Assembly: GCA_036426205.1 (NCBI GenBank)
Contig: CM071570.1
Coordinates: forward strand, 57,332,926-57,396,925
From: Ascaphus truei
Taxonomy: Eukaryota > Chordata > Amphibia > Anura > Ascaphidae
DNA: 64,000 nt
Direction of reading: 5' to 3'
Positions 1 to 64,000 of the stretch are shown here, piece after piece. Both the position numbers and the translations under genes were made by a program. The notes beneath the pieces are model-generated. The model was given only the letters and a program-made list of their open reading frames with translations, was not told where the DNA came from and did not search any database. The stretch's first letter is position 1. Each line of letters starts with the position of its first letter.

Positions 1-690
1 ACGTCGAGAAAGTAAGATGTACACAGAAGTAAGTGTAAGTGCTGTTAAAATATCAGTAAATAGCAGAGAAGAGTATTGTATTTGGTTAGAGGGTGGTGCA
101 GTTGTGCTCATTGTTTAGATGTATTAACATTGCCTTTCAAGTGGGTGAACATTGCCTTTCAAGTGGGTGAATCTGGTTTGAATCCTAGTGTCTACTCTCC
201 TTGTGACCATGGCAACTCACTTTATACAGTATGCCTCAGAAAAATAGATTCCAAGCTCTTTTGGGGCAGAGACTCTTTGTTCCTGCAAAATTCTATGTAC
301 ATTCGTACATTGTTATTGTAATATGAGAAACATATATAATGGAATATTATGCCAGACTATTTGTCTTGAGTTGTATATTGGTATGAATACTTTGTTTAAC
401 TTTGGTATAGGAAAGGGATTAGAAGGATGGGAGCAGAACATGGGTCTGAGTAAAGACAAAAGGCAGAGGGATACCATCCCCTTGATTGCACGGCTTGGTT
501 GTAAAATAACTTGAATATCTGGCACTGTTTTCCCCCTGGGTCCTGGTCGTCATGTCCTGGTGCAACAGCTACAGTATAAATATTCCTGTTTCTAAAGAAG
601 CTTGTGTTGAAAGTAAAAGTTTGTAAAAAGTGTTTCCTATGTTCCTGAAATTTGGCAGTAACATACTGTAGAAGACAGGGTTTTCTCCGT
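1..690. other. No recognisable gene or repeat
   Basis: AT-rich sequence with short open frames on both strands, none of which resembles a protein I know. A short direct duplication reads gcctttcaagtgggtgaa, centred near 140-170. I see no splice or promoter pattern that would support an exon. Confidence 0.4.
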
Positions 691-694
691 TCTG

Positions 695-992
695 CCAATG
701 ACATCCGCCTTTCCTACCTTATTACCTCCTCTCATTCCCACCTACACAACTTCTCCTGTACTGCGCCCTCTCTCTTGAATTCTCTACCACGTTCCATCAG
801 ATTTTCCCCGCTTTCAGATATTTAGGGTAAGGAGTTAAGGTTTTAAGGGTAGAGGATTAGGGTAAAGGGTTTAGGATAAGAATTTTTGGGGTAAGAAGTT
901 AAGGATTTTAGGATAGCGGTGCTTGGTTGTCCTAATTTGGAATGTCCGAGCTGCAAAAATATGTTGGCGCTTTATAAAGAAACAATAATAAT
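695..992 (+). repeat. Decayed non-LTR or SINE-like repeat tail
   Basis: A pyrimidine-rich stretch (about 695-800) reads like the C-terminal coding part of frog L2/CR1 LINEs. A degenerate G-rich run of ttagggtaagg-type words follows (820-915). The segment ends in ggcgctttataaa followed by an aataataata tail, a common ending of amphibian short interspersed and LINE repeats. The TTAGGG-like words are too irregular to be a true interstitial telomere array. Family assignment is weak. Confidence 0.3.
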
Positions 993-1644
993 AGCTCAAT
1001 ATAGGAAAAACTACAGTACCTCTGCCATCTAGTAGCACTATATGTACTCCCAGTCATGCTCATACCCACATATCCTTAACCCTTCACCTCCCAAACAGAG
1101 GGGAATCATTACAAAATGATCATAGGTAAACATACTGTAGGTAAAAAAGTAGGCAAACTAATTTTAGGAGATGGGCTTTGATGTAGCCTTTGCAGGTTTT
1201 CTTTTCTCCAGGGACTCCAAGTTTTTGTCACGAGATCGCAGTGTGCAAATCATAACATATATGTTTTGCCTCACATTATAAAATTGGATTATCATTTAAA
1301 AACTCTCTTAGGCTGAATTCACTGTGCAAGCGTTCAATATACAATATTGATCCTGCTGAAAGCACATAGAATACAAAAACTATAATTACTTTATTAAAGA
1401 AATATGTTTGTAGGTTTAGCATAAAATGAGCAAATATGTTTCTTGATACGAAAAACAAAGCAGCAACAGATTTTGATAGCTGTCACGTATTATCATATGC
1501 AGTTGCAATATAGCTACATCCCCATATTACTTGGGCATTCTTCGTTTTCGGGTTCTTTGCTGAATTCTGACGATGGTGCTGGAGAGAGCAATTATTCCCA
1601 GAGAAAAAAGTCTTTACAAGACTTTACATATATGATGGTACTGT
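993..1644. other. No recognisable feature
   Basis: AT-rich single-copy-looking sequence. Short open frames on both strands lack recognisable motifs. Confidence 0.35.
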
Positions 1645-1863
1645 AGCTTCCATTCCTCTGTGCAGGATGTTGTCAAAAGTGCAACAGAGTAGAAACCTCC
1701 TTGCCTCGTCTTGAATGATCAAAGATCTGCACTATTTTCAGCAACATATTTATAGCCTATTTGCTGTTGAAAATAGTGCAGATCTTTGATCATTCGAGAC
1801 AAGGCTAGGAGGTTTCTGCTCAGTTGCACTTTTGACAACATCCTGCATAGAGGAATGGAAGCT
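1645..1863. repeat. Hairpin / foldback MITE-like inverted repeat
   Basis: The arms at 1645-1744 and 1761-1863 are reverse complements over about 100 bp with only a few mismatches, around a 16-nt loop. The outer tips read agcttccattcc and ggaatggaagct. This is the shape of a foldback MITE or of an inverted duplication of a small repeat. No target-site duplication is evident. Confidence 0.75.
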
Positions 1864-3225
1864 TATTAAAGAGGAGAAATGTTCTATGCGCCTGTCAACC
1901 ATCTGCTTCTTTAGTTACTCCACAAATTTAAAGCAACTGCTCATTTTTAAAAACGGTATACTGTATTTATATATTTTGACTTTATTTAAAATGAGGGAAC
2001 CCCCGGAGCTAAACTGCAACAGTCCAAGGAATTGGGACCCCCCCTGATCCTGAGATATCTAACCCCATTAGTGCTCTTTGGAGACACAACAGTGACCCTT
2101 ATGATGTACTCTGTATGTCATTGCACTGTACATTGTAGCGCTGACTTCGGTCGAGATCACCACAATGACATTGTGATCATGAATCACTCAGGAGCAATCC
2201 CAGGATCAGAGTGCCAGAACAGACTGATGCCACAATGGCCACTTAGTCAGCCTCACTCTGTCATGAAAAAAAGTATGACATCAACTTGAGATGACATAGT
2301 AGTTGGGTGACCCCACGACCATCTTTTTTTTTCTTTGCAAATACTGCCAAAAGTAAAAAAATGAAATATCTTGAGCTCTGAGTGCTGTATTTCCTACCCC
2401 CCTTCACTACCTTAGTGGCTAGTAAAGCATTGCCATGCAACTACCACCACCCCTCAATAAACCTAACCCCCTCCTCTAGATTAATGGTCACTAGCCTTAT
2501 TGATCAAATGTGGCTAATGTAATTATTGGTTATTTTTAAATAGGGCTTTCGGACAAGCACAGCATATGAACTCTGTACAGGAAATACCTCTGGCCAGTAC
2601 TATCATCCTACCTGGGCCTATTATGGTTTGGCTCATCCTCCACCCTAAAAAATTGTGGCGAGACAAAGAAAAGTTGCAATCTAGGACCCTTACTTATGTG
2701 AACTTTTGTGTGGGAAAAGTGTTAACGACAAACTGCATGGGCTCTCGCCTTCCCACAGAGCACTAAAAGAAATAAACACCCCCAAATTATACTGCCACCT
2801 TGAGTATTCATTTAATGTTTCACACCTAAGGAGTTCCCTTGTTTACAGAACAATTTACACATTTAAAAAAAGCCCAATTTAGCAAAACACGGTGGTAGAG
2901 GGGGAAATGTGACGAGGAGGATAGGGGGTGAGGTGGGGGAGAGGGGGGAGGGGAGGGAGAGAATAACTGTGTGATGGGAGCTATATGGTAGCTGACACGC
3001 ATATACAGTACAGTAGCACTGGTGCCACATAAAGAGAGGGGAAGTGAATTTTGAATATTAGAGATTTGTGGCTGCTTGGTGAGTTAATAATAGGCAGATG
3101 TAAGAATGGAATATAAAACAAGAGTGACCTAAAATGCGCTAAAACCAGGAAGTACTTAGAATATATTACAATAAAAACAATGATAATGATGCAGGTGGCA
3201 ATAAAAAGGCAGGGTATAGGTTCTG
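1864..3225. other. Unassigned sequence, possible old repeat at 2030-2300
   Basis: No gene recognised. The part from 2030 to 2300 contains ordered, low-AT sequence that looks like an old transposon remnant but has no diagnostic motif. A G-rich purine run lies at 2895-2962. Confidence 0.3.
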
Positions 3226-3700
3226 CAACAAAACGTCTTAGTCCATAAGAGGTGTTAGTGCTAGCTTCTTCAGGAAGGCGTTCCAAAACCTCCAGTGATG
3301 CAAAAAGATACTAGGGAGATGGGAGCAGTAGAGGACACAAGTATCTGATTGTCTATAACCTTTTTAAGGATGAAGAAAATGTATAAATAGCAGCAGTTGT
3401 AGTTGCAATTACCAGAAGATATCTTTAAAAAAGCATAAAGATTTGCATTACCCCAGTGGGAGATGTCCTCTGGGTATCACAGTGTTCCGCTCCATGTGGT
3501 CCATGTTCTTGGAGCGGTCGGCATTTCCGGTGTCCATTGCTCTGGTGGTCGGAGTGACATCTCGTCACTTTAGGAGTCTCGGAGTGGAGAAGATCAGAGT
3601 CTCTGTGGTGCTGCAGGCAGCTACGGTGCTGCGTGTAGAGACAGCTCAACGCGTTTCACAAGAGTAATGCTTGCTTCGTCAGTTGAATTTCTGTTTTAAC
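3226..3700 (-). mobile_element. Penelope-like element 5' region with hammerhead motif
   Basis: On the minus strand a hammerhead-type core at 3653-3682 is followed by about 230 bp of moderately GC-rich leader. A second, more degenerate motif lies near 3230-3290, reading ctgaagaagctagcac and then gacgttttg. Two such motifs about 400 bp apart in the same orientation fit the tandem pseudo-LTR arrangement of Penelope-like retroelements. This part is non-coding. Confidence 0.55.
3653..3682 (-). ncRNA. Hammerhead ribozyme-like core (PLE)
   Basis: On the minus strand the core reads CTGACGA, then a GCAAG/CTTGT stem II, then GAAAC. Flanking TCAA and TTGA can pair as stem I. This is the hammerhead layout CUGANGA - stem II - GAAA. 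Activity is not shown. Confidence 0.6.
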
Positions 3701-4430
3701 CATTTCCTCTAGGGAAGGAGTATTTAAAGTCCACTCTAATTAACCCTAAGAAGTTAATTGCTTTGATCACAGGTAGTCTAATTTAAACGGAGGTAATAAG
3801 TGATGAAATTGCAGACAATCAGTGTCTTCTATCATACATAAAAGACAATAACATCAAAGTACAGTTGTGTATACAAATTCACATAAGGTGTATAAATTCA
3901 TGTATACATTTAGAGCATAATAGAGAATATAAAAAAATAATAAATGATCACCACAATGGGAGTACAGACACAAAAAAATGCATTATTGAAGTTTCAGAAT
4001 ACAAAAAATGATGGCATATAAAAAATGATTATTATTAAAAATAGCAAAAAAATAAAATTGAAATAAGAGAAATAAAGTTAAATGACAGAATAATACAATG
4101 TTAAATAATAAAAGATGGAACTAAAAAAGGAGATGAAGAATAAAACTATAATTGACAATGTACCGTTTAAATTTGTTGTGATTTACAAGTAAGTGAAAGG
4201 CATGTGGGTAATTAAAAAAGATAGCTGGGAGTGATGATGGAACGAGATTAGATTGTGGGCGAAATAAGTGAATCCAAACATAAATGCTTGTTGTTACACT
4301 ATTTAATAAAGGCTGCCAAATCAATGTCCACATTAAGCAAATGTGGCAAATTACCTGGACTATGGTAGGGATATCCTGAGTGTACAAAGGTTTTAGAAAG
4401 TATTACTGTAGATTCATTTTAACCCACAAT
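3701..4430. other. AT-rich sequence, no gene
   Basis: Very A-rich DNA (poly-A runs around 3930-4110). It lies between the hammerhead-bearing leader and a PLE reverse-transcriptase fragment, so it may be decayed PLE body or flank. No coding motif is readable. Confidence 0.35.
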
Positions 4431-4435
4431 TAGTT

Positions 4436-4690
4436 TTCTTTTGAGGATGACTTCTTCTTACAAAAATTTGGCACTGTGATGGGTACAAAATTTGCACCAA
4501 GTTATGCTAATGGGTTTTTTTTTGGGGGGAGGAAACAACAATCAATATTGTAATAACCTAATTATGTGGAGAAGGTATATAGATGACATTATTTTTTATT
4601 TGGAAAGGAGATGAATCATGTTTGAACCTCTTTTTAAATGCCCTCAATTGAAATGCCTGGGGTCTATCTTTTACCCACTGCTCAAGTAGG
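4436..4690 (+). pseudogene. Penelope-like reverse transcriptase fragment
   Basis: Read with a frame change, the plus strand encodes GTVMGTKFAPSYAN (about 4468-4510) and, some 60 bp on, WRRYIDDI at 4567-4590. Its YIDD is the catalytic box of a reverse transcriptase. The pair GTxMGxxFAPSYAN ... YIDDI is characteristic of Penelope-like element RTs rather than of LINE or LTR RTs. Only about 80 residues of the roughly 800-residue PLE protein remain. A frameshift separates the two motifs and a stop follows soon after YIDD, so the copy is dead. It lies just outside the left LTR of the minus-strand retrovirus, which landed downstream of it. Confidence 0.7.
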
Positions 4691-4747
4691 ATGTACATTG
4701 CATTCTGTATGATGCAGGAGGAAATCACATTGTACACTGTACACATG

Positions 4748-5352
4748 TGTGAAAGTTGTGAATAAAAAACACAAGTCTGAGGATATGTCTTGCAGAATGA
4801 CAAATAAGTTTATTGCAGTGTACGGTGCACACGCAATGGAGAGTTTCAAAATAAAACTCTCCCAATGACATGGTGGCATACAGGCCTTATTTATACACAA
4901 AATACTAAGCCCACGCCCCCTATACGAGGTTGCGTGTCATCACTACGTAAACAAAATATGAATATGAACACATCGAGTTAATAACAGATTGATGGGATGC
5001 ATAAATATGAAATGATTCAGCAATATTCCTTATTACAAGCCGTTTGACCTTTTCTCTACATACGGAACTCATGGGCACCTCCCTCGGAATGCAAGACAGT
5101 GCCTATCTGTCTCTTATTTTCATAACATTTGCGCTTTTTCTCCCCTCTTCAAGGTCTTTTTGTAGTTAGCTGAAAAGCTTAATATCAATTGGAACTTCGC
5201 AGAAAAAAATGTCTTTTAACTAAAGTCCATACAACTTCATAAGACATAGACAATATCAAGCACCTAAGATGGATGCTGACTCAAAATGGCGGCTTAGATC
5301 CCAGTGCTGTTTATGTCAGACCCCCCCCTTAAGTCATATTCTCACTTTGTCA
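4748..5352 (-). repeat. ERV 3' LTR
   Basis: 605 bp. On the minus strand it begins TGACAAAG and ends CTTTCACA. It contains a TATA-like tgtataaataagg and a downstream AATAAA, in the order expected of U3-R-U5. It matches the LTR at 11494-12090 over its whole length. A polypurine tract abuts its 5' edge. Confidence 0.8.
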
Positions 5353-5369
5353 CTCCCTCCTTTTTTTAT
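5353..5369 (-). promoter_or_regulatory. Polypurine tract of the ERV
   Basis: On the minus strand the bases immediately before the 3' LTR read AAAAAAAGGAGGGAG. This is an uninterrupted purine run at the position where plus-strand DNA synthesis is primed. Confidence 0.7.
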
Positions 5370-5452
5370 TCTTAAAACATAGCTTTTGAGAATTAAGTTT
5401 ATGATGATAGTCCAGGGATAACTCAGAGGACAAGGGCGCGTGCCCTTCACTG

Positions 5453-6100
5453 TCATAGTCTCGTAAGGTGCTGCGGCCCCAACATGTCTTTTGGAGTTGA
5501 ATAACTGTGGTCGGCATCTTCTTTCTTCAAGGGACCGCTGTTTCTGGCATCTGCAAAGAGTGGCATCAGATTGGGGGAGGGGGTCGCACATTTGTGGATC
5601 ATACCTTTGCAACACGTGACACACACATACAACACAACAAGAAACACCCACAAACACATCAACGCATTCATACGTTTTTGCTCCAAGTGATCTAAGCCAT
5701 TCACCTAACCCCAAGGGTGATATTCTGTCACTTCACTTTGTAAGCCTTTTTTTAAAATCTCTTCTATTTTATCTAGTTCATGCTGTACACTGCCATTCTG
5801 ATCTTGAATGAAAACACAACATTGTTCTTTGATCAAAGCACATACCCCTCCTTTTGAAGCTAAAACATAGTCTAAAGCAATTCTGTTTTGTAAGGCCATA
5901 AGCCTAATCTGAACCTGTTCTTTGTTTAATGATGAAATTAAAAACTGCAAACTTAAGGCCACATCCTTCCTGTAAATTGTTATCTGACTAAACATACATT
6001 TTTACACAGGTTTCATTGGTTGGTGGAGACACTTGACCCATAAATTGATTCTTGTTCCTAGTGTGTGATACACCCTTTAAAGCGGTTCCCTTAAAAATGG
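5453..6100 (-). pseudogene. env: ERV env remnant: transmembrane subunit
   Basis: The minus-strand frame ending at 5705 carries LQNRIALDYVLASKGGVC followed by ALIKEQCC. That is the conserved ectodomain segment of retroviral transmembrane envelope proteins with a CX6CC motif. Before it is a heptad-like stretch of about 40 residues. After it comes a change of frame, then a hydrophobic membrane span and a Cys-rich cytoplasmic tail (5453-5660). The CX6CC motif is the class seen in gamma-type and related Envs, where it links TM to SU covalently; that classification is inference. Stops and frame changes break the gene, and the SU part is not recognisable. It lies directly upstream of the polypurine tract and 3' LTR, as env should. 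Confidence 0.75.
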
Positions 6101-6329
6101 AAAAATACAGAAATTATACACATAATACTAAAAACCTTATTTTATGCAAGCAACCTTTCTTTGGATATGCAGTTGCTAGATAAAGGAAATTGCATCTATC
6201 TCTATCATCATATACTTTCAGAATCATCACAACATTCTATTACTGAGAATTGAGGGGGTTGGGTATCTGTGGAAGCGGATGCGTGATCCTCACCCCTGCA
6301 CGCATTATATACATCATTCACTCAGAATA

Positions 6330-6600
6330 TCAGAACAGACGATGTCTGCGATGGGTCAAAATGGCTGACTTATGATCCTTTCCTTGTGGCTGACACACGC
6401 CCCTGGGTGACCCCCTCCTTTCGGTGGAGGTGCAACACACTTCTGGATCAAAGTTTTGCTGCACATGACACATACATAGAGAGTGATGAGTACTGCCAAA
6501 ACACATACAAGAGCTTTCACAAGCCACGCTTCCAGGAAACCAATCCTCCCATCAAGGCTCAATTGTACATATACCTTAAATTTCTAACTTAACACACTCT
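6330..6600 (-). pseudogene. env: Second env C-terminus copy
   Basis: A second minus-strand frame encodes a membrane span and tail (CVLAVLITLYVCVMCSKTLI, then a KCVAPPP motif). It is clearly paralogous to the tail at 5453-5660. It therefore repeats the env C-terminus about 0.9 kb upstream of the first copy. It may be the remains of another provirus of the same family, or an internal duplication or recombination. No ectodomain is attached to it. Confidence 0.6.
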
Positions 6601-7231
6601 AAAAAATAAAAATATTGAGTCTCTGAAAAAATGAAATGTTCTGATAAAACCGGGCCTTAGCCTGGTGTCTTATTTTCCTCGTTGGTTAACGGTTAGAGTT
6701 TTGACTCGGCAAGACGTTAACTTGCTGCGGCTGTGCTTTAGGTGACTTTGGTCTTTGGTGGAGCTGGAACGTTTTGTGGAGCTGGAACGAGCTTTACGGG
6801 CTTTGGGTCCAGGAAAAGAACTCTGCCACTTTAATTGCTGTATTGGTGGTTACTTTAAGCCTTTTCACCTGGGACGAAAAGCATACTTGCGCAGGAAATA
6901 TGTGACTATTAACCCCATCTCGAGTAGGTGCACTTTCAACTTTGCTTAGAGAGACTCACAAAATGTATTAGTTGCATACAACTTATTGTTTTATTACCAA
7001 TAACATGGTTCTTAATTCGTTCCTTTGGACTGCTGATAGTCACAAGTCATCCCATATGTGTCTCATAGGGAGATAATTTATACCTAGGAATAAATTCTTG
7101 TATCAATGTGTTTACTCCTGTCTTGGCATCCGCATATAGACGAAGGTATTCCCTATTAATGTTCCTCAAATTAAAACTAAGTAGCCAATGTCAACCTGAC
7201 TATGATACAATCTAAGTTCCTGAAACTTTGG

Positions 7232-7540
7232 GGCCTCATTCCTTGCCAAACCACTTGCTTCCATAATTAATTCTATCCTGTCTGCAGGCCATATCCCTAA
7301 GACCTGGGAAACTGCCAGAGTTTATCCCAATCTTCAAAAGTGGGGACACAAAACACTGTCTCAAACTACAGGCCAATCTCTCCCAATACTATCCACAGTC
7401 ATGGAAAAATATTCACCCCCAATTAAGCAATTATTTTACCCATACAAATTTCCCTAACCAATCCCTATCTGGCTTTTACCCCACACATTCCACTGTAACT
7501 ATTCTGCTAAAAAAATTGAAATGCCTTGTATATATAATGT
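7232..7540 (+). pseudogene. L2/CR1-type LINE reverse transcriptase fragment
   Basis: The plus strand reads, with breaks, as the RT N-terminal motif of L2-like LINEs: a PKTWKTARVYP-type stretch, then lysine/glycine-rich sequence, then SLPILSTVMEK. This corresponds to the usual 'P..WK.A.V.PI.K.G......YRPISLLP..SK..E' block. It is truncated on both sides. A longer L2 piece on the same strand follows at 8.2 kb and may be part of the same insertion. Confidence 0.65.
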
Positions 7541-8150
7541 ATACCCTATTCACTTATGTAACTGCTTTTGCAACTATGTATCCCCTGTATTTAACCCTAT
7601 GCAAAAGACACACCCACAAATGAGAGGTGACTCCGAAATTCACCACTTCCTGGCAAACGCATTCTAGATTACACAGCAATTTTTGACAATAACCACTGCT
7701 TACAGACACCTTTGGAAAAAATAAATGGTTAAAAGTTATAACATATATCAAATTCAGTTAATAGACAAATGATTTTGTATAAGACAAAAATGTCTTGCTT
7801 TATATAATCTCTTTGCACAGTGCTGAGCACACGTTCAGCTTTATAATTTTAAAGACACTCTGCATATTCATCTGACTAAAGAAAAAAATAATTTTATAAG
7901 ACTTGTTCCTGGGCAACAAGCCATTTTGTTTCTGGGCGTTTCGCCAATTGACCCTGAACAGATAAGATAACGGCACACCACGGCTTCTTCCTGAAAAATA
8001 ATAATTATTGGATTGGAACTTTGCTTAAAGTTTAAATGCATGGAGCTTTATCCAGAGCCCTAAGAACTACATTTTTTATGGCCTCTCAAAAATTAACCAA
8101 CGGGCTTTTATATAGCTGAGGTTTATATAACTTCTTAACACACAAATAGC
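7541..8150. other. Unassigned sequence inside the ERV interval
   Basis: No motif recognised. A tract at 7905-7990 (cctgggcaacaagccattttg...) looks like regulatory DNA of another old LTR, but no ends can be placed. Confidence 0.3.
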
Positions 8151-8159
8151 TCCCACACG

Positions 8160-9630
8160 CTCATGCTATCTCCCTCCACTCATTTCTTTTTAATGCCTTT
8201 TGTTTGAACTTTCATAGTTTCACTGACTTCATTCACTACAAATTTATGCTATCCTGTTTCAATTCTGTCCTTTCTCACGCTACCCAAACCTATTTCTCTC
8301 CATTAATCAACACTCACAAGTCTAACCCACACTAATTCTTCCTTCATCTCACCTCAGGACTTTGCTGCCTATTTTAAGAAAGAGGTTTAATCCATACACC
8401 AGAACATTCCCTCTTTTTCCTCCTATCCTACTTTGCTTCCTTCTCTTTTCCTGCTTTCCTTGACTCTTTTTCCACTGTATCAGAAGAGAATGTCACCATC
8501 ACTGTTGATCTCCTCTTCTCCCTCTAATCTGCTACATTTCCATTCTCCTTAAAACATGTAATAGTTATACCATGACTCAAAAATAGCAAGCTTGACCCTA
8601 TCTGTCTTTCTAACTACTGAACTTGTCTTGTATTCTCTTGCTTTCTCCATTTTCTCAACACCCATTCTCTACTTAACCCTCTACAATCTGACTTCTGCAC
8701 TGCTCCCTCCACGGAGACAATTCTCACTAAAATAACTGATCACCTATATGCTGCCAAAGACATTACACTTTGCTCATATTACTCCACCTCTCTGAAGCAT
8801 TTGCCTCTGTGGACCACACTCTTCTCTTTTCTCTGTACACACTCTCTCTAGGTGACCTAATAACATCTCTTGGGTTTAAATCTCACCACTATGCTGACGA
8901 CACCCCTATTTACTTTTCAACCCCATACCTTACACCTGCTGTACAAACCTAAGTTTCTGAATGTCTTTCTGTTATCTCATCCTGGAAGGCCCTCCTTTGT
9001 CTTAAATTTAACATTGCAAAAACAGAGTTCCTCATACTTCCTCCCAAACCTGACCCTATTATCTCCTTCCACATTACTCTTGAATCTTCCATCCAGTAGC
9101 CCAAACACGCTGCTTAGGGGTCACTCCCAACTCCTCTCTCATATTCTCCTCTTTCATTCAAAACATTTCTATAACCTGTCGCTTTTTCCTCCACAATATC
9201 ACAAAGATACACCTGTTCCTCTGTTGCTCAACTGTTAAAACTCTGATTCAGACCCTTTCTCTCCCATCTTGATAACTGTAATCCCCTGCTATCCCGCCTT
9301 CCTGACTTTCACCTGTCTTCCCTACTATCTATCCCAAACGCTGCTGCCAGAATCACTCTACTCTTTAAACTCTAATTCTGCGTTTCCCCTCCTGAAATTC
9401 CTCTCCTGGCTTCTAATCAAATCCTACTGCTTCTGTTTGCGCTCCCTACCTACCAATTAGATTATAAGCTCCTCAGTGCAGGGACTTCTCTTCCTTAATG
9501 TTACTTTTATGTCTGGATCACTTATTTCATGACCTCTCACATTTACCATTTGATACCTATATGATTACGACGTGTACCACTCCTGTGAAGCGCTGTGCAT
9601 ATTAATGGCGTTATATACATAAAAACATGC
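8160..9630 (+). pseudogene. L2/CR1-type LINE, decayed RT domain and 3' end
   Basis: Across several frames the plus strand shows successive L2 reverse-transcriptase blocks. They are a linker ending in DFAAYFKKEV (about 8355), then KLDPICLSNY (about 8590), then LLNPLQSDFCTAPSTET (about 8670). After these come [11 protein letters not shown], the active-site region [11 protein letters not shown] (8890-8925) with YADD, and the thumb block SHLDNCNPLLSRLP...NAAARITLLF (about 9265-9365). The 3' UTR ends in attagattataagctcctcagtgcagggact and a short repeat tail near 9600-9627. A segment between the thumb and the UTR is missing compared with the copy at 35.2-36.0 kb. Multiple stops and frameshifts make it non-functional. 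It sits inside the ERV in opposite orientation. Confidence 0.8.
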
Positions 9631-9639
9631 AATACAATA

Positions 9640-11465
9640 TATACTTCAAACAATGCTTGTGAGCTTTTACCCGCATTTTTAAACACAAAATATTCCCAAA
9701 CATATCCTAATCCTATAGAAATAAAATTGAAATGTGTTTTTACTGGTTACACATAATACAAAAACTCCTCTCACACACAGCCAAACAACATCACAAAAAT
9801 AACGAACAAATAAAAGAAAAAACATTTCTCCCCTATTACCAAACAATTTCACCCTGCAACTATATTAATAAAAGTTCCCTTCTCTTTCTTTATTCTCATA
9901 AATAACCTGAATTTAAAACTACTTTGATGCTCCGGAGCTTTTGAGTTAACTTTCGTATCTTAGCACATTCCTCACGCTGGAAAAAAAGGTGGGGGCATGC
10001 TCTGTGCTGCTGCGATTCTGATTCTCTTTCTTGCAGACATTTGACTTCATTGTGAGCAAATAATATTCATGTTTTCGTACGTACTTGCAAGTTTTTGGAT
10101 GGTGATTTGTGCATACGTGATACTTAGCATGGTTTATCTTTCACACAGATAATCATTCAGGAAAAATTCATTAGGGTATCAAATCCATCTAGCAACTCTC
10201 CATTAAGGGCGCAACAATTTTACTTGCCGGCACCGAAACTTGAGTTTATATCAGGAAATGATTTATAACCACTTATTACATGTGGGGAAATGGAAGGAAA
10301 AGCTTATACGTTCACAACTGATTTCTGCGGCGTCCGCCAGCCGGGCCTGCCATGCACGACTTTAGCCACAAAAACCTCATAAAATCCAAAGATTTATATT
10401 ACCACAGACACACAGGGATCACTGAAAGTTAGAAGGTTCCACTATGAGCCCTTGCGTTCGCATTCTTCCGAATAAGAAAACCGGTGCGGCTGCCCATAGG
10501 TTCACGCTTCTTTCCATAGTGATTTATTGCAAACAAACTTTTTTCATTGGGGTGGCATGTTTTTCACTAGGACTTGCATGTGTATTTTCATTGAACTTAC
10601 ATGTGTATTTTCATTGAACTTGCATGTGTATTTTCATTGGCCAACAAAACATATTTATATTGTCTCTTCTTGTTCTCTGTATCCATTCTTTATTATTTTT
10701 GTCTGCAGATACACAACCTCTAACGGCAAATTTTGAGAACTTTGGTTTCCCATTATTCTCCTGTTACAGTAATCACATTTAATTGACCCGTACAATACTC
10801 CTGATACAATAATTAGCGCAAGCTAATTGCGTACAACTCTTTTGGCATGTTTTTGTAATGAAATATGCAAATAAGGACCTGTCACGAGACTGTTCCCCAA
10901 TCATATTTTTTTACCATAACTATACCCCAAAAAAACACTTGAATTACTTCAGCGGGTCCAACCCAGTCCTGATAAACCTTATACTTTTATAACATGGATA
11001 CAGATAAGACCTTCTAAACAGATATCCATAAATAAACTCACTTGGTATGTTAATGACAACACAGAGCAAATGTACAATCAGGGACCCTTCCTGCTCAGAC
11101 AACAAAAATATTTATCACAACCCAGGACAGTCTGAAAAACAATCCCTTAAGCATACAAACACTCACCTTCATCACCAAAACACCAAAACTTTTAACGGGA
11201 CTCTCACCTTAATTCCTATAAAACTTAACATCTATAACACTTTAAAATGGATACAGGAACAGACAAATAAACGTATTTGAAACTGCTAGGTAAACCCGTC
11301 AACACAGATTGAGACATCCTTCAAAACACATCTCTCTACACACCACTCAAAACAACTTTTTAAACTCAGGCTTTCCTCAAAAGGTGCCTTTTACCTTGAT
11401 TCTTACGAGCGCTCAGATTTGAGTGACCGAGGAGTGTTTTTTTCAGGTGCTCAGCTTCCGTTTTT
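9640..11465 (-). other. ERV 5' leader side, no coding recognised
   Basis: This fills the space between the L2 insertion and the ERV primer-binding site. I see no gag or pol motif on either strand. It contains a 23-bp tandem repeat of three units at 10572-10640, given separately. Confidence 0.35.
10572..10640. repeat. 23-bp tandem repeat, three units
   Basis: The unit acttgcatgtgtattttcattga is repeated three times head to tail with one or two substitutions. Confidence 0.85.
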
Positions 11466-11469
11466 TTTG

Positions 11470-11489
11470 GATTCCTATTCGGTGCGCCA
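11470..11489 (-). promoter_or_regulatory. ERV primer-binding site
   Basis: On the minus strand TGGCGCACCGAATAGGAATC begins four bases after the 5' LTR end. It resembles the TGGCGCCCGAACAGGGAC type (tRNA-Lys primer) with a few changes. The tRNA assignment is tentative; the position just after U5 supports the role. Confidence 0.6.
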
Positions 11490-11493
11490 TCTG

Positions 11494-12090
11494 TGTGAAA
11501 GTTGTGAATAAAAAACACAAGTCTGAGGATATGTCTTGCAGAATGACAAATAAGTTTATTGCAGTGTACGGTGCACACGCAGAGGAGAGTTTCAAAATAA
11601 AACTCTCCCAACGACATGGTGGCATACAGGCCTTATTTATACACAAAATACAAAGCCCATGCCCCCTATACGAGGTTGTGTGTAATCACTACGTAAACAA
11701 AATATGAATATGAACACATCGAGTTAATAACATTATTATGGGATGCATAAATGAAATGATTCAGCAATATTCCTTATACAAGCCGTTGACCTTTTCTCTA
11801 CATACGGAACTTCATGGGCACCTCCCTCGGAATGCAAGACAGTGCCTATCTGTCTCTTATTTTCATAACATTTGCGCTTTTTCTCCCCTCTTCAAGGTCT
11901 TTTTGTAGTTAGCTGAACAGCTTAATATCAATTGGAACTTCAGCAGAAAAAAATGTCTTTTAAACTAACGTCCATACCAACTTTCAAACAGACAATATCA
12001 AGCACCTAAGATGGATGCTGACTCAAAATGGCGACTTAGATCCCAGTGCTGTTTATGTCAGACCCCCCCTTAAGTCATATTCTTTTGTCA
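11494..12090 (-). repeat. ERV 5' LTR
   Basis: 597 bp, matching the LTR at 4748-5352 including the TATA-like and AATAAA boxes. It starts TGACAAAAG on the minus strand. The adjoining CATG (12091-12094) matches the CATG at the other end of the provirus. Confidence 0.8.
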
Positions 12091-12389
12091 CATGGTGAGT
12101 ATCATATTGGAGTTTTCTGCTATATCCATATTGCCTTTTCATAAAAATTGCTTGATTATCTAAATAATAATCTTTTTCATTTCGCAAACTCTCTCTTAAG
12201 GGTGAATTTTCATCTATATACTCCTCTACACGGTAAGTACCATAAACCCTGATGTAATCGAATATTCCACGTTGAGAGCCAGACCTCATCACCGACTTGC
12301 TATTCAGGTGATGGCCTCCTACGTTTGTCCGCGTTTCTCTTCTGTGCCTCTGTCCCATGCGATGAGTCACTTGAATGCCTTTCCAGAGA

Positions 12390-14270
12390 TCCTGTAGGTC
12401 ATTGGCCCTGGTATCTGCTGCAGGAACCCCTAATGTGGAGGGTTGCAGGGAAAGGTAGTCGGGTTACACCCTAGGGCCACAAAGATGAGGGAGCACTTCC
12501 AGGACTCTTGGAACAGAGAGTTTATAGAGAATTCTGCCAGTGGCAACAGGTCCACCCAATCATCCTGTTGCTCGGAGACATATCAACAGAGCAACTGTTC
12601 CAATGTTTGATTAGTTCTTTCCGTTTGACCATTGGACTGTGGGTGGTAGGCGGAGGAAAAATTGAGATCAATGTCCAAACGGCGACAAAAATATTTCCAG
12701 AATCTTGCAATGAATTGGGAGCCTCTGTCGTTGACAACCTGTGCCGGGAAGCCATGCAGGCGGAATACCTCCCCGATGCAAATATCTTCCAGCTCTGAAG
12801 CAGAGGGAAGTTGTTAGAGGAATGGAATGTTGCTGCTTGGAGAAATGGTCAACCAAGACCAGGATTACCATCATGCCCCGGGAGGGGGGAAGCTCTACAA
12901 TGAAATCCGTGGACAAGTGTGACTATGGATGGGAAGGAAATTAAGTAACCCGCATGGTAGAGAGCGTGGCACCTTTGTTCGTGCGCATGCTGTGCAGGCC
13001 GAGACAAAGTTCTTGACATCATTTCTGATTTCTGGCCACCAGAAGGTCCACTCGAGAAACTAGCCATTTTCTTAATCCCAGTGTGCACCAAAATTCTGGA
13101 TTGATGACCCCATTGGAGGACTTGTAGATGAAGGGGGGTGGAAACAAAGAGCCGACAAGGAGTACAGGAAGACCAGTGGGGAGTTCAGCCTGAGCTTTAC
13201 GAATGAGGTCCATGACCGTGGGAGTTATAGCGGCTACAATTCAGGAAGGAGGAATAATGGACACCTCGTCCATCTCCAGCGCATCCTCAGAAGAATGCTG
13301 GTGGGACAAGGTATTGGCATTAACATTCTTAGATCCCGGTCTAAAGGAAATAATATAGTTGAATCGGGTGAAAAAGAGAACCCATCTCACTTGGTGGGTA
13401 TTCAGCTGATGGGCACCCCCAGATACTTCAGGTACGGTGGTCTGTTAGTATGTTCACAGACATTGAAGTTCCCTCAAGAAGATGTCCCCATTCCTCCAGT
13501 GCCATTTTTACCACCAAGAGCTCCCGATTCCAGACATCATAATTACGTTCTGCTTCAGAGAACTTCTTAGAGAAGAAGCAACAAGGATGCAGACATGATT
13601 GTAAATCTGTTCTCTGTGAAAGTACTGCACTGGCACCAATATCGGAAGTATCAACATCGAGGATCAACGGATGGAGAGGGCCTAGGTGAAAAAGAATAGG
13701 AGCCGTGGAAAAATGTCTCTTTAATTTGGGAAAGGCAGCTTGTGCCTCCAGAGACCAAGAAACACGCTCTTCCCCCTTTTTGGTCATGGCCCTTATGGGT
13801 GCGACTATTTTTGAGAAATCTTGGATGAAACGACGGTAATAGTTCGCGAATCCATGGAACCTTTGGATGGGTTTAAGTCCCTTGGGCAGTGGCCAATCTA
13901 GGATCGCAGAGACCTTGGCAGGACACATCTGTAAGCCTGGAGCCGATATGATGCATCCGAGGAAATCAAAACTAGATTTCTCGATTTTGCATTTTTCAAG
14001 CTTGGCAAACAGTTGATTCTAACAAAAGGCATTGAAGCACCTCCATTATCTGCTCGCGATGTTGCTCCAAGGATTTAGAAAAATGAGGATGTTGTCAAGC
14101 TAGATGATGATACAACAACTCAGCAAGTCTCTGAATATCTCGTTGACCAAAAATTGGAAAACTGTGGGGGCATTTCATAGCCTGAAGGGCAGGACGAGAT
14201 ATTTGTAGTGACCATCTCTGGTGTTAAATGCAGTCTTCCACTCATCCCCCTGTCTGATTCGCTCTAACGG
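12390..14270 (-). pseudogene. pol: Ty3/gypsy pol remnant (RT end, RNase H, integrase)
   Basis: Read 5'-3' on the minus strand, the fragment starts within the RT palm (a [19 protein letters not shown] motif near 14240). It passes a damaged active-site region where the expected YLDD reads LDN, then FAKLEKC-type and FLG blocks. Next comes the connection block LPKGLKPIQRFHGFANYYRR (about 13850). RNase H follows, with LDVDTSDIGASAVLSQ (13660) and the ELLVVKMALEEW ... ILTDH block (to 13430). The integrase core appears as DFIVELPPSRGM and VDHFSK (12830-12915). Stops and frameshifts occur throughout. gag, protease and the N-terminal RT are missing. The order PR-RT-RH-IN and the DFIVELPPS motif identify Ty3/gypsy of the type common in fish and frogs. 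Confidence 0.85.
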
Positions 14271-14620
14271 GGCAGGGCTGGAGAAGGAAGAATAGGAGGG
14301 GTCACAGTTACGAGGTCGTCAGCAATAGGAAAAGAACAAGACAGGCAGGACATGGTTTCCAGCAGGGAACAAGGTTACAGAACCTTGCACAGGCAAGGAA
14401 GAGAGGGGAATGAAGCCTTATAAAGGGAACAGTCAGGTGTAGGCAAAAAGTCCAGAATGAGGCTGACTTCCTGCCTCAGCGGCCATGTTGGTAGACGCAG
14501 ACGTTCTTCCTCGGTGGCCATGTTGGGAGATCCTTATGCTTCACTATGATGACAGGGATTCTCAGATATCAACTGTCTTTAATTATTTGCCATGGCCTTG
14601 TATTCTGCACGCTGGACAGG
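14271..14620. other. Possible gypsy LTR/leader remnant
   Basis: The sequence changes character abruptly at about 14270. It contains ccttataaaggg and paired gccatgttgg words, as seen in LTR/leader DNA, but no LTR ends or partner copy can be placed. Confidence 0.25.
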
Positions 14621-15020
14621 CAAAGAGAAGGTGTCGCAGATGTTACTGGTGTTGGTGGTGCAGTTGCTGGGGATGTAGAAGCCACTTGATCTGCTGGTGT
14701 ATACTGTATGGTGGCTCTACATCAGATGCTGCAGGTGGCACATGTTTCTCTGAGGCCACAAGTGTGGTGGCACATGTACCATGGAGGCTGTAGGTGATCT
14801 GGGTGTTGGAGGTACCACGGACGCTAGTGGTGCTAGTGTTTGAGGTACTACTGAAGCCACAGGTGGTGTTGATGTTAAAAGTTCTAGCAAAGCTTTAGGT
14901 AGTGCAGAAGGGGCACTTCTGTTAAATTAAGGTTTCCTCTTCTTCCAGAAGTAGCTTGCCTTGATCAGATGAGTCATGATGGGAGGATTCCAGCGCAGCA
15001 GGTGTTTGTCTGTAAAATAG
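14620..15020 (-). pseudogene. Pro/Thr-rich ORF remnant, possible transposon accessory protein
   Basis: On the minus strand a stretch beginning near 15000 reads ESSHHDSSDQGKLLLEEEET. A Pro/Thr/Ser/Val-rich low-complexity region with PP.AS.VPP.TP repeats and several stops follows it. Acidic plus P/T/S-rich segments of this kind occur in the Myb-like accessory protein of Harbinger transposons. No Myb domain is visible, so this remains a guess. Confidence 0.25.
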
Positions 15021-15064
15021 TCTTCTTGAAAGGTAAGACTACCTATGGTAATATATGTTATTAT

Positions 15065-15845
15065 TGTAGCCCTGTTTCCCCTACCCCAAAGTGAGATTTG
15101 GGTGGGTATGCTATCTCCAGCTACTTCTAGGTGTTGGGCTGTGACCTGTTGGTGAACAGGAGGGCTGAGTGCTCCGCGGTGGTGTGGGGAGAGCCAGAAC
15201 AGGGGTGCAGGTTACCTTATTTCTCAGTGGTGCAGCATCTCCAGTCAACACAGGTCCTCTGCAGAGACAGAGGATGGGCCATGCTGACACCTTGATCTTC
15301 ATTCACAGCAGGCAGCAGACAGTGATGACAATGATGCTGGGTACAACTGGCTTTATTGCAGATAGGTGATATGAGATAGCAACCACAGATGCATCCCTTT
15401 TCTCTCCTTGTTCCCATCTCCTGGTCAGAGCCCTGACTCAGACCTGTTACCCCTCCCACCCATCCCCTGGGGGATGGAGGAAGACTCCTCACTCCTTCTA
15501 GAACTTCTTCATCTCTCTCCTCTCAGAACTTGAACTCACTAATTTAGGAGAGTGTCAGGATTTATAACCTGAGATAGGGGTTGGAACCTGGTCCCATAAC
15601 AGCACAGGTTGAATACTGATTGGCTAGCATTGCTTTTGGATGAACCAAATCAGAATCCATCTCTCAGGCTGACACTCTCTGGTGGCTGCTAGGCCTGTCC
15701 TTGGATACCAGTTTTGTATCAAAGGCTGTAATACACATACACAGCCTACAGAAGGAATTAACCTTTCCACTGCCTGCACCTAACAGGACTGACACTGAAT
15801 GGTCCAGGAAAAAAAGTAGTGGCCGGGAGGCTAGGCTATATTATA
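15065..15845 (-). repeat. LTR of the TGTAGC/GTTACA family (copy 1)
   Basis: Matches, with many gaps, the segment at 59897-60683. Shared blocks include aacaggagggctgagtgctccgcggtg (15157) and ggaattaacctttccactgcctg (15753). On the minus strand it ends GCTACA and carries a degenerate TGGAG-GCTG box about 175 bp before that end. No internal coding region is attached. Confidence 0.6.
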
Positions 15846-15869
15846 AAAATCAGTTTGCTGTTTAGCTTA

Positions 15870-16617
15870 TGTAGCAGGGTCACCCCTGACTACTATTCTA
15901 CCCAATGGGTTGGCAGTAAGTCCTGGTACAAGCAGGCCTTGCCAGTAGTTGGCATGGGGTTTTCACCATCACCTTTGGTACTGCACTTGAGTGACAGCAG
16001 GGGGGTGGTACATCCTGTTGTAGCTGGGACAATGGGGTGCCCATCCTCTGGCTGTTCTTAAGGACAGGACCTCCCTAAAGTTAGGAGTTGTTCCTTCCCC
16101 TCTGAGGAAGGCAGGTCACACCACTGGGAGCCTTAGATTGGGGCCTTCCCATGGGCTCTTCCCTCCGGGGGAGAGTGAGTATGGACCTTCCTCCGCTAGG
16201 GAGGTGGGGAAGAGCTAGGATGGCTGCGGGTGCCCTTGGCCTGTAGTGGCCTGTAGCTGACCTGACGGACTCTATCCAGCAGAAGACTGCTGTGTAAGTG
16301 TTACTGCAGAGTGTAGTAATAAACCCATTCCTGTTTTGCAATATTCCTCCTGCCTGGTACGTGACCTTACTGGGGAGAGAGGTAATAAGTTCTCCCGTGG
16401 AAGATCACCTTCAGTTCCTGGAGCCTACGGCAGATGGAGGCGCTGCACTGCTAAGGAGATATGTGGGGTATGAAACCCAGAAGCCTGTTCCTGTGTCCCC
16501 ACTACCATCGGCAGATGATTCAGCCCTCCTGTTGCCAGCAGATATACACCCCCTTGTATATATACACCCCCCTGTAATGGCCCCTATCTGCGATCGGGTG
16601 AGGGAAACACTGTTACA
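15870..16617 (+). repeat. LTR of the TGTAGC/GTTACA family (copy 2)
   Basis: Begins TGTAGCAGGGTCACCCCTG and ends GTTACA. It has AATAAA at about 16318 and the box TGGAGGCGCTG at 16436, 180 bp before the end. Flanks read ctta before and cttt after, a near 4-bp target duplication. It lies back to back with copy 1, about 25 bp away. Confidence 0.6.
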
Positions 16618-16639
16618 CTTTTGTATGAAAGTCTCCTTG

Positions 16640-17090
16640 CTGCAAAACTAGTGCCAAATGTCGGACAATAATTAATACCAGATATATTAAAAGAAACTAA
16701 GTAATATTAAAGAACTGTTTTTCATAGATCTGTTGTATATATTTTTTTGTAGCCGTAGAGTTTGTAACATAACCTACATTATGATGGTACAATATATGTT
16801 AATCAGAAATCTAGCATTGTTGAAACCGTTGCATAGAGTATAAAATCAACAATGAAATTTTGTAATGCACGCACTCTTATTTATGTTCCTAGATAATTAT
16901 TAAATATTTTACATACATTTTAAAAATGTTGAGAGTATGAAGGGCCAGTGATATATAGTGTAACTATTATTTGATCACTCCTTTGAAAAAGTGTTAAATC
17001 ATATATATTTATTTTTCATAGGATAAATATTGATATATGCAACATTAGGTCAACATTCTATCCTATTCTAGATTTTTTATGTATGTATAA
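16640..17090. other. AT-rich, no feature
   Basis: No coding or repeat signal recognised. Confidence 0.4.
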
Positions 17091-17094
17091 TTTT

Positions 17095-17430
17095 AGTTAC
17101 ATAGCGCCAACCATGTGTGCAGCGCTTTAGAACATTACAGTATGAAGTAAATAATGTACATTACAAACAATGGGAATAAGGGCAACAGGTAAATGATACC
17201 ATAAGGCTAACGGAGACTCTGCTTCAATGAGCTTACAATCTAAGTGCTATGTCGGGAGGCTTACAGACACATTAACAGTACAAAGTGTTTTGTTAGGAGT
17301 GCAGACAGGAGAGGTGAGTTTCATCTGGAGTTTGTAGCAGAGGCGTAAATTTTTAATGAGTTGCTTCTTTTAAGAGGTGGATTTTCAGCTGGGATTTGAA
17401 TGTGGAAAGAGAAGGTGCTTGTAACAATAA
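17095..17430. repeat. Frog-type dispersed repeat (tail of LINE/SINE)
   Basis: Contains cagcgctttagaacattacag and gagcttacaatctaa. The second is the reverse complement of the ttagattgtaagctc tail seen at 35.84 kb and 9.45 kb, so this is probably an antisense fragment of a related non-LTR family. Similar words recur near 61.48 kb. Confidence 0.45.
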
Positions 17431-17848
17431 TCAGGTTGCTCTTCTTGTACTGTACAGTAGGTTCCTTGTATCAACAAAACATCCACTTGTGAAGACGATA
17501 TCACCTCAATCATGTGCCTTTATATGCAGTCAGATGGGGCTCGACAGGGGGTCCCTCTCCAATCTTTTTTTTTGCTGTACGTCTTTCTTATTTTTTGTTT
17601 TTTAATATACTTGAAGTTCTGGGAGCATTACCCAGAATATTTATGTGAAGGTTGATGTTCCAAATTCAGGTTTCTTTTCAGACATGATGATCTTGTCAAC
17701 CCTCCAAAAAGTTGTCTCTAGTTGTCCACGATCCCAGTAATCTGAATTGTTATCTCTTTTTCCTTAAACGTACTGGTTTTGATACCTGCTGCCCTGCTGG
17801 AAGCAGCAGTGGAGGCTTCTTGTGCCATTTTCGCAATAGTGTTCTTAT

Positions 17849-17950
17849 TTATTTATTTATTTTATTTATAAAATATTTTACCAGGAAGAAATACATTGAG
17901 AGTTACCTCTCGTTTTCAAGTATGTCCTGGGCATAGAGTTAAGATGACAA
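17849..17950. repeat. Short dispersed repeat fragment
   Basis: The string ataaaatattttaccagg, then gaaatacattgagag and ttacctctcgttttcaag, has the look of a widely dispersed amphibian repeat. I recall similar sequence in frog genomes but cannot name the family. It is preceded by a (ttta)n run. Confidence 0.35.
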
Positions 17951-19572
17951 AGGAGACAGGAGACTTTGCTTTAGTGGCCGTTATTTACTTATAGTTGTAT
18001 TTATAAGGTTTCTGTGATAATTGCAAGAGATTAACGTGCATGTGCATTACTTTTTGACAACGGAAATTACTGATACTTTTGTGCTAGAGGCAGCTTAAAG
18101 CACGTGTCTTTTTTCTTATGCTAACACGCATATGTGTTACTTTGGTTACGGCAAATACGCAACAAGCCTCATTTAAAATATGCAAATGGAATGCATTCTG
18201 GATTATATTTTTGCATAGAATTATCTCAGGGAAATAACTCATGGAAAATAACAGCCATTCCTGCTTTAGGTAACATCCCGTTATTTGTCATGATTTGCTA
18301 ATTGAATCATTTAGTTTGTAAAAAAGAAAAAAACACCCTCCATATAATGTTTACATCCTACCCCAGTGTCTGTTATTCTTTTAAGGATATGGCTGTTTTT
18401 CCGCCTTCCTTGCTAATCTCACGTTTGCAATCCCTCTGTGCCGGCCCTTTTTCATGAAATTAACTATTATCCAATGTAAAAAAAAACAATCAAATTATTT
18501 CAAAAGCCATACTGTGAACGTGGGGAAGCAGGATTATGAGGGCTCGATCACAGGAGAACAGATCGATCAGGCATTTTAGATAATTACATTGCCTTGAAGG
18601 CAAGGGACTGTTTTTTTTATTTTTTATAGCAAGATGCAAAGATCATTTAACCTTCACCATCATTCTTACATTCTATCATGTTTGGTTCAGGTTCTAAATA
18701 TATCAAACACCTCATTGGTGTTTTCCACTAAGGAATCCCTAACTTCTGAATAGAACACTAGTAAAAGTTCATGTGCATTTAATGGAAAATATGGCTGATA
18801 GAAGTGCAAATACCTGTCAACTGGTCTGTTTTTGTTCATTTATTGATTTATTTTTTACATTTCACTGATGGTAAACATATTGACCCTGTATAATCATGGA
18901 ACTTGCTTATGAGCTCAGGGATTACTTTCAGACAATACAATGTGTGTGAAAATCAGATCTCAAGTATATCATTTTGATTCTCATGTACTTGGTGTATTTT
19001 TGGGATTTGTAAAATTATAGCTGTAAATCCTGCAGTGCACTTAAGTTTTTGAAATGATTTTCCCATCCCAGATACTGTACAGATGTAGCAGGCGTCAGCC
19101 TCGCCCTTTTTTCGCTCTTGCCAAATTACTTTATGATTGTGTCTGCTCCCTCGGGTGCATTGTGTGTCCCCTGCTGCAAAATGCCAGAAGGAGCAGTAAC
19201 AGTTGCTGCATCTGTACATGGAAAAGATCTTGCATGCTGCAAACATACCGAAGTTAAGCACAGAATATTGATAGAATTATACATATTTACTGGCTAACGA
19301 GACAGACAACACAAACGGAATTTAAAATCACACTTATGGAACCTATTTGGGTGCACAAATGCATCTATTACAATACATATACATAATTTTACTAACACAA
19401 TGTACTGCCTGAAGTTTTAAAGAACTGGGCTCTGCTGCCAAAGAACACAAATGACTCCTACATCTTAGCATCTGTTTTCTCTGATTGAATAGCCCTTCTA
19501 ATGGTTCAGTCATTTAAACTGAATATGATTATAGCTATTTACTGTATCACATACCACAAGAATAGGGGTTTT

Positions 19573-19577
<5 letters not shown>
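17951..19577. other. No recognisable gene or element
   Basis: Mostly AT-rich sequence of single-copy appearance. Open frames at 18953-19261 (minus) and 19054-19257 (plus) overlap each other and resemble nothing I know. Confidence 0.35.

Positions 19578-19606
<29 letters not shown>
19578..19606. repeat. (TA)n microsatellite
   Basis: Uninterrupted TA dinucleotides. Confidence 0.95.
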
Positions 19607-19609
<3 letters not shown>

Positions 19610-19617
19610 TTTCTTCT

Positions 19618-19744
19618 TTTTGATATTACATAATAATCAAATCCTATAGTAGCCCATATTTGAGAGCATTGTTGGCCACTGTTGTGGTTCTACATGATCT
19701 CAAATATGGGCTACTATAGGATTTGATTATTATGTAATATCAAA
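19618..19744. repeat. Near-perfect hairpin
   Basis: Arms 19618-19664 and 19698-19744 are exact or near-exact 47-bp reverse complements around a 33-nt loop. The left arm and loop recur immediately afterwards at 19745 and again at 20932. This is an inverted duplication of the start of the direct repeat described next. Confidence 0.85.
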
Positions 19745-20310
19745 TTTGATATTACATAATAATCAAATCCTATAGTAGCCCATATTTGAGAGCATTGTTG
19801 GCCACTGTTGTGGTTCTACATGATCTCAAATATATAGGATTTTATACATACATATTTATGGTTGTTATATTCACAATCATGTTTATATGATATTAGTGAT
19901 ACTGTTCCAAAACTGTCTTCTTGGTTCTTCGTTTTTACCCCTTTCCCCCTTTTCCCTTCCCATATTCTTCCCCCCCCCCTCCTTCTCTCTTTATTCCCTT
20001 CCAATCTCCCTCTCCTCCCCTTTCCTTCCCCTGTTATGTTTCATTCCCACTCTATGTATTTTGTATATTCATATTGATAATTATTATTTTTATCTTATGT
20101 TTTTGGTCTAATTTTGTAGGATTAGTACCATTGCATTCATTTAAATCCTTATTGGTGTATTTAACATCAGAGTAAATAATGGTTCCATTAATTATTAGAT
20201 ATAATATGACTTTGAATTACTAAAGTATATTTAATTAGGGATCTATATACATCTATATTATAAATAGGGACATGATTAAATATATGGTTTGAATATATGG
20301 TATTAATTAT
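19745..20310 (+). repeat. Long direct repeat, copy 1 (probable PLE pseudo-LTR)
   Basis: About 565 bp, nearly identical to 20932-21499. It begins tttgatattacataataatc and contains the pyrimidine tract at 19930-20030. Direct repeats about 1.2 kb apart, surrounded by hammerhead-type motifs, fit a Penelope-like element. No RT is present between them. Confidence 0.7.
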
Positions 20311-20410
20311 ATTCACATGAAGGTCAGTCAGCACACTGTAGTAGAAAAGGTTGTAATAGCAGATGCTAGTCCCATAGAGAATAAGTATAATACGAACCAA
20401 TCCAAAGACC

Positions 20411-20581
20411 AGTAAAGAGACAGCAGACCGCACGGGGTTAATCCAAAAATCTATATACACAACATGAAATACACGTAAGCCAACGTTTCGGTCCCACAGA
20501 GAGACCTTCCTCAGGGCCGTGATATAAATATAGAAAATATAGATTTTTGGATTAACCCCGTGCGGTCTGCTGTCTCTTTAC
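20411..20581. repeat. Inverted repeat around a hammerhead motif
   Basis: The left arm (20411-20456, agtaaagagacagcagaccg...) and right arm (20537-20581) are reverse complements of about 45 bp. The 80-bp centre holds a minus-strand hammerhead core at 20485-20514. Confidence 0.8.
20485..20514 (-). ncRNA. Hammerhead ribozyme-like core (PLE)
   Basis: The minus strand reads CTGAGGA, then a GGTC..GGACC stem II, then GAAAC. Flanking GCC and GGC could form a short stem I. Confidence 0.6.
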
Positions 20582-20931
20582 TGTGAAGCTGTATGATGCG
20601 TCCTTGCCAGTTTGCGATACAGGTGGCCTCGGATACAAACTCAAGGTCTGCCAGACAATTCTTTCTTTCTTTGCTGCAAAGAGATTTTCATTAGAAACAA
20701 ATTATTTATCTATTAACTATTGATTATAGACAAAACATTAAATATTAAATATTGGTTATAGATATATTCTATTGTTGATATGTCCCTGTCCAGTCAATGT
20801 CGATCACGAGAGATAAATAAGATTCATCCCAGTGATAATGAATAATTTTGCATAATATTGTATAATATAGTATAATCTTCTACATATGGTACATTCTATC
20901 TAGTCCTTGGATATTTCAAGAGGTTTTTCTT

Positions 20932-21499
20932 CTTTTTGATATTACATAATAATCAAATCCTATAGTAGCACATATTTGAGAGCATTGTTGGCCACTGTTG
21001 TGGTTCTACATGATCTCAAAAATATAGGATTTTATACATACATATTTATGGTTGTTATATTCACAATCATGTTTATATGATATTAGTGATACTGTTCCAA
21101 AACTGTCTTCTTGGTTCTTCGTTTTACCCCTTTCCCCCTTTTCCCTTCCCATATTCTTTCCTCCCCCCCTCCTTCTCTCTTTATTCCATTCCCATCTCCC
21201 TCTCCTCCCCTTTCCTTCCCCTGTTATGTTTCATTCCCACTCTATGTATTTGTATATTCATATTGATAATTATTATTTTTATCTTATGTTTTTGGTTTAA
21301 TTTTGTAGGATTAGTACCATTTCATTCATTTAAATCCTTATTGGTGTATTTAACATCAGAGTAAATAATGGTTCCATTTATTATTAGATATAATATGTCT
21401 TTGAATTACTAAAGTATATTTAACTAGGGATCTATATACATCTATATTATAAATAGGGACACGATTAAATATATGGTTTGAATATATGGTATTAATTAT
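20932..21499 (+). repeat. Long direct repeat, copy 2
   Basis: Second copy of the 565-bp unit at 19745-20310, differing by scattered substitutions and small indels. Non-autonomous PLE-like sequence with a hammerhead-like motif follows at 21725. Confidence 0.75.
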
Positions 21500-21724
21500 A
21501 GATATGTATTTTATAATTGATGTGTATAAATTATGTCTTTACTAAAATGTTTTTTATGGTATTGTATATTCTAGACAAAGTAATTACATAAGATTGTTGC
21601 CTCCTTAGCCTTATTAATCAGTAATTGTTTTCATGTGTTAACTAATTAACCAGTCAGTCAAGACTGTGGCTGATTGGTTTACATAAATATAAATGGTTAT
21701 GATGTAGTGACTGACATGTATCCC

Positions 21725-22206
21725 CTGAATAAATCACCTTAGTGTGAAGAAAACGCGTTGGGAAAGTCAGTATAGTGTGAGTTACTGACTATCACACTCA
21801 TTGCCACGTTGCCTGCTGCCGTGACTGCCTGTCAAGCCGTTATAATATCGGCGAACTCTTGCCCCCTCCCCCGTGCCCCCACGAGGTTACATCCTCTATC
21901 CTCCCCATCCGGAGTTGCTGCAGAAGCGGTGGACTTCCGGGTTATACTGGGAGAGTTTGTACGTTCTTCAAGGCCCCTGCGGGACAGTGGTTAAGGAGAG
22001 CTGGGATTTCACAAGAGAAGGGAGAGACGTGTGAGCAGAGCGGAGCAGCTTTGGCGTTTGGCGGTTGGCGAATGAGTATACTCATTACATGCTTATATTT
22101 CACATTTGTTTGTGAGTTTAAATCTGTTGGACTTAACATTGGTATTAAAAGTGTATATTTTTTCATATTACACTAGGATCGAGCGCTTTCTTTTTCTGTT
22201 TTGTAG
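21725..22206 (+). mobile_element. Non-autonomous PLE-like element with degenerate hammerhead
   Basis: Starts with a degenerate hammerhead core: CTGAATA, stem II TCAC/GTGTGA, then GAAAACGCG (21725-21756). About 400 bp of GC-rich leader-like sequence follows and ends near gagcgctttctttttctgttttg at about 22170-22200. The layout (ribozyme first, no ORF, GCGC-containing 3' end) matches the elements at 41.0-41.9 kb and 62.76-63.38 kb. Confidence 0.5.
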
Positions 22207-22209
22207 ATG

Positions 22210-22640
22210 TATTGGGAGGTCGTTGGTTCCTTGCAGAGAGCAGCCAGTATCCAGAATAGTGGGCCATCATCTTTAATTCCTATATTCAGGACTATTTCTT
22301 TTTTATGGTTTTTTTATTGATATTTATATGTTGTTTTTTTGTTTTTCTTTTGTTTTTCTTTATTCCAGCATTTTAAATATGCATACTATTAGACAATAAG
22401 ACACTAACTCACACTATAATTTTTATTAATTAAATTTTTTTTTTATATTTTATTTATTTTTTATTATTTAGTTCTAACACTGTTTGCATTTGTGTATTTT
22501 AGATTATTATTAACTCTGCTATTGACAAATATTTGTTAACTCATTTGTAAAAGTTAATTCATTTGTCACATATATTACATTGTAGTTGTTTTTAGACAGG
22601 TACTTGAAGGGCGCAGTCTTTTTTCTGTCTGTTCAAGTAT
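22210..22640. other. T-rich sequence, no feature
   Basis: AT-rich with long T runs (22300-22470). Nothing coding recognised. Confidence 0.4.
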
Positions 22641-22647
22641 ATATATA

Positions 22648-23332
22648 TGTAGCAAAGGAAGTGACAGCATGTTTTTGAGTCCACTTCTAGTGACACAGAG
22701 GTGGGTCTTTCTGGAGTCTATATATTGCACAGCACTCCCAAAAGTTAGTGTGTTATGTTCAAGGTTAAGCTCTGCTGGTTCAGAGTTGGAGTTCAAGGTC
22801 TGCAGCAGTTCAAGTCTGTCTGTCAGAGTGGTCAAGGGACAATCTATTACACACTGTGTCCAGGGATCTGGCGCAGCTGGTGATCTCCATTAGGGGAGAG
22901 GAGGAAGAGCAACTCAATTAGAGAGATAGGAGGAACCTTCTGCATGGAGTACCTCTACAAGATGTGTGGCTAAGTGTCGGCCGCTGTGATGGGCAGTCTG
23001 CCACGAGACATGCAATTAAAGCTGCCCTGGTTCAAGATACCCTTGTGTGAGTCTGGAGTTATTCCACAAGAAGATGCACCTAGGAGTTCCCCGTCAGATA
23101 CTCCTCCCTGCTGCCGTAGGGATCCTGATGGGGTGGAGGCGCTGTACTAAATGTGAGTAGGACTCAGCACACTACCTCAGACGCCTGTCATGGTGATATT
23201 CCCCATTACCAACCAGCGGGAGACTCAGGAGTCCTGTTGCCAGCAAGTGCACCACAACACACATACATGTAATTGGGAACAGATTACACCCACAGGGGCC
23301 AATATGAGATTGGGGGGTGGTCTGACCGTTAC

Positions 23333-23333
<1 letters not shown>
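22648..23333 (+). repeat. LTR of the TGTAGC/GTTACA family (copy 3)
   Basis: Starts TGTAGC right after a TA run and ends GTTAC right before another TA run. It has attaaa-type polyadenylation sequence near 23012 and the box GGTGGAGGCGCTG at 23135, about 195 bp before the end. This is a solo LTR inserted into a TA microsatellite. Confidence 0.6.
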
Positions 23334-23373
<40 letters not shown>

Positions 23374-23441
23374 TTATATATATATATATTTATAAATACC
23401 TGCCTAAACATGCAGATGAGCATAACAGCTATATTTGCATA

Positions 23442-23480
<39 letters not shown>

Positions 23481-23510
23481 TATATATATATAATATATAT
23501 ATTATACACA
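23334..23510. repeat. (TA)n-rich microsatellite
   Basis: Imperfect TA arrays split by a short unique segment (23397-23445). Confidence 0.9.
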
Positions 23511-23512
23511 TG

Positions 23513-25152
23513 TTAGGTCCGGAAATAATTGGACACTGATACAGTTTTTGTTTTTTCGCTGGGACAAAATAAATCCAAGTTACAGTTAAATAATGAATAT
23601 GGGCTAAAAGTGCAGTCTATCAGCTTTAATTTGAGGGTATTCACATACAAATTGGAGGAAGGGTTTAGGAATTACATCTCTTTAATATGTAGCCCCCTCT
23701 TTTTCAAGGGACCAAAATTAATTGGACAATTGACTCAAAAGCTGTTTCATGGACAGGTGTGGGCGATTCCTTCGTTATTTCATCATCAATTAAGCAGGTA
23801 ATTGGTCTGGAGTTGATTCCAGGTTTCGCATTCGCATTTTGAAGCTGTTGCTGTGAACCCACAACATGCGGTCAAAGGAGCTCTCAATGCAAGTGAAACA
23901 GGGCATCCTTAGGCTGCAAAAAAAAAAAGAACATCCATCAGGGAGATAGCAGGAACATTAGGAGTGGCCAAATCAACAGTTTGGTACATTCTGAGAAAAA
24001 AAGAACGCACTGGATAGCTCTGCAACAAAAAAAAGCCTGGACGTCCATGGAAGACAACAGTGGTGGATGATCGTATGATCCTTTCCATGGTAAAGAAAAA
24101 CCCCTTCACTACATCCAGACAAGTGAAGAACACTCCAGGAGGTAGGCATATCATTATCCAAGTATACCATAAAGAGAAGACTTCACGAGAGCAAATACAG
24201 AGGGTTCACCACAAGGTGCAAACATTCATAAGCCTCAAGAATAGAAAGGCCAGATAAGACTTTGCCAAACAATATCTAAAAAAGCCAGCCCAGTTCTGGA
24301 ATAGCATTCTTTGGACAGATGAAACTAAGATCAACCTGTACCAGAATGATGGGAAGAAAAAAGTATGGAGAAGGCTTGGAACGGCTCATCATCTGAAGCA
24401 TACCACATCATCTGTAAAACACGGTGGAGGCAGTGTGATGGCATGGGCATGCATGGCTTACAATGGCACTTGGTCACTAGTGTTTATTGATGATGTGACA
24501 GAAGACAGAAGCAGCTGGATGAATTCTGAAGTGTATAGGGATATATTGTCTGCTCAGATTCAGCCAAATTCAGCGAAGTTGATTGGACGGCGCTTCACTT
24601 TACAGATGGACAATGACCCAAAACACACTGCAAAAGCAACCCAGGAGTTTTTTAAGGCAAAGAAATGGCATATTCTACAATGGCCGAGTCAATTAACTGA
24701 TCTCAACCTTGATCGAGCATGCATTTCACTTGCTGAAGACAAAACTTAAGGCAGAATGACCCACGAACAAACAACAACTGAAGACAGCTGCAGTAAAGAC
24801 CAGGCAAAGCATCACAAAGGAGGAAACCCAGCGTTTGGTGATGTCCATGCGTTCCAGACTTCAAGCAGTCATTGCCTGCAAAGGATTCTCAACAAAGTAT
24901 TAAAAATGAACATTTTATTTATGATTGTGTTAATTTGTCCAATTACATTTGAGCCCCTGAAATAAGGGGACTGTGTATGAAAATGATTGCAATTCCTAAA
25001 CGTTTCATACAATATTTTTGTTCAACCCCTTGAATTAAAGCTGAAAGTCTGCACTTCTATTGCATCTCGGTTGTTTCATTTCAAATCCATTGTGGTGGCG
25101 CACAGAGCCAAAATTATGAAAATTGTGTCAGTGTCCAATTATTTCCGGACCT
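23513..25152 (+). mobile_element. Tc1-like DNA transposon (dead)
   Basis: About 1.64 kb. The ends are inverted repeats of at least 26 bp, starting ttaggtccggaaataattgg at the left and ending with its reverse complement at 25127-25152. Tc1-type elements duplicate a TA, and the surrounding DNA is TA-rich. The length is normal for the superfamily. Inside is a broken transposase. Confidence 0.9.
23864..24900 (+). pseudogene. Tc1-like transposase pseudogene
   Basis: It opens MRSKELSMQVKQGILRL, the usual start of vertebrate Tc1 transposases, with a helix-turn-helix (REIAGTLGVAKSTVWYIL) interrupted by a stop soon after. A KPGRPWKTTVVDD block and the second HTH follow in shifted frames. Then come SLKNRKAR, the first catalytic Asp in WTDETKINLY (24312-24341), and GGGSVMAWACM. 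The second Asp lies in DNDPKHT (24609-24629). The third position is lost: the expected SPDLNPIE reads LTDLNLDR, so the catalytic Glu is missing. Several stops and frameshifts. The element could only be mobilised in trans. Confidence 0.9.
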
Positions 25153-25159
25153 AACTGTA

Positions 25160-25440
25160 TATATTTTTTTTTTTAACGTATGGTGGGTGAAAAAGGCGAG
25201 AGAAAACCTCCACCGTTAGCATATAGTCAATAAAGAATATCACTTGTGAGCACATTCACATGTCTTAGACAGGACTGCAACCCTTTCTTTCAACCATTAT
25301 CACCTAGCATACAGTGTTTCCACTGCAGCAAGGGATTCTGGGAAATGACATGCAAATGAGCACACACTGCGTCACCTTTTGCCTGGAATATCCATTCACA
25401 CGGAGCCCATTTAAGCAGATGCATCGCCGTTCACACAGCT
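25160..25440. other. No recognisable feature
   Basis: Unassigned sequence between the Tc1 element and the hammerhead structure. Confidence 0.3.
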
Positions 25441-25451
25441 ATTTTATATTT

Positions 25452-25532
25452 CAAAGCAAGTATAGACCAACCTCACACTGATGATACCCATCAAGGTTGA
25501 AACATGTCTGTGAGTGGTCTGTACTTGCTTTG
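25452..25532 (+). ncRNA. Complete hammerhead ribozyme structure
   Basis: The core reads CTGATGA (25478-25484), a stem II with ACC/GGT (TACCCATCAAGGTT), GAAAC (25499-25503), and the cleavable triplet GTC (25506-25508). Stem I is CTCACA/TGTGAG, directly adjoining the core. An outer stem extends it: caaagcaagtatagacca (25452-25469) pairs with tggtctgtacttgctttg (25515-25532). All invariant hammerhead positions that I know are present. Stem III is minimal, as in retroelement hammerheads that act as dimers. Confidence 0.75.
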
Positions 25533-25690
25533 CTAGTCCCATGCTGTGCTTAAAATCTGTGTGAACGGCGATGGGGTCGGTGGCGTCATCACGTGAGGGT
25601 GCGTGCATGTGGAGTTCCCTGGCGTTCCAGCAATCCAACAATTTAATAGGTTGCAATTCTTCGCGTGCCCGCCAGATGGCAGATATTCAT

Positions 25691-26060
25691 GAACTGTAAT
25701 GCGCATGCGCTTCAGTACAGAACACTGGACTGGCAGTGGCCCAGCGCCGGCGCCAGCTGAATGGGAAATTCTATGGTGAGTATTGTTGCCGTATTATTTT
25801 CTGTGTTTTTTTTATTTTGACAATACAGTATCAATATTGGCGCGATTCAAAAGTCAAGCGATTCTCCTGTAAGCAATATCATTGGCTGAGCGGCTTCTCC
25901 AGTACTGTACTGCAGATACTGAACAATTGGTGGAACGCTAGGCGCATGCGCATTGGAACCTTCTTGAAACGCATATGCATGTCATTACATCGACGGTAGG
26001 CGCATGCGCATGTGAACAGGAGACGCCCCCCTGAGAAAATTATTGGCGGGACTGGCTGGG
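25691..26060. repeat. Left subterminal region with GCGCATGCGC words
   Basis: Three gcgcatgcgc palindromes lie near 25702, 25942 and 26001 within 300 bp. Similar gcgcatg/catgcgcag words recur in the right flank at 33.4-34.2 kb. This resembles subterminal transposase- or accessory-protein binding repeats. The role is inferred. Confidence 0.4.
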
Positions 26061-26855
26061 AACGTGTTTAGGGGACTGACCATTACAGTAAAACTTTTCT
26101 TTTTGTGTTTCCTAAGAAAAGAAAATGGCTAATGGAGGGATTTCGATGGATAATATCGCTTTGTGTAACAATGCCTGCACATTGCTGAATCGGATTTAAA
26201 AACCCACGTACCAGAGTCTACAATTTAGTGGTCGTTGTTATTGATTAGGATAGAATACTGTACCTGAAGAAACAGTATGCTGAGGTTTTCCGGCCGTACA
26301 GTATACAATACTTTTTTTATATATAGTATACTGTGTAATAAACCCGAAAAAATAAAAACTATGCATTTATTCTACATGTATTACAGTACTGTACATACAG
26401 TATGTGTCTTCTATTTTTTTTTAATACTCTTGTACTGAGCATGCCTACAGTATACAGTACAGTATGCCTGGACAGTAGTGTACATTCTAGAAACACTGTA
26501 TTTTGTTACAGTAGCAAAGGAGCCAATGGAACAATGTAAAACAAATCAACATGTTCTTTTATTGGTGGAGTAAGTACAAAAACATTTATTTACAAATACT
26601 GTACAATGTAGAAACATTTTAAGTGCACAGCAATTCAAAACATCAACAAGTGTATGGTTTACTGCTACAGTAGTGAAAACATTTAGATATAGAAAGTAAA
26701 AAACATTTACAGTCAGTCAGTATGGTTTACAGTCACATGTTTTAAAAACAAATTCTTTATTCATAAAATATACAAAACGCAACATCTCCTTTATTAAAGA
26801 ACGGCAAGTCAAAACTTATACTGTTGGATGGTGTGCAAAACAGTCTGCATCAGTA
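26061..26855. other. AT-rich, many tactgtac words, no gene
   Basis: Non-coding flank of the large transposon with many palindromic acagtactgta words. It would be the 3' flank of the minus-strand gene. Confidence 0.35.
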
Positions 26856-26935
26856 CAGTCCTCGAGGGCAGCAAACAGGCCCGGTTTTAAGGGTAACCTT
26901 TGAAAACCATGCCTGTTTGCGGCCCTCAGGGACTG
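26856..26935. mobile_element. 80-bp palindromic MITE
   Basis: The ends are inverted repeats: cagtcctcgagggcagcaaa at the left, and at the right the reverse complement of cagtccctgagggccgcaaa. It is almost entirely terminal repeat. A second copy is at 27249-27327. Confidence 0.65.
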
Positions 26936-27248
26936 GAATTGTGCAAGCCCTGTGTGTGTGTGTACAGCAAGTTAAAACATTTCTGTATAAATGCAAGTTA
27001 AAACTTACAAACATTTTTTTATTAATACAAGTTAAAACACACAACATCTCCTTTATTTAAATACAGCAGGTCAAAACATGTACAGTACCGTACAGTACAG
27101 TGCAGCACAACAGTATGGTCTTACCTGTGATTAAAAAAAATTTTTATTCATAAAATATGTATACAAAACGCAACATCTCCTTTATTAAAGAAACATATAC
27201 AGTACAGTGGGATGGTGTGCAAAACAGTCAGTCAGGCCTGCACCACTA

Positions 27249-27327
27249 CAGTCCTCGAGGGCAGCAAACAGGCCCAGTTTTCAGGACAACCTTGAAAACC
27301 GGGTCTGTTTGCGGCCCTCCTGGAGTG
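27249..27327. mobile_element. 80-bp palindromic MITE, second copy
   Basis: Same family as 26856-26935, carried within the second copy of the duplicated unit, so it was probably duplicated rather than newly inserted. Confidence 0.6.
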
Positions 27328-27484
27328 GAATTGTGCAGGTCCTGTGTGTGTGTACAGCAAGTTAAAACATTTCTGTATAAATACAAGTTAAAACACACAA
27401 CAACACCTCCTTTATTTAAGTACAGCAGGTGAAAACATGTACAGTACAGTTCAGCACAACAGTATGGTCTTACAGTACCCGTGA

Positions 27485-28830
27485 TTAAACCAGAAAGTCC
27501 ACCAGATTGTCCGTCCATGGCCGATTCTTTGCATGGCGCAAACCGCCATTAATGCAGTCTCGGACGCCTTTCATTACAGGATCTGTAATTGTATAAAAGC
27601 GCCACATTTCATCCAGAATGGTCTTTCTGAAATTGGCAGGAAGCGCCTTTTTTTACGCGATTTCCTTCGTAGTTCACTCTGAAGGCCCAGTCGCAGTACA
27701 ACGAGTAGGGCACATGGTGCTTAAAAAGTAACAAGGCATACTTGTGGGGTGCACCAGCACTCATCACCCTATACTTCTCCCTGAGCACCGGTGGCAGATT
27801 GCACAGGCTGATGTCGGGCAACGTATCGATGAGAGCGAACGTAGGTCTTCTGCGAGTGGGTGTGCTTGAGGCGACGGGCGATGGTAGGTTGTCTGGGAGG
27901 AAGCTTTCCTCCGGTCTTGGTCGCCGTGTTGTCTCCTGGCGTGGTCTTGACGGGGTTGTCATGTCCTCCTCAATGGCATACATGTACACTAAATCTTCTG
28001 GTTGAGGGGGTGCGCTTGGTGATGGAAGGGTGTCGATGCTCCCATTCATCACATCCATGCCACCCACCTGCTCCGCGCTGGGGAAACAGGGGCATGAACA
28101 CCGAGCAAATGATGTATACCCGCTATGTCAGCCTCTATTTTCTCCATCCGTCGATCCATCCGTTGATCCATATGTTGCATCCGTTGATCCATATCTAGCA
28201 TCCGTTGATCCATATGTAGAATCCGTTGCTCCACATTTATCATGGTCTCCAGAAGCAGATCTATCTTTGCCAGCACAATAGAGTTCCCGGGGATATCCAC
28301 ACTTATCCCATTCAGCATCCGGTCTAACGAGCTGCTTCTTGTGCATGGTGTGTGGACATCTGGGTGGATGGGTGCAACGGAGGATGAGATGGGAGTTCCA
28401 TGGAAAGAAGCGGCAGCGTCGTCGAAGAAGGGTGGAGGAGGTGACCTTTGGATTTCCAGCCGAGAAGCAGAGTCGTCTAAGAGCAAAGGAGAAAGGGACC
28501 CGTGGATTTCAGAGGCACCAGCGGCAGCGTCATCGGATAGAACTGGAGAATATGGCCTGTGTGTTTCTGGGAAGGCGGCGGCAGCGTCGAGGACTAGAGG
28601 TGGAGAAGATGGGCTGAAGATTTCCGGGACAGCGGTGGCAGAGTCGTCGAAGCGTATGCAAGGAAGTGGTCTGCGGGTTCGATGGGTTGGCTCCCATTTG
28701 TTTTGCGTCGAGAGTACATCACCGTATTTCTTCTTGACATAATAATGCTGACGTCTATGAAAACCCTTAGCCTTTGGGGTCAGCAGAAGGTTTTCTTTAT
28801 TGGCCTTAGCATTTTGCTTTGGCGTTGGCG
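27485..28830 (-). pseudogene. BEN-like, coiled-coil accessory protein of the transposon
   Basis: Three linked parts run along the minus strand. (1) 28830-28350: a Lys-rich segment, then about five degenerate repeats of roughly 20 residues built on DDAAA/DDSAS followed by EI and SP words (for example DDAAAGASEIHGSLSPLLL). (2) 28300-28130: a coiled coil with heptads HMDQRMLDMDQRMQHMDQRM. (3) 28060-27485: a linker, then a C-terminal domain with YALLLFKHHVPYSLYCDWAF, ALPANFRKTILDEMWRFY and VMKGVRDCINGGLRHAK, ending at a TAA. The last pattern fits the BEN DNA/protein-interaction fold (LLxxLF..., LDPxKLxxI..., R.AIN..R). Two frame changes occur: one near 28070-28130 and one at a 7-T run (27648-27654). 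Upstream, the frame is cut by a solo LTR. Nuclear DNA binding is inferred. Confidence 0.55.
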
Positions 28831-29438
28831 TGTGTTAGGACCAATATGTCAGGCCAGAATCTGCACTCATGTTAAGCTTCCATTTTGTCTGCTCATAACT
28901 AGTTAAGATTCTGTAGTCAGCCTTTTGCTGAAATATAATTCCTAACGCACTCAGTGTCTGCTAAATTATATTTCTTTTCTTCCTGCTAAGGATATTGCTA
29001 AGATACTTTTGTGTTGTCAATTTCCTGATGTTTTAGTTAGAATATAATAGAATGGTTCTCTGCAAGAAGCAAAATAGTGTAATATAGTTGCTAAAGATTC
29101 AAGGTCTCTTTTGATAACAGACAATGAATAAGCTATGTAGTCAGACATTGATGTATTGTAAAAGACACGTCCCAAAAGTCACGCCACTAATATGTCCTGC
29201 CCCTAGATCACGCCTCTAATCAAAGCTACGCCCAAGACACACCTAGGATACGCCTATGTTACACCTACGATACTCCTATGTTACGCCTCTAACCAATATC
29301 TTTTTTTTTGTATAAAAGTCATTACCCTATGAGTAATAAATTGAGACAAAGGATTTGAAACCTGGCATGCGTTACATTTCATTTCGTTCGTCTTCCAGGC
29401 CTGATAAAGTTCAACAAAGATCGAAGATAACAATTGCA
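28831..29438. repeat. Solo LTR inserted in the BEN-like gene
   Basis: 608 bp beginning TGTGTTAGG and ending CAATTGCA. Internal features read in order on the plus strand: a tandem tacgcctatg/acacctacga-type region (29190-29290), tgtataaaag (29310) and aataaa (29335). Flanking 5-mers are tggcg (28826-28830) and gggcg (29439-29443), a target duplication with one change. The minus-strand gene continues on both sides. Confidence 0.65.
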
Positions 29439-29443
29439 GGGCG

Positions 29444-29690
29444 TGGAAGCTTCTCTGAGGGAGTCTGCTGCAAACGGTGCAGATTGTGTATCCAGTCACA
29501 AGGCTTCAGTTTACCTGGCAGAGGAAATGTTCCTCTCGGTTCTGAAGCCAGGGGAGGAAATAACGGATTTTCCTTCAGAATGGAAACGGCAACCGCCTTT
29601 TGCTTTTTCTGCATGACAGGCACAGCAGAGGCGAGTGGGTTCCTGTGTCCGTAGAATCGGGGTTGATCCATGGAAGCAGATGGCATAATG
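29444..29690 (-). pseudogene. N-terminal part of the BEN-like accessory gene
   Basis: A minus-strand frame starts with an ATG at about 29685 (MPSASMDQPRFYGHRNP). It continues through PVMQKKQKAVAVSIL and SEPRGTFPLPG to SEKLPRP at the LTR boundary. A possible splice donor (ccag|gtaaac) lies at about 29516. The frame does not join directly with the part beyond the LTR, so an intron or a frameshift must separate them. It faces away from the transposase across about 240 bp. Confidence 0.45.
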
Positions 29691-29924
29691 CAGTATCTGG
29701 ACAAGGGCAAGTTCAGATAAAGATCATGGAGTGGTGGGCTATGCAAAGTGTGTAACCTTTTATGCATGGCGGCGAGGTACAGGTATTGAAAGTGGGCGTA
29801 CACTAATGTGAGTCATTACCGTATAAATACACCATCCATTTTGTGGATTCACTGCACATTGAATACACATCGACTAAACATCGAATATACATTCTTGTGT
29901 TTGTATTTCTTTCTACTCGCAGCA
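29690..29924. promoter_or_regulatory. Divergent promoter between the two transposon genes
   Basis: On the plus strand gtataaata (29820) is a TATA box about 105 bp before the transposase ATG. On the minus strand tgcataaaagg (near 29756-29766) is a TATA-like box about 75 bp before the accessory-gene ATG. A polypyrimidine tract ending in cgcag just before the transposase ATG (29905-29922) looks like a splice acceptor, hinting at a non-coding first exon. Confidence 0.5.
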
Positions 29925-31884
29925 ATGGCTGTTAAAAATATTTCTAAGGATCTCAGCATGCGAATTAAGGAGATGTACACGAGCGGACACCGAATTGCTG
30001 CTATCCAACGCTGGTTAGCTACTTCTGGCCTCGTTGTGCCAGCAACCACCGTGAGCTATCATGCACACGGAAAAAACAGAGAACGCAAAAGGGCACCAAG
30101 GGTAACTAAAGCGTAAGTATATTTAAACAACTTAAAAATAAATTTTATATGAAATATTGTACTGTAGATCTACAGTAATGTATGAATTATTTTGGTTATT
30201 TCTGTTATTTTATATTACAACAGTATATATATTTGTATATTTAGATTTATATACTACAGATATCAGTATATATTTTTAGAATTATATTACAACAGTATAT
30301 ATATTTTGTATATTTAGTTTATATTAAACAGTATATATATTCTGTATATTTATAATTATATTACAACTAGATATATGTATTTTGTATAGTTATCGATTAC
30401 AACAGTATAATATTTGTATATTTAGATTTATATTACAACAGTATACAGTATATATTCTGTATATTTATAATTATATTACAACAGTATATATATTTTGTAT
30501 ATTTATTTTTATATTACAACAGTATACAGTATATATTTTTTAGATTTATATTACAACAGTATATATATATTGTATATTTAGATTTATATTACAACAGTAT
30601 ATATATTCTGTATATTTATAATTATATTACAAAAGTATATATATTTTGTATATTTATATTACAACAGTATATATATTTTGTATATTGCTGCATATTGATA
30701 CTGTAGAACTGTGCTGTAATACTGTAATGCTGTGCTTGTGGCCTACTTCACTGAAACTTACCGGTTTGTTTTTCTTTACATTGTAGGGAGACAACTCTTC
30801 TGGTGAACAAAATAAGTGAGGAGAATGATGAGAAGAGTGCATTAAGGGTCAAATACACTCTGCAGAAAAATCACAATCTCACTGTATTTGAGACCAGCAT
30901 AAAGAAGATGAGACGCAGCATTGGATGGAAATATGGACGTGTGAGATTAGTACTGGACAGTACAGGAGGTAAAAGTGTTGTTTAGGAAACTGTACTGTAC
31001 CGCTAAAATTATTTATTCCTTGTCATTACAGAGCGTACCCCATGATAAGGGACGTAAACAAAATAAAAAGAGTGGTCCAGGCCCAGGCATGGATCGACAG
31101 TGGGGAAACTTTCCAGGATTTCATCTTCACTGATGAGTCTACTGTTTCGCTGGAGAGATTTGCAACCTTTGCATTCCACAAAAAAGGTCGCATATCTATG
31201 AAGCCACGGCCAAAACACCCCGTGAAGCTGCATGTGTGGGGTGTCATCTCTAGGCGTGGACCAAGATGCATTGTCATCTTTGAAGGTAAAATATATAAAA
31301 TATAATGTAGCCTTATGCACTGTACTTTACTAGTGTATCCTTACTTTATGCATTGTACTGTACTATTGTGCAGTTTTTTGAGCACTTTTCTTTTCTTATT
31401 ATAGGAATCATGAATAAAGCTTTCTTCCAAGACAAAATTTTCCCTGAGATAGTACAATACATCACACGCGAGTTCCCGGATGGTCACCGTTTCTACCAGG
31501 ACAACGATCCGAAGCACACCGCGTCAACAGCGCATATCCTTGAGCGCGGTATCAACTAGGTGAAGATGCCAGCGGAGTAAGTGCGGTAACCGTGTTTCAT
31601 TTTTCCCCCACATTTTTTACTGTGTACTGTATCTCTTAAACTAATTGTCCTTTTTTTCCAATGACAGATCGCCAGACTTCAATCTAATCGAAATGGTCTG
31701 GCATCAGCTGAAGGACCATATCCGGAAAGTGGCGAAACCCTCCAAAAAGGACGAGTTGTTGAAAGGCATAATGAGTTTTTGGAATGATGTACTCACCGTT
31801 GAACGCTGCAATAAATATATAGACCATATTGCAACTGTGTTGCCCATTGTGATCGCGCGTAATGGGCAAGCATCAGGAAAGTAG
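29925..31884 (+). pseudogene. Tc1/mariner-type transposase with four introns
   Basis: Exons by splice signals: 29925-30112 (donor gtaagt), 30787-about 30940, 31032-31285 (donor gtaaaa), 31405-31576 (donor gtaagt), 31668-31884 (TAG stop). Exon 1 encodes an HTH (SMRIKEMYTSGHRIAAIQRW). Exon 2 encodes the second DNA-binding part ending GWKYGR. Exon 3 carries the first catalytic Asp in FTDESTVSLE (31132) and HVWGVISRRG. Exon 4 carries DNDPKHT (second Asp). Exon 5 carries SPDFNLIEMVW with the catalytic Glu (31690). Phases agree at junctions 1, 3 and 4; junction 2 is off by one base. An in-frame TAG (31557) breaks exon 4, where relatives have Trp. All three acidic residues survive. The family is the invertebrate-like Tc1 group with an SPDxNxIE motif and a C-terminal VIxxNGxAxG end. 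Confidence 0.8.
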
Positions 31885-32700
31885 TACTGTACTGTAGTAT
31901 TGTAAGTACAGTATGATACAGGTAAGTATGGCACATATTTTTTCTTTCCTAATAGTCAGAGTATACAGTAGGTTACAGTACATAGTATTTAACAGTAGTC
32001 AGAGTATACAGTAGTTCCAGTATAGACTAGTTTGACAGTACTACAGCAACTGCCTACTAACTGCTCAATTTTTTTCTTTCCAGAGAAAGCAGCACTTGCC
32101 ATCTACAGTAGTACTACGCAACACACAATGCCATAATACAGTACGCACATAACTGCACTAATTTTTTGTTTTCTTGTTATTTCAGGAAAAAAGGGTGCCC
32201 TGGGGGGAGGTGGGGTGTTGTGTCCAGTCTAATCTGTTTGTACAGTCAAATGTACATTATATAAACAGCAGTAATGATGTACACAAAACCTCTCCTCTCT
32301 CAATGAACTACTGTACTGTACACAGAATGAGGAACAAGATAAAGACGGAAAAAATAATATTAGTATATATATATATATATATATTATACATTACAATATA
32401 TATTATTAAATAATATTCTTATAAATGTGCATTATTCATGTTTCTCCATGTTTTACAAATGTTTTCTAAATGTTTATCCAATTTCAATCTGCCAGAAGAA
32501 ATTAATTAAGACTGCATTATGTATTACTCATTATTATTTTTATATTTGTATCTTTTGGTTCCTGATAAAATAAAATACATTTTTATTTACATTCCTGCTA
32601 ATCATAATCATTGACAACACCCCCCCACACACCCACAATACACCAATGAATAAGAATGAATGACAAAACAACATTAATCAGTTAATGGTTTTTTTAACTC
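31885..32700. other. 3' flank of the transposase gene
   Basis: AT-rich, with a (TA)n run at 32360-32402. No aataaa stands out beyond AT-rich runs (aataaaataca near 32567). No other gene seen. Confidence 0.4.
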
Positions 32701-32739
32701 TCAATTCTCACAATGCTGTGCAAATCAGATTTACATTTC

Positions 32740-34260
32740 AAATTCGAGAAGGGATTTTCCAAAGCGTTACCGTAACCAAAGCCTCAAAGGGTTGGGGGGG
32801 GGGTTGGGTGAGTCATGTGCAGTAATCAGCTAGCTCCCATCTCAAAGAGGATTACACGCAGGCACAATGAGGCTTTGTAGCTCGGCTATAGACGGATTAA
32901 GAACACAATGACTAACTTCAGAAAATTAACGACTCTGTGGAGGGGGGTTGGGTGACTCATGCACAATAAGCAGCAAGCTCCCATCTCAAAGAGGATTAGA
33001 GTACACGCCGGCGCAGTGAGGCGATTGACACTCGGCTAGGGACGGATTAAAAATACAATGACTAACTTCAGAAAATTAATGACTCTGTGGAGGTGTCTGT
33101 CGATAAGAGTTTGTGTGTGCGTGGGGGAGGGATGAAGGATTAGTTGTGCAGCAGTTCAAAGAAATTACATAGAGTAGAGTACAGTACAGTAATTTCAAAA
33201 GGCAGTTCATCATAATACTGTAATTTGATCCCTACACCCCCAAATACAGAACATAAAAAGAACACAAATCAACAATGTGCAGGCAAACGCACAGCTTAAA
33301 TATCGTAATATCAAGATTGTTTTTGCAGGCTTGTGGATAAAATAACAGTTAAAAAATAACTAAAAATTTTTTTTTGGGGGGCACTCAAGCAAGCAGTGGT
33401 GGGTGAAGTTACAGGCGCATGAGCAGTAATCAACTAGCTCCCATCCGAAAGAGGATTACACAGGCGCATAGAGAGGTGATGCTCTATGCAAATAAAATTC
33501 GAGAAGGGATTTTCCAAAGCGTTACCATAAACAAATCCTCAAAGCTCCCATCTCAAAGAGGATTAAACGCAGGCGCAGTGAGGCTTTGAAGGTCGGCTAT
33601 GGACGGATTAACAACACAATGGCAAGATTCCGAAAATGACCGACTCTGTGGAGAGGGGGGGGGGGGTGGGTGAGTCATGCGCAGTAAGCAGCTAGCTCCC
33701 ATCTCAAAAAGGATTACACACAGGCGCAGTGAGGCTTTGTAGCTCGGCTATGGACGGATTAAGAACACAATGTCAAGATTCAGAAAATTAACGACTCCGT
33801 GGAATTTCAAATCCTTGAGCTAGCCTTGTGTGTGTTCATGGGGGAGGGGGCTACAGGGTACAGCTGCATGAAGTTCAAAGATAAAGACATATTTTAATTT
33901 CAAAAGACAGTTCATCATAATAATACACCCCCAAATTCAGTACGTACAGTAAAAAGCACATAAATCAACCATGTGCAGTCAAACGCACAGGGTCGCAGTC
34001 AAAAGCTACAGCACAGATTGAATATCATAATACAGTAAGATGGTTTTTGCAGGCTTGTGGAGAAAAAAAAATTACAATAAAATTTTTTTTTTTACATTTT
34101 TTTTGGTCACTCACTCAAGCAATCAAGCAAGCAGTGGGGGGCGAAGTAACAGGTGCATGCGTAGTAATCACCTGCTGTCAAGCAGGAATGTGATTGAAAC
34201 CAGACACACGTTCAAAGGAATGGTGTGGGAGAGATGTACTGCATTGTAGAGAAGATAAGA
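32740..34260. repeat. Right subterminal tandem repeat array
   Basis: Units of about 140-150 bp share gctagctcccatctcaaagaggattacac, ggctttgtagctcggctatgg, ggattaagaacacaatg and gaaaattaacgactctgtgg. Full or near-full units start near 32791, 32941, 33540 and 33660, with a partial one at 33395. A longer interspersed unit (acacccccaaat ... gtttttgcaggcttgtgg) occurs at 33230-33345 and 33925-34060, giving a higher-order pattern. Confidence 0.8.
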
Positions 34261-34344
34261 AGTTGAAATACCCTGCAGTGCAGTTAATTATCCTGAGCGA
34301 GGGGAGATCTGTATATGCCGAAATGTGACACTGTTACAGTACTA

Positions 34345-34517
34345 TACACGCCTATGCGCTTTCAACAATTTTCAAATGAGACATACTGTACAGCAGCACA
34401 GCACTGCAAATGCATGTATTCTTTAAATATGGAAATTTACAATTACTGCGCGCGCACACACAGACTGTGTACTGATGTAGGTTGAACCGCAAAGGTATTA
34501 GACTTCCAAGACAACAG
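34345..34517. repeat. 173-bp block duplicated across an assembly gap (copy 1)
   Basis: Identical by eye to 34540-34712. It is best explained as the same DNA placed on both sides of an unresolved gap. Confidence 0.85.
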
Positions 34518-34539
34518 NNNNNNNNNNNNNNNNNNNNNN
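34518..34539. other. Assembly gap (22 N)
   Basis: A run of 22 N flanked by identical 173-bp sequences. Confidence 0.98.
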
Positions 34540-34709
34540 TACACGCCTATGCGCTTTCAACAATTTTCAAATGAGACATACTGTACAGCAGCACAGCACT
34601 GCAAATGCATGTATTCTTTAAATATGGAAATTTACAATTACTGCGCGCGCACACACAGACTGTGTACTGATGTAGGTTGAACCGCAAAGGTATTAGACTT
34701 CCAAGACAA

Positions 34710-34908
34710 CAGCTCGCAAACGGCCCCCTAGGTTTTTACACGGCATTGCAGTATTGCAGACGGCGAGAATAAAATGCTAAAATCACGAGCGCTAAAATAA
34801 CGCAATTCACTCCGGGCGAAACAAACAGAAAACCGCACCTAACCGGGATTATCTGAGAGCCGCGGATCTAGCCGACTTAGACTCAGGTCGGCCGCCACTG
34901 TATACAGT
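34710..34908. repeat. Right terminal sequence of the large transposon
   Basis: About 195 bp beginning acagctcgcaaacggccccc and ending cggccgccactgtatacag. A homologous segment lies at 62310-62515, with tacacggcattgcagtattgca and aataacgcaat.ca.tccgg shared. Both end in tgtata. It is interpreted as the terminal region of one transposon family. Confidence 0.55.
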
Positions 34909-34911
34909 TAC

Positions 34912-35215
34912 ATGCTATGGAGCCTGCGCTTCGCTCTGTTTTTTGTTCATAGATTTCATAGTGGTTGGCTATACCACTTATCTGAAGCTGCAAAGTGCTC
35001 CCTGGATCTGTTTTTGTTAGAACTATCAGCTCTCTGGATTTCTAATTGGAACATTTTTTTGGACTTATCCTTTTATCACTGGTCACATTATGGTTTGTTG
35101 TAATATATAGTTTTAGTTTAATATTTAAGTATTATTATTTAAGTATATTAATTTTACATCTTATATCACTAATCACTATATTCCACCTTAGCGCTACATC
35201 TTTGTGTGTGTACAA
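34912..35215 (+). repeat. Possible 3' end of a PLE-like non-autonomous element
   Basis: An AT-rich segment ending in agcgctacatctttgtgtgtg. This resembles the GCGC-containing 3' ends of the hammerhead-bearing elements at 22.17 kb and 41.03 kb. No ribozyme is attached. Confidence 0.3.
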
Positions 35216-36026
35216 TATAACAAAGATACGCCCTTTCCTCTGTTGCTCGACTGCTAAAACTTTGTCTCAGGCCCTCATTCTCTCCCGCCTCGATTACTGT
35301 AACCTCCTGCCATCCGTCCTTCCTGCCTCTCACCTGTCTCCCCTACAATCTATCCTAAATGCTGCTGCCAGAATCACTCTACTATTTCCGAAATCTGTCT
35401 CAGCGTCTCCCCTGCTGAAATCACTCTCCTGGCTTCCTATCAAAACACACATCTCACACTCAATTCTCCTCCTCACTTTTAAAGCTTTACATTCTTCTTC
35501 CCCTCCTTACATCTTAGCCCTAATTTCTCGCTATGCACCATCCCGACTCTTGCGTTTTGCTTAAGGATGTCTTCTTTCTACCCCCTTTGTATCTAAAGCC
35601 CTCTCCCGCCTTAAACCTTTCTCACTTTCTGCCCGCACCTCTGGAATGCCCTTACACTCAACACGCGACTAGCATCCTCTCTTTCCACCTTTAAGACCCA
35701 CCTTAAGACACACTTGCTTAAAGAAGCATATGAGTAACACCGTGGCTAATACTATACACAATACATAAAGCTTGCCCCCTGCAGATGCACTTACCTGAAC
35801 GCTCTCCTACTGTCTCTGTACGTTCTCCCCACCAATTAGATTGTAAGCTCCCTGGAGCAGGGACTCCTCTTCCGAAATGTTACTTTTATGTCTGAAGCAC
35901 TTATTCCCATGATTTGTTATTTGTATTATTTGTTATTTATATGATTGTCACGTGTATTACTAATGTGAAGCGCTATGTACACTAATGGTGCAATATAAAA
36001 GACATACATACATACATACATACATA
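35216..36026 (+). pseudogene. L2/CR1-type LINE 3' end, 5'-truncated
   Basis: The plus frame reads the RT thumb/C-terminal block: TAKTLSQALILSRLDYCNLL, LQSILNAAARITLLF, SLSWLPIKTHI and LTFKALHSSSPPYI (35216-35563). After a frame change comes the block LASSLSTFKTHLKTHLLKEAYE-type sequence (about 35660-35735). The 3' UTR has ttagattgtaagctccctgg, and the element ends in a (cata)n tail at 36002-36026. It is typical of a 5'-truncated LINE insertion and is younger than the copy at 8.2-9.6 kb, judging by its better-preserved frame. Confidence 0.85.
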
Positions 36027-36029
36027 TCT

Positions 36030-36530
36030 GCACATGTATATATATATATACAGTATATATATTTATTCATATCTACACATGCATATATGTATTGAAATGG
36101 TAAATGTGTTTTGAAGTAAATGTAATATATCTTCTAAGAAATCCCCAAACGCACCACAGCTGTCTGCTCTGTGAGAGCCATGAAATATTGTTGATGAAGG
36201 CACTTCAGGGAGCTAGGTGATTCATCTAAAATTAGATAGCCAGCTCAAACCTCCAAATGTGCTGGTGTGGCTGTGCTAATCTAGTTTGTTGAATGAGCGA
36301 TGCAGTAGAGAAAATTGTATTGCAATGAGTCTGCGCCACAGACATCTGAAAAAGAAAGCTTTGAACCAGTTCAATAGGACTTTATATACCGTAATTCCAA
36401 AACATATCAAATAAATCCTTGGAAAAATGAACACTCTAGCTAACATGCTATCAGCTCTATGTATCAATGTATTTTAAACTTAAACCACTTCAGACAGGAC
36501 ATATTTTCTGCTGCAAATAAAAGAGACAAT
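36030..36530. other. No recognisable feature
   Basis: AT-rich start with (TA)n, then single-copy-looking sequence. Confidence 0.35.
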
Positions 36531-37899
36531 GGGGGCTATGCACTAAGCAGTGATAAGTTGTTTTAAGAGCGCAAATTGCTTTTAGAACGTGAAGTTCCGC
36601 CGAGCGCTATGCACTAAGCCGCGCAAACAGGCACGTTGCGCTCTAAAACGGGCTTTTTCTTGAAATTTTTTCAAAGTCCAACTTTGCTCGTACGATCAGC
36701 TGTTTGCGCTGAATCCTGCCCTTCTGCGGGATTCACTAAGCAACGCAAACTGATCGTACATGAAAGTTGCGCTGAATAAAGCTCACCAGCTAAGGGCAGG
36801 TGATAAAAAAAAGCTGGACTTAGAAAAAATTCTTTGTTTACCTTTTTGCAGGCGCAAAACCAATACAACAGGCCGGCGGGTGTCCCCGGCTGACCCCACA
36901 GGGGTCCCCGAGGGAGGCTGGGGGTCACGTGGGTGTCCCCGGCTGACCCCGCGTCCGTCCCGGGGTCCCCGCGGGAGTCCCGTGGTACCCGCGGGCCTGC
37001 GGTACCAATGTTGTGCCAACAAAAATACTAAACAATATTTCTAACTAAATACACCCCCCTAACACATACAGTACAATAATGTGCAAAATAACTATTATCC
37101 AGACATGGATAATAGATTATTTGCCCATTATTAAACACTGCATTAGCATACCTAAATAAAGTCAATAAAAACAGCAGCCAGCTAATGCAATGAATACAAG
37201 CAGTAACAACATCAACAATTATTTAATTAAACCATTAACCAATGAAACCAATTAATTCCTAAACCAACTCAAAATGAATAGTAACACTAACCAATCAAAC
37301 CAATTAATTACAACAACATTAATAAATGTAAACATTAAAAGACAAAGAAATACATTCAAACAATCTCTGAAAGAACCATAAAACGCATTAGCTAACATAA
37401 TACAACATTAACTACAAACGAACACCAATCGCAAACATTTTATTACATTAAGCATGAAAAAAACAAACAATGACATCCACATAAGAAACTGACATTAAAA
37501 AAACCAACAGCAATACCAAGCCAGAAATGCCCCCAAATATTGTCATAATAATGTATTAATCTGTACCCTAAAGTGGTACAGATTAATATATTATCAGTCA
37601 ATGTGCCTCCCCCAAAAAATCAACAATCACATCCAATGAAAAAACCTGTAAAAAAGACATTTACAAACATTCAATATATTACTTAACATTAGAAGCGGTG
37701 GCCCTCCGACTCCCGGGGAAACAGGAAGCTCACGTACCTTGAAGGCCTCCAACAGCATCCGATGCCATCCGTCATGAAGATCCGGATCAGGTACCCAAAT
37801 CTTCTTTTTTCTTTCTTTAATCACCTTCTTCTATCTTCATCTGTCACCATTTCTTTATCTTCTATCTTCACCTGTCAATCCAAAAAAAACCATTGTAAA

Positions 37900-38220
37900 A
37901 AACCTTCATTTGCCTTTAAGATGACGTCACAAAGCCTGCGTCACATGGTATTTCAGCCAATCAGATCGTGGAAACCAATTCTACACTCTGATTGGCTGAA
38001 ATACCATGTGACGCCGGCCATCTTGGATTTTGTGACGTCATCTTAAAGGCAAATGAAGCACAGCCATTCTGATTGGCTGGCATCATTCCCTTTAAGTGAC
38101 GTCATGTAAAAAAAAAAATTCAAGTCGGAACATGGTTTGAACAGCCAATCAGGTGGCTGTTAACCCTTTTGAGGCTAAATGTGACGTCACAGGTCCTATT
38201 TAAGGCCTTGACGCCTCATT
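37900..38220 (+). promoter_or_regulatory. Promoter-like core in the foldback loop
   Basis: Within 320 bp there are four TGACGTCA (CRE) palindromes (near 37922, 38035, 38098, 38181) and four CCAAT/ATTGG boxes (near 37959, 37989, 38073, 38143). A TATTTAAGG lies at 38196. The part 37905-38060 is itself a palindrome. This arrangement resembles an RNA polymerase II promoter; what it drives is unknown. Confidence 0.5.
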
Positions 38221-39159
38221 TGAGCCCAAGAAGACGACGAGACAACATCGGTTGGGATTTACCATGGGGTTTTTTGGATTGACAGATGGAGATAGGAGAT
38301 AAAGAAGATCAAGAAATGGTGACAGATGAAGATAGAAGAAGGTGATTAAAGAAAGAAAAAAGAAGATTTGGGTACCTGATCCGGATCTTCATGGCGGATG
38401 GCATCGGATGCTGTTGGAGGCCTTCAAGGTACGTGAGCTTCCTGTTACCCTGGGAGTCGGAGGGCCACCGCTTCTAATGGTAAGTAATATATTGAATGTT
38501 TGTAAATGTCTTTTTTTAAAGGTTTTTTCATTGGATGTGATTGTTGATTTTTTGGGGCAGGCACATTGACTTATAATATATTAATCTGTACCACTTTAGG
38601 GTACAGATTAATACATTATTATGACAATATTTGGGGGGCATTTCTGGCTTGGTATTGCTGTTGGTTTTTTTATGTCAGTTTCTTATGTGGATGTCATTGT
38701 TTGTTTTTTTCATGCTTAATGTAATAAAATGTTTGCGATTGGTGTTCGTTTGTAGTTAATGTTGTATTATGTTAGCCAATGCGTTTTATGGTTCTTTCAG
38801 AGATTGTTTGAATGTATTTCTTTGTCTTTTAATGTTTACATTGATTAATGTTGTTGTAATTAATTGGTTTGATTGGTTAGTGTTACTATTCATTTTGAGT
38901 TGGTTTAGGAATTAATTGGTTTCATTGGTTAAAGGTTTAATTAAATAATTGTTGATGTTGTTACTGCTTGTACTCATTGGATTAGCTGGCTGCTGTTTTT
39001 ATTGACTTTATTTAGGTATGCTAATGCAGTGTTTAATAACGGGCAAATAATCTATTATCCATATCTGGATAATAGTAATTTTGCACATTATTGTACTGTA
39101 TGTGTTAGGGCGGAGGGGGGGAGGGGGGTCATGTATTGATGTTTGTTAATAATTTTTTT

Positions 39160-39455
39160 ATTATACATTTTAATTATAGTGTAGATGTGCAGGGGGTCTC
39201 TGGAGCTGACCCGCGTTGGTTTCAGGTCCGAGGACCCCCTACTTCAGGAGATACAGGCCCCTTTATGGGGTGCCGGTATCCCCTGCACTTTCAAGCGTCC
39301 GCGTCACGTGACCGGGACATTGAAATTCTGCAGGGGATACCGGCACCCCATAACGGGGCCTGTATCTCCTGAAGTAGGGGGTCTTCGGACCTGAAACCAA
39401 CGCGGGTCAGCTCCGGAGACCCCCTGCTCATGTACACTATAATTAAAATGTATTT
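39160..39455. repeat. Palindrome inside the right part of the foldback
   Basis: Arms ggggtctctggagctgaccc...gtatcccctgca and tgcaggggatac...gggtcagctccggagacccc are reverse complements of about 115 bp around a short loop near 39295-39330. Confidence 0.85.
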
Positions 39456-39782
39456 ATTTAGTGTACGATCCGCCTGTAACAGCCTTGCATGGAGATGGCA
39501 AATCTCCATGCAAATGTTACATGCGGCTTTTTTTTCAGCTAGCGTACGGGAAGTTTCAGTGCGCTAGCAGAGGGAAAATACATTGCACGCACGATAAGCC
39601 AATTTTGGGCACGTCCGATAAAAAATCGGCTGAGGGCCTTAGTGAATAGTGCCGCCGGCTTCATTTTTTATCGGACGTGCTAATTGGGGCAAACTGGGAT
39701 CAAAATACTTTGTTGCATAGATGGAAATGCTTAACAAAACACAAAACCACAGCAAGCTTTTTTTGGGAACCCCTGAGCCTCC

Positions 39783-39785
<3 letters not shown>

Positions 39786-39824
<39 letters not shown>
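39786..39824. repeat. (TA)n microsatellite
   Basis: TA dinucleotide run. Confidence 0.95.
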
Positions 39825-39825
<1 letters not shown>

Positions 39826-39996
39826 TATAAAACACACAAAAAAGTATGTTGCTCAACACATAATATATATGGTTAACTCAAGCCCTTAAATTTATACTGA
39901 CTATTAGGGTAAAATAAAATATAAACCCCAAATGAAATCAGCTTAAAGAAAATATAAAGAAGGGAACCTGATGGTGCTAGGGGATAATGAAAAATA

Positions 39997-40690
39997 TGAA
40001 ACACACAATTGAAAATGACAAAGACAATCCCCTTAGTGGCACTCTAAATTACACCATAAACAATCTACAAAAAAAGATTAAGCTTAAAGAACCACATGCT
40101 CTGCGAGTCAGAAAAAGACAAGATTTTATTGAAATAACAGCAAGACACACTAACTTAAAAACATAAACATACTAATGACAGCCAAAAAAATTAATATATA
40201 GAAAAAGACTACTAATCAAGGAATGCTATGTGTAAAACAAAAAAGCTAGAATGTGTCTAAATCAAAATATATTAATAAATATGTAATGACACCAGAAAAG
40301 CTTAATGTAACAAAAAAGTATAAAGACAATACAAAAATGTATGTATCCCTGCTGGCAGTGCAAAGCACTGCAAGGACAGATAATGCCGAAACAGCAAGGA
40401 GAGGTAATACTCAGCTGCAGCTTAATTGCGTGAGGCATGTGTCCATATAGTTGTAGTGGATGTATTCCAGTGCTTGCTCATAGCGAAATAGGAAAAGTCC
40501 ATAATGCTGCAGCAGGTCCTTTTAGAGTCAAACCGAATAAAGATCACATAAAGGCTGTCTAGTAGTGAACACTTTTTCTGATGCAGAGCGTTTGGTTCTT
40601 TAAGCTTAATCTTTTTTTGTAGATTGTTTATGGTGTAATTTAGAGTGCTACTAAGGGGATTGTCTTTGTCCTTTTCAATTGTGTTTTCAT
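39997..40690. repeat. Inverted repeat, ~120-bp arms
   Basis: Arms 39997-40121 and 40571-40690 are reverse complements, sharing gacaatccccttagtggcac and aagattaagcttaaagaacc, around a 450-bp centre without a recognisable gene. Confidence 0.8.
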
Positions 40691-40743
40691 ATATATATAA
40701 TATTATATTATATATATATTATATATCCATAATATATATATAT

Positions 40744-40786
<43 letters not shown>
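40691..40786. repeat. (TA)n-rich microsatellite
   Basis: AT-dinucleotide arrays with short interruptions. Confidence 0.95.
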
Positions 40787-40789
<3 letters not shown>

Positions 40790-40936
40790 TGGTTGACAAA
40801 TCACCAAAAAATCTACTCGCCACACAAAAAATCTACTCGCCACCTAGTATCAACATGTGCTGCTTGGGCCAATATTTACTCCCGCCGGGTTTAAATCCAC
40901 TCGCCTGGGCGAGCAAATGTATAGGTTTGTCGAACA

Positions 40937-40939
<3 letters not shown>
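40787..40939. mobile_element. Short TA-flanked MITE
   Basis: Starts CAGTGGTTGACAAATCA after TATA and ends TTTGTCGAACACTG before TATA, so the ends are inverted repeats with TA on both sides (Tc1/mariner-like). It contains a short direct repeat, aaaaaatctactcgcc, twice. About 150 bp, no coding capacity. Confidence 0.65.
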
Positions 40940-40983
<44 letters not shown>

Positions 40984-41018
40984 GATATATATATTATATA
41001 TATATATATATATATATC
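40940..41018. repeat. (TA)n microsatellite
   Basis: TA array continuing past the MITE. Confidence 0.95.
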
Positions 41019-41923
41019 CAAAGAGAATGACCTAGGCGCAAGTGGAGACAAGAAAAAACAAACATAGGGTAGTACGTTCTAACAAATAAACCGCCAGAAG
41101 GTATGATATGCACTCACAGCGTATAGGATAAAATCAAGCCTTGTATCCACTCTGGGATCTGGAACGAATTATGATGAATCTGGAACAGCTGGTCATCCAC
41201 AGTAAATGCAATCTCGTGCATAAAATCACATGCAGGAAGAGAGGTAAAACACAAATATAGCGTAACACAGTTTATTAAAATTGTTAATAAAAATAACTAT
41301 AAGTAAAAGACTCACACTCTGTGAGATATCATAAAACTTTTGAGAATTCTGAGCATCTCACACTCATTAGGAAATAGTAACACGTTGCAGATTTTCTCAA
41401 CAGTCCTTGGTATGTTGATTAGTAACCAATGAGGAAATAAGTCCTGGTTGTGATTAGTAACAAACACACTTGGTGTCTCTACTTTTAACTGCTCCACACA
41501 GTCTCCTTTTATGAGTGGTATCTCTCCGTTAGTATCGACCTACATAGGTCTCTCTCACTGCACCTAATGTGCGTATAGTACTCACGGTACTTAGAGATAG
41601 GTGCTGTCCGTTTTTCTCAATCAGCTAGGTGTTTCTTGCTTCCCACGAAGAATCCTCACTGTTCCTCCGGTTGCCCACGTCTCCTGGGGACGTTCCGTAA
41701 CACGTGACGACGCGATGACGTCACTCCTTCTCGCGAGAGTTCCTCCGGTGGGCTGTGGGAGCGGTGCCTCGGTCCTCTGCACTGCAAATCTCACCGCATG
41801 CAAATAATGGGACAAATGGCCACCCGCACCTCTCAACTGTTGTCTGCTACTACTCCTGAGTATCCTGTGTTCACTCTCTGCAAACCACGCCCTACGCGTT
41901 TCTCCGTTAGGCTTCGTCAGGGG

Positions 41924-41926
<3 letters not shown>
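41019..41926 (-). mobile_element. Non-autonomous PLE-like element with hammerhead
   Basis: On the minus strand it begins with the hammerhead (core 41898-41920). A GC-rich leader with two short cggagga repeats follows, then AT-rich body containing aataaa (near 41270), ending gcgcctaggtcattctctttgg at 41019. Both ends abut TA repeats. No open frame of interest. It is the same type as the 62.76-63.38 kb insertion but of different sequence. Confidence 0.6.
41889..41926 (-). ncRNA. Hammerhead ribozyme-like motif
   Basis: The minus strand reads AGCCC-CTGACGA-AGCC..GG-GAAAC-GCGTA-GGGC. Stem I would be GCCC/GGGC and the cleavage triplet GTA. Stem II is weak (GCC/GG). Confidence 0.6.

Positions 41927-41928
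<2 letters not shown>

Positions 41929-41962
<34 letters not shown>
41929..41962. repeat. (TA)n microsatellite
   Basis: TA array adjoining the ribozyme end of the element at 41019-41926. Confidence 0.95.
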
Positions 41963-41965
<3 letters not shown>

Positions 41966-42195
41966 AAAAAAGAGTGCTATTGAGTGTGGCATATGTATAC
42001 AACAGACAACAGAGAAGTACAATGCTACATCCAACATGACAGAAATACACAGTAAAATACTTATCCTGTATATTCTCTTGAAAAAGGGTCATTTAGTTTA
42101 ATCCTTTGGCCAAAGCGTTGTAAGCTTGCGAGCCACGACAAGGCAGACACCCGTTTGCAATTCCTAACACTATCATATAAAATACTAATAACCTC

Positions 42196-43556
42196 TGTAG
42201 CAGGGTCCCCCCTGGCCTTCCTCACCTGCGCAGAGTAGCGGATACCCCCGCACCATGTCAGGCAGTTGCAGGGGCGATCGCGGCTCCCGGCGGCATCAGT
42301 GACAGGGCGCCGCCATCTTGTGCGCGTTTGCGCATGCGCAGTGCGTGTTTGCAGTTGCGGAGGCCATTTCACCTAGTGCAGGAAAGTGTAGGGAGGCAGG
42401 AAGGACCCCTAGAAGTCGTGCATGCGCAGTTAGGGCGATGCGGAGGCCATTACAGGTTTGCACATACTCCACGGAGAGTAGCAGCGGCCATTATAGTGCG
42501 CACACTCGGCCCCAATGTTAAAGAGGGCCATAAAGGACTACAATTCCCAGCAGCCTCTGGGGACTGCCCTTTCACCTTGGTCACAGGCAGCCAGACAGCC
42601 AATAGAGCTTGCAACTTCTCCTGCTGGAGAAGGATACATTGTTGTGTGCTGTCAGGAAGCAGACTGTGAAGCACATGAGTTAGTCAGGCTAAGGAGACAG
42701 TGGGGGAAGGCCAGAAATCCCCAGGCTAGAGCTGAGGCCCTGACTCCCCACTAGTGATGGTGGGTGTTCATAGGGACAGGCCCTTAGGTAAGGACCCTGT
42801 GCTCCTTCAGCTGTGCAGTTCCTTAGAGCAAGGAGAGACCCTGTGCAATTCCTTAAAGCAGGGAGAGACCCTGTGTAGTTTCTTAGTGCAGGGACCCAGT
42901 GAAAGGGTTAGCTGCATGTTCCTGTAAGCTGTGTTGCTGATCCAGAGACTGTCCTTACGGTGGGACATCCGGCGGGACCCCATCCCACGCGGAGGTACAG
43001 ATCAGCGCTGGACCAAGCGGCGCCGGTAGACCCTTTGCGAAGACACCCAGGTGTAGAGACACTTGGGCAGGTATTTACAACCTTCCACACGTGCACCAAC
43101 TTTAACTTGCTCCTCACATGTGACAGGCCTGTTCACACACTTGGGTGGGCTTGGACTCTTTGGACACGGGGTTGGGAAGGGGGTGTAAAGGTATAGCCCA
43201 GTTAGGGGCAAGGTTATAGTTGCCAGCTAGTGGCAGGGGGTAACACGGCTGTGTTACTATACAGTATGATGTGATGTGATGTTATTGTTTTGCCCATATT
43301 GTAAACCTGTGTTATATATACCTTGGTGTGTGGTTCATATAAGTTGGTCCTGTGTAGGGGACATTCTACACTCCTAGAATCCTGCACAGGTGGAGGCGCT
43401 GTAATTATAAGATCATTCCAGAGGATTCACCCCAGGCTCTCACTCGCGGATGCTCAGACCTCTTGTGAGTCTAACAGGTACTGCACCACACCTGGTAACA
43501 TATAGGTTCTCCCTCACATACGCTCTATACGCGATTGGTGGGGAATACCCGTTACA
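42196..43556 (+). repeat. Solo LTR of the TGTAGC/GTTACA family (copy 4), TSD CCTC
   Basis: 1361 bp starting TGTAGCAGGGTCCCCCC and ending CCCGTTACA. CCTC lies immediately before (42192-42195) and after (43557-43560), a 4-bp target duplication. It is GC-rich with repeated gcatgcgca words in the first 300 bp and three tandem 'agagaccctgtg' units near 42830-42880. The box GGTGGAGGCGCTG is at 43390, about 165 bp before the end. It is the best-bounded member of its family in the window. Confidence 0.7.
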
Positions 43557-43560
43557 CCTC

Positions 43561-45678
43561 TATTAGGATTAAAATTCTCATTTACCTCTATTAGGAGGGA
43601 GAAAGACCACATTGGATCTATATCCAGTAGAATGAAATGACCTACCAACTTGGGAAGTGGGGAGGGGCAGGCTTAAAACCTGGGAAGGATCAATGTCTAG
43701 ATTGTTAAGGACCACCATCCTGCCACAATCACTGTATATGCCTGTATACAGTATCCCAAGTATATAATTTGTGTGCTCTGTTTTGTGCACAGGTGTCTCT
43801 CCACATGTTGCATAAAGGTGTGTTTGGGGAGGTATATTTAGAACTTTGTAAAGAAGTCTCTCTCTTGAAGAACTTAAATTGAACTCTCTCTTCTTAGCAA
43901 ATTTAAAATGAATTCTGGTTAATGTTGTATTATGTTAGCCAATGCGTTTTATGGTTCTTTCAGAGATTGTTTGAATGTAGGTGACATTTTCTGCTCGCAC
44001 ATGTTTTTTAAGGTTAGGTGAACTAAACTTTTTTGGCAAATTTGTAAAAATACAATCTTCACAGTGGATTCATACTTTGAATAAAAGTTCACACATCGGT
44101 GATTAGCAGCATACAGTAGACACACTTAAATATACAGTGATTGTGGCAGGATGGTTGTCCTTTTCTAAAGGATACAGTAAAGATTTAGCCCGACTTACTG
44201 TCCCTGGCACCGTGGGCCAACAATCTGCGGTTTGTCCATGTCCCCTGCAAACAGTACATTCTGAGGTCCGGGAGGATTAAAGCAGCGTTAATCATTGGTG
44301 TTACATTGGACATAATGTGTAAACAGGCACTACTTGTGCACTGTTATAATAGCCTCTGATCCTACCTTTTTGCATTTACTTACCTGTGGCTAATCTAAGC
44401 ACTTCATTCCTTCTATGCAAGGCATGCATTCTTATCATACTGGCAGGTAGACTAACTATCTATACATGCCATAGGGAGTACATTTGGCACAATATACAGT
44501 ACACACTGTACTGTGCTATTGTTTTTGTACCCCCATGTAAACTCCACCATTGGTCAGACAGGAATTTTGGATCAGTTATATTAATACAATCAAGACCACA
44601 TAGAGTGCACACCCAAAGACACAGTATCCTGTCTACCTAGTGTCTCATTCCATTGATTAGCTCCATATACTACAGGTCAGCCACTTAATTGTGGCAGGGT
44701 TCCACCTGTACTAATAGTGGTGTTATTTACACACACCCAGTGGTTATCCCTACTGACCTCAGATACTAGTTAGGATCTACGTATAGCTATTACTGCCTTG
44801 GTAACTGTACTAGCACAACCCTCTCCTTAGTGAGGATAGACATTGGCAACCATCATCGCTGCATCCGATCTGGTTTTTAATTTGCTGTTATATTGGCTCA
44901 CATAGTATCATTATACTTTGATTCTACAGCGATCTATTTTATATCATTTGAGTTATTACTCCTAATAAAGTGTTTTAATTTATTCATTCCTCATCCACAC
45001 ATACATTTATCCACCTGTGTACTTGTGATCTACAGTGTATGAGTGCTCTCCTTGGGGATCTGTTTCTCGTTGTTGCCTATAAGCCTACTGCATATCTTGT
45101 GTGTTATGTCTAATGGTGCACCTTCTAAGAACACATAACATATGTTAATGTAAATGATGTTGACATGTTAATGTAAGTTAAATTAACATTTAAAATACAC
45201 CAAATGTATATCATAATATTTATTATATTTAATTGCTGCAAAAGGAACCTGCAAATCATTGCAGAATGAGTTACTGGCACCTTATGTAATTAATTGGTTA
45301 TAGTGAATTCGCTACAATAAAATGTTGGTTATTTAAAACTTCCAGTATACAGCCATTTGTCATATTTAAGTAGAGTGCGATTTTGATGCATTTGAAAGGA
45401 AATTGAAAATGATCACAAATAGCTGTCAATATAGTAGATGCCAAAAACTATTTATACATTTGTTATTTGCCAAATGGAGAGTTGAAAAATAGCAGACAAC
45501 TCCAGAAATATTTTTTGTGTTTAGTGCTTTCCCAAACGTACAGCATGTATACAGGTTTCTCTTCAAGGCCATTAATAAATAACTAGAACACTTGTAAATA
45601 TGACTACAGCACTTCCTAGAAAGATTGATAGGTCAAATTATATGAAAAAGAAAACTTTAAACATCTCTTTTGATACAT

Positions 45679-45680
<2 letters not shown>
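43561..45680. other. Mostly unassigned; transposon-end fragments
   Basis: Contains ccatcctgccacaatcactgtata (43720) and its inverse tatacagtgattgtggcaggatgg (44134), which look like two outward-facing Tc1-like ends 400 bp apart. It also holds a 61-bp copy (43918-43978) of part of the 36.5-39.65 kb foldback. From 44690 to 45110 the sequence has LTR- or PLE-like composition with aataaag (near 44963) but no placed ends. No gene seen. Confidence 0.35.

Positions 45681-45683
<3 letters not shown>

Positions 45684-45741
<58 letters not shown>
45684..45741. repeat. (CA)n microsatellite
   Basis: Long uninterrupted CA dinucleotide run. Confidence 0.95.
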
Positions 45742-45746
<5 letters not shown>

Positions 45747-45835
45747 AAACAAAAAATGAACTAAGGGTAAACAGAGGGGGCATACAGTCCAAAAGTATAC
45801 AAAAATCAAAACAAGACACAAAAAGCAAAACAGGA

Positions 45836-46100
45836 CAGGCACTCCTAAATTAAAAATAGTGAGATTTAATAATAGCTTGAGCTAATAAATCTCACTATTT
45901 TACTATTTTGCATTTAGGAGTGCCGGTCCTGTTTGAAGAAGTTCCCCCTGGGGACCGAAACGTTGGGCATATGTGTGCATTTTGGACCCAATAAACCACT
46001 TTTATGTGATTATCTCTTGTGCTGTGCAGGTATATTGGATCTCTAGGAATCCTCACAGACTTTAACTATTTACCCCTTATCGTGCACCACACTTGCCTCT
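45836..46100 (+). mobile_element. PLE-like fragment with inverted repeat and hammerhead
   Basis: A short inverted repeat (ggcactcctaaatt...tttaggagtgcc, 45837-45924) is followed by a hammerhead-type core at 45932-45966. About 130 bp of leader with aataaacc (45990) follows. Confidence 0.5.
45932..45966 (+). ncRNA. Hammerhead ribozyme-like core (degenerate)
   Basis: Reads TTGAAGA (expected CTGANGA), stem II GTTCCCC/GGGGACC with a two-base loop, then GAAACG. The first core base is changed, so activity is doubtful. Confidence 0.5.
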
Positions 46101-46560
46101 ACTGAGTCTTTTTTTCTGTGTGTGCTGCCATTCTCTCTATCTCTCTCTATATCAGTGATTCCCAACCTTTTCTGTTTGGAGGAACCCATGAAGTTTTTCA
46201 AAAAACACCTATCTGGCTGACACATATTAGGTTAATTTCACACCTCACGAGCCCCCTCTATTTCCCACCCTCTATCCATGTATTTCTCTCCCCTCCGTCT
46301 CACACTCCCCCGCCCCTCCCGCCTCGCATGTATTTATCAACCCTGTGTCTCACTCTTACTCCCTCTTTTCCTCACTCACTCCCCCCTCTCTCCTCTCATT
46401 CACCCCTACCTTCCGTCAATTACCCCACTCTCACTCAACCTCCCCATAAAATACATACCAAAAAACCCCACCGCCCTAAATACATGTAACCCCACCTGCA
46501 AGACATAATAAAAATACCCGTTCCCACCAATACATATTAAAAATTGGGCCACACGGCTAA

Positions 46561-46566
46561 AATCAC

Positions 46567-46601
<35 letters not shown>
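46561..46601. repeat. (ATC)n microsatellite
   Basis: Trinucleotide atc/tca run within the hAT element. Confidence 0.95.
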
Positions 46602-46602
<1 letters not shown>

Positions 46603-46644
46603 ATCTCCCCAAGCACCCCTCATCATCATCATCCTCCTCATATA

Positions 46645-46800
46645 TCCACCCCCTGCATGTCAATCAATCCCCCATGCATGTCACATCAATCCCCCATGCA
46701 TGTCACATCAATCCCCCCCTGCATGTCACATCAATCCCCCCATGCATGTCACATCAATCCCCCCTGCATGTCACATCAATCCCCCCCTCTACATGTCCCA
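46645..46800. repeat. Tandem repeat, ~26-bp unit
   Basis: About six copies of a gcatgtcacatcaatcccccc-like unit, inside the hAT element. Confidence 0.85.
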
Positions 46801-47423
46801 TCACTCTCCCCCCTGTATTTTAACCGTTCATGAGCAATGTGTGGCAGGCTAAGGCCTCGGGCATGGTCAGCGCTTATGCGCTGACCCGTGTTGAGGCGCG
46901 CTGCTGCTTGGCACTGAGCCCCTGCAGCCGCAATGAGAGCGGCTTTAGCAGGGGCCCACGCACACTTCCGCACGCTTGCGGAAGCGTGTGTCTCACTGAG
47001 TCTTCAGATTTGGTGCTCTCCGGAGTGCAGGGCCGGTCACGTGAGCAGTTCGCCCAATGAGGGCGAACCAGCCCCGTGACGTCACTGGCCCGCCCCCAGA
47101 CCCGCTCCCAGACCCACCCCCGACACGCCCACAGACGCCCTCCGCACTGTTTTGGGCACTATGTCCCAGGCCTAAGGTTGTTAGCGTGCCCCTCCCCCCC
47201 CCTGCAGAAGCGGCGGGCAGAAGCGTGCCGGAGGCTTGAGGCGGGAAGACTGCATACGCACTATAGTAGCAGGCATCGGAGGTGCTGGACTGCTAGTGCG
47301 CGCTCCTAGGGAGAAGGGAGGATGGAGGGGGGAGAGCCAGGAAAGCCGTCGCCGGGGCACAGTGAGTGCGGGCGGCTCGACGGAACCCCTGGGACTGCTC
47401 CACGGAGAAACACTGCTCTATAT

Positions 47424-47741
47424 ACACTTTATAATGTAGTCATGGCAACCATATACAAAACAAAGGGGGTGGTGGAGTGTAAGAATAGCTGTGCAGGGGG
47501 GATACACAGGCATGCTTATAGAAAAGTACGTGAAAGAATGCAGAAAAAATTACACATATTGAACTCGTAGCTTTCTAAAAATTAAAAAAGAACCTGGGCA
47601 AGAATTATATTTGTAATAGAATTGTAATGTATACCGTAGATTTAAATAAAACAGTATTAAAGATACTAAGTGAAACAGAGCACAGAATTATATTATTATG
47701 AAATAAAAAAGGTAACAGTAAAGAATATAAGCAGAGAATAT
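47424..47741. other. No recognisable feature
   Basis: AT-rich flank of the hAT element. Confidence 0.35.
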
Positions 47742-48769
47742 GAAAAAGGGAAAGGGGAAACACAGAATGGATGTGCCCCCTAAAAGAATTCACTTAAATG
47801 CACACCAACAAAGTGTAAAAATTAACTTTTAATAAATTTACTTAAAACATATATTACCAAAGTAATGTTTAATGTGAATTAAAAATGTATTAAATCAACG
47901 CTATCAGGCATCCATTGCCTCAATTATAGAGTCATACTATCCCAGTTGACCACTCAATATTAGTGGGATATAGAGGACGGAGGATGCTATGAGTCAGGGT
48001 ATTAACCCCTCTGGAGCAACGGCGAGACCAGATGGTGAAAAGTATATAAATATTCACAAGTGAGTGGCCGACGGATTAAATATCCAGCTTTCCTGCTAGA
48101 TTTACATCACTACGCACTTCAATACAAGATTAATAGTGTGTTGGAATGAGAGTGCTAAAGTGGTAGAGCTGGCACATACATAATGGTAAATTCACTGTAT
48201 CATGAAACTGCCAAACACAGCAGTACTGGGGTGAATTCACAGTAATAGACTGTGAAAATGCCTCACATGGAGAGCAAGGAATGCAGGCACACTGACTGAA
48301 AATAAATCAATAAATAACTAACTACTAGGGTCTACACAGTTAGGACCAGGAGACTATAGACACTACATTAAAACAGCTCCAAGTAGGAGACTGACAACAT
48401 TGCGCAATGTAAATCTAGCAGGAAAGCTGGATATTTAATCTGTCGGCCACTCACTTGTGAATATTTATATACTTTTCACCATCTGGTCTCACCGTTGCTC
48501 CACCGTTGCCCTGACTCATAGCATCCTCCGTCCTCTATATCCCACTAATATTGAGTCGTCAACTGGGATAGTATGACTCTATAATTGAGGCAATGGATGC
48601 CTGATAGCGTTGATTTAATACATTTTTAATTCACATTACACATTACTTTGGTAATATATGTTTTAAGTAAATTTATTAAAAGTTAATTTTTACACTTTGT
48701 TGGTGTGCATTTAAGTGAATTCTTTTAGGGGGCACATCCATTCTGTGTTTCCCCTTTCCCTTTTTCTGA
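47742..48769. repeat. 1-kb inverted repeat, ~365-bp arms
   Basis: Arms 47742-48107 and 48407-48769 are reverse complements with few mismatches (shared: caccaacaaagtgtaaaaatt, ggcatccattgcctcaatta, tagcaggaaagctggatatt). The 300-bp centre has no recognisable gene. No hammerhead motif was found here. Confidence 0.85.
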
Positions 48770-48997
48770 TTCACTTTTCAGTTCACAGTTTGCACCCACC
48801 TTTTGACAACCTATTTATGTACCCAATCACTTTATTCAATTAGTATGGTCATGTGATCACTCCCTATCCCCTTTAAGCAGAGAATATATTGTATATTACA
48901 AATGAAAGTACATTTATTAGATATGGGGTCATAAATATTGCATTATAAAGCCTGCATGCTAATATTACAAAAAGCAAAATGACTAAGTTTAATATGA

Positions 48998-49256
48998 CAG
49001 GGGTGTGCAAACTTCCTGCACTGCGCCCCCCTGCCTGATCTCTCCCTGTGTCGCGCTCCCCCTGCGGTGTCAAATGACATCTCAGGGTCATGTGACGTCA
49101 CATGACCAACAGCGTCATTTGACACCGTGTCTCCATGGCAAAGGGCGTCAAATGACTCCGCGTTGTCATGGAGAAGAGTGGACACAGAAGACGGGTAAGT
49201 GAGTCACGCCCCCCCCAAAAGTCTTGCACCCCCGACACCCAGATTGCACACCGCTA
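48998..49256. mobile_element. hAT MITE with 8-bp TSD
   Basis: Starts CAGGGGTGTGCAAAC and ends TTGCACACCGCTA; the ends are inverted repeats. Flanks taatatga (48990-48997) and taatatca (49257-49264) match at 7 of 8 bases. The interior has a palindromic gtcatgtgacgtcacatgac. Confidence 0.75.
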
Positions 49257-49264
49257 TAATATCA

Positions 49265-49614
49265 CACAGTTTATCATATAAATCTTTTTTACTGTTAGCC
49301 ATGTTTTTTTTGCAGAGGGGGATTCTTTTTGAACCCTCTAAATTCTTATCTTTCAATATGGATGTGCGGTGTATGGCACTCTCCAAGCTCTTTATATTTG
49401 AGCACTTGATGCAGTTAAATGTAACTCCCCTCTGGGATTACTAGGACTTTAAGGGGTTAATTGTGTGGGCCACACAGAGTAAAACCCCTTCCCCATCACA
49501 TGGTGCTTGGGTAACACAGCAGAAGTTAAGTCCTGCCCCCTTCTGCCTGGTGCAAGTGACATTAGGCTGGGATATAAATAGTAAGTGGGAACTCAGATCT
49601 CAGAAGTAGATGAA
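49265..49614. other. Possible LTR remnant beside the gypsy element
   Basis: 49420-49610 contains ctttaaggggttaattgtgtg and gggatataaata, as in LTR promoters, but no ends are placed. Confidence 0.3.
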
Positions 49615-51130
49615 GAGGAGGGACAATCTTTTTTGAAATACCCAAGGAAAGAAATCTTCTGTTCGAATTGACACTTCTCGAGCTTGGCAAAGAGGGAGTG
49701 GTCCCGAAGTCTTTGGAGGACCAATCTAAGCTGTGCCCGATGTTCGGTCAAAGAACTGGAAAAGATAAGGATATCGTCCAGATATACCATGAGAAATTGG
49801 TCTAGTAGATCCTGGAAAATCTCGTTGATGAAATGTTGAAATACAGCTGGTGCGTTGCATAAGTTGAATGGAATGACTAGATATTTTTAATGGCCGTCAC
49901 AGGTATTGAAGGCTGTTTTCCACTCATCACCCTCTCTGATCTGGATCAAATTGTATTCTCCTTGAAGATCCAGTTTGGTGAAGATCGTAGCCTTGCGTAA
50001 GCGGTCGAACAATTCAGGAATGAGGGATAGCGGATATCGGTTCTTGACAGTGATTTTATTTAGGCCTCTGTAGTCGATACATGGCCTGAGAGAACCGTCT
50101 TTTTTGCAAACGAAGAAGAACCCTGCACTAGGGAGAACTTTATTTGCGAATAAACCCACGCTGAAGGTTCTCCGAAATGTATTCCCGCATAGCCTTAGTT
50201 TCTGGTTCCGAAAGGGGAAAGGTGCGGACTCAAGGAGGAATGGCCTCTGGGACTAGATTGCCTGCACAATCATAAGGTTGGTGTGGTGGTAACTCCTCTG
50301 CCTGTTTTTTGTCGAATACGTCGGCAAACTCCTGGTAAAAAACTGGAAGGCATGATGAGGAAGTCTCAGTAGGTAGCCTAATCTCGGAGATGGTGCGAGA
50401 CACTGGAAGACAAGATCCATGGCAAAGTTGTCCCAGGCTGTCACTTGAGAGGCGGACTACAGTCAAGAATCCACAGACCCAAAGGAGAAAAAAGGACCAG
50501 AAAGAAAGAAGTACCACCATTCAGAAGCAAGACACGAAAAGAAGTAAAAGAAACCTTGATGGGATACAACTTACACAAGGCCGTGTAAGTTTATTTATTT
50601 ATTTTTCCATCTAAACCCTGTGATCACACATTTGTACACAAACTCCCTATCCAAGGAGTTTCTCTTTCTATGAGGGATCAATAGAGTCTTAAACACCATA
50701 TTGACCGTCAGTGAAAGTTATTACATCCCCCTCACATTGTGCTCCCCCATCTCTTCTTTTGTTTCATATATACCAAGGGTCCAGGATAGACCCTAGTGGG
50801 GTAATTTGAGTCACACGAGGACTTTTCAAGAGAACTCCGATTAAGGTTGTATTATACCCTTCACATCTTTAAAATACACATCCATTAACCAAGTGACGGT
50901 TAGAGCTAGCGCCCGAGTAACACACCATAACTGTCACTTGATTGGTCACCCAATCAATCTTAGAGTTGTGGTGCCTCAGCCAGGGAAGTCCTAGAACCAC
51001 TGGAGTCAAGGAAGAGCAAATTACGTAGAATGATAGTGACTCTTTGTGAAGTGCCCCAACCATAACCAGCAAAGGATTAGTCTCGAGAGATATGGTCCTA
51101 GGTATTAGAGGTCTTCCATCTATAGCCACT
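49615..51130 (-). pseudogene. pol: Ty3/gypsy pol remnant (protease to RT)
   Basis: Minus strand. The protease C-terminal half and linker (VVLGLPWLRHHNSKIDW at about 50975) are followed by an insertion-like interval. Then comes the RT N-terminal region (FADVFDKKQAEELPPH near 50300). The palm reads [42 protein letters not shown] and [20 protein letters not shown] (50159-49890). The active site [10 protein letters not shown] at 49787 is intact, and the fragment ends soon after FAKLEKCQF and SFLGY (about 49640). RNase H and integrase are missing. Stops and frameshifts separate the blocks. The catalytic LDD is preserved here, unlike in the 12.4-14.27 kb copy. Confidence 0.85.
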
Positions 51131-52291
51131 ACTACTAACGGAATCTCCCTAGTATGGAGAGGAAGTGAGTGGAGTTCCGCAAAAATGTGTGATCAATGAA
51201 ATTTCCTGCGGCTTCTGAATCCACAAAAGCCTGAGTGAAAATTGAGTCTGGACCCCAGGAGAGTGAAACCGGAAGGAGCAGCCATGAAGGTTGTGACAGA
51301 GGAGGAATATAAGAAATGCCTAGAGAGTATTCCTCTATCTTCACTGGGCCCTGGAGTTTCCTGATTTAGGACAATTTCGGGCAAGGTGACCTTTGAGCCC
51401 ACAATATAGACACAGCCCCCTGACACGTCTCCTAGTTCTCTCCTGCTCAGGTAATTTGGTATCACCTAATTGCATCGGTTCCTCCTCAGAGAGAGGTGTA
51501 GAAAGAGGGGTCTGAAAGTGGGGGCAAGCCGTTTTTTAGGGGTTCTTGGGAACAGGTCTCACTCGGTCTGTCATTCACGAATCCGGAGATCCATTCTGAT
51601 GCAGACAGCAATTAATTCCTCCAGATCTTTGGGGGTGTCCAAGCAAGTTAGTTCATCCCTTAACCCCTCAGAAATCCCCTGCCAAAATGCTGCCAGCAAA
51701 GCTTCATTGTTCCAGCCCGTCTCTGCGGCAAGGGTTCGGAATTCAATGGCACACTGGCCCACAGCACGGGTTCCTTGCCGGATTTGCAGATCAAAGCAGA
51801 AGCAGAAGAGACGCAACGGGAGCATCAAAAACTTTTTGGAATATTTGGAGAAAGGCAGCGACATCATTAATCAGTGGGGATTCCTATTACCAGAGGGGGG
51901 AGGCCCAGGCCAAAGCCTCATCTGTCAGTAGAGAAATGACGTATGCTACCCTGGATTGATGAGTGCTGAACATGGAGGGCTGGAGTTCAATCTTAATCGA
52001 ACATTGGTTAAAAAATCCTCCTCAAGTCATAAGGTTCTCTCCATAACATAGAGGCATTGGGATACGTGGTTCGCTAGGTGTAGGGGATGACGGAACTGGC
52101 ATCGGAGAAGCTTCCAGTAATGGCGGTGCAGGGGTAGAACCCACCTGAAATGTATCCAGCCAGATGGTAATGTCCTGAAGTTGGCTTGAAATGAGTGCCA
52201 TCTGCTGATTTTGCTGTGCAAGGCGTGACTCATGATCTCAGAGTAGTTCCACTTAGGGAGATACGGCTCGCGGTGCCTCAGTGGGGTCCAT
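51131..52291 (-). pseudogene. gag: Ty3/gypsy gag and protease start
   Basis: Minus-strand gag starts at an ATG at 52291 (MDPTEAPRAVSP). After breaks it shows the capsid block GTRAVGQCAIEFRTLAAETG, then LAAFWQGISEGLRDELTC and LEELIAVCIRMDLRIRE (51775-51571). A CCHC zinc knuckle ([14 protein letters not shown], about 51415-51370) follows. The protease site reads AFVDSEAAGNFID (51240), where the DSG triad has become DSE; this should abolish activity. There is no intact frame. Confidence 0.8.
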
Positions 52292-52740
52292 GTTTGGCCG
52301 AGCTCAATGTGATGGTGCTCATCTCAAATCAGGAAGTGGACCCGCAGGGCTGAGGTAGGGATGCAAATAAACCGACCACAGACCAGGGACAGAGTCCTGT
52401 GAGAGTATCCGTAGTCGGTATGGAAGCAGGGGTAAGGGCTGGCGGCAGAGTTGTAAAGTCCAGGAAACAGGTGGAAGGGCAGGCGGAAGGCAGCAAAGTC
52501 GGGGTCACGGTGCGGGGTCAGCAACAGGTAATCAAAACAGGCAAGATGGTAAGGCATAACTGCAAAGACAAACAGGAGCTGCAAATGTAAAACTTTGCTT
52601 GACGACTCCCTAGAGTAACTGCAGCCTTATAAAGCAGACTGTCAGTACCCAAAATGGCCACAGTGAGTAGAAAGGGCAGTAGAGACAGAAAACCTGGACC
52701 GTAATGAAAACCCGGCATCGATCGAGCAGAATCCTTACAT
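52292..52740 (-). other. Gypsy 5' leader / LTR remnant
   Basis: Lies immediately upstream (minus strand) of the gag ATG. The composition is of frog gypsy leaders, with gcaaca/aggaa/ggcagg purine-rich words and cttataaag at 52627. LTR ends and a primer-binding site could not be placed. Confidence 0.4.
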
Positions 52741-52744
52741 TTAG

Positions 52745-53056
52745 TCTCAGACAGAATGTTGTTATTTGGGTGTTTATTTCTCAATTTATTCACAAGCATG
52801 GTATCAGGATTGTTTGCTTTCTCAATAAATTGCCTTATTTAAAAACTCAGTGAGTTATCCGCCTGGGAGGTTAAGAGTAAGTTTAATTCAATGTTGACAT
52901 CTTTCAATTGTTTAAGGATATCTGGATTGGCTCCTTGTTTATGTTTACTTGAGAGGTCCTTTAGTTTGGTCTATAAGATTACTATTTTTGTGCTCCTATG
53001 CTGTTTTCTTTTGGCCGCAATACTGATCAGTGTACCTCTTAATGTTGCTTTGTGTG
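52745..53056 (-). pseudogene. L1-like ORF2 linker fragment
   Basis: The minus strand reads, with breaks, KATLRGTLIS, KLKDLSSKHKQGANPDILKQ, then LKDVNIELNLLL and NKLRNKHP. This corresponds to the linker between endonuclease and RT in L1/Tx1-type LINEs (K.TLRG.LIS, ...LE..HK....P..L..L...). It is cut abruptly at 53057, where PLE sequence begins. Confidence 0.6.
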
Positions 53057-54180
53057 GATGACAAAACACGTCCCCGGTAACGAGACTGTTGCACACTGAA
53101 CAATTCATACACCTGAAGTTACCCGATTTGCCACCTTCTAAGAAGTGGGGCGTATGGTAATTGTCTCTGTTGTCAGCATGTTACCGTTACCGGGGACGTG
53201 TTTTGTCATCCACATAGTGGTAGAAAGATCACAATTAAAAATCGCATCACATGTAGATCTACATATGTGATATACATCATTAGGTGTCCATGTGGTCTTA
53301 TCTAAAGGTGAGATTTATTGAACACAAAAGTGTGATACGCAAGGGCACCGACCCTACTGTACTGGTACAGCACTGTTTAGAACACAGACACAATGTAGCA
53401 TCCCTTAGAGTGATGGGTATTGAACACATAGCACCAAGACAAGGATACCCCGACAGAGACACCTTTTTACTAAGGCGTGAGGCTTATTGGATCCACACAC
53501 TGCAGACAAGTAATGGCAGGGGTCTGAATGAACAACAACATTTCAAATGCTTTCTTAACAGGAGGTAGCCGATGGACTCTGTAGATCTCTGTGCATCTCG
53601 TCATGGACCCTTGCGACGCACTATGGAACATTACGCTCCTCTGTGGATTTCTATATATGCATTATTTATATTATGTATCCTTTCATGTTTTTCATGTCTA
53701 CAAGAATAGCTGCTAGCATAGATATAGTTCAATACCTCTTTTAAACACTTTATTTTGTGACATTATGTTTTATTGGTTATAATGTACACTTTTTTTGCCT
53801 TATTCATTTTAATGTACTAAGGTCTCACTGCACTTGTCTGTTTATGTAAGGGCTCTCACCCCTACATGATTATGCAGGTCCCCTTAGGCATCGGGCTGCC
53901 TTTTTTACATTCTTAGGCAGGTCTGCTGCCTGGGGCCCGCCTCCCCTCCCCCTGGATGTCTGACGTCATCGCGTCACGTCGTTAGGGCACGCTGACGTCA
54001 CCAGGGCTAGGCTACCAGTAGAAGGGCTGCTCTCTGTATGTCCCACATGTTGCAGGATCACCATCTTTGCCTTCTTACAGGCATCAGGGGGGCTGTCTCT
54101 TCACAGGTACCTGTGCTCCCCCCCTGGTGGCGCATGACGTCATCACGACACGTCAAGCTGGCGTCCTGATGTCACGATGT
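53057..54180 (+). pseudogene. Penelope-like element C-terminus with GIY-YIG domain
   Basis: The plus strand (53190-53570) encodes VFCHPHSGRKITIKNRITC, STYVIYIIRCPCGL (the GIY-YIG region with its Cys pair), then RFIEHKSVIRKG after a gap. RVMGIEHIAPRQGYPDRDTF, LLRREAYWIHTLQT and GRGLNEQ complete it. It is the C-terminal endonuclease of PLEs. About one codon block (the GKT motif) is lost and stops interrupt. It begins with a 155-bp inverted repeat: ggatgacaaaacacgtcccc at 53057 versus its inverse at 53211, so part of the same coding region is also present upside-down. CpG-rich leader-like DNA with tgacgtca words follows (53950-54180). Confidence 0.8.
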
Positions 54181-54280
54181 GGGCGTCGACATCCAGGAGC
54201 ATGGCAGCAGTAATCGTGGAGGGGTGAGTACCAATCAGTGTATATATAGTGGTGTTTTATGTGTATCCTGTAGCCCTCTC

Positions 54281-54310
54281 CTTGATAAAGGCAATTTTTG
54301 CCGAAACATT
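54281..54310 (+). ncRNA. Hammerhead ribozyme-like core (degenerate)
   Basis: Reads TTGATAA, a stem II GGCAA/TTGCC with a TTT loop, then GAAACATTGG. It lies downstream of the PLE endonuclease, where the 3' pseudo-LTR would be. Confidence 0.5.
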
Positions 54311-54539
54311 GGACCCTTTGGTGGCACATTAAACTGCATCTTCAGAAGACCGTGTGCCTGCTTCCATTTTCTTTGTTAAATTGGGTACATCTTAGCTCAA
54401 TTGGCGCATGATCTGACCATGAAATATCATGGATCCAAGCATGGGCGATCTTCGGAACCAGTCTGCTCAATATGAAAAAGTAATCGATTCCGCTATTAGT
54501 TGTATGAGAAGGAGATTATAGGTGGCACACCACTGTTTT

Positions 54540-54735
54540 AAAGAATTTTTTTTTAAGGAGTTTACATTTGGTGCTCACCTTCCGTTGATCCAAAGAAATA
54601 GCAAGATAGGAGAAAGGAAGAGGCACACAAATTGTAGTGGAATCAAATGATTTCAAATGTATTGATGCATCAGAGCTAAAAATTGTAACGTTTCAGGACA
54701 AGCAGTCCCTTCCTCAGACCAAACACGAGGTGACC
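54540..54735 (-). mobile_element. PLE-like fragment with hammerhead
   Basis: A minus-strand hammerhead core at 54690-54717 (CTGAGGA, stem II GGGAC/GTCC(T), GAAACG) is followed by AT-rich body down to about 54545. Confidence 0.55.
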
Positions 54736-55110
54736 AACTATTTTCCAACATTGAATGAAAATCCAAGCCACGCAGGGTTCTCCTGACTTGATGATGTCTG
54801 ATGTAACCTTTTGTGTATTTGAATGTAACATTCTTGGAATGGCCTACAAAGGATGGACCCTTGGGGATGGTGAAGGGGAAGGGACCATATAGGGAGAACC
54901 AGATTTGGTCTGTTTTGAAACTGGTTCTCTTGCCCTTGGAATGGGACTGACAGCTGGTGCACCCAAAAGAGGTGTCAAGCGATCCAAATAATGTTGGATC
55001 CCATAAGCCCAATGGTCTTGATCGAGTGCCTGGGTAAACTCCAGGTCATTCATCTCGAGGCACAGGCAAACAGCCGGGGCGGTCCAGCACACCAATATAC
55101 AATTATTAAT
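54736..55110 (-). other. Unidentified coding-like remnant
   Basis: Overlapping minus-strand frames of 74-119 residues, rich in Pro/Ser/Lys and ending in the hammerhead region. Words such as KYTKGYIRHHQVRRTL look coding, but I recognise no family. It could belong to the PLE leader or to another retroelement. Confidence 0.25.
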
Positions 55111-55870
55111 ATAACATAATACGACATCCTATATAGGAATAATAAATGAACAGCAAAACTTTAGTACCTCGGTCCTGTATGATATCAATACGTACATATA
55201 ATCAGACTCCCAGGCCCCACTCCACTCAGCTATCTAAAGCGCAGATGGGCCAGTGCTGTGTGTAGTGTATTGGACCCCGGATCTGTCATCCGGGCCTCAT
55301 CCGGAACCCCGTGCCTGACCACATAAGGGCCCGTACCTTGGAATCCTCAATGCTCGGCCCTCCCTAGCCCTGGAGCAATGTAGATCTAGGTATAGCTAAC
55401 TGAGTCATCCCACTAACCTCCCAGCTTTCCTGAGGTGCCTATGAAGAGTCTAATTCTGGGAACCGGCCATGGGGTGATCATACTCTCCTATCAGGGTAAC
55501 CAGGGTGTCTTGATCTTCCGATCCCCTATACTGGACCCCTCCCCATAAACTTTAACATGGACTATCATCTCTTACTGGGGAACAATGACTTAATTAAGTA
55601 ACTCTTAAGGTCTCGCACCACCTCTCTCCATACTCCCTCTAGATTGGAGCTTGCAGCCATGTCACTGTGTCTTTTAATTTTCTTCCTTGTGCCCGCCTGC
55701 TCCCCTATGGGGGGCATTAATTGTGTGTGGGCTCTGTGCCTTATTCTTGTAGACTTATTGCAATATATCAGGTTCTCTATCCCATGAGGTTAAGCCTGTC
55801 CCAATTGTCTACACATGTTTTCTCCCTGGGAACACTGGGGTAGAGTCCAGCATCGGTAGTAGGCCCGGAT
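55111..55870. other. No recognisable feature
   Basis: Moderate-GC sequence between the remnant above and the L1-like ORF1. It might be L1 3' ORF1/intergenic sequence on the minus strand. No RT or endonuclease motif seen. Confidence 0.3.
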
Positions 55871-55879
55871 CACTAGGCC

Positions 55880-56698
55880 GTATGTAGAGGTTGGCACCGG
55901 CTCCTATTTCCCATCCCGCTGCTCACTCTAGAACAAGTCCGTTTCGCCGCTGTCACAGTTGGGCGCAAGAACCCCAAGTGAGTTGGGTAGCCCCCCGAAG
56001 TCAGCTGACCCTCAACACTTACAACTCCCCTGGGCCTGAGGTTGATCCCTTCGAATTCAATGGAGTCTGTAGCCCTGGTGATCTGGCAGAGTGCGTCCTT
56101 TACCCGAAAATAATGGAAACGCATTATGATGTCCCTAGGGGGTCTCCTGGCTGTGGCGTGGACTCAAGCGCCCTATGGCAGCGGTCCAGCTGCAGTTCTG
56201 ACTCTGATTTGTCGGGTAGTGGGTGTGACAGCCATTCTGTCACAAATTCTTCAGTCTGTAATGGCCTCCGGGACCCCTCGCAGCCTTATGTTGTTGGTCT
56301 ATCTCTGTTTTCTGAATCTTCCTGCTTGTCCGCCAGGTCAAAGATTAGAGATTTAAGGTGGTCAGTAGTCTTTTCCATTTTTTGCAGGGCTCTAATGGTT
56401 GAGTCCAAGTGTTTTTCTATATTATCCGTTCTGTCCCAAATGTTATTGATCTTTTCGTAGTTTTGCCAGTTCTTTCTGAAAAAAAGGAATTTATTTCTTT
56501 GCAAAATTCCTTTAGGTCACATCTGGTCACTAGATGTTGATCCCTTCTATCACCCCTGTCCTCTGACCTGTCTCTGTCGGATTCCAAACCGTCCTGTGGG
56601 GTTGGCGCTCCGGAGCCTCCCGCTCACACCATATCGTTTTTTTTAAAATAGTCCGTTAACACGGAGGAAGTTTTTCTGGCTTGTGATCTAGTGGGCAT
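55880..56698 (-). pseudogene. L1/Tx1-like ORF1 remnant
   Basis: The minus strand begins at an ATG at 56698 (MPTRSQARKTSSVLTDYFKK). After a stop and frame changes it has the coiled coil RTDNIEKHLDSTIRALQKME and LIFDLADKQEDSENRDR (56430-56290), the L1 ORF1p 'LxxrLeDLENRsRR' hinge. Further down is the C-terminal RNA-binding motif MRFHYFRVKDALCQITRATD followed by IEFEGINL (56124-56040). Order and spacing fit L1 ORF1p. The RRM between them is largely unreadable because of frameshifts. No ORF2 is joined to it. Confidence 0.75.
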
Positions 56699-56699
56699 C

Positions 56700-57320
56700 T
56701 TGCGGGTTTTCGATATCTGTGTTCCAGTTTGTTCACTTTATATGTGAGTCTTACATGTTATGTGCTATATTGGTGCCGGTAGGAACAGAGCTCAATCTCT
56801 AAGATTCCATTCACTCGGCTGCCGCGCATGCACCTTTGTTGTTAAGAGATCCTATATGCACCAGGTCATTTTGTAATATACCGTAATGTTCCTTATCATG
56901 GGGCAGACGATTTTGACATGGTTTTTTTTTCAAACGTTTTTATTACGCATATTTAGGTTTACATACATTACATTACATATCTGGCCTACGTTTTGACGTT
57001 TTTATAAATGTTTTAATTAAACCACTCAATACAATTTGAAGTGGACAACTGTGGTAGTATACTGTAAATACGTTTAGTGTACAGTAACATAATGTAGAGT
57101 AGTAACAAGGAGAAAAAGATACAGATTTTTCTCTACCTCCCTTAAAAAACAAAAACACATCAGAACATTGCAAACAAAGACACGCAGTTAGAGCAGTGGC
57201 AAAGGAAAACCTTGGATTTCTACATTATTGCTTGCAACAATGGCAAAAACAGTACAGTATTTGCAAAAAAATACAACCTATGCTAAATTCAGACAACGGA
57301 TACGTTATCTTATTAGATTA
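56700..57320. other. AT-rich, no feature
   Basis: Possible L1-like 5' UTR to about 56830, then AT-rich sequence with nothing recognised. Confidence 0.35.
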
Positions 57321-57629
57321 GATGGTTCCCAGCACTCAAAAAATGAAAAAATAAGTCAAAGACATCAATAGAAAACTAACAGTAATGTATTGAAACAATA
57401 AATGTATAACATGAGCCAACCCTATTGTAGGCTAGGAGGGAGCCTAACATGAGAAAGAGGGCTAAACAAAAAAGCACAAGTCTGGAGAGGGAGGGAGGTG
57501 GGGGGAAAAAACATGGGGAATAACAACCATAGGGGAAAAAGAAAAAGCAGTAGACAAAAAAGAGAAAAACACGGGTGACGTGTAACATACGATAAGGTAA
57601 AGGTGATATATTATAGGGGGGAAACGACC

Positions 57630-57659
57630 GTTTCGGGAACAAAGATTCCCCTTTCTCAG
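57630..57659 (-). ncRNA. Hammerhead ribozyme-like core
   Basis: Minus strand: CTGAGAA, stem II GGGGAA/TTCCC, GAAACGGTC. Confidence 0.5.
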
Positions 57660-58592
57660 GCCCGTTCCCACAAACTAAAATAGTCTGTGGTACTTCCCTT
57701 TATAATATCCCTCCACCTAAACATCTCTCAAAAAATCAGCAAAAAGACAGAAGTCAAATAATACATGCTGTACTTTATACTAAAGTCAACTAACCCTGGT
57801 GTACTGTCAACTACCAGGATTAATATCTCTGAGTAAGGCACACAAATATGTAAACCTTACAAAGGAGGTCCCCTAAACAGGCATAAATGAATTAATCCGC
57901 ATGTAAATCCTCCATCTCAGGAAAATGCAAATCTACACAGTACAAGCTACAAATGGGCAGACATTAGTGTCCTCATGTCTAACAGGATAATGTCCCCAAT
58001 GTTAGCACAATTAAGAATAGATACTCTAAAGCCAAGCCTGAACAAAATAGAGTATGGGAGGAAGAGGTAAATGATACAAATCCTCCAAGTGTGCTGCTCA
58101 TCAATGTGGATAGTTCTGCTCTCCTTGACAGCAACCCTCAGGAGAGCAGAACTATCCACATTGTGAGCAGCACACTTGGAGGATTTGTATCATTTACCTC
58201 TTCCTCCCATACTCTATTTGTTCAGGCTTGGCTTTAGAGTACTATTCTTAATTGTGCTAACATTGGGGACATTATCCTGTTAGACATGAGGACACTAATG
58301 TCTGCCCATTTGTAGCTTGTACTGTGTAGATTTGCATTTTCCTGAGATGGAGGATTTACATCGGATGAATTCATTTATGCCTGTTTAGGGGACCTCCTTT
58401 GTAAGGTTTACATATTTGTGTGCTTTACTCAGAGATATTAATCTTGGTAGTTGACAGTACACCAGGGTTAGTTGACTTTAGTATACAGTACAGCATGTAT
58501 TATTTGACTTCTGTCTTTTTTTGAGGGATTTTTAGGTGGAGGGATATTATAAAGGGAAGTACCACAGACTATTTTAGTTTGTGGGAACGGGC

Positions 58593-58623
58593 CTGAGGAA
58601 GGGGAATCTTTGTCCCCGTAACG
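58593..58623 (+). ncRNA. Hammerhead ribozyme-like core (mutated)
   Basis: Plus strand: CTGAGGA, stem II GGGG/CCCC, then GTAAC in place of the required GAAAC, so it is probably inactive. Confidence 0.45.
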
Positions 58624-58939
58624 ATCGTTGCCCCCCTATAATACTGTATATCACCTTTACCTTATCGTATGTTATACGTCACCCGTGTTTTTTCTCTTTT
58701 TTGTCTACTACCTTTTCTTTTTCCCCTATGGTTGTTATTCCCCACGTTTTCCCCCCAGCTACCTCCCTCTCCAGACTTGTGGTTTTTTGTTTAGCCTTCT
58801 TTTTTCATGTTAGGCTCCCTCCTAGCCTACAATAGGGTTGCCTCATGTTATACATTTATTGTTTCAATATATTACTGTTAGTTTTCTATTGATGTCGTTG
58901 ACTTATTTTTTAATTTGTTGAGTGCTGGGAACCATCATA

Positions 58940-59896
58940 TCTATTTAGCTATGACTCTGTGGGGGACAGGGGTCCCTCTCCGTTTCCGCGCACTTGATCA
59001 TCTATTTATCTACTGAGATACTTTATCTCTAGTGGAATGCTGCTTAAACTCACATACTTTGTATACTTTATCTTATATTTGTATTTACAGTATATTGATC
59101 TAGAGGAAGGTAAACAACAAAAACTCCAGTGAAATATAATTTAATGCTATCCCATAAGGAGAACAATAAATTCCTTCCTGACTCCAAATATTGGCAATTT
59201 GATATCTCCCTGGATCAACATCCATCCCATGTTCACTTATTTGGTATGTCCCTGTATACCTCTTTCCTTTTAAAAAAAGATGTCCAAATTTTTTTGGAAG
59301 ATATCTATTAAATCATATATATCATATAGCTCTGTTAAAAAATGTAAGTTAATAAAAATGTACACGTTCCATTTCTGCAGAACGTGCAATGCTAGATTTA
59401 TTTTCCCCTTCACTTTCTATTCATACAATGTGGGGGAGAGTTTAGGAGTTTTCACACTATCCTGAATGAATTATAACTGGTTAAAAAAAATTCTTATTTT
59501 CACATACTGTATGTTTCTATTTAATTCTGAAATCAATTTTCGGAATGCTTCACTTTCCCAACTGCTCATACATATTTATTACTCTAGGGCACAGCTCTTC
59601 AACCAGTTCTCCAGAGGGACCAGATAAGAAAACATTTTGGAGTAGAAGGGCCACACGCTTATTATAATGTCATGTTAGATACATTTAAAACTTGGAAATT
59701 ATAATATTTCAACATTTTGCAAGCATGCATAATATCTGTACCTTGTATACTTAACTTACAAGTGTATTTAAGTGTGAAAAATTGCACTTTACTCCTGCTA
59801 ATTTCAAGCTAGTTGCTTGGACAGTAGTACAGTAGTACTGTCTTCATATAAATAATATATATACATATATTATGTATGTATGTATGTGTATATATA
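58940..59896. other. AT-rich, possible hAT scrap
   Basis: Mostly unassigned. cagctcttcaaccagttctcc at 59591 resembles a hAT terminus (CAG.TCTTCAACC), but no second end was found. A (TA)n/(tatg)n run lies at 59850-59895. Confidence 0.3.
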
Positions 59897-60683
59897 TGTA
59901 ACCCTTCTATGGTACCCTACCCGACATGAGATTGGGGGGTACACTCCTTCTGGTCACTCTGAGTGGTCTTGGTGCTGTGACCTACTGATAAACAGGAGGG
60001 CTGAGTGCTCCGCGGTGTTGTGGGGAGAACACAGGACAGAGACAGGAGGTGTGGTATGGGGCAGGTTACCTTGTTCTCTCAGGGTGCACAGCGCCTTCAG
60101 CCAGTAGGGATCCCCTCGGGTCTCCAGAGGAGAGACCCCCACTGACACTCCATTCTCTAGACATCGGGAACAGGGACACACACAGCAGCCTCTTTTCTGT
60201 GGATCTTTATTCAGCATAGATGTGCAGACAGCATACAGCAGACAGCATAGTGTAATCTCTGCCTCTCTGCTCAAGGTAGTTTAATTACCCCCCCACCTTG
60301 CCCAGGTGGGCAAGAGGGGAAGACCTCTTCTTGGCTTCTTATCTCTCTCTGCTCTTTCTCTAGACTAACTCACACTAACTGAATTTGGGAATATGTCTCA
60401 ATTTGAATATCCTCAGGGAGTGTCTCTAGCTTTGAATCATTACAACTCAAAGCTGGATACCGATTGGCTTACACACACATCAGGGGGTGTTCCAACACAT
60501 ATCCACCCTTTGGATTAACACATTCAAATGTTCTTAGGCCTGCCCCTGAATATTGCTACATACCCAGAGCTGAAATGCAAAACAGGCCAACTGAAGGAAT
60601 TAACCTTTCCACTGCCTGTTCTAATAGGACTGACAGACTAAAGGCCCAGAAGAATACATAGCTGCCGAAGGCCTGGCTATATA
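59897..60683 (-). repeat. LTR of the TGTAGC/GTTACA family (copy 5)
   Basis: On the minus strand it ends GGGTTACA at 59897. It contains aataaag near 60210 and a GAAGGCGCTGTGCACC box at 60089-60099, 195 bp before the end. Both outer ends abut TA repeats. It shares long blocks with copy 1 at 15065-15845. Confidence 0.65.
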
Positions 60684-60699
60684 TATATGTATATTTATT

Positions 60700-61480
60700 G
60701 CATACATTGAATTAGAATGTAACACCGATGGGTTTGAGTGTCTAAATTATTTTCTGACTTTCTAAGAATAAAATGTAAATGAATTATAGCAGCCATGTTA
60801 TTCCAGTTTCAATAGTGCAAAACAAATGAATACTTAACTTCAGTATTACTGTACTGTAGGTGAACTAACAATTGATATTTTATGTAAAGCTTTGGAGAGT
60901 TCTACTTTCATCCTCGGATCAAGCAACACTGATTTTTCAAAAGTCTCCCGGAGTTTAACATGTAAACAACAAGATAACAATCTAAAAAAAGAGGAGACAG
61001 AATTAGAGAGAATTGCAGAGGGATAGGAGAATGGTAAACAAACAGACAGGGCAATAAATTGAGAAAAATTGAGTAAACAGCATCTATCAGCAATAGGATG
61101 AAGACTGAAGGGGTGGTGTTAAGGTGTCAGTATCGAAGAGGCCGAGAGAGAAAATACCAGATCCGTATTAAGTCCTCATTTTAGCGCCAAGGAGCATTTC
61201 CGTATTTGGGTGCTTTACAAAATCCATCAGGATCTGTTTTTTTACATTATTTGTGGAATGATCTGGCTATGAGAATGTAATGTCTTTCTTCTTCGCGGTG
61301 TGTTAGTGTGTGTCTGGCAGGTTTATTCAGGGTAAGAAAAAAATGTCAAACATGAAAATGAACAATAACACCTATTGTACATGTAGCCATGTAGCCCCTG
61401 GCTATATATTTCCTTGCAATAATATTATCAGTCTTGGTGGCAGTCGGCAATGTTAAGGTTAATTCCAAAACACATGTATG
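60700..61480. other. No recognisable feature
   Basis: AT-rich sequence, nothing coding recognised. Confidence 0.35.
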
Positions 61481-61560
61481 TATGTCTTTATTTGTATAGC
61501 GCCATAAATGTACATAGCGCTTCACATGGCCTAGCATGTGAGCCTCATCCCCTGCCAGGA
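61481..61560. repeat. Frog-type LINE/SINE tail fragment
   Basis: The stretch tttgtatagcgccataaatg, then cagcgcttcacatgg-like words, resembles the repeat at 17095-17430. Confidence 0.35.
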
Positions 61561-61629
61561 CTGCAGACAGCTTTCCCGGGGACCAGGACAACAGATCTGA
61601 CCAGGCCCGCCCCTCCTCCCCCCTGTCGG

Positions 61630-62310
61630 CAGTGTTGCGAGACCTATTTCACACCTCGCAAGCCCCCTCTATTTCCATCCCTATTCCCATATATTTCTCT
61701 CTGTCTCACCTCTCACTCTACCCCCTCCATCAATTACCCCATTCTCACTCAATCCCTGCCCCCCGCCTCACATGCATTTCTCTCTCCTGCGTCTAACTCT
61801 TACTCCCTCTTTTCATCACTCACCCCCTCTCTCCTCTCCCTCTGTCAATTATCCCATGCTCACTCATTCCCCCCCTCATACAATTACCCCCGCAAAATAT
61901 ATACCAAAAAACTTCACACCCCCAATGCAAAAAACTTCTCACCCACAAATACATACAAAAAAAATCATCCCCCAAATAAATACAACCTCCTCCAACCCCC
62001 CAAATACATACAAAAAAAACATCTACCCAATACACATATATAAAAAAAAATACCCAAATACATATAAAGAAAGACCCCAATGCATCTAAAAAAAGAACCC
62101 AATGCATTTAAAAAAGACCCCAATACATTTTAAAAAAAGACCCCAATACATCTACAAAAGACCCCAATACATCTAAAAAATTGCCCATATAAAAATGCCC
62201 CCAAGCCCCCCAATACACATAAAAATGCCCCTAAGCCCCAAAACATATAAAAATACCCCAAGCCCGACAATACATATAAAAATTCCCCCAAACACCCAAT
62301 ACATATAAGA
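61630..62310. repeat. Related internal sequence of the 46-kb hAT element
   Basis: Shares ttcacacctcgcaagccccc and tctatttcc, then a cactcttactccctcttttc block, with 46232-46440. After that it extends into tandem units of a ccccaatacatataaaaatg type (62060-62310). Neither hAT terminus is visible, so it is a fragment. Confidence 0.6.
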
Positions 62311-62515
62311 GAACAGCTCGCAAGCGCCCCCATGTGTATTTACACGGCATTGCAGTATTGCAACCAGCCGGAATAAAATGCTTAAATCCCTGCCTGGAAA
62401 ATAACGCAATACACTCCGGCAGAAAACGATCAGAAACCTGAATACACCCGGGTTTACCCGAATTCGCGGGACTAGCCGAGCGAGAATAAAGTGTGTCGGT
62501 ACTGTATACTTGGAT
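62311..62515. repeat. Terminal sequence related to the 34.9-kb transposon end
   Basis: Homologous to 34710-34908, sharing acagctcgcaa, tacacggcattgcagtattgca and aataacgcaat. It ends gtcggtactgtatac and directly abuts the gypsy pol fragment. Confidence 0.55.
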
Positions 62516-62757
62516 GATATACTGATGTTTCTAGATTAGCATAACATCCAGACCATGTGACACAAGTTCTAAGACGGTTCCAGGAGAATCATCTGTTCGC
62601 TTAATTAGAGAAATGCCAATTCCATCAATACAGTACCTCTTTCCTGGGATTTATCATCTCGGATAGTGGATTAGCCATGGATCCAGCCAAAGTCAAAGCC
62701 ATTCTGGAGTGGCCACGCCCCCTCATCCTGAAAGCTGTTCAGCGGTTTCTAGGCTTT

Positions 62758-63383
62758 AAAAAACAGATACAAACCAGCGCCCATAAAAAAGTCCAATAAG
62801 TCCCAAATGTAGTTCAACAAATAGAGAGGGAAAGGATCCAGATGGTCCAATCAAGAGAAGATCTCCAATCCAGGGGTCCGTAGCATAGGGACAAAGACAA
62901 AAAAGAAAATCATAGTGTAACTAGTAATAGTTAAAATCAAACAAACAACACAAAACACATCACAAGGAACATAACACTTAACACAAAAGCTGAAAATAAA
63001 ATAACTATTTATTAAAACAAAGGAGCCTGCTGCAGCGGGCCATCAAAAGGTTAAAACCCAAACCCCTACTTACAACAGGATCGGAGTATATAGACGTGTG
63101 TAACCAAGCAGAAACAGATGTCAATTGCAGAGGGAGTCCTTCGTGGGCTCCCCGATGTTAAGTATGCATCTCGTTTCCCTCCGGCTTCAGAAGGCTCTAC
63201 AAAATGGATGCAGGGGAAGGGGAAGGCACACACAGCTGCACACGTCCAATACAGCCGCTCTCGTGATGACACAATGACGCTGTATCCTGCTTCAATGGTC
63301 TGATATGTTCTAACAACCAGCTCTTCTCCAAGGCGCTGTGACCTCTGACCCTACGCGTTTCGTGACTGACGTCACTTCCTCAG
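62758..63383 (-). mobile_element. Hammerhead-bearing non-autonomous PLE insertion, 14-bp TSD
   Basis: A 626-bp insertion inside gypsy RT, bounded by the exact direct repeat ggtttctaggcttt (62744-62757 and 63384-63397). On the minus strand it begins exactly with CTGAGGAAG, the first bases of a hammerhead. It runs through leader and AT-rich body and ends in a short T run. No open frame. Ends, orientation and target duplication are all defined by the interrupted host sequence. Confidence 0.85.
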
Positions 63384-63384
63384 G
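63353..63384 (-). ncRNA. Hammerhead ribozyme core
   Basis: Minus strand: CTGAGGA, A, perfect stem II GTGAC/GTCAC with a GTCA loop, GAAAC, GCGTA, then GGGTC. The candidate cleavage triplet is GTA. The catalytic core is intact. The stem I 5' strand lies in the target DNA because the element starts at the ribozyme. Confidence 0.7.
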
Positions 63385-64000
63385 GTTTCTAGGCTTTGCA
63401 ACTTATTACCGCCGATTTACACATAACTTTTCATCCACCAGGCGCCTATCACTGGATTAACCAAGAAAGAAGCAATCCTTCTCAATGGTCTGCGGAAGCA
63501 GCAGATGCATTTGACAGACTAAAGACAGCTTTCACTTCGGATCCCGTATATCTATTACCCTTGAGGTAGACGCATCTGATGGGGGGGCAGGGGTGGTACT
63601 ATCTCATTGTTAAAACCCAAAGGCCAGATTTCAACCTTGCGCCTTCTTCTCCAAAAGATTCTTCCCATCCGAGTGGAATTATAACATGGGCAACCGTGAA
63701 CTTTTAGCCATAAAGATGGCTTTGCAGGAATGGAGACACTTGCTGGAGGGTACCAAAAATCCAGTGACTATACTCACCGATCACAAAAATCTCTTGTACA
63801 TGAAGGGCACTCGTCGACTGGGGTCACGAAAGGTGCAGGGGTCATTATGTTTCTGTTGTTTCAACTTAATTATCTCTTACCTATAAGGATCCAAGAATAT
63901 AAAAGTGGATGCCCTTTCTCATCAATTCCTGGTCAATGACACAATGGAGGAATGCAAAGAGCCCATTCTTCCACTGGCTCGCATCATCTTGGCCGTCAAC

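Follow-up and report, generated by a model that had tools for sequence, protein, structure and literature searches.

Positions 25641–34900 of the window probably represent a degenerate copy of a Tc1/mariner-group DNA transposon of the cut-and-paste kind that carries three genes, in the genome of the tailed frog, Ascaphus truei. The window is the whole stretch of DNA that was analysed, 64,000 nt of the forward strand of assembly GCA_036426205.1 (CM071570.1:57,332,926–57,396,925). Comparison of copies places the genes, from left to right, as a forkhead gene on the plus strand, a second gene on the minus strand and a five-exon DD32E transposase gene on the plus strand. The two copies that were measured are 8.6 and 9.1 kb in length, and the element family is large and abundant in this frog.

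In the window the element is defunct, and only part of it is left (Table 1). It is collinear with copies L041 and L042 over 25641–34902, with L044 over 25719–34690 and with L040, which has lost its right end, over 25719–34880; identity among the window, L040, L041 and L044 is mostly 0.85–0.99 per 150 columns. The surroundings are repeat-rich, and an older Tc1-type relic adjoins the remnant at 24.0–25.2 kb.

Table 1. Coordinates of the transposon remnant and its parts in the window
Feature	Position	Strand	Remarks
Transposon remnant	25641–34900	+	Collinear with copies; true left end lost
Deletion junction	25717–25719		690–722 bp gone, including the bulk of the forkhead gene; present in L039, L041 and L042
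Forkhead gene, last 19 codons	25720–25776	+	Matches the C-terminal end of the forkhead protein in other copies at 100% identity
Left non-coding region, direct repeats	26753–27445		Repeat families D10, D14, D20
Second gene	27488–29686	−	Four aligned pieces: 29671–29570, 28831–28079, 28124–27621, 27652–27488
748-bp insertion	28833–29580		Private to the window copy among those read
Divergent start region common to second gene and transposase	29687–29924		Start codons 29686 (−) and 29925 (+)
Transposase exon 1	29925–30112	+	Start codon; helix-turn-helix (by eye)
Transposase exon 2	30787–30945	+	Donor mutated in window copy
Transposase exon 3	31032–31285	+	DDE_3; first catalytic Asp (TDES)
Transposase exon 4	31405–31576	+	Second catalytic Asp; internal TAG 31557–31559
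Transposase exon 5	31668–31884	+	Catalytic Glu; stop TAG 31882–31884
Right subterminal direct repeats	32794–33803		Units of about 150 bp; repeat families D6, D9, D11
Right terminus	34876–34900	−	Inward reading CAGTGGCGGCCGACCTGAGTCTAAG; shared, with variants, by L041, L042, L009 and L057
TA flanking the right end	34901–34902		Target duplication, right side; TA in copies, duplication demonstrated for the L018 copy

Ends and target site

The element opens on the left with TA/CAG...GCGG and closes on the right with ...CCGCCACTG/TA. In the window, the right end reads ...GCCGCCACTG and is followed by TA at 34901–34902, in agreement with a preliminary description of this DNA that had placed a TA-flanked terminus at 34.9 kb. 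That description had proposed aligning copies to find the left end; other copies extend approximately 170–185 bp past 25641 to TA/CAGCCGCGG, which lies beyond the remnant of the window copy. Terminal inverted repeats are present and are short and imperfect, with 9 of 11 positions equal between left CAGCCGCGGCC and right CAGTGGCGGCC. TA stands on both sides of the element in all four copies in which both ends were read. One copy (L018) was inserted into a repeated sequence and has TA on each side, and the eight empty sites of that sequence that were read all have a single TA. The DDE_3/Tc1-type transposase, TA target-site duplication and terminal inverted repeats are those of Tc1/mariner elements. 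Families of direct repeats occur on both sides, as the subterminal repeats described earlier would have it.

The transposase and the divergent second gene

Five plus-strand exons between 29925 and 31884 join to encode the DDE_3 transposase (Pfam, E = 1.5 × 10−16), which bears out the five-exon DDE gene of the preliminary description. Its relatives are annotated as Tc1-like or Tcb2, and the DD32E spacing is found both in the transposase of the element and in 9 of the 37 relatives with a readable motif. The GT/AG form prevails at the intron borders, in a comparison that covers 29–33 loci for each of seven of the eight borders and only 3 for the first donor. The intron-2 donor reads AG/ATTAGT in the window copy, compared with AG/GTTAGTACTG in 24 of 30 loci. 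The transposase is under purifying selection, with a dN/dS of 0.34 over 34 loci compared with 1.25 and 1.18 in shifted frames.

A minus-strand gene facing away from the transposase, about 240 bp upstream, had also been described, and the nearest fitting ATG of the second gene, at 29686, is 239 bp from the transposase ATG. This gene is one open frame of 543 codons in L043 and 548 codons in L044; in the window it is broken by two apparent frameshifts and the 748-bp insertion. In 18 loci, representing 16 distinct copies, 28832 runs directly into 29581 with no such insertion, and this contiguity in 16 copies rules out an intron at 28833–29580. Examined as a solo LTR, the same interval has no clear ends and at most a possible 2-bp TG duplication.

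A forkhead gene at the left end

The third gene, at the left end of the element, is a forkhead (FOX) domain gene as judged from its predicted protein, which matches the Pfam Forkhead profile with E = 3.1 × 10−15 and 2.7 × 10−14 (56.5 and 53.5 bits, against a curated cut-off of 27). Among the 15 other copies in which the left part was read, 12 carry the gene. Its recognition helix reads TWKRAIRKRL rather than the usual GWQNSIRHNL, such that the family has RAIRKR in place of the canonical NSIRHN. The Asn and His of the canonical forkhead recognition helix contact bases. The forkheads of the element cluster apart from 17 host FOX-like domains and group with the forkheads of another repeat family, which bears a Myb/SANT gene. 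At three further loci (L059–L061), the common sequence is limited to the stretch around a 225-codon forkhead.

Linkage of the three genes

Among the matches listed, the forkhead and second gene lie within 10 kb of each other in 17 pairs, against an expected 0.16, and every pair has them on opposite strands; the forkhead and right end lie within 15 kb of each other in 9 pairs, against an expected 0.064, always in one orientation and with the end downstream. Far more often than chance would give, the forkhead gene, the second gene and the right end are thus found together in one constant order and orientation. Among these matches, which are the best-scoring copies per query, no forkhead was found near a listed transposase and only three second genes were. 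The recurrence, the shared termini and the empty site support the proposal of the preliminary description that the transposase and its divergent partner are parts of one transposon with a TA duplication. Its identification of the partner as BEN-like found no support in sequence or fold tests (see below), and it missed the forkhead gene because the window copy has lost it. In the copies read, the transposase and second gene do not fall into separate repeat families, nor do transposase copies end before the second gene.

Proposed mode of action

The heptamer TACWGTA occurs 46 times in the 9.26-kb remnant, compared with 39 times in the other 54.7 kb of the window. Within the element it is concentrated in non-coding DNA, with no occurrence in the transposase exons or the second open reading frame of the window; consensus forkhead sites are not enriched in the element. 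Cut-and-paste transposition is likely to be helped by DNA-binding partners encoded by the element, perhaps acting on TACWGTA. The transposase would cut at the TA/CAG ends, and the forkhead protein, possibly together with the second protein, would be a sequence-specific partner that brings the distant ends together or controls transcription of the element. TACWGTA appears to be the best candidate binding site for one of these partner proteins, and the partner gene may, as suggested earlier, serve to bind the subterminal repeats.

Alternative explanations

Neither sequence nor fold tests confirmed that the second gene is BEN-like. That it encodes a genuine, though strongly diverged, BEN-domain protein is rather doubtful: the predicted models are all-helical and the order of motifs agrees in an alignment with BEND3-like domains, yet three second-gene C-termini have no Pfam BEN match at E ≤ 10, none of the 6 matches of a BEN profile search of the genome falls at a listed second-gene copy, and the hhalign probability is 0.1%. 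No BEN chain is among the structure matches of the models, none of which was informative; these are low-confidence models (pLDDT 54 and 61), and the absence of BEN chains excludes nothing.

Chance juxtaposition of unrelated repeats might be suggested by the repeat-rich region and the adjacent relic at 24.0–25.2 kb, but order, orientation and spacing are fixed in many copies, the ends next to TA are shared among copies and an empty site was read; we regard this account as extremely improbable. A one-gene Tc1-type transposon could instead have trapped two sequences once, with the forkhead and second genes co-amplified as functionless passengers. Consistent with this, the forkhead gene is missing from 3 of 15 copies and the selection signal for both genes is weak, mostly about 0.7 (dN/dS of 0.67–0.76 for the forkhead and 0.74–1.02 for the second gene, with some shifted-frame controls equally low, at 0.73–0.81). 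However, approximately 88 of the 150 best-scoring forkhead copies listed are free of stops (a by-eye count, biased by that selection), the second gene keeps long open frames, and the forkhead domain still matches Pfam despite deep divergence from host FOX domains; passengers seem unlikely, and a three-gene transposon is the reading that we prefer.

Implications and comparison with known systems

The textbook model of a minimal transposon with a single gene is the Tc1/mariner element, and three genes, four transposase introns and a FOX domain in an abundant vertebrate family depart from that picture. We tentatively suggest, as a possibility short of an even chance, that tailed-frog transposons captured a FOX transcription-factor gene whose product came to serve the transposon and to recognise DNA differently; that this forkhead lineage passed among two or more types of element, one of Tc1 type and one bearing Myb/SANT; and that a vertebrate Tc1-type element is mobilised by a sequence-specific machinery of several proteins, which recognises scattered TACWGTA sites. 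Nature would here provide an example of a transposon capturing a transcription factor, the opposite of the more familiar domestication of transposases, and the element can be used to ask why a transposon should require DNA-binding partners.

The transposase is 52% identical to that of Xenopus laevis (LOC121396371), 46% to that of Lepisosteus oculatus and 40% to that of Danio rerio (LOC326903). These relatives, which were compared by transposase protein alone, share DD32E and form one clade with it (100/100 support). A word-limited protein search detected neither forkhead nor second-gene relatives outside Ascaphus. In the accessible text of the open-licence PMC literature searched, no report of a forkhead-carrying transposon was recognised and the term 'DD32E' was absent.

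Classical Tc1 elements share the TA target, CAG-type ends and DDE_3 transposase. As far as the consulted part of the source describes them, they have one open reading frame, about 1300 bp, terminal inverted repeats of about 30 bp and mostly DD34E (PMC7325037), whereas the Ascaphus element has DD32E, three genes and four transposase introns in 8.6–9.1 kb in place of a single intronless gene of about 1.3 kb. The TBE and Tec elements of ciliates are related to Tc1/mariner and have three open reading frames, including a zinc-finger/kinase frame in TBE (PMC4724952, PMC7325037); they differ in their hosts, in DD34E and in their other accessory genes, with no forkhead named in the portions of these sources consulted. 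PIF/Harbinger elements, as portrayed in the excerpt consulted, combine a transposase with a separate gene for a DNA-binding protein (PMC4482050). They belong to another transposase superfamily with other target sites (Harbinger-type and TWA, in place of DDE_3 and TA) and have a Myb/SANT partner rather than a forkhead, and on that description they are the closest analogue of the Ascaphus element in its possible mode of working.

Gene content and structure of the element

The element is a TA-targeting transposon in which a DDE transposase under selection is accompanied by two linked genes, a plus-strand forkhead gene at its left end and a minus-strand second gene. The preliminary description had proposed a five-exon transposase diverging from the second gene at a distance of about 240 bp; the exons are present and, once joined, encode 329 residues that include a DDE_3 domain, and the two start codons lie 239 bp apart. 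The window covers C4:57332926-57396925 in the genome of the tailed frog, Ascaphus truei, and its copy of the element is decayed. Besides a stop codon in exon 4, its exon-2 donor reads AG followed by ATTAGT, versus AG followed by GTTAGTACTG in 24 of 30 loci, and the second gene, which loci L043 and L044 carry as a single uninterrupted frame (543 and 548 codons between stops), lies in four aligned pieces with two frame changes and a 748-bp insertion. This insertion is missing from 18 loci, or 16 distinct copies once the pairs L029/L042 and L030/L041 are each counted as one.

Three copies carry an extra 690–722 bp at the point that corresponds to window 25717/25719. Most of a plus-strand protein is encoded there; it is ~200 residues long, and its forkhead domain passes the Pfam cut-off (E = 3.1e-15 and 2.7e-14), with FOXP3 and FOXL2 as its best solved-structure relatives. 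The window keeps the last 19 codons. Twelve of 15 other copies read over their left part have the forkhead gene: 11 of 13 chosen by transposase (L039–L042, L045, L047, L048 and L050–L053; absent in L046 and L049), nine of which (L045–L053) had been selected for a second gene already seen next to the transposase, and one of two picked through their second gene (present in L044, absent in L043). L084–L086, chosen by forkhead, are left out of this count; L086 has all three genes, and L084 and L085 have no transposase exon within the stretches read.

Positions of features in the window and in other loci of the same genome
Feature	Location	Remarks
Ordinary Tc1-type relic	window 24018-25170	transposase frameshifted; adjoins the element's left side
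Element remnant	window 25641-34900	
Second gene	window 27488-29686	minus strand
In-frame TAG	window 31557-31559	transposase exon 4
Two 173-bp copies	window 34345-34712	100% identical, either side of a 22-base N run (34518-34539); probably an assembly duplication
Terminus, TA followed by CAGTGGCGGCCG	L042:6361	~360 bp extra relative to window 31880-31886; likely a short element, nested and having related ends; L016 has a similar gap at the equivalent position
L018 copy	C2224:56257-65326	9070 bp; left part L049, right part L057
Other-type forkhead fragment (HNLSMNNCFIR)	L085:5038-5238 (reverse-complement numbering)	inside a truncated element copy
Harbinger-like transposase fragment (by eye)	L059:3435-4954	downstream of a 225-codon forkhead; no Pfam match; also, by eye, a long frame resembling a reverse transcriptase and ending in a GIY-YIG-like part; outside the stretch common to L060 and L061

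Copies, ends and target site

A search of the genome with the transposase protein returned at least 397 matches (121 scored of 32,279 candidates). L041 and L042 are collinear with the window over 25641–34902, L040 over 25719–34880 and L044 over 25719–34690. Among the window, L040, L041 and L044, identity per 150 columns is mostly 0.85–0.99 (a few blocks 0.79–0.84), high in coding and non-coding columns alike, as would be expected of a single unit moving whole.

All ten left ends read directly follow TA, with CAGCCGCGG in five (L039, L042, L047, L048, L049), CAGCTGCGG in L045 and CTGCTGC[GA]GC in four (L053, L058, L085, L086). Right ends finish in GCCGCCACTG, with variants, before TA (window, L041, L042, L009, L057). 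TA stands on both sides of all four copies of which both ends were read: L042 (8581 bp), L039/L009, L041/L058 and the L018 copy. By eye, the L018 copy is flanked by what resembles a LINE reading frame; searched as one joined sequence, these flanks find 38 further matches that cross the junction (40 scored of 153 candidates, the remaining two being the copy's own flanks). The filled-site halves match bases 1–120 and 119–240, and TA is thus counted twice. Of the 38 empty sites, eight were read, and each shows a single TA where the flanks meet and differs by 2 bp immediately left of that TA.

Gene order across the genome was compared among the best 150 of 18,432 forkhead candidates (90–96% identical over almost full length), the best 150 of 12,717 second-gene candidates (74–100%, window included) and the best 40 of 2692 candidates for the 190-bp right end. 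Among the matches listed, 17 forkhead–second gene pairs, involving 16 forkhead genes, are no more than 10 kb apart versus 0.16 expected, all on opposite strands at distances of 1.9–4.7 kb; nine forkhead–right end pairs lie within 15 kb versus 0.064 expected, all in equal orientation with the end 2.6–12.1 kb downstream. Second gene–transposase pairs number three versus 0.125 expected; forkhead–transposase pairs number none among those listed versus 0.15 expected, which weighs little because each list holds the best scores for one query.

Relatives and selection

The transposase has DD32E catalytic spacing. Among 37 relatives in which the motif can be read, nine share this spacing, 27 have DD34E and one reads DD75E, which looks like a misread motif. 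Of the nine DD32E relatives, six were of sufficient length for the tree, including proteins from Xenopus laevis, gar and zebrafish; these join the element in a 14-row clade (100/100 support) that also holds three DD34E fish members. Transposase dN/dS is 0.34 across 34 loci, versus 1.25 and 1.18 in shifted frames. Between copies, the forkhead domain gives a dN/dS of 0.67, with 1.37 and 0.73 in shifted frames, and its tail 0.76, with 0.81 and 1.50. Three segments of the second gene give 0.74 (shifted 0.96, 0.87), 1.02 (0.99, 0.76) and 0.75 (0.83, 0.85). These values do not prove that the two genes are under selection within the family.

Protein searches, which depend on shared words and may miss distant relatives, returned 50 transposase relatives (672 candidates) from various animals and other sources, and Ascaphus-only relatives for forkhead (five of 12 candidates) and the second gene (two of 7995 scored). 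The second gene had been called BEN-like; none of the tests run supported a BEN domain.

In a midpoint-rooted tree of 34 forkhead domains with some long branches, a 100/100 branch parts the element family (11), a 225-codon family (3) and three further copies in putative repeats (L080–L082) from 17 host FOX-like domains. L082, the least diverged, has FOXL2 as its nearest solved structure. The recognition helix, whose Asn and His contact DNA bases in forkhead proteins, reads NSIRHN in L082, NSIRRT in the 225-codon family and RAIRKR in the element family. A second repeat family (L059–L062, L095) contains the 225-codon forkhead frame, preceded by a repeat-rich coiled-coil-like frame and by a gene matching PF13873 (Myb/SANT-like, E = 1.4e-5); L062 and L095 share 95% identity over the stretch with the latter gene.

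Heptamers, mechanism and known elements

The 9.26-kb remnant contains TACAGTA/TACTGTA 46 times versus 39 in the window's other 54.7 kb, with 19 in the left region and 17 in the right versus 0.7 and 0.6 in shuffles, and none in the transposase exons, second open reading frame or 748-bp insertion. Six other copies (about 9.5–9.9 kb each) hold 30–52 apiece, and eight other loci 1–3. The heptamer resembles the element's junction, TA followed by CAGT, and may be a candidate site for one of the three proteins, or its abundance may reflect simple repeat growth. The element would move by cut-and-paste transposition, aided by its partner proteins.

A 2025 survey that includes an Ascaphus assembly does not mention such an element in the sections consulted (PMC12822217). 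The term DD32E was not found in the open-licence PMC papers searched, nor is it among the Tc1/mariner families named in the consulted sections of PMC7386202. As outlined in sections of the cited papers, Tc1 elements have a single open reading frame, ~1300 bp and terminal inverted repeats of ~30 bp (PMC7325037); multi-gene Tc1/mariner elements, TBE and Tec, occur in ciliates (PMC7325037, PMC4724952), and PIF/Harbinger elements as a rule have a separate DNA-binding partner (PMC4482050). We file the present element within the Tc1/mariner kind, as a variant.
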